A DNA stretch of 64,000 nt from Pilasporangium apinafurcum (lineage: Eukaryota > Oomycota > Peronosporomycetes > Pythiales > Pythiaceae): contig BCKE01000015.1 of NCBI GenBank assembly GCA_001600495.1, positions 386,315 through 450,314 on the forward strand, given 5' to 3'. Under the pieces are notes generated by a model, which was not told where the DNA came from, did no database searches, and saw only the letters and a program-made list of their open reading frames with translations. Positions 1-64,000 of this stretch are shown piece after piece (position 1 is the first letter of the stretch; each line of letters begins with the position of its first letter). Both the position numbers and the translations under genes were made by a program.

Positions 1-510
1 GAGCACAAAGTTGCAGAAATACCACACCGGACAAACCACAAACGAGTACATTGCGACGCCAAACTTGCCCAGCACTGCTAATATCGTCGCGATCACGAGC
101 GCCACGAGTGGGAATGTCACGCGCCAGAGGAAAATATCCCATTCACTTTGTGTTTCAGGACCCTGACGAAGTTTTTCCAAAAACTCGATGGCGACATTGC
201 TATCTTTTCTTGTTCCTCCTCCGCCTCCACCAACTCCATTTGTACGGCTACGAAACCAGGATGATATCAAGAACCACGAAGCATACAGTCGCGAGGACGA
301 CGATGTAGATGAATTCGACACTTGAGCGGACGAAAATGGCAGCGATGAGGACAAGCCACGTCCCATACGAGTCGAGCGTAACAATCCCAACGTTAGTTGC
401 TGCGCGACGGTCACACAAACCACCAACAAATGCAGAATACTGCGACAAAAATGACCCATCCCAGCAGCGACAGGCGACAGCACATGTGCTAGCATGTATC
501 GGAGCGCCAT
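1..510 (-). CDS. Membrane protein, C-terminal part beyond window start
   Basis: One reading frame stays open from an ATG at 510 down to base 1 (170 codons, no stop), so the C-terminus lies outside the window. The N-terminus has a hydrophobic stretch around residues 24-46. Next comes a Ser-rich and Gly-rich linker (about 55-105) with a run of six glycines. A short charged segment precedes hydrophobic residues 132-148 and 155-170, which look like transmembrane helices. I do not recognise the family. The shorter frame at 248-541 on the same strand also looks hydrophobic, but it ends in a stop, whereas this one runs on. It is probably an integral membrane protein of the secretory pathway or an organelle, by inference only. 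Confidence 0.6.
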   Translation of the reverse strand, partial: MALRYMLAHVLSPVAAGMGHFCRSILHLLVVCVTVAQQLTLGLLRSTRMGRGLSSSLPFSSAQVSNSSTSSSSRLYASWFLISSWFRSRTNGVGGGGGGTRKDSNVAIEFLEKLRQGPETQSEWDIFLWRVTFPLVALVIATILAVLGKFGVAMYSFVVCPVWYFCNFVL

Positions 511-841
511 TTTGCTTTGTGCTTGTGTCGCTAGTGATCACGCACGAGCACGCACTCTCTATGTCTAATCCAGCGTCAAAAATGGTCGAAACCGAACTTA
601 GTTAGCGAAGAAACTATGAAATAGCATAACACAGGATTTGAGTATTTATGGATAATACGAAAATACACCGAAAATTGCTGATACCTAAATGTTGAACTGT
701 ACAAGGATATGGCTACATTATAGAAAATACAAGCAAACCATGCGCTATTTGTGCGACATACCAAATCGTTTATTCCCATTTCTGGATTGTGCTCTCTCCA
801 GTCCATCCATCAAGTCATCGAGTGCTCCCTCCGGCATTGTT

Positions 842-967
842 CTATGCTTTCTTTTGCCGAGGGCCGCCCTGAGAAGATAAATCGATCATTTTCGGTGTAA
901 CTTCTATATCATCACCAAACGTACAAGAACCTAATGGTATCAGATCGATGAGGCAACATTCAGTATC
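842..967 (-). CDS. Possible last exon of an unresolved minus-strand gene
   Basis: After a plausible acceptor (CTGTAG, 973-968) an open stretch of 41 codons ends in TAG. It is acidic (FGDDIEVTPKMIDLSSQ) with a basic tail. A second coding-like run follows in another frame at about 740-875. It contains GKRKHRTMPEG and LDDLMDGLERAQ and ends at a GTATGT sequence. The two runs could be alternative exons, or one exon with a frameshift. I could not find upstream exons, and the opposite strand next to it also looks coding, so this remains a weak call. No family recognised. Confidence 0.25.
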   Translation of the reverse strand, partial: DTECCLIDLIPLGSCTFGDDIEVTPKMIDLSSQGGPRQKKA

Positions 968-1001
968 CTACAGTTGGACTGAACGCTTATATTTTCTTTG
1001 A

Positions 1002-1580
1002 AGACAAATCACGAGTTTGAAAGATGGACAAACTCCCAAACAGGAGGAGAGCAAATGTCAAGTTGGATTTCGTGACGACGGTGACGAGATCGTGTTGCTT
1101 GACGCTCGTAATGATGCCGCAACAGTCTATGTAGCATTGAAAAATGGAAACTGTCGTAAGCTTAACATGGTGGCTGGAAGACAGTGGCTTATCCACGGCC
1201 AAGGCACACTCAAATTAGTGTATTGTGTCAAGTTCGTCGAAGCAATTGAAATCTTCGTCGCGATCGTTGACGGTAAGTACCACTCGCTTTTAATCAGGAT
1301 TATTCTTGCTTTCGTGGGTCAACGAACGCAAATGACCGCAAAAGCATGCAGCAAAACAGCATGTGCTAACGAAATGATCACCACTCTTTTGTACTAGTCA
1401 CGTCGTCAATTCAGCCATCATGGTTACCGCATTCTTGATTCAATTTGTCTTCGACCATTGGGTGTTTATTGTATTTATACCACGCGGGTAGATCGGTTTT
1501 ATCGCTTGCTGGACAAACCATCCAAGCCGCATGAAGAAAGCAGCAGAGCTGTTGCATTTCACAATATCTCCCAACACTAG
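1002..1580 (+). CDS. Hypothetical protein, two or more exons, start not found
   Basis: A coding-like stretch runs from about 1002 to 1271. It contains DDGDEIVLLDARNDAATVYV followed by a mixed alpha/beta-looking segment, and ends at a strong donor GTAAGT at 1272. A second open stretch starts after a TAG acceptor at 1397 and ends at TAG near 1580. It reads YRILDSICLRPLGVYCIY and continues with charged residues. The phases of this donor and acceptor do not match exactly. A weaker donor four bases further on (GTACCA), joined to an acceptor near 1415, would keep the second frame. No in-frame ATG starts the first stretch, so an upstream exon is missing from my model. The family is unknown. Confidence 0.35.
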
Positions 1581-1774
1581 AGCAAATTCGCGTACAATAC
1601 CTATCCACTTTATGCGGCGTATACCTACCCCTATATTAAGTGGATCCGCTCTATCGATAAAATAAGGGTAGGAGTACGTCCTTATTGGATGGGTTGATAA
1701 GCTGAAGAGCTCTTCGTTCTTTCTAAAAACCAAGATAAGCAGGAAAGAAGTACAAGTGAAGAACCCTGCGAGTC

Positions 1775-3610
1775 ATGGCAGAAGAGACCCTGACGTCTGT
1801 GCAGGTCGTATGCCGCGACCGGCGGCTTGTGGGCGCACTTGATCATATTGTACGTCATATTGATGCGTATATGGACATTTCATCGTACTGGACTATCGTC
1901 CGCGCGGCACAACATGGCGACATCCGATTGGTACGCCGTTCGGTAGTGATGTCACAATTGGATCCAGACACTTGTCAATTCGAGTGGTTGGCGCAAATAC
2001 GCTATGCCATGCGTATTGCGGCTACAGCAGGTGATTTACGAATGATGGAATACCTGTACACTCACTATCCGATTGCTCTGGATGACGAGGAAATTGTCAT
2101 GAACGCCGTCCGTCAGGGCAATCTGGAATTTTTGCAATGGATCCACGCTCGGCAACCACCAGACACACACGTGTACCCCACAGAGACAGTCACGATCGCT
2201 GCCCAGCACGGCCACTTGGCTGTGGTGGAGTGGTTATTTTCCGTTCGCAACGGTTTGGATTGCACGCCTGCAGCCCTGCACTCAGCAGCGATACATGGGC
2301 ACTTGTCAGTACTTCAATGGTTTTGGGACCATTCGGCGGTAAATTGCCTAACATATACAATGGCTGAGGCATCGAGAAGGGGACATTTGGACATTGTGAA
2401 AGAACTTCATCTTTATCAAGGAACCGAAGTGAACGCGCGAGTGGCGATGGACATGGCGGCTGGCGCTGGACTTCTTGATGTTGTCCAATGGCTGCATAAA
2501 CATCGATCGGAAGGGTGCACAACCAATGCCATGGACAATGCCGCGATCAATGGCCATCTGGACATCATCAAGTGGCTCCATTATAATCGAAAAGAAGGGT
2601 GTACGAAACGTGCGATAGACTTTGCTGCGCGATCGGGTCGACTTGACATCGTCCAATTTCTGCACGAACATCGCACCGAAGGCTGTACTGCTTACGCTAT
2701 GAATTGGGCCGCTTTTGCGAATCACCGGGAAGTGGTACAATGGCTTCATCACAATCGAACTGAAGGGTGTACACACTCAGCCATGACGGATGCCGCACAG
2801 AATGGCCACCTTGAAATAGTCAAGTGGCTTCACTTTAATCGTACGGAAGGATGCACACAACATGCCATGAATGAAGCTGCGCGGAATGGGTTCTTGGACG
2901 TTGTGCAGTTTTTGCATACTCATCGAAGTGAAGGATGTTCTATCCGGGCGATGAATTGTGCAGCTGAGATGAATCACTTAGATGTTGTACAATGGCTTCA
3001 TGAAAATCGTAGAGAGGGTTGTACCGTTGGCGCCATGGACAGAGCTGCCGGGAACGGCCATCTTGAGGTCGTGAAATGGCTACATGAAAACCGATCGGAA
3101 GGTTGTTCAGCAGACGCGATGGACCAGGCCGCTGCCAATGGCCATTTACATGTCGTCAAATTTCTGCACGAAAATCGTCGAGAAGGATGTACGGTCAAAG
3201 CGATGAATAGGGCGGCTGCGAATGGGCATTTGGGAATTGTTAAGTGGCTACATGAAAATCGTCGAGAAGGCTGTACTGCTGCTGCGATGGATGAAGCTGC
3301 CAGGCATATGCACCTTGATATTGTCCAATGGCTACATGCACATCGCACAGACGGCTGTACTGTGCAAGCAATGAATCTCGCCGCAAGCAATAATGATTTT
3401 GAAATGATGGAGTTTCTACGAAAACATCGTACAGAGGGCTGTAGCTATGAAGGTGGACAGCTGGCGATTCGTGGTGGTCATCGAGAAGCATTGGAGTGGT
3501 TGTTGGCGTATTATCCAGATAGAATGAATGTTCATATCCTCAAAGAAGATGCGACCTACTTTTTGAGGTATAACATCTTGAAGTGGCTCACGTCTCGATT
3601 GACAGAATGA
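1775..3610 (+). CDS. Ankyrin-type repeat protein with 28-residue units
   Basis: Single-exon protein of 611 residues from ATG 1775. The first 230 residues hold degenerate ankyrin-like helices. From about residue 244 to 555 there are 12 units of exactly 28 residues (84 bases), with consensus R-x-EGCT-xx-AM-x-x-AA-x-NGHL-x-VV-x-WLH-x-N. Classical ankyrin units are 33 residues, so the loop is shortened. Such repeats are common in oomycetes and are usually assigned to the ankyrin clan. No catalytic domain, signal peptide or membrane segment is visible. It is presumably a protein-binding scaffold; the partner is unknown. The repeats are similar at DNA level, which suggests expansion by unequal crossing-over. 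Confidence 0.85.
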   Translation: MAEETLTSVQVVCRDRRLVGALDHIVRHIDAYMDISSYWTIVRAAQHGDIRLVRRSVVMSQLDPDTCQFEWLAQIRYAMRIAATAGDLRMMEYLYTHYPIALDDEEIVMNAVRQGNLEFLQWIHARQPPDTHVYPTETVTIAAQHGHLAVVEWLFSVRNGLDCTPAALHSAAIHGHLSVLQWFWDHSAVNCLTYTMAEASRRGHLDIVKELHLYQGTEVNARVAMDMAAGAGLLDVVQWLHKHRSEGCTTNAMDNAAINGHLDIIKWLHYNRKEGCTKRAIDFAARSGRLDIVQFLHEHRTEGCTAYAMNWAAFANHREVVQWLHHNRTEGCTHSAMTDAAQNGHLEIVKWLHFNRTEGCTQHAMNEAARNGFLDVVQFLHTHRSEGCSIRAMNCAAEMNHLDVVQWLHENRREGCTVGAMDRAAGNGHLEVVKWLHENRSEGCSADAMDQAAANGHLHVVKFLHENRREGCTVKAMNRAAANGHLGIVKWLHENRREGCTAAAMDEAARHMHLDIVQWLHAHRTDGCTVQAMNLAASNNDFEMMEFLRKHRTEGCSYEGGQLAIRGGHREALEWLLAYYPDRMNVHILKEDATYFLRYNILKWLTSRLTE

Positions 3611-4337
3611 AAATGCATCGAAACGTTAGGATCGCAAACTGCATACTTCGTGTCGAGTCTCTCATATCACATGAGGGTTATGTATAGTCTCTCGATTGAG
3701 CGTGCCCAATAATGTTCGTGAGTTATGTTGACCGGAATAAATTCGTTAATGTTACTGTATGGCTAGAAAAGCATTCATTTGCACGTTAGTGAACTTTTAT
3801 CGTCCGATCCAGTATCATAACCTTGTCTTTATGCTTGCCTCAACAATAGTCGACGAATACGCTTATTTCGTACTGCGGTGGAGAGATATCGAGAATGCAC
3901 TAGAGTGATGGCACCGAGAAGCTGACGAGACTTTCAAGAAGAGTTTTTTTGGCGGGGTGACCAATTTGTTGTTTCAGCACACTAGACCATGAACCATAAA
4001 GCAAACATTCAATCAAATTAAGTAGCGTGTGAAGAGTGTCTTTACAAGTGAGCTGCTCTTCGTGGGTCATAGAAAGAATAGCATCAACATTTCATATCAT
4101 TTACAGTCGACATACATAGGTCATTACATCTTCTAATGCATTTCGAAAGAATACTAAACAATGCACCGGTTGATTGATCATCTTAATCCAAGTATTTCAC
4201 TATGTTTATCTTCACAGTAAGCATGCCATTATTTTCCTGTTTTACGAGAAGTTGCCCACAATCAAGATGACAGGATGGCGAGGCGTTCATTTTTTCTATG
4301 GATCTTGCCTGCTAGTAGAATGACGGAATATGAAGCT
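3611..4337. other. Intergenic region, no gene seen
   Basis: This stretch lies between the stop of the ankyrin gene and the stop of the P5A ATPase, so it holds two facing 3' ends. I see only AT-rich sequence and short open frames, none with splice signals or recognisable protein motifs. Confidence 0.5.
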
Positions 4338-7300
4338 CTAAATGGATATATCTCCGACAGACTTTTCGGCAGTTGCTGCGTAGTCCATCGCTTGCTGTTC
4401 TTCGAGCAGTTTCTGCTGTCGCTCAATTTCATCGTAATCAATGTTGGACAAAAACGAAATGACCAGCAATGAGACCACACCCATCTTGATCAACTGCCGA
4501 ATGTCCTTGAGCGTCATAGACTTGATTGAAGCAAAGAAGATCTGTGGCGCAAAGATTAAGAGACAAAACTGATCCCAAACGAAAGCACCGAGTACATCTA
4601 GAGCCAGCAACCATGTCAGCATCCGCGCAAATCGCGGATCGGGCATTGGAACGATCTGCAACACCTTGTTGAATAGTGGCATAGCTTCCGTGCACAGCAA
4701 AAACACACCGACAATGCTGATTCCCAGTGAGTAGAGCAAACCGGGATTCTCTGTCATGCTCTTCATAAAAGGACGTCCTTTGTAGTTGACTGCACAGACA
4801 CTCACGGTCTGCACACCGTTGATCAAGAAGATAACTGTACTCATGACGTTCGGTGTAAATTCACCAGGACGCGAGTGCTTGAAATCGCCCTCGGGTGTGT
4901 ACTCCTTCGCCAAGTTCGTCATATAGATCATACAGCCCAAATGCAACGCGAATTGACCGACAAGACTCGAAAACAACGCTGGGTGAAAGATTGACGTAAG
5001 TGGTCGCACAGGCGACAATTCCGCCAACGGCGTAGCACGGCTGAGTGTGATGCTCGAGACGGTCGAGACAATCCCAAGAGCCATCAATTGCGAATTCGCG
5101 TACTTGACCTTGTCCAGATACAGCACCGACAACGAATAAGAGCTGATGAGGCAGTTGACCGCGAGAATCTGGTACATCTGCATGGTTGTCACTAGTGCGC
5201 ACCGGCCCTGGCGAATGATATCGACACAACCCTTGATCGACGGAGCTCTCGAAGTAAATGGTGAAGCGATCGATGCGTCGCCCAATTTTACCATCGGTAC
5301 CTCCCCATCTTCAAAGTCGTCCATGTACTGCGCCATCGCCGCGTTATTCGCGAAATTTGCAAAACCCTTCGAGCCCGTACGTTCAGCCATGCGTTTCTTG
5401 TTTTCTTCCGCTTCCCGCTTGGCAAACGCCGCAATCGCCTTCATTCGTGCAAATGACTCGCCGCGTGCCTGGCGTTCCCGGACATCCGCTTCAATTTCGG
5501 CTTGTTTCTTCTTCATCAACTCAGCCTGTTCTTCCTTCGTGGGCGCTTTCTTAATAAACGGATTCGTCTTCTTCTTTGCAGCTGCAGTGGCCTTGGCTTG
5601 CTCCGACTTTAGAATCAATTCGACATAGTCTTTCTTTTCCTTGCATTGCGAGAAATCAATCTGCTTTTGCACAAGTCGTTTCTTTAGGGCCGACACATGA
5701 AGCTTCATCAAGTCTTCACGAGACGACACATTCGAGACGCCACCCTTCTGGTATTTAGTGAGCCCAGTTACGCTTTTGTCCGCATTCGCCGAACCAAATC
5801 CACCCAAGAGAGCGACACCGACATGTGCCTGCTTCAACGCCCCGACATCGTTGCCTCCATCACCACACATAAGCGTATAGTGCCCGTTCTTCTTCAAGCA
5901 CGTCAGCACTTTCTCTTTCAGTTCAGGAGTCATACGCGCAAAGACACGAATATGATTGACGTACTTCCAGATCAGATCATCAATTTCACCCGCAGCAATC
6001 AACGTCTTGCCATTGACACACAAATCGTATTTCTTGACTAACACAGGTATATCCGAGCTCTTGTAGGTTTCCATGACGCTATCATCTTCCGCTCGCGTCC
6101 AGATAATTGGATCTGACGCAGTTTTTCCTTCAGTCAAAATCAAGGCTGGGCGAGTGATAATTCCGACTTCTTTTGAAACATGAACAGCTGTGAGAGTCGC
6201 ATCACCTGTGATCATCGATACCTGATGAGAACTGTCCTTGAGCATTTTCACAATCTCTCCACTGTCTTTGCGAACCAAACATTGGAAGATCGCAAATCCA
6301 GCGAATTTCAAGTCACTTTCCGCCCAACTACGTGGGTGACGCGCAATTTCCTGGTCACTAGGTTTCCCGTCGATATCCCTGTATGCCAACGCCAGCACAC
6401 GCATACCTTTCCGAGCTAAATTTCGGTATGTTGGCCAGTACCACGATGGAATCGAATCCTTTTGTAGCAAGTTACTCACCGCTTCGGGACTGCCTTTCAC
6501 TAACGACCGATAGCGCAAGCCTCTCTCCCCCAAATGCACTTTCGCAACTACGCTCATACGTTGCAACTTGGAGGCAAAGTGGTTACGGTGTAAAATCTGC
6601 ACAAATACTTCCTTCTGGTTGACCGACGCACCCCATCGCCGCTCCCCAGTACGATCGGAGTCGTTCTTGACCTGACAATGACGCGTCGAGGCATCATACG
6701 AGAAATCAATGGCACGAATCGATGCTTCTTCGACCGGATCACCGACCATTTTGCCATCGATTTGCACAAGCGATTGGCAACCAGCAAGTACAAGCGTGGC
6801 GTCCAAGTTCGCAGCGATCATTGGTACATGCGAGCGCACATCGCTATCTGCAGCAGCACTATTTTTCCCCGTCGTATCTTCACACACTACGCCCACCGCC
6901 GTAAGTTGATCCGTAGTGAGCGTACCAGTCTTGTCAAATAAACAAATATCAACCTTCCCCGCCAAAGAAATTCGGAACGGTTCCGTGCAGAAAATCGACA
7001 GTTTGACAAGCGAAAGCAACGCTGTATTGACAGCCATGGCGGTCTGCATCGGTAGCTCAGCGGGGATCACACTTGTGATGATCATCACACAGCGCAACAA
7101 CAATTCAAATGTGATTTTCCCCTTCTGTGCGATCCCATGACGCAACACATAACCCGACGAAAGCAAAGCAAAAATCAGCAACAAGAATGCCAATCCATAT
7201 GCATCCCACGAACTCCCCGTGACTTTTCCACTTGAGTACTCGATCATACGCACCAACTTTCCTTGAGAAGAACTGAACCCTGTGCGCAAAACGTAGGCAG

Positions 7301-8702
7301 TCACACCGTTATCCGGCGGACTCGGTACTGTCTTTTTCAACGACTTGGATGCATCATCATACACCACATTCGACGTATCACTTTGCATGATTGTCGTGCC
7401 ACCAAAAAGCACATGCACTTTATGTGCCGATTTCATATCGAGTTGTTCGGCCAAATCCTGCGCATTCATCTTCATGCCAATCGCTTCTTTCATTTGCGGT
7501 ACACTTTCACCCGTGAGCGTGGCTTCGTTCATGACTGCCGACCCGTCTAACAGCAAGCAATCGCACGGTACCATGTTCTCGTGGTCGCCATCGGTCTCTC
7601 GCTTGACCGAGATGATATCACCAGGCACCAACAGATCCGATGTCAACTGCGTCCATTGTTTCTTTCGATAGACATACAGATCATGCGTCTTGTTGCCCAT
7701 CCCACGCAGCGTCTGAAGGTTCTTCAAGCGACTAAACACCGTCACGCCTTCAAACATGAGAATCATCGTCAGAGTGAATAGCGAGTACTGCCAGTACTCA
7801 TCGAGCATGTAGAGACAGACGCTAAAGATCTGAAACACTGTCAGTGGCTCCAGCAATTGCTGCTTAAACATGTCGATAAAATTCGGCTGCGGAATACTGA
7901 ACTCGTTTTTCCCAAATAATTCCAGTTGCTGTTCCACGGTGCGGTCGGTCGCAAATCCCTCTGCCGAAATGTAATACTGGATCGGTTCAGTCGTTGGCGC
8001 TTTTAACTTCCGGAACAACACTGCATCAGGATGGTCTTTGACACCGATTTCCGCCACATATTTATGCTTCTGGAAGAGGAAAAAGGGCTGCCCGACACTA
8101 CCATCGCGATGACGAGGACGTTCTAACATTATGATACTGCTCTTGCCTTTGAACGATCGTGGCACGACCATCACATACGTTGCATCTTCGATCCGCTTCA
8201 CTGGCGTGTACTTGATAAATGCCAGCACGCGCACCGACCAGACTTGAAATAATACCATCAAAATATGCGATGTGGTCGTGCCCAACAGGAACAATAGTGG
8301 CACAATCGCCGGCAGAAACGGATTCGGCAGCGGTGGACCATCATCCTGTTGCTCCAACAACTGCGTGTAGTTGACCGTGCCGACCGTAGTTTCACGGATC
8401 GATCCCTGCGATAACGTCGAGGCTGCCAGTCCAGAGAGTACAGCGTCATCGGCACCTCTTCCCTCGCCGTAGTAGTTTTCACTGCCGGGGATGAGGATGC
8501 CAGCTTCCTCTAGCTCTTTAATAGCTTGTGCATATGGCTCGCCGATGGTCAGCAAGCAATGGTAGAGTGAATACGCATATAAGATCAAAAATGGTAAATG
8601 CTCGAGGCCATAGCCCAAGTTGAATGGGTTCGCGCGTCGACGATGCAATGATAGCTTGCGAATAGACTTGCCCGTCCATTGCGGACCATCCGCTTTCCCC
8701 AT
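4338..8702 (-). CDS. ATP13A1: P5A-type ATPase (ER transmembrane-helix dislocase)
   Basis: Protein of 1454 residues in one exon, start placed at ATG 8702. P5A ATPases (yeast Spf1, human ATP13A1) sit in the ER membrane and remove misinserted transmembrane helices. Visible marks: TGES in the actuator domain, DKTGTLT with the phosphorylated Asp near residue 590, and MCGDGGNDVGALKQA near 945. A motif PAELPM precedes the P domain; P5A proteins usually have PPELPM. A highly charged helix of Lys/Glu/Arg around residues 1035-1130 lies in the cytosolic part before the last membrane helices. The protein is longer than the usual 1150-1250, partly through N-terminal and charged insertions. All catalytic motifs are present, so it looks functional. 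Confidence 0.93.
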   Translation of the reverse strand: MGKADGPQWTGKSIRKLSLHRRRANPFNLGYGLEHLPFLILYAYSLYHCLLTIGEPYAQAIKELEEAGILIPGSENYYGEGRGADDAVLSGLAASTLSQGSIRETTVGTVNYTQLLEQQDDGPPLPNPFLPAIVPLLFLLGTTTSHILMVLFQVWSVRVLAFIKYTPVKRIEDATYVMVVPRSFKGKSSIIMLERPRHRDGSVGQPFFLFQKHKYVAEIGVKDHPDAVLFRKLKAPTTEPIQYYISAEGFATDRTVEQQLELFGKNEFSIPQPNFIDMFKQQLLEPLTVFQIFSVCLYMLDEYWQYSLFTLTMILMFEGVTVFSRLKNLQTLRGMGNKTHDLYVYRKKQWTQLTSDLLVPGDIISVKRETDGDHENMVPCDCLLLDGSAVMNEATLTGESVPQMKEAIGMKMNAQDLAEQLDMKSAHKVHVLFGGTTIMQSDTSNVVYDDASKSLKKTVPSPPDNGVTAYVLRTGFSSSQGKLVRMIEYSSGKVTGSSWDAYGLAFLLLIFALLSSGYVLRHGIAQKGKITFELLLRCVMIITSVIPAELPMQTAMAVNTALLSLVKLSIFCTEPFRISLAGKVDICLFDKTGTLTTDQLTAVGVVCEDTTGKNSAAADSDVRSHVPMIAANLDATLVLAGCQSLVQIDGKMVGDPVEEASIRAIDFSYDASTRHCQVKNDSDRTGERRWGASVNQKEVFVQILHRNHFASKLQRMSVVAKVHLGERGLRYRSLVKGSPEAVSNLLQKDSIPSWYWPTYRNLARKGMRVLALAYRDIDGKPSDQEIARHPRSWAESDLKFAGFAIFQCLVRKDSGEIVKMLKDSSHQVSMITGDATLTAVHVSKEVGIITRPALILTEGKTASDPIIWTRAEDDSVMETYKSSDIPVLVKKYDLCVNGKTLIAAGEIDDLIWKYVNHIRVFARMTPELKEKVLTCLKKNGHYTLMCGDGGNDVGALKQAHVGVALLGGFGSANADKSVTGLTKYQKGGVSNVSSREDLMKLHVSALKKRLVQKQIDFSQCKEKKDYVELILKSEQAKATAAAKKKTNPFIKKAPTKEEQAELMKKKQAEIEADVRERQARGESFARMKAIAAFAKREAEENKKRMAERTGSKGFANFANNAAMAQYMDDFEDGEVPMVKLGDASIASPFTSRAPSIKGCVDIIRQGRCALVTTMQMYQILAVNCLISSYSLSVLYLDKVKYANSQLMALGIVSTVSSITLSRATPLAELSPVRPLTSIFHPALFSSLVGQFALHLGCMIYMTNLAKEYTPEGDFKHSRPGEFTPNVMSTVIFLINGVQTVSVCAVNYKGRPFMKSMTENPGLLYSLGISIVGVFLLCTEAMPLFNKVLQIVPMPDPRFARMLTWLLALDVLGAFVWDQFCLLIFAPQIFFASIKSMTLKDIRQLIKMGVVSLLVISFLSNIDYDEIERQQKLLEEQQAMDYAATAEKSVGDISI

Positions 8703-9267
8703 TTCGTCCAATACACAAACGGAGCTTTTAGCTTCTGTATAGAGTCTGTAGCAGAAAACACAAAAGTAAAAAAAAAGTCAGCAATTGCACATCCGCCAGT
8801 AAAGCGAGATATCCTTTAGATGCATGCAACTGAGCGATACATTGCCACAGCTAGAGGACACCAATTGAAGTGATTTGCATGCGGTGGGAGGGGTACCTTT
8901 TGTTTCCTGCTTCTCCGTTTTGTGGGTGGCTACGTGGCTGAGGAAACGAAGATAAGTACCGTATCTGACAGAATAGTGTACGATGTAGGCATTTTAACAA
9001 AACGGTTTAATACTTTATATCACTTAACTAACTGGAGTGTCCACATCACCTCAAATTCGCATCCGGATAATTTGGAGCGAGGTCACGAATGGCTGTCGGA
9101 CCGAGGAAGGGTTGTCTTTTCGTGATGCATATGCAACTTCGACGGATAACGACAGAAAGGGAAAGGCAATAAATTCCAAGTCTATCCGGCGTAGAATGTA
9201 TACTCACATCTCTTTTATGTCCATTTGATCCCTTTCTATGCGAGATCTTGATCCAGCCGGTGCAAAT

Positions 9268-9301
9268 ATGCGAACTTAACAAAGGGTGATTAAGTTCGCA
9301 T
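9268..9301. repeat. Perfect 12-base inverted repeat (hairpin), loop 10
   Basis: Arms ATGCGAACTTAA (9268-9279) and TTAAGTTCGCAT (9290-9301) are perfect reverse complements around a 10-base spacer. The core TTAAGT/ACTTAA recurs in the hairpins at 9999-10029 and 30151-30181. Confidence 0.8.
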
Positions 9302-9998
9302 TATTGATGCAGTGCGCCTGTGCACACCAAGAAAGAAAGAAGAGCCGGCGAAATTCTGACCTAGTAAAAAATATTTTTGTGCCACTCTATCACATGAAGT
9401 GAGTCAAAGAGCTCAGAGAAAAACAAATCAACAAAATGTGGAATTTACAAGATCGCCCGTGTTTACAGTGTCCCCATTCTCGGTGGTACAGATCAGAAAG
9501 GTTCATAGGTATATGGTCCATGCATAGAGGCATTAGCGGCTCGATATTGGAGGAAAACAGTTCAGGTACGTGTATCTAATATGCGTTAATATGGTAGTGA
9601 AGCAATATGCCAAATAATGCACTTTGTACAAACTTATCCCTGAGACCTGATTGAGTGTTTCATTCTTTGATATATTCTGACCCTGTTTATTCATTTCCAA
9701 CCAATCAAATATCAAAGAAGATTGGATTTGCAGATCATCCCACACATGGCATGCACACACATAACAAAACTACCTTTTCTGCTACCATGCACACGAATGC
9801 GAGTAAGATGCTTTTGGACTTTTCAACTCACAGCTTTGTCATTGAGATCCGTTCACTTTAGTCACAAAAAACGCATCCTTTGCGAGCATGAGAATCTTTG
9901 TAATCCCATTAGGCCACTACTGCATCCGTTCGTGCATTTTGCACCTGATAACAAGGTCGTGCGTCTATCAAAGTTCAATAAGACATACTGGGATAGAC

Positions 9999-10029
9999 GT
10001 TAAGTACGCACTATACATGCGTACTTAAC
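9999..10029. repeat. Perfect 12-base inverted repeat (hairpin), loop 7
   Basis: Arms GTTAAGTACGCA (9999-10010) and TGCGTACTTAAC (10018-10029) pair perfectly around a 7-base spacer, 250 bases upstream of the LRR-kinase start. The TTAAGT core is shared with the hairpins at 9268 and 30151. Confidence 0.8.
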
Positions 10030-10279
10030 AGGTTCTGTATTTTCGCGCATCTCCCAATGATTTGACCAGCACCAGCGACGTAATAGTCAGATGCAAGAAG
10101 TGAAGAGGTCGGGTGGGTTCGCGTCCAACTCCCACCTCTGCTCCCCATCACACCACCAAAGCGGACTGTTCAAAGACGCGCTAACACAACGGCAATCACA
10201 GCTCTTATCATCACGACAATCGTGTCCTCCCGCTGTGTTATATATTTGCATTTGCCTCACCGTCGGCACCTATAACCAC

Positions 10280-13200
10280 ATGCGCCGACGATGGAGATGC
10301 TCGCTCCTCCGTCGCGCGCTCATCTGGGCGACGATCACAGCCACATTCACGTCTACTGGGTCGACTGCATTCGAATGTCCATCAGATACCAATGCGCCAG
10401 CAGCACACACACTGACGATGCAGTGCTTCGGCGCTTGTTCGAATGCCAATTCCCCCTGTTTGTATTATGCAGACGCTAGCGCCTGCAGCAGTAGTGACGA
10501 TGACGATAATACCAGCGGCAGCGAATGTGTGATCGACAGCACTGGCAGCGGTTGTGCTATCAAATGTCTTTCTCCGTTCAGCGGTGCCGGTGACTCCGAT
10601 TGGAACTTGATGGTCACAACCTCCAGTGAATACAAACGCGATGTAGCCGCTCGTGAAGCGTGGGATAAAGACTTCCATCTTGCTAAGGAACCATTCACCG
10701 AACTCGCGAAGATTTCAGATTTGATATTCCCGTATACCACCACAACAATGTACGTCGAGCAGCATGACTGAATCTATCCAATTTGCTGGACGTGATTAAG
10801 TATTTGTGTTTTTTTGTCTTCAGTTCCATTTCAGGGAATGCACTGCCGATCATGGACAAAGCTGTGGACCTCACGGTTATCGGGACGGGAGATACCGTGG
10901 ATATAGACATCAATTATGAAGTGTTTGCGAACGCAACAGGCTGTTCGACAATCGTTCTGGAAAATATTAACCTCACATCACTCAAAAGCCTCCCAGAGCT
11001 ACCCAACTTGGAGACTTTGTAAGTCAGCGCAAATCGGAGAAAGGCGAGAACAATGATGAGCTAATGGTCATTTATTACTCTTTATAGATTCTTGGCTAAT
11101 GGAGTTATGCCCGCACTTCCAACGGGGCTGACCGACCTGACATCACTCACGACACTGTACGTGGCCAACATTCAAGCTCTCTTTCTCTTATTATCCGAGG
11201 GAAAATGTCGACTTATTTTTTCGTTTCTTGCATTTTGTAGGGACATCTCGTCCAATTTGTTGGTGACAATCCCGACCAATTCTCTTCCAACAACTCTCGT
11301 TTCATTGTAAGCAAATTCTGGTCTTAGAGTGGTTAATTTATTTTAAATAATTTCACTGAGTGAAGTACGTTCCTGTTGATTAATGAGCAGATCTGTGGCG
11401 GATTGCACACTCGGCACATTGCCAAGTGACATTATGAAGATGCCGCAACTGAAGAAATTGTATGTACTTGGCTGCTGCTTCCTCTCACTCTTTGGCTTTA
11501 TCAAATGACTCATACTACTGGCCAACTTTGCTGTGTAGAGATTTGTCCTATAACAAATTCGCGCTTCCTCCCGCCAACTCCATCCCATTGACTCTTGAGC
11601 ACTTGTACATCTACCACTCTGCTGCTGTTTTTCCTGGTTGTTGATGTCTAATTGCTGATGTCTGGTTTGATACTATTATGTAAAATGACAGTGTTTATTG
11701 GGGTCAATCCCACACATCGTTACCTCCAGATGTGAAGCAGATGAGCTCCTTAAAGATTTTGTATGTCGGAGTAATACTGTTTATGCCTCACTCTTGTTTT
11801 TTATGTCCCTGACAAGTGCCTCTGCTGTATCTGCTCTATCTAGGGAAATCGGCTGGAACACGTTTACTGATGCCTCTGTGCTGAATGACCTTCCGCGATC
11901 ATTGGAACAACTGCATGCAGTCAAATCATCGCTCACTGAAATCCCTACGGATTTCTACAACCTTACCAATCTCACCTTCTTGTACGTACAAGCATCAGTT
12001 TTATTTTGCTACAAAAAGAAAACGATATACTTAACAATGCATTGGAACTCACAGAGATTTGGCGGCCGATGATATTAGCGAGCTTTCTGCCTATCTTCCA
12101 CCGAACCTGCAGATATTGTAAGCATGATCGTCACCATATCACCTTTTGGCGCTTATGGCTCTTGATTCTTACATGTTCGCATTCGTCGTTTGTCGATAGA
12201 AATATGTCGTACAACCTCCTTTCTGCAATTTCCGAAGGAACACTACCCCACACACTGCAGTATTTGAACTTATCGCTCAATTACTTGACCTGCGAATCGT
12301 TCCCTGCAGATTTTGGAGACCTGAAGTCGCTCACGCATCTGTACGTCTTCATATTATATGATTCATGCAGCTCTCTAGGACTATATCATATTCATTCGCT
12401 TTCTGTTGTAGATATCTTGATGGTAACAACTTCCTCGAGATCCCTACCCCACTCTTCAAGCTGACTAATTTGCAGGTTCTCTCGCTGCAGTACAACACCA
12501 ATATGACCGGGATGGTTTCGTTCACCGCCGACCAAGTAGAGTTCCTCAACAACCTTACGACGTTTTTGATCGATGAAGATAATCTCATCACTTACTGCGA
12601 CGACCCTGTGATGGTACACAACTATACCGTCTGCTTGACCGAGAGCCTCTTTGCATCTAGCTCGAGCTCCTCGAGCGACTCGGACAACGACAATCAAAGT
12701 CCGTTCTTGTATGTGGTCATTGCTGCTGTCGTTGCTGTGGCAATTGGCGTCACATCGTTTCTGTGGAAGACACAGCATTTTGGCAATAACAAAATACCGC
12801 CAGATCCGCATAACAATTCACTCCATACACTCGACAAGGAAAGCTACCTGCCCAATATGTTTTGCTTCGAGGATGCGAGAGACCGGGATGATATTTTAGG
12901 GAGTACCATGTTCTCCAGCGGTATCTCACATGCCGCGAGTGCCACGAACCACCGATTTATCTCGATCTGGGACGACGAAGAGCTCCTGAAATGGCGGATC
13001 GATTTCCAGCAGATTCACGATCAGCAGCTGCTCGCGACAGGGTTTTACGGCGAAGTCTGGCTCGCCACGTACCTCAACAAGCCAGTCGCAGTCAAACGTC
13101 TGAAACGGAGTTTACCGAGTGGCAGTAATAGTGGTAGCATGGGGAGTGGCCATCTGAATAGTAACGAACTTCGCATGAATCGCTCCGTCATCCAGCTATT

Positions 13201-14008
13201 TGTCTCGGAGATCAAAGTTCATTCACGGTTTGACCATCCCAAGATCGTCGCATTCATCGGTGTGGCGTGGACCATGGAGTACGATATTCAAGTAGTGCTA
13301 GAGTACATGGCGCAGGGCGATCTACAATCGTTCTTCGCCAACCAGATTGAATACGACAAGGAGCCGCATTATGACTACGTCAACTCGTACTGGAACGGCC
13401 AGTCATTGCAAATCGCTCTCGACATCACCGAAGCACTTGTATATTTGCATTCCCTGGACCCGCCGGTGCTACATCGCGACTTGAAATCACGGAATGTATT
13501 GTTAGACAATCGCTTTAATGCCAAGATCAGTGATTTTGGGATCTCCAGGTACCAGGATGAGTACAAACTGACCATGACGACCGGATTAGGTACAGCGCGG
13601 TGGGCAGCACCTGAGATGCTTGCGGGCAACGACAAATACACCGAAGCGGTTGACATTTACTCTTTGGGCGTGATTCTCTCCGAATTGGATACGTTCCGCC
13701 TGCCATTTGCAGAGCATGATATCCCAGAGTCGGCGCTTCTTAGCCGAGTGGCAGCGGGGGAGTTGAAGCCGAAATTCTCAAAGGGTGTGCCGTTGGATAT
13801 AATAGAATTGGCGGAGCAGTGCTTGGCGTATGATGCCTATACGCGGCCCACGGCTGTGCATGTCGCCTACATGCTGCGGCAGTTTGCGGTGAAATACGGC
13901 CAGGAGTCGGTCATGTCGTCATCGTTTTCGTTTCGGCCGACGTTGCTCGGATCGGAACGCTCGAGTGTTGTATCTGATAACTCGGATGATCACGAGCGAC
14001 GGCGATGA
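10280..14008 (+). CDS. LRR receptor-like protein kinase (TKL type)
   Basis: Eleven exons: 10280-10749, 10824-11018, 11088-11156, 11241-11306, 11391-11459, 11539-11604, 11692-11760, 11844-11981, 12055-12117, 12200-12340 and 12412-14008, giving 980 residues. The ATG at 10280 opens a basic then hydrophobic signal peptide. A Cys-rich ectodomain is followed by 22-24-residue leucine-rich repeats. One membrane helix lies near residues 545-567 (YVVIAAVVAVAIGV). The intracellular kinase starts near 650: Gly loop ATGFYGEVW, VAVKRLK, HRDLKSRN near 802, DFG and GTARWAAPEM. All catalytic residues are present. Every intron is phase 2 and interrupts a leucine codon, so each middle exon is one repeat or two. 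This should be a plasma-membrane receptor for an unknown ligand. Plant-like LRR-RLK architecture is known from oomycetes. Confidence 0.92.
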
Positions 14009-14304
14009 GTGGCGTTCGTTCATAGGCAAAATGATAATGATAGGGTAAACACAGTTTTTTTGGTTTCTATTTAATGGGATATATGGATGTAAATATTGCT
14101 GTTACCTGTGTTGCGTTGAGATGTAAATGTTTTTTCTGGTGGTTGTTGTGAGAGAAAAATGTGGTGATGTGGATCCAAAAAAGAAAGAATGTCTTTTCTC
14201 CTTCTGCCAAGAGAACTCCATGTCAATCTCTGAACTAACCTTGACAGTTTGTGTATATTCACAGTATGTAGAGTTTGACGTTTACATGTGCTTTGGGAGT
14301 CGGT

Positions 14305-14949
14305 ATGACGTGGAATATGCAGCGGATGCATACGATCGTTGTTATCGCTTGGACGTTAACAGTGACAATGACGATTGTGTATAGCTGTGAACGTCCTTTC
14401 AAGCGAATGTACGATGTTTGCTCCTCCTTCAGCCCAGGAAATCCTCTATATCTTCCACGAGGCAGTTTTTACACGCAAATGCAGATGTTGGAGAAATATG
14501 AAGAACAGAAAATGCTACTGCTAAGTCGATGTGTTCATGTTCAGACACAAAATATTTGGCATCTCCATCTCTTGGTCTGGCAACTAGAAGCAGAACTTGA
14601 ATCTGTTCGGCGTCAACAAAATGAGTGCAAATGTGAAAGCGAGGAGGCTCAGCTGGCTTTTCCATCAGCGACAATCATAGTAGAACCTTCATTGATGCCA
14701 CGTCCGCCTCCATCTGAGGTTAATCAGTCTTCGAACGATCCGGACAATACTAAACCTGTAGTGGATCCGCCGTTTTTCCCACCAATTCAAGGCTGCGGCT
14801 TACATGGAAACGATTCATCCAGTAAGGAAGCGATGACCTCTTCCAACGGCATTTTCTCAAGCAATACGCTGGCAGTAATAGTCGTGCTTTGTGTCCTTCC
14901 TGTTGCCATCATCTTAGGTGTGCTACTTTTGTACAAACAGCGTCATTAA
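14305..14949 (+). CDS. Small type I membrane protein, unknown family
   Basis: Protein of 214 residues from ATG 14305; later Mets at codons 5 and 8 are also possible. The N-terminus is a hydrophobic signal peptide or anchor (HTIVVIAWTLTVTMTIV). The middle part holds a possible coiled coil (QLEAELESVRRQQNE) and a Pro-rich stretch (PRPPPSEV, DPPFFPPI). A membrane helix close to the C-terminus (LAVIVVLCVLPVAIILGVLL) is followed by a short basic tail. It follows the LRR kinase on the same strand and shares its extracellular-plus-anchor layout without a kinase. No homologous family recognised. Confidence 0.6.
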   Translation: MTWNMQRMHTIVVIAWTLTVTMTIVYSCERPFKRMYDVCSSFSPGNPLYLPRGSFYTQMQMLEKYEEQKMLLLSRCVHVQTQNIWHLHLLVWQLEAELESVRRQQNECKCESEEAQLAFPSATIIVEPSLMPRPPPSEVNQSSNDPDNTKPVVDPPFFPPIQGCGLHGNDSSSKEAMTSSNGIFSSNTLAVIVVLCVLPVAIILGVLLLYKQRH

Positions 14950-15030
14950 TCGTCAAATACAAGTATGAACGACCATGAAAGAGTACGAAGCCTGGACCTT
15001 TGCTTGACAGTTGAACCTACTCACCCTTAG

Positions 15031-17672
15031 CTATGTTGGCGACTCTATTAAGCCATTTTGCTGAGCAAACTTGTGCATTTCCTCTTGAATCCTTGCTGCT
15101 TCTGTTTTGGGGTCCTGCATCACCGTGCCGAACACCTGTGCCATCATGAATTCATCGTAGTCCAAGTACCAGACTGTCAGTGCAAATCGATTCTGATCAC
15201 CACAACACGGTAACACCTCGTGTGGCACTCGTCGATCCGAGAAAAACAACAGTAATCGATCCAAAAGAGGTGCAATCGTTCGCTGCTCCATTGTTCGTGA
15301 ACCTGATAATGGCTGGTGCAGCAGCAATTCTCCTCCATGTTGGGATTCCCAGTCCGGGTTCAAGTACAGAATGGCGGTCAGCTACGACAGCAGTATCACT
15401 TTAAAATGTTTAAATGATCTTGATCAAAGAAAGAAACACTGGTGTTTACCTTGCGACCATTTTGGTTGGGATTGTCGCAATGCTTGGTGTACCTAGCGCC
15501 GTTTCCAGGATAGCACGTGAGCATAGCCTTCTTTCGCATCAACGTACTCATCACGAGTTCGTGGTTATGATGAACCAATCGGTCGATCACCAAGCGGTCC
15601 AACTGCCTCAGTACTTGCTTTATTCCCTCAGGACAGAACGTATCATGTTCGTCCAGCCACAGCACAGAATCTCCACGCACGTGATGCATTTGGTAGCGAA
15701 GGTTCTGTCCAGTGTTCCCACCTGCAAGCTCGCCCCTGCGAAAATGAATCTGCCCTTCCATTTTTCCTGCTGTTGATGGTGAAGACAAAACTTCGTCAGT
15801 AATGGCAATGGTACGACTACTTCGATACAGACGTTCGACTTCTTGATGAACCTGGTTAGCCAGTATTGATCCAACAAATCCGTCCAAGACCACGAAATTG
15901 TTGTCCGCCAAGTTGCCACCAAGTCTTTGAAAAGTGTCAATTGACGGTAGATTTGGCAGTAATTCATCTCTATCGATCACTTGAACCGTTTTGGCATTGT
16001 TTGATAAGATACGTGATGGTGCTGATGGAGGAGGGTGATTGACCACTGCTGTTCCTCCCGTAGCTAAGCTCAATAACGCTCGATCGGCGTCATTCGCGGC
16101 CTGTTTCAGTGCAAGTTGAGCAGTATAGTACTCATTCTGTGCCTGGTCTTTTGCGAGTTGCATTTGCTGAACTTGTGTTTCTAGTCTGGCTACTTGTGTT
16201 TCCAATGCATGTGCGACTTCGTGCAACCGCGCAAAGACTCTTGCAGCACGTGCAGCCAGTGGATCGATATTTTCTGGTGGTTCTTGTTCATGTTTTGTTG
16301 CTGTTGCATGTGTAAAAGTATCTTCGGCGAAGCTTGTGACCATTTGATGTACGTGAACTTTCATTTCTGGTGCTTCGAACTCATTCACAAGCTTGAAAAG
16401 ATCGTCGATCGTGGCAGGTACTGCCCACACAAAACCACAACTCACTTGATCTGGTTCGTTCTTAGCGTGTTGATATAGCTTGGTGAGATTCACAAAGGGA
16501 ATAGCCGTCAGCGGAAACGTCTCTGAATGAGGAATAAGGTGATTCAGCACCTGCCTAATAGGGTCTTGGTGATGTTGCCTATCGCATACTGCTTCTTTGC
16601 TGACAAAGTGAATGGAGAACAATGCACCTTTCACGTGCCCTGTTGATCTGCTTCGCTCTTGCATGAGATTAGTATTCACCTCCCTAGTAACCCACTGCTC
16701 CGTCGGCTCTGAGACTTCAGCGATGTAAAATCCTGGCCCAGTAATCTTCAATCGCTTCTGGCGAGAATGATGTTGCATCTGATTGACAAACGTTGGAGAA
16801 ATGCCTTTGCACAACCACATATCCACGGACTCGAGATCAGCGAGTGTAGTGCGTGTGTTTCCATCATAAGTTGTCACGGAATCATAATCACCGGTCAATG
16901 TTTCTTTTGCTTTGACAAGTTGTAAGAGGTCGTAGAGAAGTAGAAACGAAAGGTTGTCGCATTGACGAAGACTCAAATGGCGTATATTGGTGCATCGACG
17001 TATCACATGCAGCACTTGCTTATTACTGAGCGATGTACCATCCAGCACGAGCACGCGTACCAACTTTCCAATGAGTTTTGTTTGCTCTTCTTCGGCACTA
17101 CACTCCGTCGGGTGTTCTATATCACCAACATGGTTATTGTCATCCCAACAGCAACAAGAACGAAGGCGATCCAGATTTGTATCCAGGACACATTCAAAAA
17201 TTTTAAGAAGCCAGTTGGTGGAATGATGCCATTGAATTAGTCTTTCTTCTTTTCTTGATCGACGAATGGGGATAACCGGAGGAAGATGAAGTACTTGCCA
17301 ATGCTGCCACTTACATATCTCGTGGAGCCATGGCTTTCCCACAAGAATGAGCGTCGTGATCCATTCCAGATGATCAAGAAATGCAAACACCCTCGTCAAT
17401 AGTGACTCCTTTTGGAAATTTATTGTGGTGTAAAGATGAAAAATGGAGCTGCGATTTGATTTGTCACCTTCAATTTCTGTAGGAGAGATAAATTCTTCAG
17501 GGCTGAGTCCCTTCTCAATTTGCTGGTCGTCTAGAAATCGCACCGTAAACGTCTTCATTTGCTGGTGACTTTCATGGCGGATGACTTCGCAGCGGAACAA
17601 CAATTCGTCCAGTTGTCGGTAGCCGATGGTACCGACTGGGGGGAGGTGAACCAGCGACGAATTTGCTTGCAT
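15031..17672 (-). CDS. F-box / LRR / prolyl 4-hydroxylase (EGLN-like) fusion
   Basis: Two exons, 15450-17672 and 15031-15381, 857 residues, phase-0 intron of 68 bases. Order: a possible Tudor-like fold (residues 20-62), an F-box-like helix set (90-130, FLDHLEWITTLILVGKPWLH), leucine-rich segments (225-330), a coiled coil (470-540), then a 2-oxoglutarate/Fe(II) dioxygenase like EGLN/PHD. The iron ligands are His731 and Asp733 (TKHCDNPN) and His795 (SDRRVPHEV), with Arg806 (NRFALTVWYLD) for 2-oxoglutarate. CYPGNG and LDRLLLFFSDRR also match the family. All catalytic residues are present. EGLN/PhyA enzymes hydroxylate prolines in HIF-alpha or in Skp1 in an oxygen-dependent way. F-boxes bind Skp1, so this fusion may act on SCF complexes; that is inference. 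The start ATG is the first in frame. Confidence 0.88.
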
Positions 17673-18489
17673 CACCGTTCTTCTAGTCGATATATCGAAA
17701 ACAGCACAGTGATATACCTTGAACAAAAGAATGAGAAGAGGCCTCTCTATATTTTATCTCGCGCGGCGGTTCGTGGAGATCCTATCATTTGATACGATCC
17801 AAAGTTAGTGGTATCTGTATCTAAAAGAGGGAATAGATGTATTTCATTAAGCTTCGATTGATACGACCTCGTGAGAGATGCGCCTTTTTCGTGCTTCTCT
17901 GGATTGTATTCACTCATAATACCTCGTCTTCAATATCCAGAACGCTCAAAACCGACAACGAGAATCATACCTTACGGTTGCGTTTGTGCTGCTTCAGATA
18001 TTAAATGCAATTTCCTATAGTCCTGAACACATATGCCCCATCCAATAGTGCTGAAATGTAAGTATAATCCTGTGATACACGCAGTCATTGGGATCACACA
18101 AAAAGTGCATCAAGGTAAGACTAATTGCGTCACGGCCAACGACTCACATCAATAGGTATCTTACGGTGGTCTATACATTCACTTAACCTCAAGCAAATCT
18201 TTACGAGTCAATAATGAGGGTCAAAGAATTTCTCGCAAACTTCCAGCAAAAACAAATGATTCTTTTGCCTATGATTGTCGTCGAAGTCGCAATCAAGATC
18301 TATCACATTCATTCCGTCCAGACAAATAGATTCACTAGTATTGTTTTGGGAAACATGATTGTTTATTTTGGGCTATTATGCCTATTGAACATGGGATGCA
18401 TGATTATATATCGCAATAACAACAGTTAAATGTTCGAATCTGGTCCTACATCCTCTTGCACACACATTTGGTATTTGCTGCCAACGAAA
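17673..18489. other. Intergenic region between divergent genes
   Basis: It separates the start of the F-box/hydroxylase gene (minus) from the start of the PCGF gene (plus) and so should hold both promoters. Apart from one small hydrophobic open frame at 18214-18429, I see no gene. Confidence 0.5.
18214..18429 (+). CDS. Possible small hydrophobic protein
   Basis: ATG-started frame of 71 codons with two hydrophobic stretches (ILLPMIVVEVAIKI and IVLGNMIVYFGLLCLLNM), which would fit a small two-helix membrane protein. There are no splice signals and no recognisable family. It could be chance in AT-rich promoter sequence of the PCGF gene. Confidence 0.25.
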   Translation: MRVKEFLANFQQKQMILLPMIVVEVAIKIYHIHSVQTNRFTSIVLGNMIVYFGLLCLLNMGCMIIYRNNNS

Positions 18490-19831
18490 ATGGCGCCAAC
18501 GACATCGACGACGGCCGCGACTGTGGCTGCCACAGACGCTACTGCTGGCTACGATGAGATCTTTGCTAACGCCCGCAAGGTATACTACTACTGTTATCAT
18601 AGCTAACGCTTTTCCAGTAGGTCGAACCGTCTCATGCCGTCGATATGCAAACGGATCCGCTCATCGTATTTGCGCATTCTTGTCACATGACGATTCAGAA
18701 ATAAAACGTCATTTTGTCACTGACGCTTCTCTTTTCCTCTCTCTCATGTTATTGTTGGCTTGATCGCATAGAAAACGGTGCGGATGGTCGATATCAACGG
18801 CCATTTCATCTGTCATATTTGCAAGGGCTACCTACGCGATGCACAAACCATCAAAGAATGCCTCCATACATGTACAACATCGTCTATTCTGCCAATTTTC
18901 ATCATGTTGTTGGCTGGATAAGGAACTAACAGACACTTGTATATGTATGCGTTGCTATTGCTGCGTATACAGTCTGTAATGGTTGCATTCGAAACTACTT
19001 TTGGCAGAACGAGAACAACAACTCGTGTCCTATTTGCAACGTCGACCTCGGCGTCAAGCCATGGACGCAGCTCATGTACAATCATGCAAAACACAATTTT
19101 CAATAGCGAATTTGCTGTGCATATAGCCATTTTGACAACACGTGGCGTACTTGCCTCAATAGGCCAGACCCAACCATCCAAGCCCTGGCGATCAAGCTTC
19201 TCCCGGACTACACTGATCAGGAAAAACGGGAAGGTTGGGCTCTCCTTTTGGTTTGTGATTGGTAGAATAATGGCTGCCACGAAATTCCCTGAAACCTTCC
19301 CTTGCCTTTCTTTTTGTTACGTAGAGCGAGCGTTTTACGCCAAGTTGGGTGTCAAACGAAAACGATCAGAACCTGCAGTTGCCTCCATAGCTCCACCCAC
19401 TGAGGTGATTGTCAAGAACAAGTACACGCTCGGCCCATCTCCAGGTCGTAACATTCGATTTGAACTTCATCCTCATAAATGGTGAGAGAGCGCGAGCGGA
19501 GAATTCAGTGGTCGTGGTCACTTCTTCGACGTTCTTTACCTTCACTCTCTTGTGTTATTGTTATTGGTAATGTATTAGCTCCGAAACTCCGCTCTTCCTG
19601 TTTCTCCGCCCGCTGAAGACGCCCTACATGCGCACACAAGTGCTGCTAAAGATTTTTTATCTTCGCAAATACATCGCACAGGAGCTCGAGCTCCCCAAAC
19701 CGGAAGATGTGGAAATCCTCTGCAAAGGGGTGTCTGTGGGACCGGAGCAATCGCTCGAGTTCATTTACCGAACGCGGTGGCTAGATGAGACTTCCAAGAT
19801 GGTCCTTGAGTACCGTCGGCAAGTCACATAA
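18490..19831 (+). CDS. Polycomb group RING finger protein (RING + RAWUL)
   Basis: Six exons: 18490-18579, 18772-18871, 18973-19075, 19163-19233, 19325-19481 and 19579-19831; 257 residues, all phases agree. The RING finger starts near residue 40: CHIC, CLHTFCNGCI and CPIC give the C3HC4 ligands, with the join of exons 2 and 3 restoring CLHTFC. The block after it (PDPTIQALAIKLLPDYTDQE) matches the part of PCGF/BMI1 proteins that follows the RING. A basic region KRKR precedes a C-terminal RAWUL (ubiquitin-like) domain ending in EYRRQVT. PCGF proteins pair with RING1 in PRC1, which mono-ubiquitinates histone H2A in the nucleus. The length agrees with animal PCGF1/3/5 (about 240-260). Confidence 0.88.
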
Positions 19832-20244
19832 ACAAGAGAACGACAACAAACCCATCATAAATACATCCAAAATCCATCCATCCATTTTCGTCCATCTTCT
19901 TTGCAAATATGAAGAAAAATCCTCCAGTTTCTGATGTCTATCCAAATTGCATAAACTTAAAATATTAATGATCAAAACCTGTCACTACCTTTCCCAATGC
20001 TTCGCCCTCTTAAATAATTCTCGCTTCGACTCACCACTATCCAACGAATATTTGTCCTGCTGACACTAACTACTCGTTTGTATTCCATTTGTTTTCTCCT
20101 TTCATTTTTCTCCTCTTGCCCAACAAGAGATTTCCACACACATCCACATCTCTCTCTCTTACACTTTCCCGACAATGTCGGCTCAAACACAAACCACCGC
20201 TCCTCTTCCCCTCTTTTGGTACATGTTCCCATTCACATCGACGA
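19832..20244. other. Intergenic region, two facing 3' ends
   Basis: The region lies between the stops of the PCGF and HTH-psq genes. It is pyrimidine-rich on the plus strand near 20090-20170 and has no convincing coding sequence. Confidence 0.5.
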
Positions 20245-22104
20245 CTAAAATCCGTTTGCGGCGTGATGATGATTGCGTGCCGATTGAGGAGCACGGAGGA
20301 GCACCGACGAAGGCGACGAGGGTGGTGATGACGACAGTGATGGCGGCGGCAACCGTGGAGGAGACTTGGCACTCAAATTGGCCATCGTCACGCGCGGACG
20401 CGGAGGCATCCGCAGTGCCGAACGATATAATGTGCCATTATAGCCGTTCCTGGTGGTTGTTTTGCCATCAATGGCAGCGGTATTGCCATCTTTAAAGCTC
20501 GTCCTCAGTGACGGCGGCCAATTCATGATGATATGCCGAATCGAGTGCTCGTTGCGTGCCTGGAATCGTTCCATCAGCGTCCGTGCAGCCTCCACTGAGA
20601 AGTCTGGCATATTTCGAAGCGCCGTGCGCTGAATGAGGTCTAGCATTTCGTCGTACGTCATCAATACACCCAGCTCAGCACGTGCCACGATCACGCGGAT
20701 GATACCAGCTTCGTCATCTGGATGCAAATACCCCTCCACGGTCGGTGATTTGTCTCCCGAGGCACGTTTCTTCACACGGCGATGCAGAGCCGCAAAATGT
20801 ACGCCGTAGATCTTGGCCGCGGCGCGCAGGCTCATTCCCTGCCGTTCCACGGCGGCGATGGCTTTCTCCCACGTTTCAGGTGGCACTGTGTGGCTTAATT
20901 TATAATCGCGCTGCCGTTCACTACTGTTCCCATTAGCACTTCCAGTGGTAGAAGTATTCGACGACGACAACCCCATGCCGTTTGATGTATCGTTCGTATT
21001 CATACGTATATTTGTTGATCCGTTGTCCCCACCGTTCTCATAGCTATCGCCGCTGCTGCTGTTGCTTCCGGAATTGCTGGTCGTGCCGTTATTGCTAAAC
21101 TCTTCGTCATGGTCTACTAAACTTGTATGGTCCGAGTTTTTCTTCCACCAATTCTGGTGTTGTTGCTGAAAACTCAACGGCTGTGGAGGGGGGGGTTGAA
21201 GCTGTACTTGTTGACTGGTTTCTCCTTTTCGTCGGTGCGAATTATCGTAGTAAAAATCGTCGTGATACGCGGCTTTGAACGGGGTGTAGTCTCGTAATCT
21301 CAACAATGGCATGTCTGACACATTTTTGTGTTTTGATTGCTGCTGCTGTTGCTGTCGGCTCCACGACTCAGAGTTTGCCTCCTCATCCTCCATGCTGCCG
21401 TCTTCTTCGTTATCCTCAGCGTCTCTGTCCTCACCAAACCTCTCAACTTCTTCATGGTTGTCTGTATTATTCGCACAACTAATGACAGCCATTGACGAAG
21501 GCGGATACGCATACCGGTTGAGTTTGTCGAAACCGTGCGCGCGCTTGAACTCGACAACCCACTGCTGCGGGGGAAACTCTGGGTAGAGTGCCCGCGTACC
21601 CCCCCTACTAGCGATCGCGCGAACCACGAAGCGGATACCGTCGGAGGTAATGTGCTTTTCGTGCAGGAATTGTTCGCGCAGAATGCCAAGTATTTCACCC
21701 TCGTCGTCCTCTGTGAGGAAAGATCGCATGTCAAACGTCGTTGCGGCCGATGGTAGTAAGTTTGCTAACGACATGGCCGATGACGTTGATGTTGACGGTG
21801 GAAGAGGGGGAGGGAGAGGAGGTGGTGGTGGTTGAGGAAGAGGAGAGCAGGAAGTGATGGTGGTGGACGTAGACGTAGTGGCTGTGGATGCCGCGTTAGA
21901 CAATGGAGATTGACTGGAATGTGTCGGATACCGACCACGTACGCGACGATGTAACGACATGTGGTGCACGCCGTAGAGCTGCGCGGCCTGCCGCAGGCTC
22001 ATCTTTTGCACTTTGACCGCATGGATAGCGCGACTCCATACTTCTTCGCTCACGGTTCGACTTGCTGAGCGATGTTGCGAATGGTGGTGCTGGTTGCGGT
22101 TCAT
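20245..22104 (-). CDS. HTH-psq domain protein with two DNA-binding domains
   Basis: Single-exon protein of 619 residues from ATG 22104. Two helix-turn-helix units of the Pipsqueak/CENP-B type are visible. One is near residues 20-60 (SLRQAAQLYGVHHMSLHRRV) and the other near 405-450 (SLRAAAKIYGVHFAALHRRV). They are clearly related to each other, so they probably arose by duplication. Between them lie acidic stretches, Gln-rich stretches (RQQQQQQ) and Ser/Asn/Gly low-complexity sequence. Each HTH is followed by a segment with a shared theme of acidic residues, then GILREQFL or RVIVARAEL. It is likely a sequence-specific nuclear factor. A domesticated transposase origin is typical for this domain, but no transposase catalytic domain is present. 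Confidence 0.8.
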   Translation of the reverse strand: MNRNQHHHSQHRSASRTVSEEVWSRAIHAVKVQKMSLRQAAQLYGVHHMSLHRRVRGRYPTHSSQSPLSNAASTATTSTSTTITSCSPLPQPPPPPLPPPLPPSTSTSSAMSLANLLPSAATTFDMRSFLTEDDEGEILGILREQFLHEKHITSDGIRFVVRAIASRGGTRALYPEFPPQQWVVEFKRAHGFDKLNRYAYPPSSMAVISCANNTDNHEEVERFGEDRDAEDNEEDGSMEDEEANSESWSRQQQQQQSKHKNVSDMPLLRLRDYTPFKAAYHDDFYYDNSHRRKGETSQQVQLQPPPPQPLSFQQQHQNWWKKNSDHTSLVDHDEEFSNNGTTSNSGSNSSSGDSYENGGDNGSTNIRMNTNDTSNGMGLSSSNTSTTGSANGNSSERQRDYKLSHTVPPETWEKAIAAVERQGMSLRAAAKIYGVHFAALHRRVKKRASGDKSPTVEGYLHPDDEAGIIRVIVARAELGVLMTYDEMLDLIQRTALRNMPDFSVEAARTLMERFQARNEHSIRHIIMNWPPSLRTSFKDGNTAAIDGKTTTRNGYNGTLYRSALRMPPRPRVTMANLSAKSPPRLPPPSLSSSPPSSPSSVLLRAPQSARNHHHAANGF

Positions 22105-23673
22105 CGTTTGTGGACGCTGGCAAGCGATAAAGTCGCACGACTTTCGTTGTCGGCTGCTGCTGAAATGAATGGCGTGGGATGTCGGCGCTGTTTGGTCTCT
22201 GTCGCCTTGGTTGTTGTCGTTGATTCAGCTCGCGCAGAGATATACTACGAACGCGCATACAACCTACGACTCTATTTACGCCGTCTGCACAAGTATGTAC
22301 ACTCGGTGGATGATAGTAAGAAGAGGTTATGCGGATGATAATCTGATATCCCAATGTGAGGAACTCTTTGATGGCCGAAATGCGGCTGAATGTTCTCGCG
22401 TCTTCTGTTTCTTTAACGTTGTTGTGTTCTGTGGAACAGGAAGAAAACACTCCCAGTAGTACGAGATGAACAATACGAAAAAAAAGGAGGAACGACTTCT
22501 CCCAAAAAAAACTCCACCATCTAGCATCAGATTACTAATTTTATAAATGTCGCCCATCCATTAGAAATGTACTTCCTCCTCCCACATGAGCCGCCCCGTC
22601 CACAGTCGGATGTGGTGAAGGAACCACTCATCGCCGAAGTCGAGGATGGACGACGCGGTAATTTTAGCAAGGAGTTTCCACGACCAACTGTACCATTTAC
22701 TCCAGTTGTCACTCTCAGAAAAACTACAGGAGAGATGACATAGATATTAAGGATACTACCCAATCCCTCTATTATTTCTAAGCTATTCAAAAGTTTTTGT
22801 CGGATATAGCATTAATATTTTACCCCCAGGAGGCACTATTTAGGTGGTTGTAGAGCCGACTTCCTAGCTGTAAAATCCAGCCGTACAAAAAATCATTATG
22901 CTTCGAAATTTAAAGGTTTCACTACCAAAAAAGTTAATCTATATGAGTACTCCAAAAAAAATAAAACCAAAATACTGACACAATAGCAGGGAAGGGATAC
23001 TGGGACAGTACAAAGCCCATCTTGTTTCGTGTGGGGGTGTGGATTTTCTACATGGTAACGCATTCGTAGGTAAATTGTTAATAAGTTATCAGTAAATGTA
23101 TCCCCATTAAACAGATTTTTGTTTTTTGTTTTGTTTCATCTATTATAATTACTGACTCTGTACCAATTTAACGGGTTTGAGTCGAAAGCCAAAAAAAAAG
23201 GTCGGATAAACCAGTAGGATCGGTCCGACAGTTATCATCGAAAACAGTAACCAGTTTAAGTTCAAAAGTATGGGATTTGAGCAAAAATCGAACGACTGGA
23301 GCCACCGTTTGTGGGTTGCAAACGCATAGGAATAAAAAATCTCAGCGACTCAAATACACATGTATACTAAGCTGTTCATCACCCACTCTTTTCTTCGTTG
23401 GCTTCCATTGCGACAGAACACCAAAGAAGACGCCCAAGTTTTTGCGGCGACCACGACCGATCGACGCCTTTCCCAATAAAAATTGGCTCACTGCATCGTC
23501 GTTTCATTTTATGTACGTGCGAGGAGCTAAAGAAAAGAGCAGAGTGGGTACGCTGGTTACAATGTTGTGGTTAATGGGACTTGACAGATGATGTCGAAAA
23601 TAAAAAACGTAACCACCTCCACCACATAACCAAAAAGAGAAGAAAGTGAAGAGGGAAGGAAGATGCAACGCAA
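22105..23673. other. AT-rich intergenic region
   Basis: About 1.6 kb between the divergent HTH-psq and IQ/EF-hand genes. It contains several A or T runs (22920-23180) and one short coding-like remnant listed at 22525-22743. No other gene is visible. Confidence 0.5.
22525..22743 (+). pseudogene. Short coding-like fragment, possible mobile-element remnant
   Basis: Open from after a stop at 22522-22524 to TAG at 22741-22743. It includes an ATG at 22567. The peptide looks like real protein sequence (NVAHPLEMYFLLPHEPPRP, then an acidic stretch and PTVPFTPVVTLRKTTG). It has no upstream exon, no splice acceptor that I trust and AT-rich surroundings, so it resembles a leftover of a retroelement or a decayed gene. 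The family was not recognised. Confidence 0.3.
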
Positions 23674-26600
23674 ATGACATCAGAAGATCGTGTGGCTTTT
23701 CGCGCTGAGAAAACAAGCGCACCACTATCACACTCAGGTACATGTCGCTACCTCTTTCGAGATGCGGCTACTTTGCTTATCCCCGCTTTTTTATGGTCAA
23801 TTATTACCAAATTATTGTGATGTACAGATGGTCAAGAGGATCGGATAGACGATAAGATTTGTAGTTTTACTGCTGTTCGTACCGGAAATAAACGACGCGA
23901 ATGGGAGCGATTGCACACGGGTGGTAGCAGTCGCAATCGAAGTCGACTGGAGCCTCTTCAACCCGGGAGACGTAGTGCTTCTTGCGAAAATAGTGATGTT
24001 GACAACGAGACCAAACGGAAGCAGCCACCACCATCACTTCAACGTCGAAAAGGGGACAATATGCGAGAGGAATTGGTACGCTTATATGCACCAGCATCGT
24101 TTAATTTACTACAACGAGCAGTGCCTATCGGCAACAACGGCAATGCTCACGCTCGCTGCAAAGTTGCTAACAGTCCGTTGGATCCTCTGCGTCGTCTACA
24201 AGATCAGCACGCACGCTTGGCGCAGCAAGGATCATCACTGACAAGAAAGTTAGAGGTAATAAGATAATCTATTATATAAATCTGCTTATAGATGTTGTTG
24301 GTAATGTTCAATAGGGTTCGTTTGACGACATCATATGTCGTCGCTTTTTTCATGCTAGGCCACGATTAACCGCATGAGCGAAGAGCTACCGGTCGCATTT
24401 TTGTTGAAACACAACCATATAAAACTTGCTGAGCGAGTAATTTTGCATAATATGTGCCATGCGTTGCAGCAGCACTACATGCGCATACTTCGTGTAGTGA
24501 TTCTCCACTGGAAAAGACGGACGACTACCATGCAAGTCTTGGAGCAGCATGCTCGACACGTCCGCCTCACACAGCAGCTCAATCTTGCGCATGCTTGCGC
24601 AATTGTGCAACGGAAGCTGTATGTCAGGATAAACGCCTGCTTCCAGCATTGGTTTCGTCAGATGCTTATTTTACGAGCCATAGAACACGATCGAAATGCT
24701 CGGATTATTCAGAAATGTTGGCGCAAGTACTCAATATTGATGAAGTTCAAGGAGTTGGCTAGGTGCTATCGATTATATGTGCGAAACCGGGGTGCAATTT
24801 ACATTCAGAAAACAATACGAGGATTTCTGGCTCGTTGCCATTTCCAACGTCTTGTTGTGGAGCGCCAATGGCGAGAAGCTGCGATTTGTATACAAAACTG
24901 CTTTCGAAATCATTGTCTCCGGAAAATTGCACGAAAGCAGAAGCAACGCGATGCTTTGATGTTAATACAACGATGTTGGAGAGGTCATCGCGGTCGTCAG
25001 CGAGCTCAGCATCGCCGTGCAAGTTGTCATCAAGCTGTGGAAACCATTTACACATTCATCTGGCAACCACTTGCGATGATCCATGTGCAATTACTATGGG
25101 CACAAGCCAGAAAAGTGCAGCAGTGGTTTCGTGTGGTGCGATTTCGGTGTCAAATGAATGAAGGCATACGTAAATTCCACATTCGTCGTTGTTACCTCTC
25201 AGCGTGGCAAATTCAGCGAGCATGGAGAATGTATCATCACTATCAAATGATCATGCTACTGGTTGGCATTATTGATGAGATCGTGCAACAAAATGAACAT
25301 GCGGCGATAGTCATCCAGAGAAAGTATCGCAACTTTAGTAAATTGAAGAAACACAAGGCAGCCTGCTGCATCAAGAAGATCCTATATCGATTTCATGCAA
25401 AGAAAACTGTTATGCACATGATAATACAGTGGCTGGATGAGTGGTCGACGAAGAATTTAGTGACATGGATTGGTTGTATTGCTGTTTCATCGCTCTGGAG
25501 AGCAAGTCTGCTAGAGAGACAGCAGGAATTACTTCAGCTTGTCATGGACCAGAGATCTCCAATGCAGCGACTGTCTATATTAAAAGGATTAAGACTAATA
25601 ACGTCATGCAAGCACCTCCAGCAAGAATTCATTCTTGCGCACGTCCAACAAATCCAACGAAACTGGCGCTGGTATCATTTTCAATGCATTATACGAGTAC
25701 ATATACAAGCAATTTTGCTGCTTCAACGAGCATTGCCGCTTCTTCTAAAATTGTACAAACATCGCAGGCGACGACGAATAGTGCTTGGTCGATGGAAGCG
25801 ACGAAAGTTTCTTCTGGTAAAAGATATGTTTGCTCGATGGAAACACGAGCATATGTTAGTGATTCAGGAGAGAGAACTCTCAAAAGCAAATGATAATATT
25901 CGTAAAGCGCGGTGGTTCCGACACCAGAAGCTGCGAAAGTTGATGATAAACCAATGGTGCTTGTACGTACAGCAACAACGCTTGAACGCCGATCGGTGGA
26001 CGAAGGCAATTCGTATGTCGGAATTTCATCTAAAACGTCACGTCTGGGGGATATGGGCAAGACAGCAGCTGCCCATCTTGACGGTCAATAACATCCTAAT
26101 AAAATTAGAGCTTCTCCTGTCTTGCTGGGAGGCTTTGAAAGCGAATCAAATGCGTCAACACAAAATAAAAGCAGCAATAAGGCGGAAAAATCATCAGCTG
26201 AAAATGATGTCATTTGCGGCATGGCAATTCGATCTGCAAGATCACAAGCGCTCACTAGAGGACGCAATGTTGTACGATTTGTCGCACACAATGCAGCGGA
26301 CATGGGTGGCTCTGGTCAACCACGTAAAATACATGAAAAAAGGTAAAAGCGTGCAGTGCTTTCCTTGTTCTTGCAATGTTATGGTCTGATCTAATTGCTG
26401 TTTGGTGGATTTGTAGTGGATGCTTTCTGTTACAGACTGCGTGCTGCTCGCGGAGTCCAGCAGTGGGTCCGCCATGTGTGTTATGCCCACCAGTACCAAG
26501 AGTGGAACAGACGAAGCTTGGAATTCTACATGCTGTTATTGCGGAAAAGATATTTTCTGCTATGGAAGCAGTACAGAGCACATCAGGTTAAGCAACGCGC

Positions 26601-29600
26601 CCAACTTCATGAAATGGATCTCTATCATATGGCGAAATGCAGGCGCTCAGCTATTCGACGATGGAGAGAGGAGATCCCAGAATTAAAGGACACGCATTGT
26701 ATCAATTCGCTAGCTCATCATTTTCGTGTATTCAAGTTGATGCACCTCGTCTTTCACAACGGTTTTGCGGTGTTTTGGGCTCAGACTGTAGGTGCAAGGC
26801 GAACATCCATGGCAATTCGAATCCAACGATCATACAGAAGCAAACGCGCGCGGAAGAAATTTTTTACTCTCCGTATTAAAGTCCGCTATCAATTGGATAC
26901 GCGCGTAACGATGGGGACAGACATTGTGTCGTTTACACCGGCGCTTTTGCTGGATGCATTGAAAAATTCTAATCACATGTGGGTATTTGCACTACTAACG
27001 TTTCCATGGCAGCCGCTCGACGTTAAAACCAGAACCGTGTTCAACAAAGCGGCAACGAATTGGCAATTTTTGCGACGGCAGCGAATGTGCTTTGGTTGTG
27101 CAAATGCGACTGACATGATAGACGATGTGAATGCGCCATCTCATCAACCGATGGTAGATGAGGAGTTGGGTGTAACTTGCCAGCAGTACAGCCTTGTTAG
27201 TTGGATGGGTCTCGCTCCCGATTCAATTCCGTGCATCGTTGCGTTCTGGCAAGGTATTGGGCGACCAACTAACTTGATAACAGGCACATATGGAGCTTCT
27301 ACGTTTAGGGCACCACTGAAGAGAAGGTTCAAGACCATCTGTGGTGGAGACTCACCCGATGCGATGACATTTCGCATAGATTCACTCTCCTTTTCTGTCT
27401 CATGTGTAATGGAATGGGTTGAAGGACTTCTCAATGCAAGCCATGAAGCAACTGCAATCGACCTCCAGTCGTATATTCGTGGGTTTCTGGCTAGGCGGTA
27501 TGTGAAGCGTTTACGGATCGAAAAGAAAGAGCGTCTTGCTATGCGGATTCGACAGTGGGTTGATCAACTACAAAGAAAATGGCATTCAAAGAAAACGAAT
27601 CGAGCTGCGTTGCGAATACAGCAATGGAATACCGGCATACAAGCGCGAAGGCTGTTTTGGAAACGCCTACGAGAAGAAATGCATGCACATCGCATAGCCG
27701 CTCAGCGACTTCAGAAATGGATTCGCGCAGTGTTTGTCCTAAAACACACACGCTCAGGCGTTCGTTCACTACTGGCAACGCCTCAACGATACCCAAATGC
27801 TCCTCTATGTGAAGTATGTTACAGCGATACGGCACACATTTCTTCGCTGGTACTAGCCCGCCTTAAGTGCTCAGATTGCCAACAAGCATTTTGCACGGAT
27901 TGCTTTGTGAACTTGCATCAGAGCGGGAAGAGGATGCTGCACTTGGCAGATGCCATTGATGTCGAAGGTATCAGTGATCCAGACGCTTTGATGTGTACAG
28001 TTTGTGATGTCAGAGTATGCAGCAAATTCTGTGCTACATGCGCTCCAAGCGCAGCCGATGGCGACACTGGGATATTTGTAGCCCTGTGCACACATTGCTT
28101 TGAGCGAAAACACACAGATGGATGGTCTAAAAGTAATAGTGGATCTCCGCGGCGACGAAATCCATGGTGGCAAGGGAAAGCGTTTCAGTCACATCATTGG
28201 GTTCGAACCCTTCCACCTGAATACTCACACACCAAGTCACAGAAATCAAGCATGGTAATTGAAAAATATGGATGGATGACTTTATCTGCTTATATAAAGT
28301 GTCAGGAACAAGTGCTACTTACTGAACAAGCTCAGAAAGACCGCGAAGAGAAAATGTTTGCAGTTCGAATGCAGCATGAAGCAATTTTGCGCGATGCATT
28401 TGATCGGTATGATACCGACCAATCCGGAGCAATCGATAAAACGGAGTTTAAACGAATGTTTAAAGAAGAACTATGTCAGCCATTGACGGACGAACAAGTG
28501 AATGAAGCGATGGCTGTAATGGACAAGTCAGGCAATGGAAAGATTGAATTTGAGGAATTATTGGCATGGTTCGCGGAGGATATACTCAATAGTGGCTGCA
28601 GTCTAAGTGCCAGTTCCAAGTCATTGAACCTACTCAAGGAGGCATTAAAGGCGAAACGACAGATGCGGCGATATAAAGAACGATTAATGAATTTACTTCC
28701 CCCAGTTCCGCCACTTAAAGTCAAGCCAGATAACGATATTACTGCCACCATTGTGAGCAAGGAAATGGTAAAATCCAAGCCTAAGGTGCCTGGATTCCCT
28801 ACCGTGGACTGTTTGGAAGTTCGCGACTTTGCTTCGAAGCGAAAAGTGTTTTTCCGGTTCCTCAAGGAGATTTGTGCGATCGAGTGGATCTTTGAAGACG
28901 AAGCGACGATCCCCATCGCGGACGCTATGGAAGTTTTTGAGCAGCTCTTTTTGCCGCGATGGAATGCTGGTCAGTTGACCTACGATTTCTACTTTGACGA
29001 CGAATTATTTGAGTTTGGCGGGAGTGTATGGACGCGCCGTTGGGACGCCTTAACCAAGAAATACCTCTTTTGCACCAAGAAGAAAATAATTAAACACGTA
29101 GCGGTCGATGATGTTACGAATGAAGGAAGAAGACGAAATTCTACTCGAAAAAAGTATACATCCAGACGCAAAAGCAGTGTCGACCGTAAGGTCACACGCC
29201 ATAATCCACAAGGAGAGCATGTAGCTACTCAAACTATCGAAGAGGAAATTGAGGTGATCGAGCAAATTGATCCGCGACGCAAGCAGCTACTGTGGGAAGA
29301 AGCGAAGCAGGCATTTATAAAAGCAGATACCGATGCCTCAGGAACCATCGATGAAAAAGAACTGTATCGCATGCTATTGTCCGAACTCTGTGAACCCATT
29401 TCCAAATCTCAAATGCGGCAAATCATGAAGCAAATTGACGGTGATGACAGTGGGAAAATTGACTTTGATGAGTTTTTTCTCTGGTACGCGACTGACAAGT
29501 GTCAAGATTATCCATCGACCCCGCAGATGGATCGCGTACGTGCTTTACTTAAGACTAAACGCCGCGCCAAGGCGACGGCGGTGGCAGCAATGAATGCAGG

Positions 29601-30045
29601 TATCAACGGTGGGTTATCAATCAAGAAAGCTGTGGAAAACAAGTTGAGGACACAACAACTGCTGCGGGATAGCAAAGACGCCTCGCCGGAACTGGTTACC
29701 TTGCTGCAGGAGGGATTTCCAAAGCTCTTAGCGAGTAAGGCGCTGTGTATTCACGGTCAAGACGTCGCAATGGCACGCAGGTGGCTGATCGAAAAACGCG
29801 CAGAAGAATATCAAGAGCAGACCGAGAAAGCCCAACAACGCGCCGAACACGTAGCCGCAAAGAAACAGGCAGCACAAATAGCATCCATGCGGCGGAGAAG
29901 CAGTTTGCAACTTGCACAGAAGACGATGAAGACGTTGCTACTTGGACAGGACAAGGACGAAATTCATGCCAACAACATCCAAGATGCACTACGGAATCTC
30001 GACCATGAGATCGTTATGGTGGAGCGCGAGTTAACTGAAATTTGA
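23674..30045 (+). CDS. Giant IQ-motif / zinc-finger / EF-hand protein
   Basis: Four exons (23674-23737, 23828-24255, 24359-26342, 26417-30045), 2034 residues, all junctions phase-consistent. The N-terminal two thirds are very basic and hold many IQ motifs (IQKCWRKY, IQKTIRGFLAR, IQRCWRGHRGR, IQRAWRMY, IQRSYRSKRA, LQSYIRGFLARRY) for binding calmodulin-like light chains. A Cys/His-rich B-box-like zinc region lies around residues 1290-1400 (CEVC, CSDCQQAFCTDC, CTVC, CTHC). Two pairs of EF-hands follow (about 1485-1545 and 1790-1845) with good calcium loops such as DTDQSGAIDKTE, DKSGNGKIEFEE and DTDASGTIDEKE. A small helical UBA-like segment is near 1925-1960, and a coiled coil ends the protein. 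It is probably a cytoskeletal or flagellar calcium-regulated scaffold; the exact role is unknown. Confidence 0.85.
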
Positions 30046-30100
30046 CCGAAGGACGGAAGCTTAGTGACTAACTTATAGTGTTAGACAAGTATTTTACCCT

Positions 30101-30720
30101 CTATTGCCCATTGATCTCAGCGGCGGGATTTTGCCTCGTTCAATAAAGGCTAAGTCATCACGGCGCTTAAATGATGACTTAACTTCTATCATCCACTTCT
30201 CCTACCTCTAAGATACGCTTGTGTTTTTCAAAGCGAACAGATTCGCATCAATAGACACAGAAATTTATTTCCAATTCTCTGTAACGAACTCTTCTCTCTG
30301 CTATCCTTCTTTTCAAGAACGGATGCGAAGCGATGATGTCGGACATGCATCACAAAGTCTCCAAGTGGTTGTCGGACAACTACCATGAATCCCTTCTTCC
30401 ATTCTTTGGGATTTCAGAGATGAGGTCCAAACAAGATGTCAAAAGCAATGCTCACATGGTCTCACTACAAGTTCAAAAAGCTACTGAGGTTCAATATGAA
30501 AAGGACTGAAGGAAAGATGATCGAGTGTGAGGAACAGTATACAATAAAGACTTATTCTCAGAGTCCAGGTGTCGAAGATGCCAACTCTGCGGTTATTTAG
30601 TCTTAATTAGCTTTTGTTAGTCAAGTTAAACCCAAACGAAAACCAGGAGATCCATTCTGGAGTACTTTCGTATCTCATATGATCCTTGAGGTGAGATGTA
30701 GACCACAAAAGAAAGATGCA
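30101..30720 (+). mobile_element. Fanzor (eukaryotic TnpB) relic, copy A
   Basis: This is a decayed element in which frames still read as Fanzor/TnpB nuclease pieces. At 30345-30430 MHHKVSKWLSDNYHESLLP followed by ISEM matches the region around RuvC motif II, but the LPEFE-like site reads LPFFG, so the catalytic Glu is lost. After a frameshift, AMLTWSHYKFKKLLR (about 30440-30490) is the hallmark WSHY helix. A deletion then leads to the C-terminal end SRCRRCQLCG and a TAG near 30620. The right end (30590-30690) and the left end TATTGCCCATTGATCTCA (30102-30119) are shared with copy B. The block CTCCTACCTCTAAGATAC near 30205 is shared with copy D. It is inactive. Confidence 0.7.
30151..30181. 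repeat. Perfect 10-base inverted repeat inside Fanzor copy A
   Basis: Arms TAAGTCATCA (30151-30160) and TGATGACTTA (30172-30181) pair perfectly around an 11-base spacer. It lies 105 bases downstream of the IQ/EF-hand stop codon and inside the left part of element copy A. It shares the TAAGT/ACTTA theme with the hairpins near 9.3 and 10.0 kb. Confidence 0.75.
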
Positions 30721-30918
30721 GACACAAAAACACAACAGTAGTTTAAATTAGCAAAGAACACTATGTATTAGCTGAGTGCACTTTAGAGGTTTACGACTCC
30801 TTTCTATTTAGTAAGTCATGTCCAAATCTACGGTCCGCAACGCTTTGAAATGAAAAAAACACACGCTTCGACGACATATGCATAGCATTGCCATATCGAT
30901 ATCGACGGGGTAAACACC

Positions 30919-32886
30919 TTAGTCGACTTCTTCGATCTTTGGGCCCTGGTCAGCACCGCCCGACGGTGGTGGGGCACCAGCACCTGGCATACCGCCTGGT
31001 GCGCCACCAGGCATGCCACCGGCAGCGCCACCCGCAGCCGCGTACATCTTCTGCAAGATTGGGTTGGCGACACCTTCCAATTCCTTTTGCTTGGCTTCAA
31101 ACTCTTCCTTTTCAGCCGATTGGTTCGAGTCCAACCAGTTGATCGTGTCCGTGACCTTGTCGTCAATGACCTTGCGGTCATCTTCCGAGATCTGGCTCTT
31201 GAGTTTCTCGTCGTTCAACGTGTTGCGCAAGTTGTACGCGTAGTTTTCCAAACCGTTCTTGGCTTCAATGCGCACCTTGTTGGCTTCATCTTCAGCCTTG
31301 TACTTCTCGGCTTCAGCAACCATGCGTTCAATATCGGCTTGCGAAAGACGGCCCTTGTCGTTGGTAATGGTGATCTTGTTTTCCTTACCAGTCGACTTTT
31401 CAACCGCAGACACGTTCAAGATACCGTTGGCATCAATGTCAAAGGTGACATCGATCTGTGGCACACCACGAGGCATCGGTGGGATGCCATCCAAGTTGAA
31501 CTTGCCCAACAAGTTGTTGTCGCGGGTCATCGAACGTTCACCTTCAAAGACCTGAATCAACACACCAGGCTGGTTGTCGGCGTAGGTCGAGAAAGTCTGC
31601 GACTTCTTGGTAGGCACAGTCGTGTTACGGGCGATCAAAGTGGTCATAACACCACCGGCGGTTTCCAAACCAAGCGACAATGGGGTCACATCAAGCAACA
31701 ACAGATCCTGAAGCTTTTCAGATTGGTCGTTACCGCTCAAAATGGCAGCCTGGACAGTAGCACCGAAGGCAACAGCTTCATCGGGGTTAATCGACTTGCA
31801 AGGCTCCTTGCCGTTGAAGAATTCCGAAAGCAATTGCTGCACCTTGGGGATACGGGTGGATCCACCGACAAGCACAACTTCGTGCACTTGGCTCTTCGAA
31901 AGCTTCGAGTCACGAAGCACCTTTTCGACAGGTTCCATGGTCTTGCGGAAGAAGTCGAAGCACATTTCTTCGAAACGAGCACGGGTGATGGTCGAGTTGA
32001 AGTCAACACCATCGAAAAGCGAGTCAATTTCGATGTAGGCCTGGGCCGACGACGAAAGCGTACGCTTAGCACGTTCACAGGCAGTACGCAGACGGCGGAG
32101 CGCACGTTGGTTCGACGTGATGTCCTTGCGGTGCTTGCGCTTGAATTCCGCGACGAAGTGGTCGACAAGACGGTTATCAAAATCTTCACCACCCAAGTGA
32201 GTGTCACCAGCAGTGGCCTTCACTTCGAAAATACCTTCTTCAATGCTCAAGAGCGACACATCGAAAGTACCGCCACCAAGATCGAAGATGAGCACGTTGC
32301 GTTCGCCACCCTTCTTGTCCAAACCGTAGGCAATAGCGGCAGCAGTTGGTTCGTTAATGATACGGAGCACGTTCATACCAGCAATGGCACCGGCATCCTT
32401 GGTGGCCTGACGTTGCGAATCGTTGAAATAGGCCGGGACGGTAATGACTGCATTCTTGACCTCCTTACCAATGAAAGCTTCAGCGACTTCCTTCATCTTG
32501 ATGAGGACCATCGACGAGATTTCTTCTGGTTGGAACGTCTTCTCTTCACCCTTGAAGGTGACCGTGATTTGTGGCTTGTCGCCAGCGCCAGGGGTGACCT
32601 TGAATGGCCAGTGCTTGATATCAGCCTGGACGATTGGGTCACTGAATTTGCGACCGATCAAACGCTTGGCATCAAAGACCGTGTTGTGCGCATTCATGGC
32701 GACTTGGTTCTTGGCGGCATCACCGATGAGACGTTCGGTATCGGTGAAAGCGACGTACGATGGGGTCGTACGGTTACCTTGGTCGTTGGCGATGATTTCC
32801 ACACGGTCGTTTTGCCACACACCGACGCACGAGTAGGTCGTACCGAGATCGATACCGACCGAGTATCCAGACACAGCTTGAGCCAT
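30919..32886 (-). CDS. HSP70: Cytosolic heat-shock protein 70
   Basis: Protein of 655 residues in one exon from ATG 32886. It begins [15 protein letters not shown], has the phosphate-binding and adenosine motifs ([28 protein letters not shown]), and ends GPKIEEVD, the EEVD tail of cytosolic/nuclear HSP70s that binds TPR co-chaperones. A Gly/Ala/Met/Pro-rich linker precedes the tail. It folds nascent and stressed proteins with ATP. Codon choice is strongly biased (few synonymous codons, mostly C- or G-ending), which fits constitutive high expression and leaves a long antisense open frame. A paralogue lies at 42373-44340 on the other strand. Confidence 0.98.
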
Positions 32887-33922
32887 CTTGTCTTGTTGAG
32901 TAATTGCTTGTTGTTTCTTCTTCGAGTCAAAATCCGAAATGAGCAAATGGGAGCCACAGAAAGTGGAAAGATATGCTAAGGGGAGGAAAGAGGGATTGTC
33001 CACAGTAGTAGTTTTTGGTCGCACACAAGTTCGAGATAAATCGATAGCAAGTTGACAAAGCAGTTGGTCGTAATGAACGATGATTGATGAATATGAGGTT
33101 GCATTACGAATTATAACCAATAGAATTTGTTAAAACGATCAGTTACATGGAGGTGCGAGTGTACGTGGCATCCAGAGTTGGTCGGAAAGGAGATGGACTG
33201 TATAATAGTGTGACTCACTTGGGGTTTGTATGAGGATGGCTGAGATCGAATGTTCGAGAACATTTGGGTCCGAAAGACAATCATTCTCAAAGCGTTTCTG
33301 GGTTTTGCTAGCATACAAAAGAAAAAAAAAGATTTTTGGCCAATGGTAGATCCTAATGAGACTTATGAACGCTGCGATACGTAGAAACCAGGTTACGGGT
33401 GTCACATCGAACAACTTCGACATCTTTTCGCAAAGATATACTGCTGCTTCTGGAAGAAATGCCAAGCACTCAGCTACGATTGCTCTCTTGTGCATATCTG
33501 GAATTCTCTCGATAAAAGTTTCATTACTTTCGCCAAGCAGCACGAGTGTGCATGGAATACAAAGAAATGGTTGAGTATACTGCTTGGATGGATGGATGGA
33601 TCTCAGCGATCATCGACAGAAGTGTATGTTCCAACATAATCCAGAAACAGTGCTATTTACAACAACGACAACAACTTGATCATTAGCTCTTCCACCGTTG
33701 AATCTGACGCAACCCCATACGTTGTTCTACTCACCTTGTCGTCGTTGTAGGATCCGTTGGATGATCTGCTCGTGAGCTCTGCAGTATGGAAAGACACAAC
33801 AACTTGATGAGCGTCCAGATTGTGGTGATTCATGGTTAATCTCTTAGTCTTCATATGCACCTCCATTTGGCGACAATCTCTCGTTTTTGTGGCGTGATTC
33901 GCGTGGCGCACGAATAAATAAA
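32887..33922. other. Region upstream of HSP70 with a weak coding-like segment
   Basis: This 1 kb contains the HSP70 promoter, with no clear heat-shock element seen. On the minus strand a stretch at 33139-33600 is open and has protein-like composition (LVLLGESNETF, AFLPEAAVYLCEKM, TWFLRIAAF). A second short open stretch at about 33740-33880 ends at a GTGAGT donor. The two could be exons of an undefined gene, but I could not join them in phase. Confidence 0.3.
33585..33602 (+). repeat. Short (TGGA)n microsatellite
   Basis: Four units of a TGGA tetranucleotide (ttggatggatggatggat). Confidence 0.7.
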
Positions 33923-35466
33923 CTATATCGGCATCAAGAAGAACACGATAATATCAATAAAGTCGGATCCGACGATTGTCGTCTCATAACATACCGTAGA
34001 GAGGCTATTTAACACGACAAAGACGACGATCGACAGACCAATAAATCGCATGAGCGTCCCGAAATCTACAGTTTTAAGCAGATAGTCAAGTATCGAGTAC
34101 CATTCGTGGTTGTGCTGCTTTCTTTTCGCTTTCTTCGACAACTTACCTGGCTTACTCTCTCCTGGAAATAACAACGATTGGAGCCCACGATAGAGTGCAT
34201 TCACTTGCTCCATCACATAACGCGCATCTAAGACAACTTGGGGCAAATGATCCTGGTATTCGGCCTATGATCACATAGAATACAATATCACAGAGAAAAT
34301 AACCACACCATGAATATCATCGCGTTGGCAACGTACCACCAATGTAATGAACGTCACTAGCGGTATCATCCATGCACAGACAGACAAAAAACCAGCCACA
34401 ATTTCTCGTGCTCGCCGGGCTGCGCATTCCCGCTCATCTTTTGCAAGCAACTCGCGCGTTCTCGTCAGTACAGCCTCACAATCTGTGTCAACTTGACTGA
34501 GATTGTCTTGCACCTTTTGGTGAATCGCTGTATCAATAGCTGCACAGACATCATGGAGCTGATTGACATCATTTTCATGGTTGATATTCATAGCTGCATG
34601 GTCAGGCAGCCAAATCGTAGGGATCTCAAGGCCATGCTGGTTGTTGATATTATCTTTGATGTTTTGCGTGATCTGTACCATTAGCTTCATCAGTTCCTTG
34701 GTGCTTGTGACGGTATCTGCCTTGGTCAAATAGTACCTAGCAAATGACGAAATCAATAGAGTAAAGCGATATTTGTCGGCCAATAATCTAAATCCACTCA
34801 CTTGAGTTTGTCAAAGTGTTTGGTATTCAGCTCCTTCACAACGCTCATCGTACGTGAGCATAGCGCTTGACCCATGGGATCCAAAAACACAAATATCAGA
34901 TCGCAATGGTCGGCAAACTCGACAATTGCATCATTCACATCGAATGGATACGCAATATTGCCATCCACTAATCCAGGTGAGTCAATAAAATCGACCATTG
35001 CGAACTCACGTTGCATGGAGTCACTCACACAAGTCTGGAGATTATCCACAAGTGGTTTGCCAAATTTCTGCTTCAGCAACTGCAAATACGGATAGAGCAT
35101 GACCGTTGAGTCACCCTTAATGGGTGCTAGTGTTTTCTTCGTGCCACTCGTGACGATTGTGAACCCCTGCGTCTCAATGGCCATACCCGTGCGCTGGATT
35201 TCGTCTCCAACGTACCAGTTGATGAAAGATGATTTACCGGCACTGTGGTTGCCGATCACAAGTACATTCACTTTCCGCCGCGGTGGATGGATCACCAGGT
35301 CCACGGATTGTGCGAGCATCGAGATTCCGTCGTTGACGTCTGTGTAGAGCGTATGGATATCTTTCATGATCTCCACGGCGTTGCGGTCAGATTTAGTACG
35401 CGATCCCTGAGTATTGACGGATGTCATGGCCGTAGTGGACACATTGGCGTTGGTCTTATGCAGCAT
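33923..35466 (-). CDS. EHD/dynamin-superfamily GTPase with C-terminal membrane helices
   Basis: Three exons (34802-35466, 34337-34736, 33923-34264), 468 residues, phases consistent, start at ATG 35466. GTPase motifs: P-loop GNHSAGKSS, then FTIVTSG in the switch region, IDSPGLVDG (G3) and TKAD (G4, restored across the first intron). FDPMGQALC is characteristic of the EHD/sarcalumenin-type branch. A first hydrophobic stretch is near residue 335-355 (AGFLSVCAWMIPLVTFITLV). Two more lie at the C-terminus (FIGLSIVVFVVLNSL, FIDIIVFFLMPI). No EH domain is present. It probably remodels or tethers an intracellular membrane by GTP-driven assembly. Animals and protists have such EHD-like membrane-anchored proteins; the substrate membrane is unknown. 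Confidence 0.8.
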
Positions 35467-35851
35467 GATGCACAAGGTGTTTTGATGCCCTCTTCAATAT
35501 TGGCAGACCTTTCGTCTACAGAACAAAATTTCTCTGTTGCCTGTCCCACTATCGTCAATTATTGTTCTCGCAAGCAATAAGTATTGTTGCCAGTATTTTT
35601 TGTCTGAAACAATAAATTACATATAAATAGTCACTATATAAGAAATCTCATAAATAAGGGAATTTTTTCAATATATTGAAATTGGGGACATTTACACACA
35701 ATAATTGTATATATTTCAGTACAGAGGATAATGCTGTATAGTGCCAGTAACTTTTGTCATATTAACCGGAGGAAAAATTTGTTTCAGATATGCAATTTCT
35801 GATACTATATAGAAATAGGTGTTTTTATATTTTAAAATAGAATCTTAATCT

Positions 35852-36310
35852 TTATTGCCCATTGATCTCACCGATGAGAAATATATCCTATTTGTAGGAT
35901 GCACTTTGACCTAATTTTTAAAGCAAATCGATCCCTATCGATAGAAGTAAAAACTCGTTTCGAATTCTCCACAATGATCTCTCTTTTTCTCAAGAACGGA
36001 TATGAGTTGATGACAGTGCATGCCCAAGGAGATCAAATGTGTGAAAAATCAAAGTGATTGTTCTGAAAGCGTAGCACGATAGTATTGGTGTGAAAGGAAG
36101 GCAAAGAGCATACATACAACTGCGAGGAACACTATACAACAAAGACTTGTTCTCAGAGTCTAGGCGTCGAAGATGTCTACTCTGTGACTGTAGTCTTAAT
36201 TAGCTTTTATTAGCTTTTGTTAGTCAAGTCGGACCCAAACTAACACATCAGGAGGTCCTCCCTGAGGTACTTTCGTATCTCATATGAACTCTTCGAGGTT
36301 GAAAAATCCA
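35852..36310 (+). mobile_element. Fanzor relic, copy B (internally deleted)
   Basis: The left end TATTGCCCATTGATCTCA (35853-35870) and right end GTACTTTCGTATCTCATATGA (near 36268-36288) are identical to copy A over 18 and 21 bases. In between it keeps the block around 35925-36010 (TCGTTTCGAATTCTC, AAGAACGGATATGA) shared with copies A and D. It also keeps the piece GTGTGAAAAATCAAAGTGAT (36038-36057), shared with copy D. The C-terminal coding end reads SRRRRCLLCD, with the first Cys of the pair changed to Arg. Most of the nuclease gene is deleted, which makes it a short non-autonomous or dead copy. The 3' part is the best preserved. Confidence 0.65.
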
Positions 36311-36465
36311 TCGGTGTTTATACTAATTAGCGTATATAGGGCTGATTTCTTGGGAACATCGTGGGTTCACTTTTCGTACTTAAGGGAAAGGTCGCTCTTT
36401 GGTAACAGACAAAGTTGACTGCAACAAGCTCCAGGAGCTCCAATACCATCATATCCATCATCGCA

Positions 36466-37878
36466 ATGGCTAAGGACGTGGGCAACGGGAAGAACGCGGC
36501 CGCCAGCGCAGATCCCTTCTACGTATTTAAAGAGTGCGTGCTTTCCTATTGCTTTGTTTGTTGTTTGAGTGCGTTTGCTGACCGACTGTGTATGAATTCT
36601 CTCCAACGCTGACGTGCCATTTCAATACAGTGAATTGGAGAGCAAGGTGTCGGCTGTGCATCAGAAATACGCCAAGTGGAAAACAGTGTTGGACGCGAAG
36701 GAGTCGTCACTGGCAAAGGAGTTACCTGCACTGACCACGCGTACGTGCTTGTCGCAATGCAAGTTAATTGTTGCTGACTTGGTGTTTAATTAGTTGCATG
36801 CGCATGATTGCTGTATTCCACAGAGATATCAAATGCAATCGGATCTGCGGAGAATTCACTAAAGTTCTTGGAACAAACTATTGTGATGGTGGAGGCGAAT
36901 CGCTCCAAGTTTGAACACATCGATAATGTACGATATCACATCATTATTGCTCTCTTCTCTAAGGTCCGTACTCACGATTTTTTGTATGCCTGTATGGACT
37001 ATTAGGCGGAAATTGCAAGTCGGAAAGCATTTGTCTCCGCAACTAGAAAGGTAAATCGATTATTGACTGAGCCTAAGTCGTATATTGCATTAAGATTAGG
37101 TTCTAACGTGTATTGCTGCTTTGAGTAGGATCTTCAAAAAGTCTCGAGTGAAATTTCCTCCGACACAGTGAAAGCACGCATCCGAAAGGAGGAGCAAAAG
37201 GTATACGACTGGGAAATAGTTTGACATCATGTCGACAAACATAGCTCAATTGGTTTTGTGTGGTATGATGTACAAACACAGTCGATCAAGCATCGAACGG
37301 CACCTCAAAAACCAACAAATAGAGAAGACGATAACGCTCGCTTTCTCATGGAGGAAAATGAACGGCAAAAGGTAGGTTTACATCAATCTCATTTCTATAT
37401 TGGTCAAAGCTGATAGTTGTATGTTATTGATAATTTGCTAGCAAATCATGAAAGAGCAAGATAAAGGACTGGAGGACCTGTCGAAAGCTGTGGGCGGTTT
37501 GAATCATATGGCGGTCGAAATCAATGACGAAGTCAAGAAGCAAAACCAGTGCGAATATTTCACCCAATTTGCTCTTGAGTGTGTTACAATCCTCTTCACG
37601 ATTGTTTTTTTTAGGATGATCGATGTCTTGACGGATGATGTGGTGGAAACCCAAGAACGGATGAATTTTGTCATGGACCGCATGAGCAAACTTCTGAAAA
37701 CCAAAGGTATGGGAATGCATCTGAGCTTTGCTTGCATTTTATGTGTTCTCACAGAAGCTGTAATGGGTTTGTGGAAAAATTATGTTGATGGCATTTTATA
37801 GATAAATGCCAGATTGGATTGATCATTTTCTTGATGCTAGTATTAGTTTGCATGGTGTTCTTGGTCATCTATACATAA
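36466..37878 (+). CDS. Qc-SNARE, syntaxin-6/Tlg1 type
   Basis: Nine exons: 36466-36533, 36631-36740, 36824-36927, 37006-37050, 37129-37200, 37282-37371, 37442-37548, 37615-37706, 37802-37878; 254 residues. The N-terminal DPFYVFKDELE and the helical region after it match the syntaxin-6 N-terminal domain. The SNARE helix follows (QDKGLEDLSKAVGGLNHMA ... VVETQERMNFVMDRMSKLL) with a central-layer glutamine in the Q-SNARE position. A single C-terminal membrane anchor (IGLIIFLMLVLVCMVFLVIY) ends at the stop. Syntaxin 6 acts in fusion of endosome-derived vesicles with the trans-Golgi network. The splice joins restore all SNARE heptads, which supports the exon model. Confidence 0.9.
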
Positions 37879-38182
37879 CGCAGTAGAACACATAGACACA
37901 AGAGAAGCAAAATTCACACACTAGTAAGTAGTATTTAGTTTAACGTTCAAATACTTGGCAAGATGCCGAACATAGATTTGAGGATTCCTTTCTGTCTTCT
38001 TTCAGTAGTATATGGCTTTCGTTAGCTGACGCACAGCCATTGTTTGGTGTATGTGTATATTTGTAACACAGGAAAATGACTAGAGGATCAACAGAATCAA
38101 ACATTTATTTGTGTATTGTTTGCTTCGACTTGATTGCCGGCATTGCTTTGTGTGGTTTGGTTTTTTGTCTGGGTGGATGGCT
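37879..38182. other. Short intergenic region, no gene seen
   Basis: It separates the stops of the syntaxin and Cys-rich protein genes, which face each other. No coding or RNA feature recognised. Confidence 0.4.
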
Positions 38183-39400
38183 CTAATAACTACATGTATC
38201 TTGCTGCTTGGACTGCATACTATTACTATTTTTCTCTATACTGGGTGGATAATACGGCAGCAACGTTGCCACTTCAAATGGCCTCTGCGGTGGATGATGC
38301 GGAAGCAACGACGTTGGTAACGAGGCCAGTGCGGCCGCAGCCGCAGCGGACGAACGGACGGATACCGAGGATTCCTGGTGTTTGGCCTTGGTGGTGGTGG
38401 AGGAGGAGCTACCCTTAGTGATGATAGTGGCAGAGACGGAGGAGGAGATCCCAGATGGGAGCGGAGAGGACGTGGCCGACGAAGTTGTAGATACTGTGAG
38501 CTGCTGCCGTTGTACCTTCTTCTTACGGTCGAGTTTACGCTGGTTGGCGTTGGCGCGGAGACGATGGTAATTACAGAGATTATGGTAATCACCACAGGAT
38601 TTCAGCGCACGCGCATTATTGCACTTCCCCGTACGATACTTGCATTTCAACTCAGCCGGAGTGATACCTGCTGCGGTGGCATTAGCTCCTGCAACCGCTG
38701 AGTGCGTAGAGGAAGACACAGCCGCAGGACTCTGTGTTGGTGCACCCTGCTGGTGCTGTTGTTGCTGCTGAGGGGATTCAAAGACGTCACGAAAACTCGG
38801 TAACCTAGCTTCCAGCTCGTTCGATGCATCGTCGGCTGGCGGAGGGTGCTGTGTTTTCCTCTTCTTCAGAGTCACGAGCAGTGATTTCATCGAGATGTTG
38901 CCATCAGCACCAACTTCCCATTGGTGCTCGTTATCGCCGTGCTCTACTTTCATAAGCTTCAGGTCATCACTACCGTTGGCGGCAGAAACTGCTTGAGCGT
39001 TGTTTACATATACCTCCATGGACAAACATGCGCTATTCTGCTCCGGATCACGGATACTGAGGTTCCTTGCCGACATATTTCCTCTCCTTCGGGCGAGTAA
39101 ATTGGCTTTGACCTGCAACAATGGGTGGACCCCACCGCTTGGTGCCGCTGTTGCCTGTGGAATGGCTCCATGCGAACCGGTTCCGCTCCTCTCCTCTCCA
39201 CTGTTCCATCGTTGTTCGCTCTCTCCCCCTATGTTACGTTCACTGACGTTACTATGACACGTATCCTCATGATATGAGGAATAGTGAAGCGAATCAGATG
39301 TACTGTCGTCGACCGAGAGGAGCATTTTCTTTGGGTTGCTCAAATTGACAAGTGCGATCGCTTCCTCTTCAAGCGTTCGCCGTGCTTCGTCGTCCAACAT
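38183..39400 (-). CDS. Nuclear-type protein with a compact Cys/His motif
   Basis: Single-exon protein of 405 residues; start placed at ATG 39400 because the codon further upstream in frame is GTG. The only ordered-looking part is near residues 265-310. There CKYRTGKCNNARALKSCGDY is followed by NLCNYHRLRANANQRKLDRK. This gives a C-x6-C-x8-C-x6-C-x2-H zinc-binding candidate followed by a basic helix. The rest is low complexity: a Gln run (PQQQQQHQQG), Ser/Thr-rich tracts and a poly-Ala stretch (RSSAAAAAALAS). Such small Cys/His-plus-basic modules with the LC-x2-HR-x-KAN-like core occur in oomycete nuclear proteins. DNA or RNA binding is inferred, not shown. Confidence 0.7.
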   Translation of the reverse strand: MLDDEARRTLEEEAIALVNLSNPKKMLLSVDDSTSDSLHYSSYHEDTCHSNVSERNIGGESEQRWNSGEERSGTGSHGAIPQATAAPSGGVHPLLQVKANLLARRRGNMSARNLSIRDPEQNSACLSMEVYVNNAQAVSAANGSDDLKLMKVEHGDNEHQWEVGADGNISMKSLLVTLKKRKTQHPPPADDASNELEARLPSFRDVFESPQQQQQHQQGAPTQSPAAVSSSTHSAVAGANATAAGITPAELKCKYRTGKCNNARALKSCGDYHNLCNYHRLRANANQRKLDRKKKVQRQQLTVSTTSSATSSPLPSGISSSVSATIITKGSSSSTTTKAKHQESSVSVRSSAAAAAALASLPTSLLPHHPPQRPFEVATLLPYYPPSIEKNSNSMQSKQQDTCSY

Positions 39401-40249
39401 ACTGGTGTTATAAGTGGTGGTCACGAGTTAAGTACCGACACGGTGTGGTAGTGGATGGTGTGGATCTCTCCTTTGTCGCGGTCTGTGTCTCGGCGAACGT
39501 GCGCGATTGCGTTTGTGCGTGTGTTTGTGGGCCGCGAGCGGATGCTGTGGTTCGTTTGTGTTCTGAGTCTGAGTGGTGGTGTGGGTGTGGTGGGGTTCGC
39601 CTGGTCTCTGTCCTGCGCAAGCGTTTTTATTGGTGGAGGGGTATCGGATCTGGTTCCAACTAATGTTGAATTTCCGGACGAAGAGGAGGATCTCTGCGAT
39701 ATAAATTGGAGGAGCAGAGGGGAGGGAATGAAATGTTGAGATTTCCCTCTTCACGGAGCCGCTTCAATATACGACTAGGAATACGCGTCTTCTTGGAAAC
39801 GAACGGTGACTGGAACGCGCAAAATGACCAATGAACTGGTCTCTACTTGTAATTGATTCGGATTCTTTCCATTTGTGTTTTTGTGTTTTATTATTATTGT
39901 TATTATTATTGGTAGAAGGAGACGAAAACGTTAACTGTTGCAACTGAATCAAGGCTCTTACTCCCGGTTTTGCGAATGCTCGGCTGCTCGACTCAGAAAT
40001 GTGCCGAAGAATAACGAGCTGTAATCAGTAGCGTCTCATAAAGAAACAAACTTCTACCCCCACGACCATTTGCCTGTCCCTTTGCGTAAAGGACGCTTTT
40101 TATCCCCTTAATTCTTCACGGGCTACTAATTTAGTTAAGAAAAAAGTATGGACAAAACAATGGAAAGATCGCAAAATTCAAGGCGCAAGGTGCTTGGCGT
40201 CGTCGAATCTTTTTCAGATTTTCTTTCCTGTGTAGTGCTTACATCTGGA
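39401..40249. other. Region upstream of the Cys-rich gene, with microsatellite
   Basis: Contains the promoter and 5' leader of the minus-strand Cys-rich protein gene, a GT-rich stretch on the plus strand (39480-39620) and an ATT/GTT trinucleotide run at 39888-39910. No gene seen. Confidence 0.4.
39888..39910 (+). repeat. (TTA)n-type microsatellite
   Basis: An interrupted run of ATT trinucleotides with one GTT. Confidence 0.6.
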
Positions 40250-40970
40250 TTATCGAGTGATAGACTCTGATAACAGTTTACGTAAAAGCAGCATAACCTG
40301 GAAACCCGCTACAACTCGTCCAGTACAAGATCATTCAGGAGAAAAACAAAAAACAGGCCGTTTCGAGAAACACACAGTTCCTCCCTCCACTCTTTGAGAT
40401 TGTGGTCCACTTGACTACTGTAGATTCTTGCGTGCCACAATCTCAAGGCAAATGGCGTGTTAAACCAGTAGCTTTTTGGTCCTATTTAGCTAAGTCAACT
40501 TTGATGCTTTCCAGGATATTTCGGTTTCTCCAAGAATGAAGGCATTACAATCAAAGAGCAACTTCCGACACTCGAGAAGATCACTGCTATGTCTGCATTC
40601 CAATGTTGAAAGAATTCCGGTAGACAGACTCCATCTGAACGTGTGTAATCAACCTCGACGTCTGTAGCTTCATCACGCTGTACGACCTTCATGGCATGAC
40701 GTCAAGTGTGGGACAATCAGTACGCGATGAAGTACCAGAAAATTTTGGGCTGTCCGCACTGTAAATTCGTCCTTGACAGAGATGTCAACACTGCTAGAAA
40801 CATTTCGCTCAAGAATGAATACTTACTCATCGAGTCCAGATGTCGAAGATGTCTATTCCGCGGTCGTCTGGTCTTAGCTAGCTTTTGCTAGTCAAATCAG
40901 ACCCAAAGAAAAAAAGGAGATCCTTCCTGAGTTACTCGTATTTCGGTATCTCACATGATTTCTTGAGACT
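40250..40970 (+). mobile_element. Fanzor relic, copy C, with zinc ribbon and RuvC III motif
   Basis: It retains the diagnostic C-terminus: CPHCKFVLDRDVNTARNIS at 40751-40807, the zinc-ribbon Cys pair and DRDVNxARN motif of OrfB/TnpB/Fanzor (catalytic RuvC III Asp present). Just before it, in another frame, SVRDEVPENF is the usual lead into the ribbon. Upstream frames read FLPPLFEI (RuvC II region, Glu kept) near 40390 and a decayed WSHY-like helix near 40470. There are several stops and frameshifts. The ORF ends SFC-stop as in copy A. The right end (40905-40970) resembles copies A and B and is closest to copy D. The left end is not recognisable, so the start is approximate. Inactive. Confidence 0.72.
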
Positions 40971-41019
40971 AAGAGCATAATTTTGCTTGGTTTTAGGATA
41001 ATTGTTCAATTATAAATAG

Positions 41020-41640
41020 TTTTGAGAGTTAATCTCAAGAGATGAGATACCGAAATACAAGTAACTCAGGAAGGACCTCTGTTTCTTGTTTGGCTCCGAC
41101 TCAACCAACAGAAGCTAAGACTAGACTAGATAACTGCGGAATAGTCATTTCGGACTCCTGGACTCGATGAGTCCAAGCGAGTAAGTGTTTGCCAAAAGAT
41201 TCCATAAAATAACTGCCACCAATTCTTGGTTTAAAGTTTGAAGATGCAACTCTCTAATGCTAATGGCGAACAGTGGCTGATTAAACGCCTGTGTACGACT
41301 CAACAGTGTATCGGCGGTAATACCACAGGCATGGACGCATTCAAGACTCCAGCTGCCCCATATAATATCGTATGTGTGATCTTTACCTTCCTTTCGTATC
41401 GACACTACCGCGCTACGCTTTCTTGACAATCACTTTGATTTTCTACGCACTCGATCTCTTCGAGCATGCATTGCCATCGCTTCATATCCGTTCTTAAAAA
41501 AAAGGATAGCGAAGAAAAAAGTTCGTTACAGAGAATTCGAAACGAATTTCTGCTTCTATCGATGTGGATCTGCTCGCTTTAAAAAATACGTCAAAGTGTA
41601 TCTTAGAGGTAGGAGAAATGGAGAATACAGGGCAAGCAAT
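41020..41640 (-). mobile_element. Fanzor relic, copy D (inverted, internally deleted)
   Basis: Read on the minus strand, it begins with the CTCCTACCTCTAAGATAC block (near 41620) shared with copy A. It continues through GAATTCTCTGTAACGAAC and AAGAACGGATATGAAG, also shared with A and B. It ends with GAGTTACTTGTATTTCGGTA (near 41050), the same right end as copy C. Its right end faces that of copy C across roughly 70 bases, so C and D form a large imperfect inverted repeat. A 94-codon open frame remains inside (41145-41429) but lacks the zinc ribbon and DRD motif. It is a short dead or non-autonomous derivative. Confidence 0.62.
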
Positions 41641-42372
41641 TATATTGGACCAAGATTCCATTCGAATGCAGATTCGCTTTGACTTGCCAATGAAAGTGAA
41701 TGAACACAATGGATTTTATCTTGCCCACTGATTATGATCCATATCCAATCGAATGCGGCAACTCTAGTAGTCAGATCCGACTCCTTCACTCCCACTCGCC
41801 TCGTTTTTTTTCGTTTTTTTCTGAGGTTTGATCCGCTTGCTCGTTTGAGAACCACCAATTTGTTCCTCAGACCTAGTTAATTTCTTCCAGCTTCAACGTC
41901 GTCAGTGCTACTCCTCGTTAGTTTCGACAGGATATGATCATGATTCGTCTACAAATGCTATGAATGGGAAAGATGGGCAACTGACGTGAGTTTATGAGTA
42001 TGCAATGTCTGACATGCCTTCGAATTTCGGAGCCAAGGTATGCAAGCGACAGTAGATTATCAGACAGCTTGTATGATAAACATACAATCGACAAGATTCT
42101 CGAACTCGAGATCGAACACGAAGAAAGAGCTCAATCTGTTGGGAGTTTCTCGCCTGGGACGTAGCCATTCATTCCACACAAAATTGAACACATGAGGAAT
42201 ATGCCCTTCCTCCAACGGCCGCTTGCACTTCGGAGATCGCTTCGATCCCGCCGTTAACATTACCTCGTCCCTGATGTTCACGAAGAGCAAGCTTCAGACC
42301 TCGCTCATCCATGGGCCAGTGGGAAAATAGCAACGAAACTAGCAATTCAGCGAAAGCAAAAACTGAACAAAT
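41641..42372 (+). promoter_or_regulatory. Upstream region of the second HSP70 gene
   Basis: About 730 bases with no gene. One minimal heat-shock-element-like pair, TTCTCGAA, is at 42097-42104 and an imperfect TTCGAATTTC lies near 42018. Two units are weak evidence for heat-shock-factor binding, since functional elements normally need three. Confidence 0.3.
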
Positions 42373-44340
42373 ATGAGCGAAGAGAAATCGGTGACGGGGC
42401 AAAGTGTGGGCATCGATCTTGGGACAACCTACTCGTGCGTTGGTGTGTGGCAACACGACCGCGTCGAGATCATCGCCAATGATCAGGGCAACCGCACTAC
42501 TCCCTCTTACGTGGCATTTACCGACTCAGAGCGATTGATTGGTGATGCGGCTAAGAATCAGGTCGCCATGAACGCGCACAACACGGTCTTTGACGCCAAG
42601 CGACTTATTGGCCGCAAATTTAGCGACCCAGAAGTACAATCGGATATTCGACATTGGTCATTCAAGGTCACCGGCGGTCCTGGCGACAAGCCACTAATCG
42701 TTGTAAGCTATAAAGGTGAAGAAAAAACGTTCACGCCGGAAGAAATCTCGTCAATGGTGCTAACCAAGATGCGTGAGATCGCCGAGGCCTATATCGGCAA
42801 GCAGGTTAAGAACGCTGTGATCACCGTGCCGGCGTATTTTAATGACTCGCAGCGACAAGCCACTAAGGATGCTGGGGTCATCGCTGGCTTGAATGTGTTG
42901 CGTATGATCAACGAGCCGACCGCAGCAGCGATCGCGTATGGATTGGACAAGAAAGGTGGTGAACACAACGTCTTGATCTTTGACTTGGGAGGTGGTACTT
43001 TTGATGTGTCACTTTTGACAATCGAAGAGGGCATATTTGAGGTCAAAGCCACTGCGGGCGATACCCATTTGGGTGGTGAAGACTTTGACAATCGACTCGT
43101 CGAGTATTTCGCCAGCGAGTTTAAGCGCAAGTACAAAAAGGATTTGTCGACTGCTCAACGATCGTTACGTCGGCTACGAACTTCTTGTGAGCGTGCCAAG
43201 CGCACAGTGAGCTCATCGGCCCAGGCATACATTGAAATTGACTCTTTGTACGAAGGAATTGACTTTAACTCAACTATTACGCGTGCACGATTTGAGGATT
43301 TATGTGCTGATTTGTTCCGTAAAACAATGGAGCCGGTCGAGCGTGTGCTTCGAGACGCTAAGCTCTCGAAACGAGAGGTCAACGAGGTCGTGCTGGTCGG
43401 TGGGTCGACTCGGATCCCAAAAATTCAGCATCTGCTGTCGGATCTTTTCAATGGTAAAGAACTCTACAAGTCGATCAACCCCGATGAAGCAGTCGCGTTT
43501 GGCGCGACCGTACAAGCCGCAATCCTCAGTGGTTCCGACAAATCGTCCAAGCTCCAGGATTTGCTGTTGCTGGATGTCGCACCACTTTCATTGGGACTGG
43601 AAACAGCGGGTGGCGTGATGACGACACTGATCCCACGCAACACAACAGTCCCAACGAAGAAGACGCAGACGTTTTCGACGTATGCGGACAAACAACCGGG
43701 CGTGCTCATTCAAGTGTTTGAAGGGGAGCGCGCAATGACACGGGATAACCATTCGCTGGGCAAATTCAACTTAGACGGAATCCCGCCGATGCCACGTGGT
43801 GTGCCACAGATCGATGTGACATTTGACATTGACGCGAATGGGATCTTGAATGTGTCGGCGGTCGAGAAATCGACGGGCAAAGAAAACAAGATCACAATTA
43901 CGAACGACAAAGGTCGACTTTCCCAGGAAGAGATTGATCGCATGATCGCCGACGCCGAGAAGTACAAGGATGCCGACGAACGCAATAAATTGCGAGTCGA
44001 GTCCAGGAATGCGCTCGAAAACTACACGTACTCGTTACGCAACACGATCCAGGATGAGAAGATCCAGTCTAAAATCGACCCCGCAGACAAGAAGATGCTG
44101 GAAGACAAGATCAGCGAGGTCTTGGACTGGATGGATCAGAATCAGTCGGCGACAAAAGAGGAGTTTGATGCTCAGCAAAAAGAATTGGAGAGTATGGCGA
44201 ACCGGAGCTTGCAAAACTTGTACTCGACAAATCCGAATATGGCTGGTGCTGCTAGTGGTGGTTTCCCTGGTGCTGGAGCGACTGGTGATGGAGGTGATAC
44301 TGGTGGCGAAAAAGGACCAAAGATTGAGGAAGTGGACTGA
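42373..44340 (+). CDS. HSP70: Cytosolic heat-shock protein 70, second copy
   Basis: Single-exon protein of 655 residues, the same length as the copy at 30919-32886 and very similar. It has [43 protein letters not shown] and the terminal EEVD. It differs in the N-terminal residues and has a shorter GGFPGAG-type linker. Codon choice is more relaxed than in the first copy, with more synonymous variation, so the antisense strand is broken by many stops. Together with HSE-like bases upstream this suggests a stress-inducible paralogue, but induction is not shown by the sequence. Confidence 0.97.
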
Positions 44341-44677
44341 GTTTGATGACGTTCATGATGAACCCGGATGGTTAAAAGCTTTTATTATTCTGATTTTTGT
44401 ATGTGTCGATGCCGATCTTGTGCGAGGTATAGGAAAAAGAACAAACGAACAGAATGAGATCGCTGAGGATGGCTCAGGGTAAATAAAATTTGCAATCAGT
44501 ATTTGCGCTTAAAAGCGGCGTCTATGTTGTTGATCATTTGTAAGCACTGCTTCAGTAGATTCGAATGAATGAGGTAAATGCGTATTTGAGAAAGACTTTT
44601 TCCAAACAACGCGACTGTTCCTTCATTGAACGGCATGTAACAAGATTGACCTGTGTACAAATTCAACCGGCGCCAGC
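44341..44677. other. Intergenic region, no gene seen
   Basis: It carries the 3' end of HSP70 and the promoter of the kinase gene. Only short frames are present. Confidence 0.4.
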
Positions 44678-47600
44678 ATGGAGAATGGCGACAAATCGTC
44701 TCGACTCAGTGGTGGTAGACGTTCAGCGTATGCGATTACGAGTGCATCAAATCCGGCGCTCAAGACCTTGGGCCTTGAGGAAGATGACCCCGAAGACATC
44801 TTTGAGCTCCAAAATAAAGAAGGCGCAGGTGCATTCGGTCGAGTATTTCGCGCCTGTTATCGAAATAATCCGGCAAAGGTAGTAGCGTTGAAAGTGATTC
44901 CAGTTGCTTTAGAAGCCGGTCAGCGCGGTGAAGATATTGAAAATGTACGCCGTGAGATTCAATTCTTGCGTGAATGCGATCACCCGAACGTTGTCGCGTT
45001 TTACGGTGCGTACTATAAAGATGGCGCGCTCTGGGTCGCCATGGAATACTGTGGCGGCGGATCAGTCGGCGATGTGAGTCGAAATCGTCGGCTGGCTGAG
45101 CAGGAAGTCTCCGTCATCATGCGAGGAGCGCTCCATGGTCTGGGGTATCTGCATTCACGTAAGAAGATCCACCGTGACATCAAAGGCGGTAACATCTTGC
45201 TGACCACGAACGGGCAAGTCAAGATCGCAGATTTCGGTGTATCGGCTCAGTTACGTGATACCATGTCGCGACGCGGCACATTTGTGGGTACGCCGTACTG
45301 GATGAGCCCAGAAATGATCCAAGACAGCGACTATGATTACAAATCGGATATTTGGTCGCTGGGGATCACGGCCATTGAATTAGCCGACCAGAAACCACCG
45401 CTCTTCGATGAGCACCCGATGCGTGTGTTGATCCAGATCCCACGCAACCCACCACCACAATTGCAATCTCCAAGTAACTGGACACCCGAGTTTTCCCAAT
45501 TCCTGCAGTTTTGTTTGCGCAAAGATCCTCATGAACGCCCCACTGCTGTCGAGTGCCTGAGCCACCCGTTTATCGTCCGTGAACAGCATATCGAACGGGT
45601 TTTTGCTACTGGGAGGGAGACTTTGTTGAATACGAAAGATGCCAATGTGGATGGCAATCTTCACATCCAACAAGCTCCCGCAGCAGAGGTTCCGACTGCA
45701 GCAAGTCAAGTTGGGAAGGAGATACCACAGCAGACTGCTCCTGGTGATGATATTGAACTAATCGATGAGAATACTCAGCGTAAGGAAGCTCCTGTGAACG
45801 ATGCTACCATCGTTACACAGCCTAAGCGCGAGGACACTACAGCTGATCCACCGATGATAACTGAGACATTCAACAAGAGCAATGATACAGACGAGATTGT
45901 ACATCTGGAAGAGCATAACAAGGAAGAAGAAAGCATCGATACGCCTTTCACACGAAATGCCGAAGCAGCCGCAAGTGCTGGTGTCGATATTAATGAAGAT
46001 TGTAAACTCTCTGTTCATGGTGAAACTTTTAGGTTTCGTCAACCGCGACAGTCTACTTCTCCAGTCTCTCGACCACCACTGCTTTCAGTTCCAGATGAAT
46101 CTAAATATGACGAGCTGCTGAACCTCTCCATCGACGAGTCATTCGAATTGCCGGTAGGAATAAAAAAGAAGGTAGATGGTAATAATACGAGTATTGTTGA
46201 ACAGGATTTCAAGCATATCCAGCAAAGTCGTCCGCAAATTAATGTTGCCGCATGTTCAAGTCAGCCGCCAACAGAGTTCAAGCTCTTGCCCGCAGCCGCG
46301 CAATCACCCGTGATTAGGCGAAGCAATCAATTCTTCAACATACAGGGATCTAAAAGTAGTGCTGGCACTCCGGTCAAACCTTCACAGTCACCTGTCATCC
46401 ATTCAGGTGTGTCACAGCAACAACACCAGCATCAGCAAGAGTCGCATCGCTCTCGCGCTATTGCGCACACGCCAGCTCGAGCGACGGCCAAAACAGGAGG
46501 CTGGCAAAATCCTCTCGCGGACATTGATGCGTCCTTTTCTCGAGTCAATATGCTTCGACTATCGGTCTCTTCTCTTTCCAGCTCTACAAACCAATTGTTC
46601 TCGACATTAACCCAAAGTGAGCATGAAGAAAATCAAGCCGAACCGCCGAAGCAAAATCAAGAGCATTACGTCCAGCGTTCCATCCATCAATCGTCACTTG
46701 ATCGCGAGAGTAGTAGTAGTGACAACCTGGCATCATCGATGACCAAATCCTCACAGTCCATCCCCTTGTCGTCGAACCATTTCATTGGCGCTCCATTCCG
46801 TGTGTCACACAACCTTTGTGTCAAATACAACTCGGTTGCCGCAAGATTCGAGGGTGTGCCTACATCAGAAGATTGGCTTGCCATTCACAAACAATTCGGG
46901 ATCGCTCTTAATCACCTACGCTGCCGCACCAACAGCAACGACCAAGTGCCAGCGCTGCTTCATATGTTGCATCGTGAGCTTGTGCAACGAGGTGGATTAC
47001 ATTGCAAATACATTTACCGTATCTCACCGAAGCAGGTCGAGGTGGAGTCTGCCAAGAACGCTATCGATCGCGGGTACTTTGATGCTTCGCAAGTGAGCGA
47101 CCTCCATATCTACGCGAGTTTGATCAAGATTTTTTTTCGAGAGTTGCCAACTCCATTGCTCCATAGTGTCGTTCATGATGATTTGATGAAGATCGGCAAA
47201 CTGCTGAATCCTGTCACAACAGGCAATAATCCCACAATTGATACATTTGCAACCGCATTTGACGCCGTGAACGACCAAGTGCAACGAACGTTAAATAATA
47301 TATCTTCTCAAGAGCGCGCCGTATTGGAATGGCTATTGGATCATATGCTTGAGGTGATCTATCAAACAGCACGTAACAGCATGACAGCACAAAGTCTTGC
47401 AGTGATAATGGCGCCAAATCTGTATTGTTGCACGTCTTTTGTGACAACTCCAGCAGCGGCAAGTGCATTGGCCAATCATGCAGCGGCACTTGTGCGGGTG
47501 CTTTTAGCATGGAAACATCATCGCCGGAGTGATTCGTTGCGTTTGTCATCTCTTCTCTCCGTCTCAGAATCCATGCAATCGTCTGGACATCCCATGCGAG

Positions 47601-48583
47601 AATCCACATCTATATCCATTCGAGGCATACCAGTAGCAAAGTCAGCATCATTCTCATTTCCTTCTGCACAGTCGTCCTTTGTGAATTGCAACGATGCCTT
47701 CGCGGGTGACTACAATAATCAAGATTTCGATGATTTTTCCAAGTGGGAAGGGCACTGCTCACTTGAAACCAAAGTGAAAACCTGCATTGATGATATCTGG
47801 AATGATCTTTTTGCACAGCAGATTACAACACTAGAAGCTTTACATGCCGTCAAACACGTGCTTCTACACATTTTCCAAAAATATCAGCGCACTCTGCTTC
47901 GACTTGTTCACCAATTCAGCAAGCGAACAGAGGAGCGAGAATGGGCAGCAGAGATACTAACGAAGCTCAACCATGGTATCAGCGCAAGTGGAGAAATAAT
48001 ACCACTGACACTCACAAAGATGAAACGATGGATGAGAGCAGCGTTATGTCTCGACGATTTTGTAGAGCTTCTCCATGGTGAATTTGCTGTATGGAACAAA
48101 CAGAAAAGGTTACGTGAGCGATTTTCCATGCCTGATAGCGACGATACGAACGATACGACGAGGGGGAAGACACTTGATCCAGAACTTACCCACGATCTCA
48201 TCCACCGGCTTTGTTCATCAAACCTTTATGAAAGCAGTCGTCCAGCGTCATGCTCGTTACCTCAAGAGCAACCATTGGAAAACGAGAAGAGCAGTGGTCA
48301 TCGGACAAAATCCGAACAAAATGAAAATGTCCTGTTGAGTGGTGCCCTACATTTACTCGAATTGGATACATCAAGCGCATCTGAAAGAACGGAGCGATTG
48401 GTAGTAGCACAAGCAATAGCAGACATGGGGAAACGGGAACCTATGATTGGGAATCTACTGGCTGGATTAAGCCGATGCGAACGGATTTCGCAGCTGCATC
48501 TTGAACCTCAGCAAAAGCAGCTGGTTAATATGGTGCAGTCGACGCTAGCTATTCACTACTGCCTTGAGCAGTCATGGTGTTGA
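44678..48583 (+). CDS. STE20-like protein kinase fused to a RhoGAP domain
   Basis: Single-exon protein of 1301 residues from ATG 44678. The N-terminal kinase (about 45-310) is of the STE20/GCK type: Gly loop EGAGAFGRVF, VALKVIP, HRDIKGGNI near 164, DFGVSAQL near 183 and GTPYWMSPEM. A long disordered Ser/Gln-rich linker follows. Near residues 705-945 lies a RhoGAP-like domain that starts FEGVP. It carries the probable arginine finger in IYRIS near 778 and also has YASLIKIFFRELPTPLL. A helical C-terminal part ends at 1301. RhoGAP domains switch off Rho/Rac GTPases, so the protein may couple a kinase signal to actin or polarity control. The kinase motifs and the finger Arg are intact. Confidence 0.88.
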   Translation: MENGDKSSRLSGGRRSAYAITSASNPALKTLGLEEDDPEDIFELQNKEGAGAFGRVFRACYRNNPAKVVALKVIPVALEAGQRGEDIENVRREIQFLRECDHPNVVAFYGAYYKDGALWVAMEYCGGGSVGDVSRNRRLAEQEVSVIMRGALHGLGYLHSRKKIHRDIKGGNILLTTNGQVKIADFGVSAQLRDTMSRRGTFVGTPYWMSPEMIQDSDYDYKSDIWSLGITAIELADQKPPLFDEHPMRVLIQIPRNPPPQLQSPSNWTPEFSQFLQFCLRKDPHERPTAVECLSHPFIVREQHIERVFATGRETLLNTKDANVDGNLHIQQAPAAEVPTAASQVGKEIPQQTAPGDDIELIDENTQRKEAPVNDATIVTQPKREDTTADPPMITETFNKSNDTDEIVHLEEHNKEEESIDTPFTRNAEAAASAGVDINEDCKLSVHGETFRFRQPRQSTSPVSRPPLLSVPDESKYDELLNLSIDESFELPVGIKKKVDGNNTSIVEQDFKHIQQSRPQINVAACSSQPPTEFKLLPAAAQSPVIRRSNQFFNIQGSKSSAGTPVKPSQSPVIHSGVSQQQHQHQQESHRSRAIAHTPARATAKTGGWQNPLADIDASFSRVNMLRLSVSSLSSSTNQLFSTLTQSEHEENQAEPPKQNQEHYVQRSIHQSSLDRESSSSDNLASSMTKSSQSIPLSSNHFIGAPFRVSHNLCVKYNSVAARFEGVPTSEDWLAIHKQFGIALNHLRCRTNSNDQVPALLHMLHRELVQRGGLHCKYIYRISPKQVEVESAKNAIDRGYFDASQVSDLHIYASLIKIFFRELPTPLLHSVVHDDLMKIGKLLNPVTTGNNPTIDTFATAFDAVNDQVQRTLNNISSQERAVLEWLLDHMLEVIYQTARNSMTAQSLAVIMAPNLYCCTSFVTTPAAASALANHAAALVRVLLAWKHHRRSDSLRLSSLLSVSESMQSSGHPMRESTSISIRGIPVAKSASFSFPSAQSSFVNCNDAFAGDYNNQDFDDFSKWEGHCSLETKVKTCIDDIWNDLFAQQITTLEALHAVKHVLLHIFQKYQRTLLRLVHQFSKRTEEREWAAEILTKLNHGISASGEIIPLTLTKMKRWMRAALCLDDFVELLHGEFAVWNKQKRLRERFSMPDSDDTNDTTRGKTLDPELTHDLIHRLCSSNLYESSRPASCSLPQEQPLENEKSSGHRTKSEQNENVLLSGALHLLELDTSSASERTERLVVAQAIADMGKREPMIGNLLAGLSRCERISQLHLEPQQKQLVNMVQSTLAIHYCLEQSWC

Positions 48584-48805
48584 TGTATGTGTGTCATCAC
48601 ATTTGATTGCGACGACGCAACAAACACAATGAACCTAAGTGGCTGGACGCAAGAGCAATCAATACGGTCAGTTCCACGATATGGTACGGAGGTGTAATAT
48701 GCTTTTGCAACATATATGAATATAAATTTGCATATAGACAGTCATGTTGCTCCTACGAACTGAAAATATTGTCATTTGCATCGCTAGACTATAAAAACAC
48801 ATATC

Positions 48806-51800
48806 TTACTTGCGAATGTTTTTCACAACAGATCCAAAGATGCTTTTTTTTGATGTGTGTCCTGATGTCGCGGAAGATGAACCCCATAACTTCGAAGAAT
48901 ATTTGGGGTCGTTGACTTTCGCAAGGACATTGGAGACTGTCTCTGCGGATAAATGGGGATATTTGCCTGCTTCACTGCAATAGCATGGCATATTATCATT
49001 ACAACTTCAGCTCTCAGTGATGTTGTGTAGATAGGCACGGACAAGTTTACTTACCGCTGTTGAGGGTCCAGAAACTTGTCTGCTTCACCAGAAAGTAAGA
49101 GATCCACCAACTGTGTAAGTGCGAGAAAGCACTCCTTCAATTGCTGAATGGGAATTGTTCCAACGTAATCCAGCACGGAGTCTAAATTGCGCTTGAAGTT
49201 TGCAATACCGGCCATATTTAGTTTTTTTACCACATTCCCGCACAAAACTTGCTCCATTGCTTTAGAAATGTGAATGCACGATGCGAAATGGACAGCTTCG
49301 CGGACTGATGTTGGTAGTTGTTCCAGCTGGGCAAATGTTACTCTGAGGTAATTGATCAAATCCCACATAGATGGATCTGGCTGACGTGAGACTTCGGATG
49401 GAACCCAGTTAATGAAGTAGTAAGACGAGAGTAACTCGTCGATTTTCTTGAGCTATGCGCATTCAAGTTGCTCCATTAGCAAGCCATTCAGTGTAAAGCT
49501 TGTAAGAAAATACTTACCATGAGCTCACAAACCATATCTTGAGCGCGAGTCATCGTACTCTCAAATTTCTTTTTGGCTCCTGCCTTACTCAAAATAAATC
49601 GGTTTGAGTTTGGTTTCGCCAATTGGTTGCTGACTCGAGTAAGCGTGTTGTTAACACTGTAGCCATAGGTACGTGCTTCCCATGCTTCAGTCTGAATCCT
49701 CACAATCTCTTCGAAGCGATCACAAGCACACGCAAGAAATGCAGCATTGGATCCCATCATTACAGCCTACAGGCCACCTGCTAAGAAAACAACATAAAAT
49801 ATATCTAGCTAGGAAGAGTGTCTTACCATGGAGACTTGCAAGTCGGAACGTTGGTCGATAACCTCGTTCAGTACGTCATTCAAATAACCGAGTGCTTCAA
49901 TAGTATCATCACGAACAGCATCACCCCAGTCGTTGATATTCAAGTACCTGCGCGTTGTATCACGATGTAAACAATAGCTTTCGCTTTTGTCAAAAACGGA
50001 TGGACGTACCGTTCGTAGTCGTACATCATTGACACAAGCTGCTCAACAGCTTTACAGCTTTTAATGACCACCTAGTTGATAGTCTCGATTAGTTTACGCA
50101 ACTCGCTCTTTAGTAAAATCGTTTGTTACCTCACTAAACGGAAGGACCACGAGCTCGGCAGTGCAGTCAACATTTTTCAACATTTTATCTTCTTTTCCAC
50201 TGACCCCGCTAAGCTGTATGACCTAGTGAAGGGATTATTGATGTTTATACTGTTGTCTAATCATGTGATCAGGCAATATGTGCGCTGCATACGTACATCA
50301 CGTAGATCTTTGTTGGGTACACGAACGTACTCGAATGTATCGGATGTCATGAAATGACGTAGTTGTCTGCAAATACAAGAATAATGAGCAATGAACTAAT
50401 GTTGACTTGATGTTCAAGCCGAAAATGCATAAAGCTCTGATTACGCACTTCATGGTATCAGCCAGCAATGAGTGACGAAAATGGGCGCCTAGTCTTCGAA
50501 ACGTGTCAAATATCGATGCTGGGTTATATTCGTGAATTTCGTCGCCTAATGCTCGAGCGCATAATATCGCGCTTCGTTTGATATCGAATATTATCTTGGG
50601 TGCTTCAATTCGCAAAATAGATGCGGTGATAATTCCACACAAACTCTGTACAATCAAGTGAAAAATTCCATTGATCTCCTTTTTGGTGAGTAAGGCTTCA
50701 TTCGAGTAACGCCAGAGCAGATGTTCCAAGCAAAATGCCCCTGTGAACTTTTTGAATAGCTCGTCATGCTGCTTCACAAACTTTTCGGGAGTAATCATTG
50801 CAACATCTCCAGTCAAGAATGATGGCAGCTGGAGTTGGGGCTACCACGGACAGAATAGAGGATTAAAAGAAGAGTTTTAAACCCCATCTTTGTGGGTATG
50901 GTATCACGACTTACCAATCGATTAGCGTTGTAGAAAGCAATGAGCTCAGGAAGTTGATTCATCGTGCGGAATACGTGAAGAATGCGCAACATTGGGGACA
51001 GTTGCTCCAGCGTTTCCTTCATATATCCAGTGTGGATACTATTCTTCTCGCGTAGCATGTCAGCATCTGAGTTGAGGACTTTTAAAGATGGTAACTTGGG
51101 GAGGTCATCACCCATTCCTGCACCTCCTCCTTTCCCATCGACTGCATGAGAGGATAGTAAACCTGAGCTACTCGGCGATCGAACTGCCGGTACTGACGGT
51201 GAAGACATCGCAGCAGTGGAATTGATACTAGATCGAGACGTGGACGTTGCGGTTGGAAGTCCACATTTTTCCAGAATGTCTTGTTCGTAGTATTGCTCGT
51301 TGACTTGATTTTCGAATCGTTTAATAGCATATTCGCCAATGGACTAGATAACATAGCACAGTAAAATTGAAGTTAGCTACATAGAAGAGCCGATGCATGA
51401 CAAGTTTATACCATTGAAGCTGAGCGAATCTCTCCGAGCCAGGTTGAAGCGCTACGTTTTGCTTCTTCTTTGATTGTTTCCATCGCCACATGCATCCAAT
51501 CATTCATCCGTTGTGGAAATAATTGGCCCTTTTGAAGGACAACAGTGTAAGTGATTTTCTGGTTACTGCTTTTAATTACCTCATGTAACTCACGCGAAAG
51601 ACGGAAATTTCTGCTCGCAGCTCTTCCAGCACCTTTAAAGCATGAAAAAGTTTGTTTTGTTGAATGTACATGTCAATAGTTGTCGCTAACCCAACCTAAC
51701 CCATTTGGATCGTCAATGCAAGTCCATTTTAAATACATCGGTGGCATATTCATTGATCAACCTGCTAAGATAAAATGCACTTACAATCCGCTGACATTGC

Positions 51801-52474
51801 TGCAACTTCTCAATAGATTCATCGATACTATGCTGCACATTATAACAGGCCTCCAGCGAATCATAGATAGATAACACACCAGAAGTTGCAGATGCCATCT
51901 CATGCTGAAATCGATCGATGTCGCGCTTTGGTCACAACAAAGAGTCACAACAGAGCACACTCTGCCGTCAGCGTCGCGAGTAGCAAATCGCATCTGATTA
52001 CAATTCTATGCAACTTCAACTCACTTGAAGTCTCGCGACATCCGCTTTCATGCGTACAATTTCTTCAATCGAATCCACAAACTCTTGGTAATTCGCGCTG
52101 CAGACACCCCGGATCTCATTTTCCTTCGCAGTTGCGTACGCCTGCAGACTTGCTGTCGTATTACATATATCCAGGGCATAGAAAAAGTACCCATCATACG
52201 TATACAGTTTTCTTAGATTCTGCTTGAACATTTATTCGTGCCCATCTTCATCAAGGAAAATGGACAAGAGGCGCGCGCGTTTACCCGCAAAGTTATTCCC
52301 CCACTGCTTCTCGATCGCGAGCTGGATTCCTGACGCCAACCTGGCGTGTGACTGCGCAATGTTCTCCACGAGCACCTCCCACTCGTTCTTACTCTGCCAC
52401 GTGCGTGCGTGTGGCGCAGTCATCACCGTCGTTGTCAGCGAAGGAGTCGGTGCGGCTGCAGACGACAATTTCAT
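48806..52474 (-). CDS. SEC15: Exocyst subunit SEC15 with one in-frame TAA
   Basis: Thirteen exons: 52025-52474, 51785-51904, 51594-51695, 51412-51528, 50915-51343, 50449-50840, 50297-50366, 50130-50213, 50010-50071, 49827-49947, 49518-49766, 49055-49452, 48806-48974. All junctions keep one frame, about 920 codons. SEC15-like segments include EIRGVCSANYQEFVDSIEEI, a coiled N-terminal half and the helical C-terminal bundle. SEC15 is the exocyst subunit that binds Rab/Sec4 on secretory vesicles at growth sites. The frame has a TAA at 52232-52234 (codon 81) in exon 1, directly followed by an ATG, although the reading continues in the same frame on both sides. Either translation starts at that ATG (about 839 residues), or the base is an error or a nonsense mutation. 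Confidence 0.85.
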
Positions 52475-53679
52475 CTTCAACTGCAGCTTTTCTTTCCACC
52501 CTCGCGTCACTTGGGCAATGCCAGGAGTGATGGTAACACTGTGTGGACCACAAACATGTCTCACTCACCTACCCACGATTTCTGAATAGTAGACTGCATG
52601 AAACCGTATCGTACCACATCAAATAAAAGAACTACTTCTAATACAAGTCCCTCATGTACAATGTTGTGATATCACCTAACACATGGGTGGCTCTGTAATG
52701 GCTGAGTTAATGGTGCTCGTGTCTCTTCGTTTGTCATTTGGGTGGAAGCATAACGCAATATGGAGAGACCATGCCAGGGAGACATGAAGAGAAACAGAAC
52801 ACATGGGGACAGATACCGATCCACAAGGATCGCCACAAATTTCATATCGCCAGAGGTACTGAACAGTCGCCCATTAATAATCCTAATTAGGAAAAAAAAA
52901 AGCGACAAATCGTACACAAATGGCTCCACCAGGTGGTGCGTTCCGCTTTTTTATTTTCTTAGCTCAGACTGTCGCATCGTACACACACAACGAACATAAA
53001 TACAGCCAAGAATTTTGAAAAAGTGAATTGCCGACGTCAGCCTTTTTTAGATACCGACATTATCCTGACGAATGTGAAGAACATGCAGAATTTCTCGATC
53101 AATTAAAAAAAAACGGTGGCAGCACCATCACACTAGATTGCTGGTCGGGCGATGCTCCATAGACTCCAAGCCCACTCTAAATATGATATCAAGGGACGGT
53201 GGACATCGGGGTTCATCATATTTATAACCAATGAAAGCCTTGGATCAAGTATTTCATTCTTGTGATTTGCCCCCAAAATAGTACCCTAACCATTTAAGAT
53301 CGCAAGGGTAGACAGTATTAGACAATGAAGAGCCAATCGAGATATTCAAAACTAGTTATAATTAGTTTTTATTGGTTGAAATTAAAATCTTTGAACGTTT
53401 TCTGTAACTGGTGACCTTTCCGAGATACGACAATGGCGGTCAGTAGGCAGGACAAGGAACGCAGATGCGGAGAACGCGATGACGGGCAGAGCAGTCCAGA
53501 CGCGAAAGTTTTGCTCATTCGCGAAAAAACTCATCACAAACGAACTCACATCTACGCCATCCATTGAACACACAAGCACCAAAACACCAGGGTGTGTGTG
53601 TGTGTGGCTATATTGTGTGCATTCTTTTGATCGTCATAATTGAAATCACCCTTTCAGAATCAATAGTTCTGCTGTCACG
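52475..53679. other. Intergenic region between SEC15 and the PX array
   Basis: About 1.2 kb that separates divergent genes. I see short frames without protein-like composition, an A run near 53105 and no RNA gene. Confidence 0.4.
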
Positions 53680-54240
53680 ATGCAGCTTACTGCCTCGCTT
53701 GTCCCCTCGCTCACGCCGGTCACCATCATGCCTACGCGGCCTTCGGTGTCTACCGAGCCACGAGTGTTCCTGCAGAAGATCGATCACATCGAAATCAACG
53801 GCACCGTGGAGCGCAATGGCGTGGTTTACTATGTATTGAACGTTTACCTGAAGCAAACGACAAACCGAATTCCGACTAACAAACGTCCTGTTGAGAAAAT
53901 GCAACGCAACCGACCGGATTACCAACTAGAGAAGCGGTTCAACGAGTTCGCGGACTTCCGCTACCAAGTGTGGGCATACGCCCAGCGCAAGCACGGCGGT
54001 TGCACCTGCAAGTACTGTGATGATTTCATGGACTATATCGTCTACAGTATGGCTCAACCTCGATTGGTCGTCAAGCTCGCAACCGGTGTTCAGCGTCGCA
54101 TGGCGCTGTTTACCAAGTTTTGCAACGAGTTTGTCGCCATGGCGGTGGGGAAGAACGGTGAGGATCGTCCTCGTTACTACACCTGCGAGGGGTACCACGC
54201 CATTCCAACCATCGTTGAACGCTTCCTTCGTAAGGAGTGA
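53680..54240 (+). CDS. PX-like protein 1 with CxYC motif
   Basis: Single-exon protein of 186 residues from ATG 53680, the first of six tandem family members. The PX-like core starts FLQKIDHIEING and contains NRIPTN, then YQLEKRFNEFADFRYQV, the usual PX strand-helix with its basic/aromatic residues. Next comes an insertion with CTCKYC, and the C-terminal part has FCNEFVAMAVG and CEGYHAIPTIVERFL. PX domains bind phosphoinositides on endosomes. Here the Pro-rich PX loop is not obvious and the CxYC plus later Cys suggest a zinc-stabilised variant. No signal peptide or membrane segment. Lipid binding is inferred only. Confidence 0.75.
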   Translation: MQLTASLVPSLTPVTIMPTRPSVSTEPRVFLQKIDHIEINGTVERNGVVYYVLNVYLKQTTNRIPTNKRPVEKMQRNRPDYQLEKRFNEFADFRYQVWAYAQRKHGGCTCKYCDDFMDYIVYSMAQPRLVVKLATGVQRRMALFTKFCNEFVAMAVGKNGEDRPRYYTCEGYHAIPTIVERFLRKE

Positions 54241-54270
54241 GCGGCTACGCTATTTTGATTTGAAATTTAC

Positions 54271-54652
54271 ATGAATGACCAAGTGGAGGAGGCAAAAGTC
54301 AAGTGGAAGCTTTACCCGATCCATCTTGGTACATTAGTACTGAGTATGGTGTATGGGGGATCAGAGAATTGACCAACTATGCATGTCTGCGAACAGCGTG
54401 TGGATGCATGTATTTTGCTTGACGGCATTTGCTCTTGATCTTTGCTAATTGGAAGAAGACCAACAAACCAACCAAAAGAAAAATGCGTATTGGCTCGATG
54501 AGAGTGATGCATTTTCCCCAAACGACTACTTCTCTCAAGGCTGGACAACGTGGAAGAAATGTATGGACGACAATCTTTGTCAGATGTATTTTGTTCCATC
54601 AAGCAGCTTTGAAACTGCATGTTTAACGCTACTGAATAAATCATTTCTTTAG
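54271..54652 (+). CDS. Possible small two-exon gene
   Basis: Exons 54271-54328 and 54456-54652 join in phase 1 across GTACAT...AAG and give 84 residues ending at TAG. Exon 1 starts at ATG 54271 and reads MNDQVEEAKVKWKLYPIHL. Exon 2 is acidic and aromatic (YWLDESDAFSPNDYFSQGW, then TTWKKCMDDNLCQMYFVPSS). Composition and the clean splice join make it look like a real small protein, but it has no recognised family. The donor GTACAT is weaker than others in this window. It follows PX-like gene 1 by 30 bases on the same strand. Confidence 0.4.
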
Positions 54653-55452
54653 CTCTTGATTGCTTTTGTGCCCATTTTGATCTTTTCTAAAGTTTCCCGC
54701 ACTAATTCTGCATTTTTCCTGAAGCTTGTGTACTAAGTGTCATTATCAGTGTTCATTCTACCTCATGCAAAGCCAGTACTCTCATCGTAATGAATGTGAA
54801 TAGAAGTGTAACACTGATTTATTACTTCGAACGACTTGTAGCAGACACTTCTACGAGCACCAGAGCCGGAAACATGTTCAGGCGCAGACTGTATTCAGCT
54901 ATCTGGTAATCAAAAGCTTGGTCAGCATGAACACATTGCTATCGTATACTGCTTGTCTACTTCCCATCAGTTGGCCATCTGGATCAACAAAATGGCGTAA
55001 CTCAGATAGTTAGTGGCCGCGCTCATCGAACCACCACGATGAAAAGTGATGAATGATAGTTAAAATATCGACGCACATGGACACTACAATGTTGTTCACA
55101 TCGTGTGGATCGCATTTCCATTCAGTAGAATTCGTTGTTCTCTATCGAACCCGCAAAAAAAGAATCTTCTGACGATTCTCAAATTTGTATAAATCGTGTA
55201 CTATATTCGACTGGCAATCTTTATTTTTGAATTTTCTAATTGGATAAAAAGAATTATTTTTGAGCCAATCATCATCGACCAATTACGTCTGATGTGTGAA
55301 GATGATGACATAACAAACTGTTTCCTATCTACACCTGTCTGCATCCATCATGCTGACTTCGGTGGAGCTCCCATTCTTCAAGTACCTGTCTTCACACCAA
55401 GCCGCCATCAAGAAGGAAGAAGAAGAAGAAAAAAACGGAACGAATCGGTTGT
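54653..55452. other. Intergenic gap in the PX array
   Basis: Eight hundred bases of AT-rich sequence with no recognisable gene or paralogue remnant. Confidence 0.4.
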
Positions 55453-56118
55453 ATGGCAATGGTTCCGGCTTCTCCATTGGTGCCAGACCTTCAGCCAGCG
55501 CAGATTTGGCCATGTCGGTACACAAAAGCTGTCGAAGCGCTTGGATTTCTCAAGACCATCGACCACGTCGAAGTGACCAACATCACCCGGCACCAAAGTG
55601 AGAACCACTTAGTAATCGAGGTCTATTTAGTGCGAACAGAGAACCGGATTCCGACAAATCGCGCGTCGACGCACAGCCGCTTATCGATCGAGTCTTCCAC
55701 TCGTCGGTTATCAATCGAGTCATATTGTACAGCGACGTCACTGGACGATCAGCAGGTACAACAGCACCAACCGGATTACCGATTGGAGATAAGCGTTAAA
55801 GAATTTGAGAAGCTACAGTACAATGTCTGGGTGCATGCACAGCAGCCATTGCCGCAGGGCGAGTTCTGCTGTTACTGTAACGATATTCTCGGATTTATCA
55901 ATGAGCAGAATTATCAATCGCGGTTTTTGGATCGGATTTGGACCAGCAAAACTCGCAGACGTGCTGCAGCGACGGAATACATCAATCGCATGCTTATGCT
56001 GGCGGTCGGACGTCCTGGCGATGGTCAACGAAGCACAAAATGCGAGGGATTCGACCACATTCCCAAGCGTCTGGTGCAGTTTCTCAAGAAACGCAGCGTC
56101 ATCGATCAATTGAATTAG
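55453..56118 (+). CDS. PX-like protein 2 with CxYC motif
   Basis: Protein of 221 residues from ATG 55453 (a second ATG is at codon 3). The core LKTIDHVEVTN ... NRIPTN is followed by an insertion of about 30 residues. In it the peptide RLSIES occurs twice (SRLSIESSTRRLSIES), a small internal repeat not found in the other five copies. After it come YRLEISVKEFEKLQYNV, FCCYCNDI for the Cys motif, and LAVG ... CEGFDHIPKRLVQFL. It belongs to subgroup 1 with copies 1 and 3. Confidence 0.75.
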   Translation: MAMVPASPLVPDLQPAQIWPCRYTKAVEALGFLKTIDHVEVTNITRHQSENHLVIEVYLVRTENRIPTNRASTHSRLSIESSTRRLSIESYCTATSLDDQQVQQHQPDYRLEISVKEFEKLQYNVWVHAQQPLPQGEFCCYCNDILGFINEQNYQSRFLDRIWTSKTRRRAAATEYINRMLMLAVGRPGDGQRSTKCEGFDHIPKRLVQFLKKRSVIDQLN

Positions 56119-58538
56119 ATTTGCTTGCGAAAATGACCCAGTGCTTCTCATTACACGAATGTGATAACAAGGCAAGAAATTATTTATACACATTTCCATC
56201 CCCATTTTCCATCGACTCCCAGCATCGAAGCTTCGAGCCACATATGTAGGGTGCCCAAGTCGTTCCAGACACTCAGCCGAGGAACTTATTGCCAAAAAAT
56301 TTCAGTTCCATTCGATTCGATTTGGAAGCCATTTGGTGAAAAAATTTCCCCGTGGGTGGAGGAGCACGCTGTTTTTTTTACCTGATTTCTCTCTTCTAGA
56401 CGATGCAGCCATCAGCACTTGCCACCAGGAACAGTCCGGCGCGTTCGCACGGGTGATGCCAGAATGGGACACGTTTTCCCACTCACCACCCATACGTTTC
56501 TCTTAAAACAAAATGACGATACCCAACGGCTCAGCACGATAGAGGACTATCTAGCTGAGCAGGTGATGGCAAACTGGCGATGAGAAATGTGAGTGCTGCC
56601 ATATTTCGCCAGAAGAAGCCGCCACGTCTCCACATAGAGTTGTACTTCTCCATACAGCACTTTCTGCATGGGAACTTTTTATTTTTAATGGAGAGGAAGA
56701 GTCATTGAAAAAGTGTGGAACATGGCCGCTATATAGGCCGCCTGTTTCCTTGCTCACGCAAGAGTATCTTGTTCTTGCATGTATCCATGTTGGGGGCTGA
56801 TACTACCTAATGAGAAGGGTAGCATTGAACTACCCAACGATTGAACGAAGAGCAACACATTTTGTTGTCGGAAGGATCCTGTCGATAACAGTATAGTGAG
56901 TCGAGGAATGAGGAGAATAAAGACACCGACAAAAATAGAATGAACGCCAGCAGCCAACACCACTGCATTTTTTGGCGACAGGAGGACATACTCATGCATA
57001 CATTATGTAAAAAGAAGAACAAAAAACTGGAGACCACGTCATGGCTGCCAATGGGTCACGTGTGATGTGTAGAATAAGAAAAATAAAAAAGATACTTAAT
57101 TGTCGTTAAATCAATTAATTTCGTCATAATAAAACAGCAGTTAGTCTGATATATTGCTACACAAAACTAGCGACTGACTGACTGGCGGGTTGTCCTGGAC
57201 TCAACTTTGAACCAACAAGAAACACGATCAGATTTGCAACCCATTCCTAGCAATACACCAGCTGAAGGATGGGTCTGTTTCTGTTATTTGCGTCTGTTTA
57301 CTGACGTATGCTGAAACACATTGAAGAAATATCGCCAGACACACTTAATAACAATGAAGGTACAGAGATCTCCCTTGCACGCAAGTAGCAAAAGCTTTCT
57401 TGTGAATAGGTGAGCAGGAGGAAGATGGTTGTAGTTCAAAGATCGCGAGTGTTTTTGCACACTGACGGACGTTGGTTTGGGGTGAGAAAACCAGAAATAA
57501 AGTTCAGCGCCACTGCCACGAAATGGGTGTAGTGGCGCATAGTTACTGACGTGGAGGGCTTTTAAAAGCCGATGTCACAACACTATCATGATTCAACCGC
57601 ATCCACATCCACTCAAGCAAAGTCGTTTCGCAATATCACGAAAATGGAACCTAAAAAGAAACAATTTCTCATGCTGTCAAACGATCACAAAACAATTGCA
57701 CCAAAATTTTCGACAAAGAGCATTAAATGTAGCTCCAGTGGACGAGCTAGGCATACAATGCAGCGGCAGCGTTGCATTGCGAGTGAGTCGCCCATGTGTG
57801 ACACAGCTCTGAGACTCGGCGACATACAGTGGTGACAGAAAAGAAGTTGAAGCAGGTGGAAGCACCTGAGCAAAAAGAAACTTCCGCGCACGTGCATGTA
57901 CAAGCGAAGGTGGGAAGACCTCATGGAGCTCCTGGTAAACAAACAGCAACATGGTGGGACAATTTTTTTGCATCTGGCACTCTCCCCCCATCGTTTGCCT
58001 GGCCACGAAAACGGCTGCTAGGAGGGAGATTCAAAAAAATAAATCACATCAACCAAATTAAAATTCGGAAAGCGCTGTTTTCTACCCTTCGACCTCCCCA
58101 CTTGGCTACTCTATGGGGGAGGAGGTGAATGGGTGACATGTCCCAACCGTATTTTTTTTGTATTTTATTCTGTTCTAATGTACCACAATTAAATCCGTGT
58201 TTTGTCGAGCCTCTATGGTGAGCGTCTGTTTCTCCGGCACCCACTTACTGGTCCGGATGTACTGATTTAATAACACACAAGCTTAGGATGGAATAACGGC
58301 TTCTGGAGAAAAAAAGGGTACCTGGCTGGCCAGGAGCATTGGATCTCGTCCGTCCGTTCGCCTTTTCTTTCTTGCGACTACTATCCCACCACACACACCA
58401 TTCTTGAAAAAACCAAATCCAGAGCTCTACGTGACTGTCGCTGTGGTTGAATATTCATCCACATTTTCCATCTGGCAGCAAAACATACATACATCACAAA
58501 AAGGTATTCCATCCATCTTAATTGGAATCGCCAACAAC
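56119..58538. other. Long intergenic gap in the PX array
   Basis: Some 2.4 kb, the largest gap in the array. Several short frames exist on both strands, including a hydrophobic minus-strand frame near 56754-57037. None shows PX-like motifs, splice-supported exons or RNA genes. If a further paralogue once stood here it is no longer recognisable by eye. Confidence 0.4.
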
Positions 58539-59243
58539 ATGTGCATACCCATGGACCCAATTGATTCAAGCAATGCGAAACTCGATGCAGACGATGCAAT
58601 TTTAGTCACTGAAAAGGCACGACTACACCAGCAGCCGCAGTACATTGTGCTGACTACCACTGGGAACATCACCACTGAACCACGACGACTCCCACCGAGT
58701 GTGCCGATTTTAAAACCCAAGTGCGTCTGGCCAAGACGGTATTCACCACCACTCATGTTTTTGAAGCGCATCGATCACATCGAGATCAATGAGACCAAGG
58801 TGGTCGATGGCGTCGTATTCTACGTCATAGATGTCTTTGTCAAGTACCACGTCAATCGCATTCCAACGAACCGAAGCACTCGCACAATCTACAAAGAACC
58901 TGATTACCGAGTCGAGAGACGATTCACTGAATTTGAGACGCTGCGTCGCAAAGTCGCCAAGTATTGCAAGAAAGAGCACAATCTCACGACGACAACCACG
59001 TGTCGATACTGCGAATCGTTTCGACCGTTCGTCGGCCATTGTTACTCGCAACCCCGCATGTTTGTCAAACTTTGGACAGGCAAGGAGGCCCGCAAGAAAT
59101 TATTTACGACATTCATCAATCGGTTATTGCAGTTGACGGTTGGACAGTTTGGGGATACGTGCCCGCGATTTGAGAGCTGCACTGGGTTTGATGTCATTCC
59201 AGTGCTTGTGGAGCAATTCATGCGGAACCACTATGTTCTCTAA
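58539..59243 (+). CDS. PX-like protein 3 with CxYC motif
   Basis: Protein of 234 residues; start at ATG 58539, because the frame upstream to 58404 has no ATG. The first 80 residues are poorly conserved. The family core follows: FLKRIDHIEINETK, a strand YVIDVFVKY, NRIPTNR, YRVERRFTEFETLRRKV, TCRYCESF, then LWTGKEARKKLFTTFINRLL and CTGFDVIPVLVEQF. It is closest to copies 1 and 2. RRFTEF is the best match to the PX signature in the array. Confidence 0.78.
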   Translation: MCIPMDPIDSSNAKLDADDAILVTEKARLHQQPQYIVLTTTGNITTEPRRLPPSVPILKPKCVWPRRYSPPLMFLKRIDHIEINETKVVDGVVFYVIDVFVKYHVNRIPTNRSTRTIYKEPDYRVERRFTEFETLRRKVAKYCKKEHNLTTTTTCRYCESFRPFVGHCYSQPRMFVKLWTGKEARKKLFTTFINRLLQLTVGQFGDTCPRFESCTGFDVIPVLVEQFMRNHYVL

Positions 59244-59364
59244 GGACTTTAAGACAAAAGGATGCGATGAATGGATACCGGTGCATTGTATGCTGCGACA
59301 CGCTCGATTTCATCCATACTTTCTTTCTAGATTGAGATGGAGAAAGCAAACGAACGGCCGCATA

Positions 59365-59691
59365 TTATCCATGTTCATCTGGAGTTAGAGAAAAGCCCAT
59401 AAGTAAAATATATTTATTGAGTCTCGTCAGTTTGTATTTGTCATTGTGGTCAGTGGGTTTCATCACTTGGGGCTTTGTGACAAAGAGTTGCGTGACTGGT
59501 CTCTTCGTCAACAGCTGCACGTTATCGAAAACGCATTGATGCGGCATAGCCAAGAAGTTTTGGAAGCCCAGTACATTACTCATGGTATTCGATAAAATGG
59601 CGAGTACAACGCGCAACACGATCACACAAAGTTTCGTGATATGTTCAGCAAGTTTTCCACCCACGAGGTCTCCATCAAACTGCTTTGCCTT
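59365..59691 (-). other. Unassigned coding-like stretch between PX genes 3 and 4
   Basis: Open for 108 codons on the minus strand after a stop at 59692-59694. The composition is protein-like and partly hydrophobic (EHITKLCVIVLRVVLAIL, then NFLAMPHQCVFDNVQLL). There is no ATG near the start, and a possible acceptor (TTAAAAG or AAAGCAG) lies at its upstream edge, so it could be a last exon. An upstream exon could not be joined in phase. It has no relation to the PX-like family that I can see. Confidence 0.3.
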
Positions 59692-60221
59692 TTAACGAGA
59701 AATTTCTCAAAGACTTGGCGAACGAAATTTCCATAAAGATTGTTTACGCGCACTCAATGTCACACTTGGTGTCCCAGAATATAAATGTAGGACATCGTCC
59801 CACATTGCGGAAGCGAATGAAGGACTATACGTATAGTATACATAATCCATGGCCTGTCTGACGCTGCTACGTCATCACCGTGATCAGCACGTTCTTTACG
59901 TGAGCCAGGGGCGCGCAAACAAAGTCGAAGATGACGGCCAATTTTTTTCGTCCCATGGCGCTTGTCGCGTGTGCTACACCACTGCGTGCCACCCAATGAT
60001 GCTGACGAAACATTTTAAGTGTCGGTGTTTATTAGATGAGTGGAAGACTGTCCCAGCTACGCTCGCAAGCGGCTGTTGACGTTGACGCCCACTTGACTCC
60101 CGCTCAAGTTTGCGACCCCAAAAAAGTTCATTTCTGAATGTTCCAAGAGCCACCCAAGCGACTTTCCCAGCATTTCTATCGCCTCATCAACGTTTAACTG
60201 TCCAAGAACTGTCAAGCAGCA

Positions 60222-60863
60222 ATGGCTATCATCACGTTATCCCGACCAACGCTTAATGATGATGTGACTGAACAAAAACGTCTTGTGAGACTCAAGTCGT
60301 TGCATCAAGTACCGCTACTTCCAGAGAAGTATACCCCGTGTATGGATTTATTGGTGCGTCTGCGCAAGATCGACCGGATCCAGATTAGCGAGATGTTGGA
60401 ACGTGAAGGGGAATTACCCAAATACATCATCGACATCTACTTTGTACCGGGATCAGCAAATCGCATCCCAACGAACCGAGACAATTTCGATACTCCCGTC
60501 CTCGAACGCCAACCCGATTTCCGCATGGCACGGGTGTTTAAGGACTTCACGGAGCTGCGCAACAATCTGCATCGACAAGTGCGTGACAGTCACACGTTCG
60601 ATCGCTGTGCTTACTGCGAAAAATTCACAAATTTCATCCTTTCGGGCAAGACGCAGCCAAGCACATTGATGACATGGTTCTACAAGCAAGACCGTGTCAA
60701 GCGCGAATTGACCCATTTTCTTACAGACGTGCTGCAGTTTGCACTTGGGTGCAAGCCGAGTGTCTGCCGTAACTGCGCTACGCAACAACGTGTGCCTGAA
60801 ATTGTCACGGCATTTCTGTTTGGGCAACAAGCTGTGGCATCCAACACGATGAGAACTGCGTGA
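60222..60863 (+). CDS. PX-like protein 4 with CxYC motif (subgroup 2)
   Basis: Protein of 213 residues from ATG 60222. It starts subgroup 2, marked by LLPEKYTPCMDLLVRLRKID before the PX-like strands. Then come YIIDIYFVPGSANRIPTN, a PX-like FRMARVFKDFTELRNNL, RCAYCEKF for the Cys motif, and the tail LGCKPSVCRNCATQQRVP followed by FLFGQQ. The tail CRNC replaces the single Cys of subgroup 1, so these members have two complete Cys pairs, as expected for a four-ligand zinc site. No membrane segment or signal peptide. Confidence 0.75.
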   Translation: MAIITLSRPTLNDDVTEQKRLVRLKSLHQVPLLPEKYTPCMDLLVRLRKIDRIQISEMLEREGELPKYIIDIYFVPGSANRIPTNRDNFDTPVLERQPDFRMARVFKDFTELRNNLHRQVRDSHTFDRCAYCEKFTNFILSGKTQPSTLMTWFYKQDRVKRELTHFLTDVLQFALGCKPSVCRNCATQQRVPEIVTAFLFGQQAVASNTMRTA

Positions 60864-61224
60864 TAAGCGTCCCACGGTTCTCTCTTTACTAATATTTATC
60901 TGCGTTTGCGATTGAAGCAAACGTGCGCGTTGCACAGTAGCGCCATGCATAGATGAAAGCTCCGAGGCAAGTGCTTATTTAATGCATATTCCCTAATGGA
61001 ATAGAAACATAGAGGCTGATGTAGAGCGATGAATAGACTGACATGGCTCATAACAAAAAAAAATATAAACTTTTTTGTGGATAAAGAACGAAGGGCCATT
61101 ACGATTCTTCGACAAAAAAAGACGAAGCGTATGAGGAGCAATTCGCATCCCTTACAGGAGAAACGCAATTGCTTCCTTTCCCACTTTGGATTACGCATAG
61201 CACAAACCTGCACTCACAGCGTTT

Positions 61225-61585
61225 TCACCAATAGAAAATAGCATCTCGAGGCGAAATATATGGGTGATGATGACGTAAAGTGGTGTCATAGGTCTTTTCG
61301 ACTACGTTCCAACCAGTCAATTCGATCCAAAGTCTGAAGGAATTTGAAGGAGTGAATGTGAATGCATCTCCCTGCATTACCACTCCGAACACTAGAATAA
61401 TGCTACCAAGTTGTGACATGCATTGCTCTTTACGCAATCACTTTTTTCAGCCACCGTTTGGTCAGCCAATCCCCAAGTCACATCTAACTGACAAATATCG
61501 GGATGAATCAAGTGAAGAGATTCCGACCTTTTTATTTTCTCTCTCTGATGCGCCCATCTGCTCCCTCAATTCACTAATTCTTACC
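61225..61585 (-). other. Possible minus-strand gene, at least three exons
   Basis: Two well-formed introns join three open stretches in phase 0. The upstream one ends at 61585 before GTAAGA (it reads FIPIRLFGHDNCSVIFGHER, and its 5' limit is unknown). The others are 61434-61487 (LDVTWGLADQTVAEKSDC) and 61225-61371, ending FYW-stop (FRLWIELTGWNVVEKTY inside). Introns of 97 and 62 bases with TTTGTCAG and AATGCAG acceptors fit the window's style. A start codon was not found, because the 5' part would overlap PX-like gene 5 or its leader. Family unknown. Confidence 0.35.
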
Positions 61586-61770
61586 AGTTCGTTGTCGCCA
61601 CGCTCATGTCCAAAGATTACAGAACAGTTATCATGTCCAAATAAACGAATAGGAATGAATGCCCATCCTTCAGAAATTTACTATGAAGAATCTGACAACT
61701 CTGGCGCCTCGCCACCGTTCATTCGCAAATTTACTTGGTCCAGAGTGCGACGGGCCACCAAACTACAGAC

Positions 61771-62385
61771 ATGCCAGCGACAACACCGATGACAGCGAAC
61801 GCGTTGTCGATGCTTCAGCGGTTGCAACACGTGGAGGTCCTGCCAGAGCAGTATTCCCCCTGCATGAACCTGCTCTCCACACTCAAGAAAGTCGATCATA
61901 TCGAGATCAGTGACAGCACTAAAAGCAAAAACGGTCATGCGTTTATGATCGATATTTATCTAACGCCTCATTCAAAAAATCGCATCCCGACCAACCAGAA
62001 ACAGCAAATTCACTCGCAGCAGGCAACTATCAGTGGTGGTAGTACGCGTACACCAGCGTTCCGGGTAGAGCGCACACTATCCGAATTCATCGACTTTCGA
62101 TCGCGATTGCATCGCCAAGCGCGTGCTAGCCACAATGGCGCAAGTACGAAATGTGCGTATTGCACCAAAGTCGTCAACTACATCCTCACCGGAACGGGTC
62201 AACCGACGCCAATGATGCCATGGTTTACATCGACACAGAAGCTTCAGCGGCAACTAGCGCAGTTTACGAATGAAGTATTGGCGCTCGCGCTGCTGTGTAA
62301 ACCCAGTGCATGCCCACGATGCGAAAGTCAAGAACGGATACCGGAGCTGGTTAGCGATTTACTCGCTATAGCTCAGACATCTTGA
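61771..62385 (+). CDS. PX-like protein 5 with CxYC motif (subgroup 2)
   Basis: Protein of 204 residues. Start placed at ATG 61771, because the frame upstream is open only from non-ATG codons. Subgroup-2 features: VLPEQYSPCMNLLSTLKKVD, HIEISD, IDIYLTPHSKNRIPTN, FRVERTLSEFIDFRSRL, KCAYCTKV and CKPSACPRCESQERIPELV. Its loop after NRIPTN is rich in Gln, Ser and Thr and longer than in copy 4. TPHSKNRIPTN is identical in copy 6, so copies 5 and 6 are the most recent duplicates. Confidence 0.75.
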   Translation: MPATTPMTANALSMLQRLQHVEVLPEQYSPCMNLLSTLKKVDHIEISDSTKSKNGHAFMIDIYLTPHSKNRIPTNQKQQIHSQQATISGGSTRTPAFRVERTLSEFIDFRSRLHRQARASHNGASTKCAYCTKVVNYILTGTGQPTPMMPWFTSTQKLQRQLAQFTNEVLALALLCKPSACPRCESQERIPELVSDLLAIAQTS

Positions 62386-62560
62386 ATAGGAACGTCGATA
62401 GATACGATAAAAGAATAGACGATAGATTTATTATTATAAACAAAAAAATGAAACTCGAGCTGCCTGGATGTGAATAAGTTGTATGAGATAGTTTTCTTTT
62501 TGTTTGCATTTGATTTTAGCTGCCTTATCCTCAATCTGGTTTTCATATCATACCATTCAC

Positions 62561-63175
62561 TCATGCATGGAAAAATTTCTTGGTTTCCACTAAAGAAACG
62601 CAGGCAAGCGGGTGCTTAGCCACCACACATCCACGATTCGACAATGCACAAACGGTGGTTCCAGGCTGAATGTCTTTTGTTTTTAGTTGAAAAAAACGCG
62701 CCTCATGCAACACATTTTTGATGACAACTCTGGCTCTGCCTTGCTCGTCTGCTCCCAAGCACCAATAGAAAACAGGTGACGCGCAAAGCATCATTGATGA
62801 TTCCCTTCACTACTTTTTCATGTGATGTTGGATAAAGAGCTTGTCTCATATGCGCTCTGAACGTGAACGAAGCACCACCAATGAGTTGCTATCGTCTGTC
62901 GTCAGGCTTATTCACCATACAATCCTGTTGGATCCTGAAAAAGTGTAGGTTATTGGAACGCATGAGACAATCTAGCATGAGAAATGGTGCATCGACGAGG
63001 TTTCCAGCACCGTCATTGGCACTTATACCTGCTTGGAAATTTGTCAGGTCATCCAACAGTGAGTCAAAGAAAGTCCATAATTCCTCCAAGCAGAAAAAAA
63101 CGAGATGAGCATTCGTGTGAACACGTTACCCACTGGGAGGATGGCTTTTTCAAAGCTCGGGTTTGTGGCTAACAT
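62561..63175 (-). other. Possible minus-strand gene between PX genes 5 and 6, unresolved
   Basis: A first exon from ATG 63175 (MLATNPSFEKAILP) joins over a short intron GTGGGT...TTGGAG to ELWTFFDSLLDDLTNFQA, ending at GTATAAG. Further on, a basic/hydrophobic open stretch ends at 62561 (VVIKNVLHEARFFQLKTKD, TTVCALSNRGCVVAKHPL). The pieces between could not be joined in one consistent phase, so it may be a gene with errors in my model, or a decayed one. Family unknown. Confidence 0.3.
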
Positions 63176-63234
63176 TTTAAAAGTTGCTCGAAAACGCACA
63201 GACGTCGTATTTATTTTTCCCAGCACAATCAAGT

Positions 63235-63831
63235 ATGATGGAAGCCCCTCTTGTCATGCAACGTCTGCAGCCGCTGGACAAAGTGCTGCTCCTGCCAGAG
63301 AAATACTCGCCCTGTATGGATCTGCTGGCACGATTGAAGAAGATTGATAAACTTGAAATCAACGATACGATCGAACGGGACGGCAAACGGAAGTTCGTGA
63401 TCGATTTCTACATGACTCCACACTCAAAAAATCGGATCCCCACGAACCAGAACTTACACAAAATCAATAGCAATGAGAATCGTGTCAGTGGCTTACAGCG
63501 ATCAGATATGCGAAAGGAACGCTCAGTCGACGATTTCATTCAGCTGCGTGCCAAGCTCCACCGCGTCACACAGACTAGTCACACCAACGGAAGTAGAAAC
63601 CAGTGTAAATATTGCATCAGAGCGTTCAGCCACGTTCTCTGGGGCAAGACACAACCGACACCGTCGATGCTCTGGTTTATGGACCAAAAGAAGATCAAAC
63701 AACAACTCGCAATATTTCTGCAAGAGATTTTGGCATTAACGATACTATGTAAACCATGTGTCGCTGAATCATGTGCCAGTCAAGAGCAAATTCCGAATTT
63801 GGTCAGTGCGTTCTTGTTTGGAGAGCAATGA
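63235..63831 (+). CDS. PX-like protein 6 with CxYC motif (subgroup 2)
   Basis: Protein of 198 residues from ATG 63235; the next codon is also ATG. It has LLPEKYSPCMDLLARLKKID, KLEINDTIERDGKRKFVIDF, TPHSKNRIPTN, a PX-like helix MRKERSVDDFIQLRAKL, QCKYCIRA and CKPCVAESCASQEQIPNLV, ending FLFGEQ. The second Cys pair is CVAESC, wider than CxxC in copies 4 and 5. It is the last complete member in the window; whether the array continues beyond 64 kb is unknown. Confidence 0.75.
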   Translation: MMEAPLVMQRLQPLDKVLLLPEKYSPCMDLLARLKKIDKLEINDTIERDGKRKFVIDFYMTPHSKNRIPTNQNLHKINSNENRVSGLQRSDMRKERSVDDFIQLRAKLHRVTQTSHTNGSRNQCKYCIRAFSHVLWGKTQPTPSMLWFMDQKKIKQQLAIFLQEILALTILCKPCVAESCASQEQIPNLVSAFLFGEQ

Positions 63832-64000
63832 GCGTCGGTCACACTGCAGTTGCTAGGTTTTACTGGTGATTACCAGAATACGACCTAACCATGTGGACGC
63901 GTTTAGAAAGTTGACCGACTCTCCGTTTGAAAAGTCTATTGACCCACCAGTATCCACAGATACTTTTCCTACATTCTTTTCTCCCCGTTGTAACTCTGGC

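Follow-up and report, generated by a model that had tools for sequence, protein, structure and literature searches.

Relics of a probable TnpB/Fanzor-type transposable element near two HSP70 genes of Pilasporangium apinafurcum

Introduction

Bao and Jurka (2013, PMC3627910) list families of Fanzor proteins from metazoa, fungi, algae, amoebae and stramenopiles, so that such eukaryotic families, along with copies carrying internal deletions, have been on record since 2013. Fanzor is reported to be an RNA-guided endonuclease (PMC10432273). In PMC10711439, the Fanzor lineage is defined by a RuvC II glutamate located six residues ahead of the zinc ribbon, together with a DPG motif at RuvC I. There, Fanzor2 stands next to IS607-type TnpBs which have the DPG motif and the alternative glutamate and are called pro-Fanzors. 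Fanzor1 families, for example those of Pythium, Phytophthora and Albugo, are portrayed in PMC3627910 as part of eukaryotic transposable elements, with a TnpB-like C-terminal region.

Here we describe four copies of a repeat, A to D, in a stretch of 64,000 nucleotides (the window; all coordinates refer to it) from the oomycete P. apinafurcum (contig BCKE01000015.1, positions 386,315 to 450,314). Judged from their sequences, the copies are very probably inactive relics of one transposable element family, the full-length members of which would have encoded a RuvC nuclease of the TnpB/Fanzor lineage. Copies A and B share the six-residue position of the glutamate with the pro-Fanzors and Fanzor2, but in comparison with these systems, as characterised in PMC10711439, the copies are without DPG, TnpA trace, complete zinc ribbon and open reading frame. 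With three environmental, IS607-linked TnpB loci (L003, L007 and L009) they have in common the WSHY and HHK helices and the DRD-N-AR-NI region. The TnpB-like C-terminal region in a eukaryotic transposable element is shared with the Fanzor1 families; in contrast to those, going by their description in PMC3627910, no inverted repeat of at least 20 bases joining the ends of one copy was detected by self-comparison, and no transposase was seen. CRe-1, CRe-2 and CRe-3, the Fanzor1 elements of Chlamydomonas, include internally deleted or 5’-truncated copies which retain the 3’ end, like copy C, but according to PMC3627910 they are Helitron2 elements with high copy number. This kind of relic is already known from other eukaryotes, and the locus adds another member. 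Among the literature matches listed, no description of this locus was found, judged by title and partial abstract.

As relics, the copies alter existing knowledge little. They are nevertheless one more eukaryotic locus where an RNA-guided nuclease family probably lived and died, and their left and right ends can serve as probes for a fuller copy in the host genome.

Results and discussion

Four related copies around the HSP70 genes

The gene content of the window is eukaryotic: Pfam matches were obtained for seven of the nine scanned ORFs, including two HSP70 genes, a kinase-RhoGAP protein, a dynamin-like GTPase and an EF-hand protein. Scans of the window with Rfam (at gathering scores) and for tRNAs gave no match. 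The copies, their coding remnants and the HSP70 neighbours are as follows (the profile and the frame-tolerant alignment are described below):

30096-30695, plus strand: copy A (left end 30096-30338; nuclease remnant 30333-30558, in two frames; right end 30527-30695)
30333-30431, plus strand, frame 3: HHK-helix remnant of copy A (profile 21.3 bits; linked with the next part in tblastn to L009, E = 7e-11)
30430-30558, plus strand, frame 1: copy A from the WSHY helix to the start of the zinc ribbon (profile 41.3 bits; tblastn E = 1.8e-7)
30919-33120, minus strand: ORF of the first HSP70 gene, a neighbour outside the element (PF00012, E = 8.5e-267)
35847-36302, plus strand: copy B (left end 35847-36016; stretch shared with D up to 36117; right end 36122-36302)
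36127-36150, plus strand: E-HYTTKT-C of copy B, with the glutamate six residues ahead of the first zinc cysteine (frame-tolerant score 60)
about 40736-40972, plus strand: copy C (second half of the zinc ribbon and RuvC III 40736-40816; right end 40802-40972; left end not found)
41654-41029, minus strand: copy D (left end 41654-41472; right end 41191-41029; coding trace not detected)
42373-44340, plus strand: second HSP70 gene, a neighbour outside the element (PF00012, E = 2.2e-259)

The original prediction placed all four copies between the two HSP70 genes. This is correct for B, C and D only, since copy A is located downstream of the first HSP70 gene, which is on the minus strand.

The relatedness of the four copies, which had also been predicted, was confirmed by blastn within the window. 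The strongest pair was the left part of B and D (E = 1e-44), followed by the left ends of A and D (E = 2e-36) and the right ends of A and B (E = 1e-34), C and D (E = 5e-26), and A and C (E = 2e-24); the weakest pair used was that of the left ends of A and B (E = 1e-5 to 5e-5). A common right end is present in all four copies and a common left end in three of them (A, B and D). As predicted, these three are internally deleted with both ends kept, and they are only about 460-630 bases long. The end models were sequence-only models built from these copies, so that the recovery of the four right ends (E below 1e-34) and three left ends (E below 1e-40) is by construction. In a scan of the window with the left-end model, no left end of copy C was detected. 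No further convincing copy was found in the 64 kb, the next best match being at E = 0.42 for the right-end model and at E = 0.0095 for the left-end model; the latter, a weak left-end-like match at 48280-48417 on the minus strand (10.2 bits), was taken as chance.

Identity among the copies is 67-81% in the right ends and 68-79% in the left ends, and by this measure the copies are old. By their right ends, A and B form one pair and C and D the other. In the left ends, however, A resembles D (0.786) more than B (0.679). These discordant groupings may hint at exchange between copies. Since the 400-base flanks (with the left edge of copy C placed at 40700) have nothing in common except for the overlap between C and D and one 24-base match (E = 0.18), the four copies look like separate insertions. 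Their termini are too worn for target site duplications to be read. Copies C and D head toward each other with their right ends, which are only 56 bases apart (40972-41029). In copy A, an inverted repeat of 9 bases with an 11-base loop (AAGTCATCA / TGATGACTT) is found at 30145-30185, within additional sequence close to the left end which B and D do not have.

Environmental relatives

When viral contigs were searched with the copy A peptide, one of three pattern matches was a relative (L001), which is 50% identical to the peptide over 45 aa (E = 4e-7 among the candidates). A pattern search yielded the two stretches L002 and L003, of which L002 was dropped because it has no plus-strand ORF of at least 80 aa at the pattern match. 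L003 harbours a full-length TnpB (NF040570, E = 2.1e-44), which overlaps with an IS607 TnpA (NF033518, E = 1.5e-53). L007 and L009 originate from pattern searches in which 4 of 235 and 3 of 33 matches, respectively, were confirmed, with L001 and L003 recurring. The copy C peptide gave 23 stretches in viral contigs that fit the pattern, none of which was confirmed, and from the same viral contigs the L003 TnpB retrieved only its own.

L003, L007 and L009 each have the DPG motif and the glutamate six residues ahead of the cysteine. L001 is in two frames and has DPG, and the zinc cysteine is absent at the expected place. Similarity to TnpA was detected beside four of the six loci searched (L003, L009, L007 and, in part, L006, which is the contig of L001), while at L010 and L011 there was none at E 1e-3. 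For the L003 TnpB itself, the NCBIfam model for IS200 TnpB (E = 2.2e-24) outranks that for IS607 (E = 2e-17), both being under the cut-off; the IS607 link thus leans on the neighbouring TnpA.

The zinc ribbon is reduced in two of these loci. The open frame of 526 codons in L007 (1708-3285) has kept DPG, the alternative glutamate and DRD, and one of the four zinc-ribbon cysteines is left. In L001 (3019-3294), none of the four cysteines is left, but DRD and the alternative glutamate have been kept, as has DPG in the first of its two pieces. From these sequences, a variant of this lineage devoid of the zinc ribbon may exist.

Coding remnants of a RuvC nuclease

A profile of the relatives was built from four contigs (L003, L007, L009, and L001 in two pieces), leaving out L010, L011 and L008, the last of which is a TnpB with the canonical glutamate by our reading. 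All six-frame stretches of at least 15 residues across the window were scanned with it. The three top scores fell in copy A (41.3 and 21.3 bits) and copy C (17.4 bits), while 20 dinucleotide shuffles peaked at 7.9 bits and the reversed window at 4.8 bits. The next score was that of copy B, with 5.8 bits; this is lower than the best shuffles and equal to that of a stretch outside the elements (6067-6180, 5.8 bits). The frame-tolerant alignment comprised eight tests with 200 shuffles each. No shuffle was as good as copy A (score 151), the zinc region of copy C (score 67) or copy B (score 60, shuffle maximum 59). No coding similarity above the shuffles was found in copy D (score 39; 101 of 200 as good), in its inner stretch (score 32; 153 of 200) or in the stretch shared by B and D (score 29; 127 of 200). 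A putative RuvC I remnant in C was discarded as evidence, because the scores of 40540-40715 (37, equalled by 44 of 200) and 40100-40715 (39, equalled by 137 of 200) are within the shuffle range.

The helices predicted for copy A are indeed there. WSHYKFKK is present in the frame 1 stretch, which is matched by the L003 TnpB in the tblastn search listed above, and the LHHK-like helix corresponds to the HHK helix in frame 3, the L009 protein spanning both stretches. The frame 1 stretch matches positions 1-33 of PF07282 (named Cas12f1-like_TNB in this search) with E = 0.016, under the curated score of 26.3 bits. In copy C, the peptide CPHCKFVLDRDVNTARN, predicted to represent zinc ribbon and RuvC III, was located at 40751-40801, and the zinc-ribbon profile search that had been proposed as a check gave a match of 40700-40888 to PF07282 positions 39-60 (E = 1.7e-5) with 25.3 bits, just below the curated score. 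Thus, A and C match complementary halves of the domain. Of three fragments compared with NCBIfam, only that of C gave matches (E = 0.0028 to 0.0057), which do not separate IS607 from IS200 TnpB. In the PDB, the copy A peptide had no match up to E = 10; the copy C peptide had 11 weak matches, the best of which is a chain named Transposase (E = 0.22), and several of which are CTCF.

Based on the sequences, A and C can firmly be regarded as coding remnants of the TnpB/Fanzor family. The coding trace of B taken alone is marginal; its membership in the family is supported by DNA similarity to the other copies, including A, with 88% identity over 64 bases of the coding stretch of B. Membership of D is likewise supported, the tie being the DNA similarity of its ends alone. 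The claim of four decayed TnpB/Fanzor members therefore holds by coding evidence for A and C, marginally so for B, and by DNA similarity for B and D.

It had also been suggested to look for intact D-E-D residues, and here the outcome was negative. None of the copies retains the RuvC triad: in A and B only the glutamate is left, in C only the DRD of RuvC III, and RuvC I was recognised in none. Therefore all four are dead; since they are relics, the missing triad counts against function and not against ancestry.

The alternative glutamate, at a distance of six residues ahead of the first CxxC, is present in copy A (E-QYTIKT-Y; codon 30532-30534), where a tyrosine (30553-30555) occupies the first cysteine position, and in copy B (E-HYTTKT-C), with the same spacing as in L003, L007 and L009. 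This site falls outside what C and D cover. At the canonical RuvC II place, copy A has no glutamate and reads LLPFFG, compared by eye to VLEDLK in L008. DPG is absent from the three frames of every copy, the RuvC I region being apparently lost. As far as these short remnants can tell, copies A and B show half of the Fanzor fingerprint, the glutamate, and the name Fanzor is supported by this position and by the eukaryotic setting.

Parent element and decay

We considered whether the peptide resemblance could be due to chance, the repeats being an unrelated transposon family. Every remnant is short, with nothing detectable in D and little in B, as such a coincidence would have it. However, the scores of A and C were reached neither by shuffles nor by the reversed window, and the two stretches of A, although in different frames, are colinear in the protein and were linked in one tblastn match, which makes chance extremely improbable. 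Given a parent of the TnpB/Fanzor lineage, it was more likely Fanzor2-like than Fanzor1. This leaning is favoured by the IS607 TnpA genes adjoining the nearest relatives (L003, L009, L007 and partly L001/L006), relatives that are few and were fished with the copy A peptide and their own peptides from collections without eukaryote genomes. It is distinctly possible, albeit doubtful, that a Fanzor1, carried by a cut-and-paste or Helitron-type transposon of eukaryotes, was the parent instead of a Fanzor2/IS607-like element. The eukaryotes listed in Table 1 of PMC3627910 have more Fanzor1 than Fanzor2 families, and the one IS607 TnpA used as query, that of L003, left no trace in the window, its best tblastn match (E = 0.085) being at 59410-59532, outside the copies. 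The latter says little about the parent, because the copies are internally deleted. Besides the neighbours of the relatives, two more points are against a Fanzor1 parent. No chain listed in the PDB for L003 (21 sequences, E up to 1) or for alignment A1 (29 sequences, E up to 10) bears the name Fanzor, and in copy C the spacing from the last cysteine to RD is five residues, the shortest allowed.

By analogy to the family, the living enzyme of the full-length parent, presumably a TnpB/Fanzor-lineage RuvC nuclease, would have been guided by RNA from the right end of the element and would have cut DNA adjoining a short motif. Such cutting may help the element to persist, while a separate transposase or recombinase would do the moving. 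What the copies display is a frame change, large internal losses, and C-terminal nuclease remnants in A, C and, marginally, B. According to the original prediction, the internal deletions revealed an active family with non-autonomous derivatives. The sequences do not establish this. The internal breakpoint of A differs from those of B and D: about 100 inner bases beyond the left end, 79% identical between B and D, are missing from A. The breakpoint differences do not show mobilised derivatives, because independent deletions after insertion would give the same picture. That the deleted copies moved as non-autonomous derivatives of an active source, as opposed to decaying after insertion, nevertheless has a nearly even chance. 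The ends kept in A, B and D and the same 100 bases past the left end in B and D would fit such mobilisation, but the losses differ between A and the other two and also between B and D, in a sample of only four copies, and copy C is without a left end.

Right ends and neighbourhood

When folding was compared to that of shuffled sequences, the right ends did somewhat better than most of these, with z values of -2.03 (A), -2.92 (B), -2.03 (C) and -1.59 (D), and the two left ends that were folded gave -0.35 (A) and -1.25 (D). In the single-sequence folds of the right ends, C and D are unlike A and B in the first half, which counts against one conserved structure. In the consensus structure, derived from the same right-end alignment, 94.0% of the cells are paired. 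Covariation is weak, with four two-sided pair changes (shuffled mean 1.7; 17 of 500 as high) and also four in one slid control. Because four sequences are compared, the structural signal is a hint only, and we take it as a weak hint that the right ends could be a former guide RNA. It is tempting to go further and to speculate that the right ends, kept by all four copies, are still transcribed and load a Fanzor made elsewhere, the deleted copies being maintained as guide-RNA-only elements. We consider this very unlikely; if true, trans-acting guides would be clustered around a heat-shock locus.

Apart from the copies, the window contains at 20245-22104 (minus strand) an ORF of 619 aa, in which two helix-turn-helix stretches of the Psq type were recognised (PF05225, E = 5.6e-17). 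Judged by this domain, its product may be a regulator or, alternatively, related to the pogo-type transposases.
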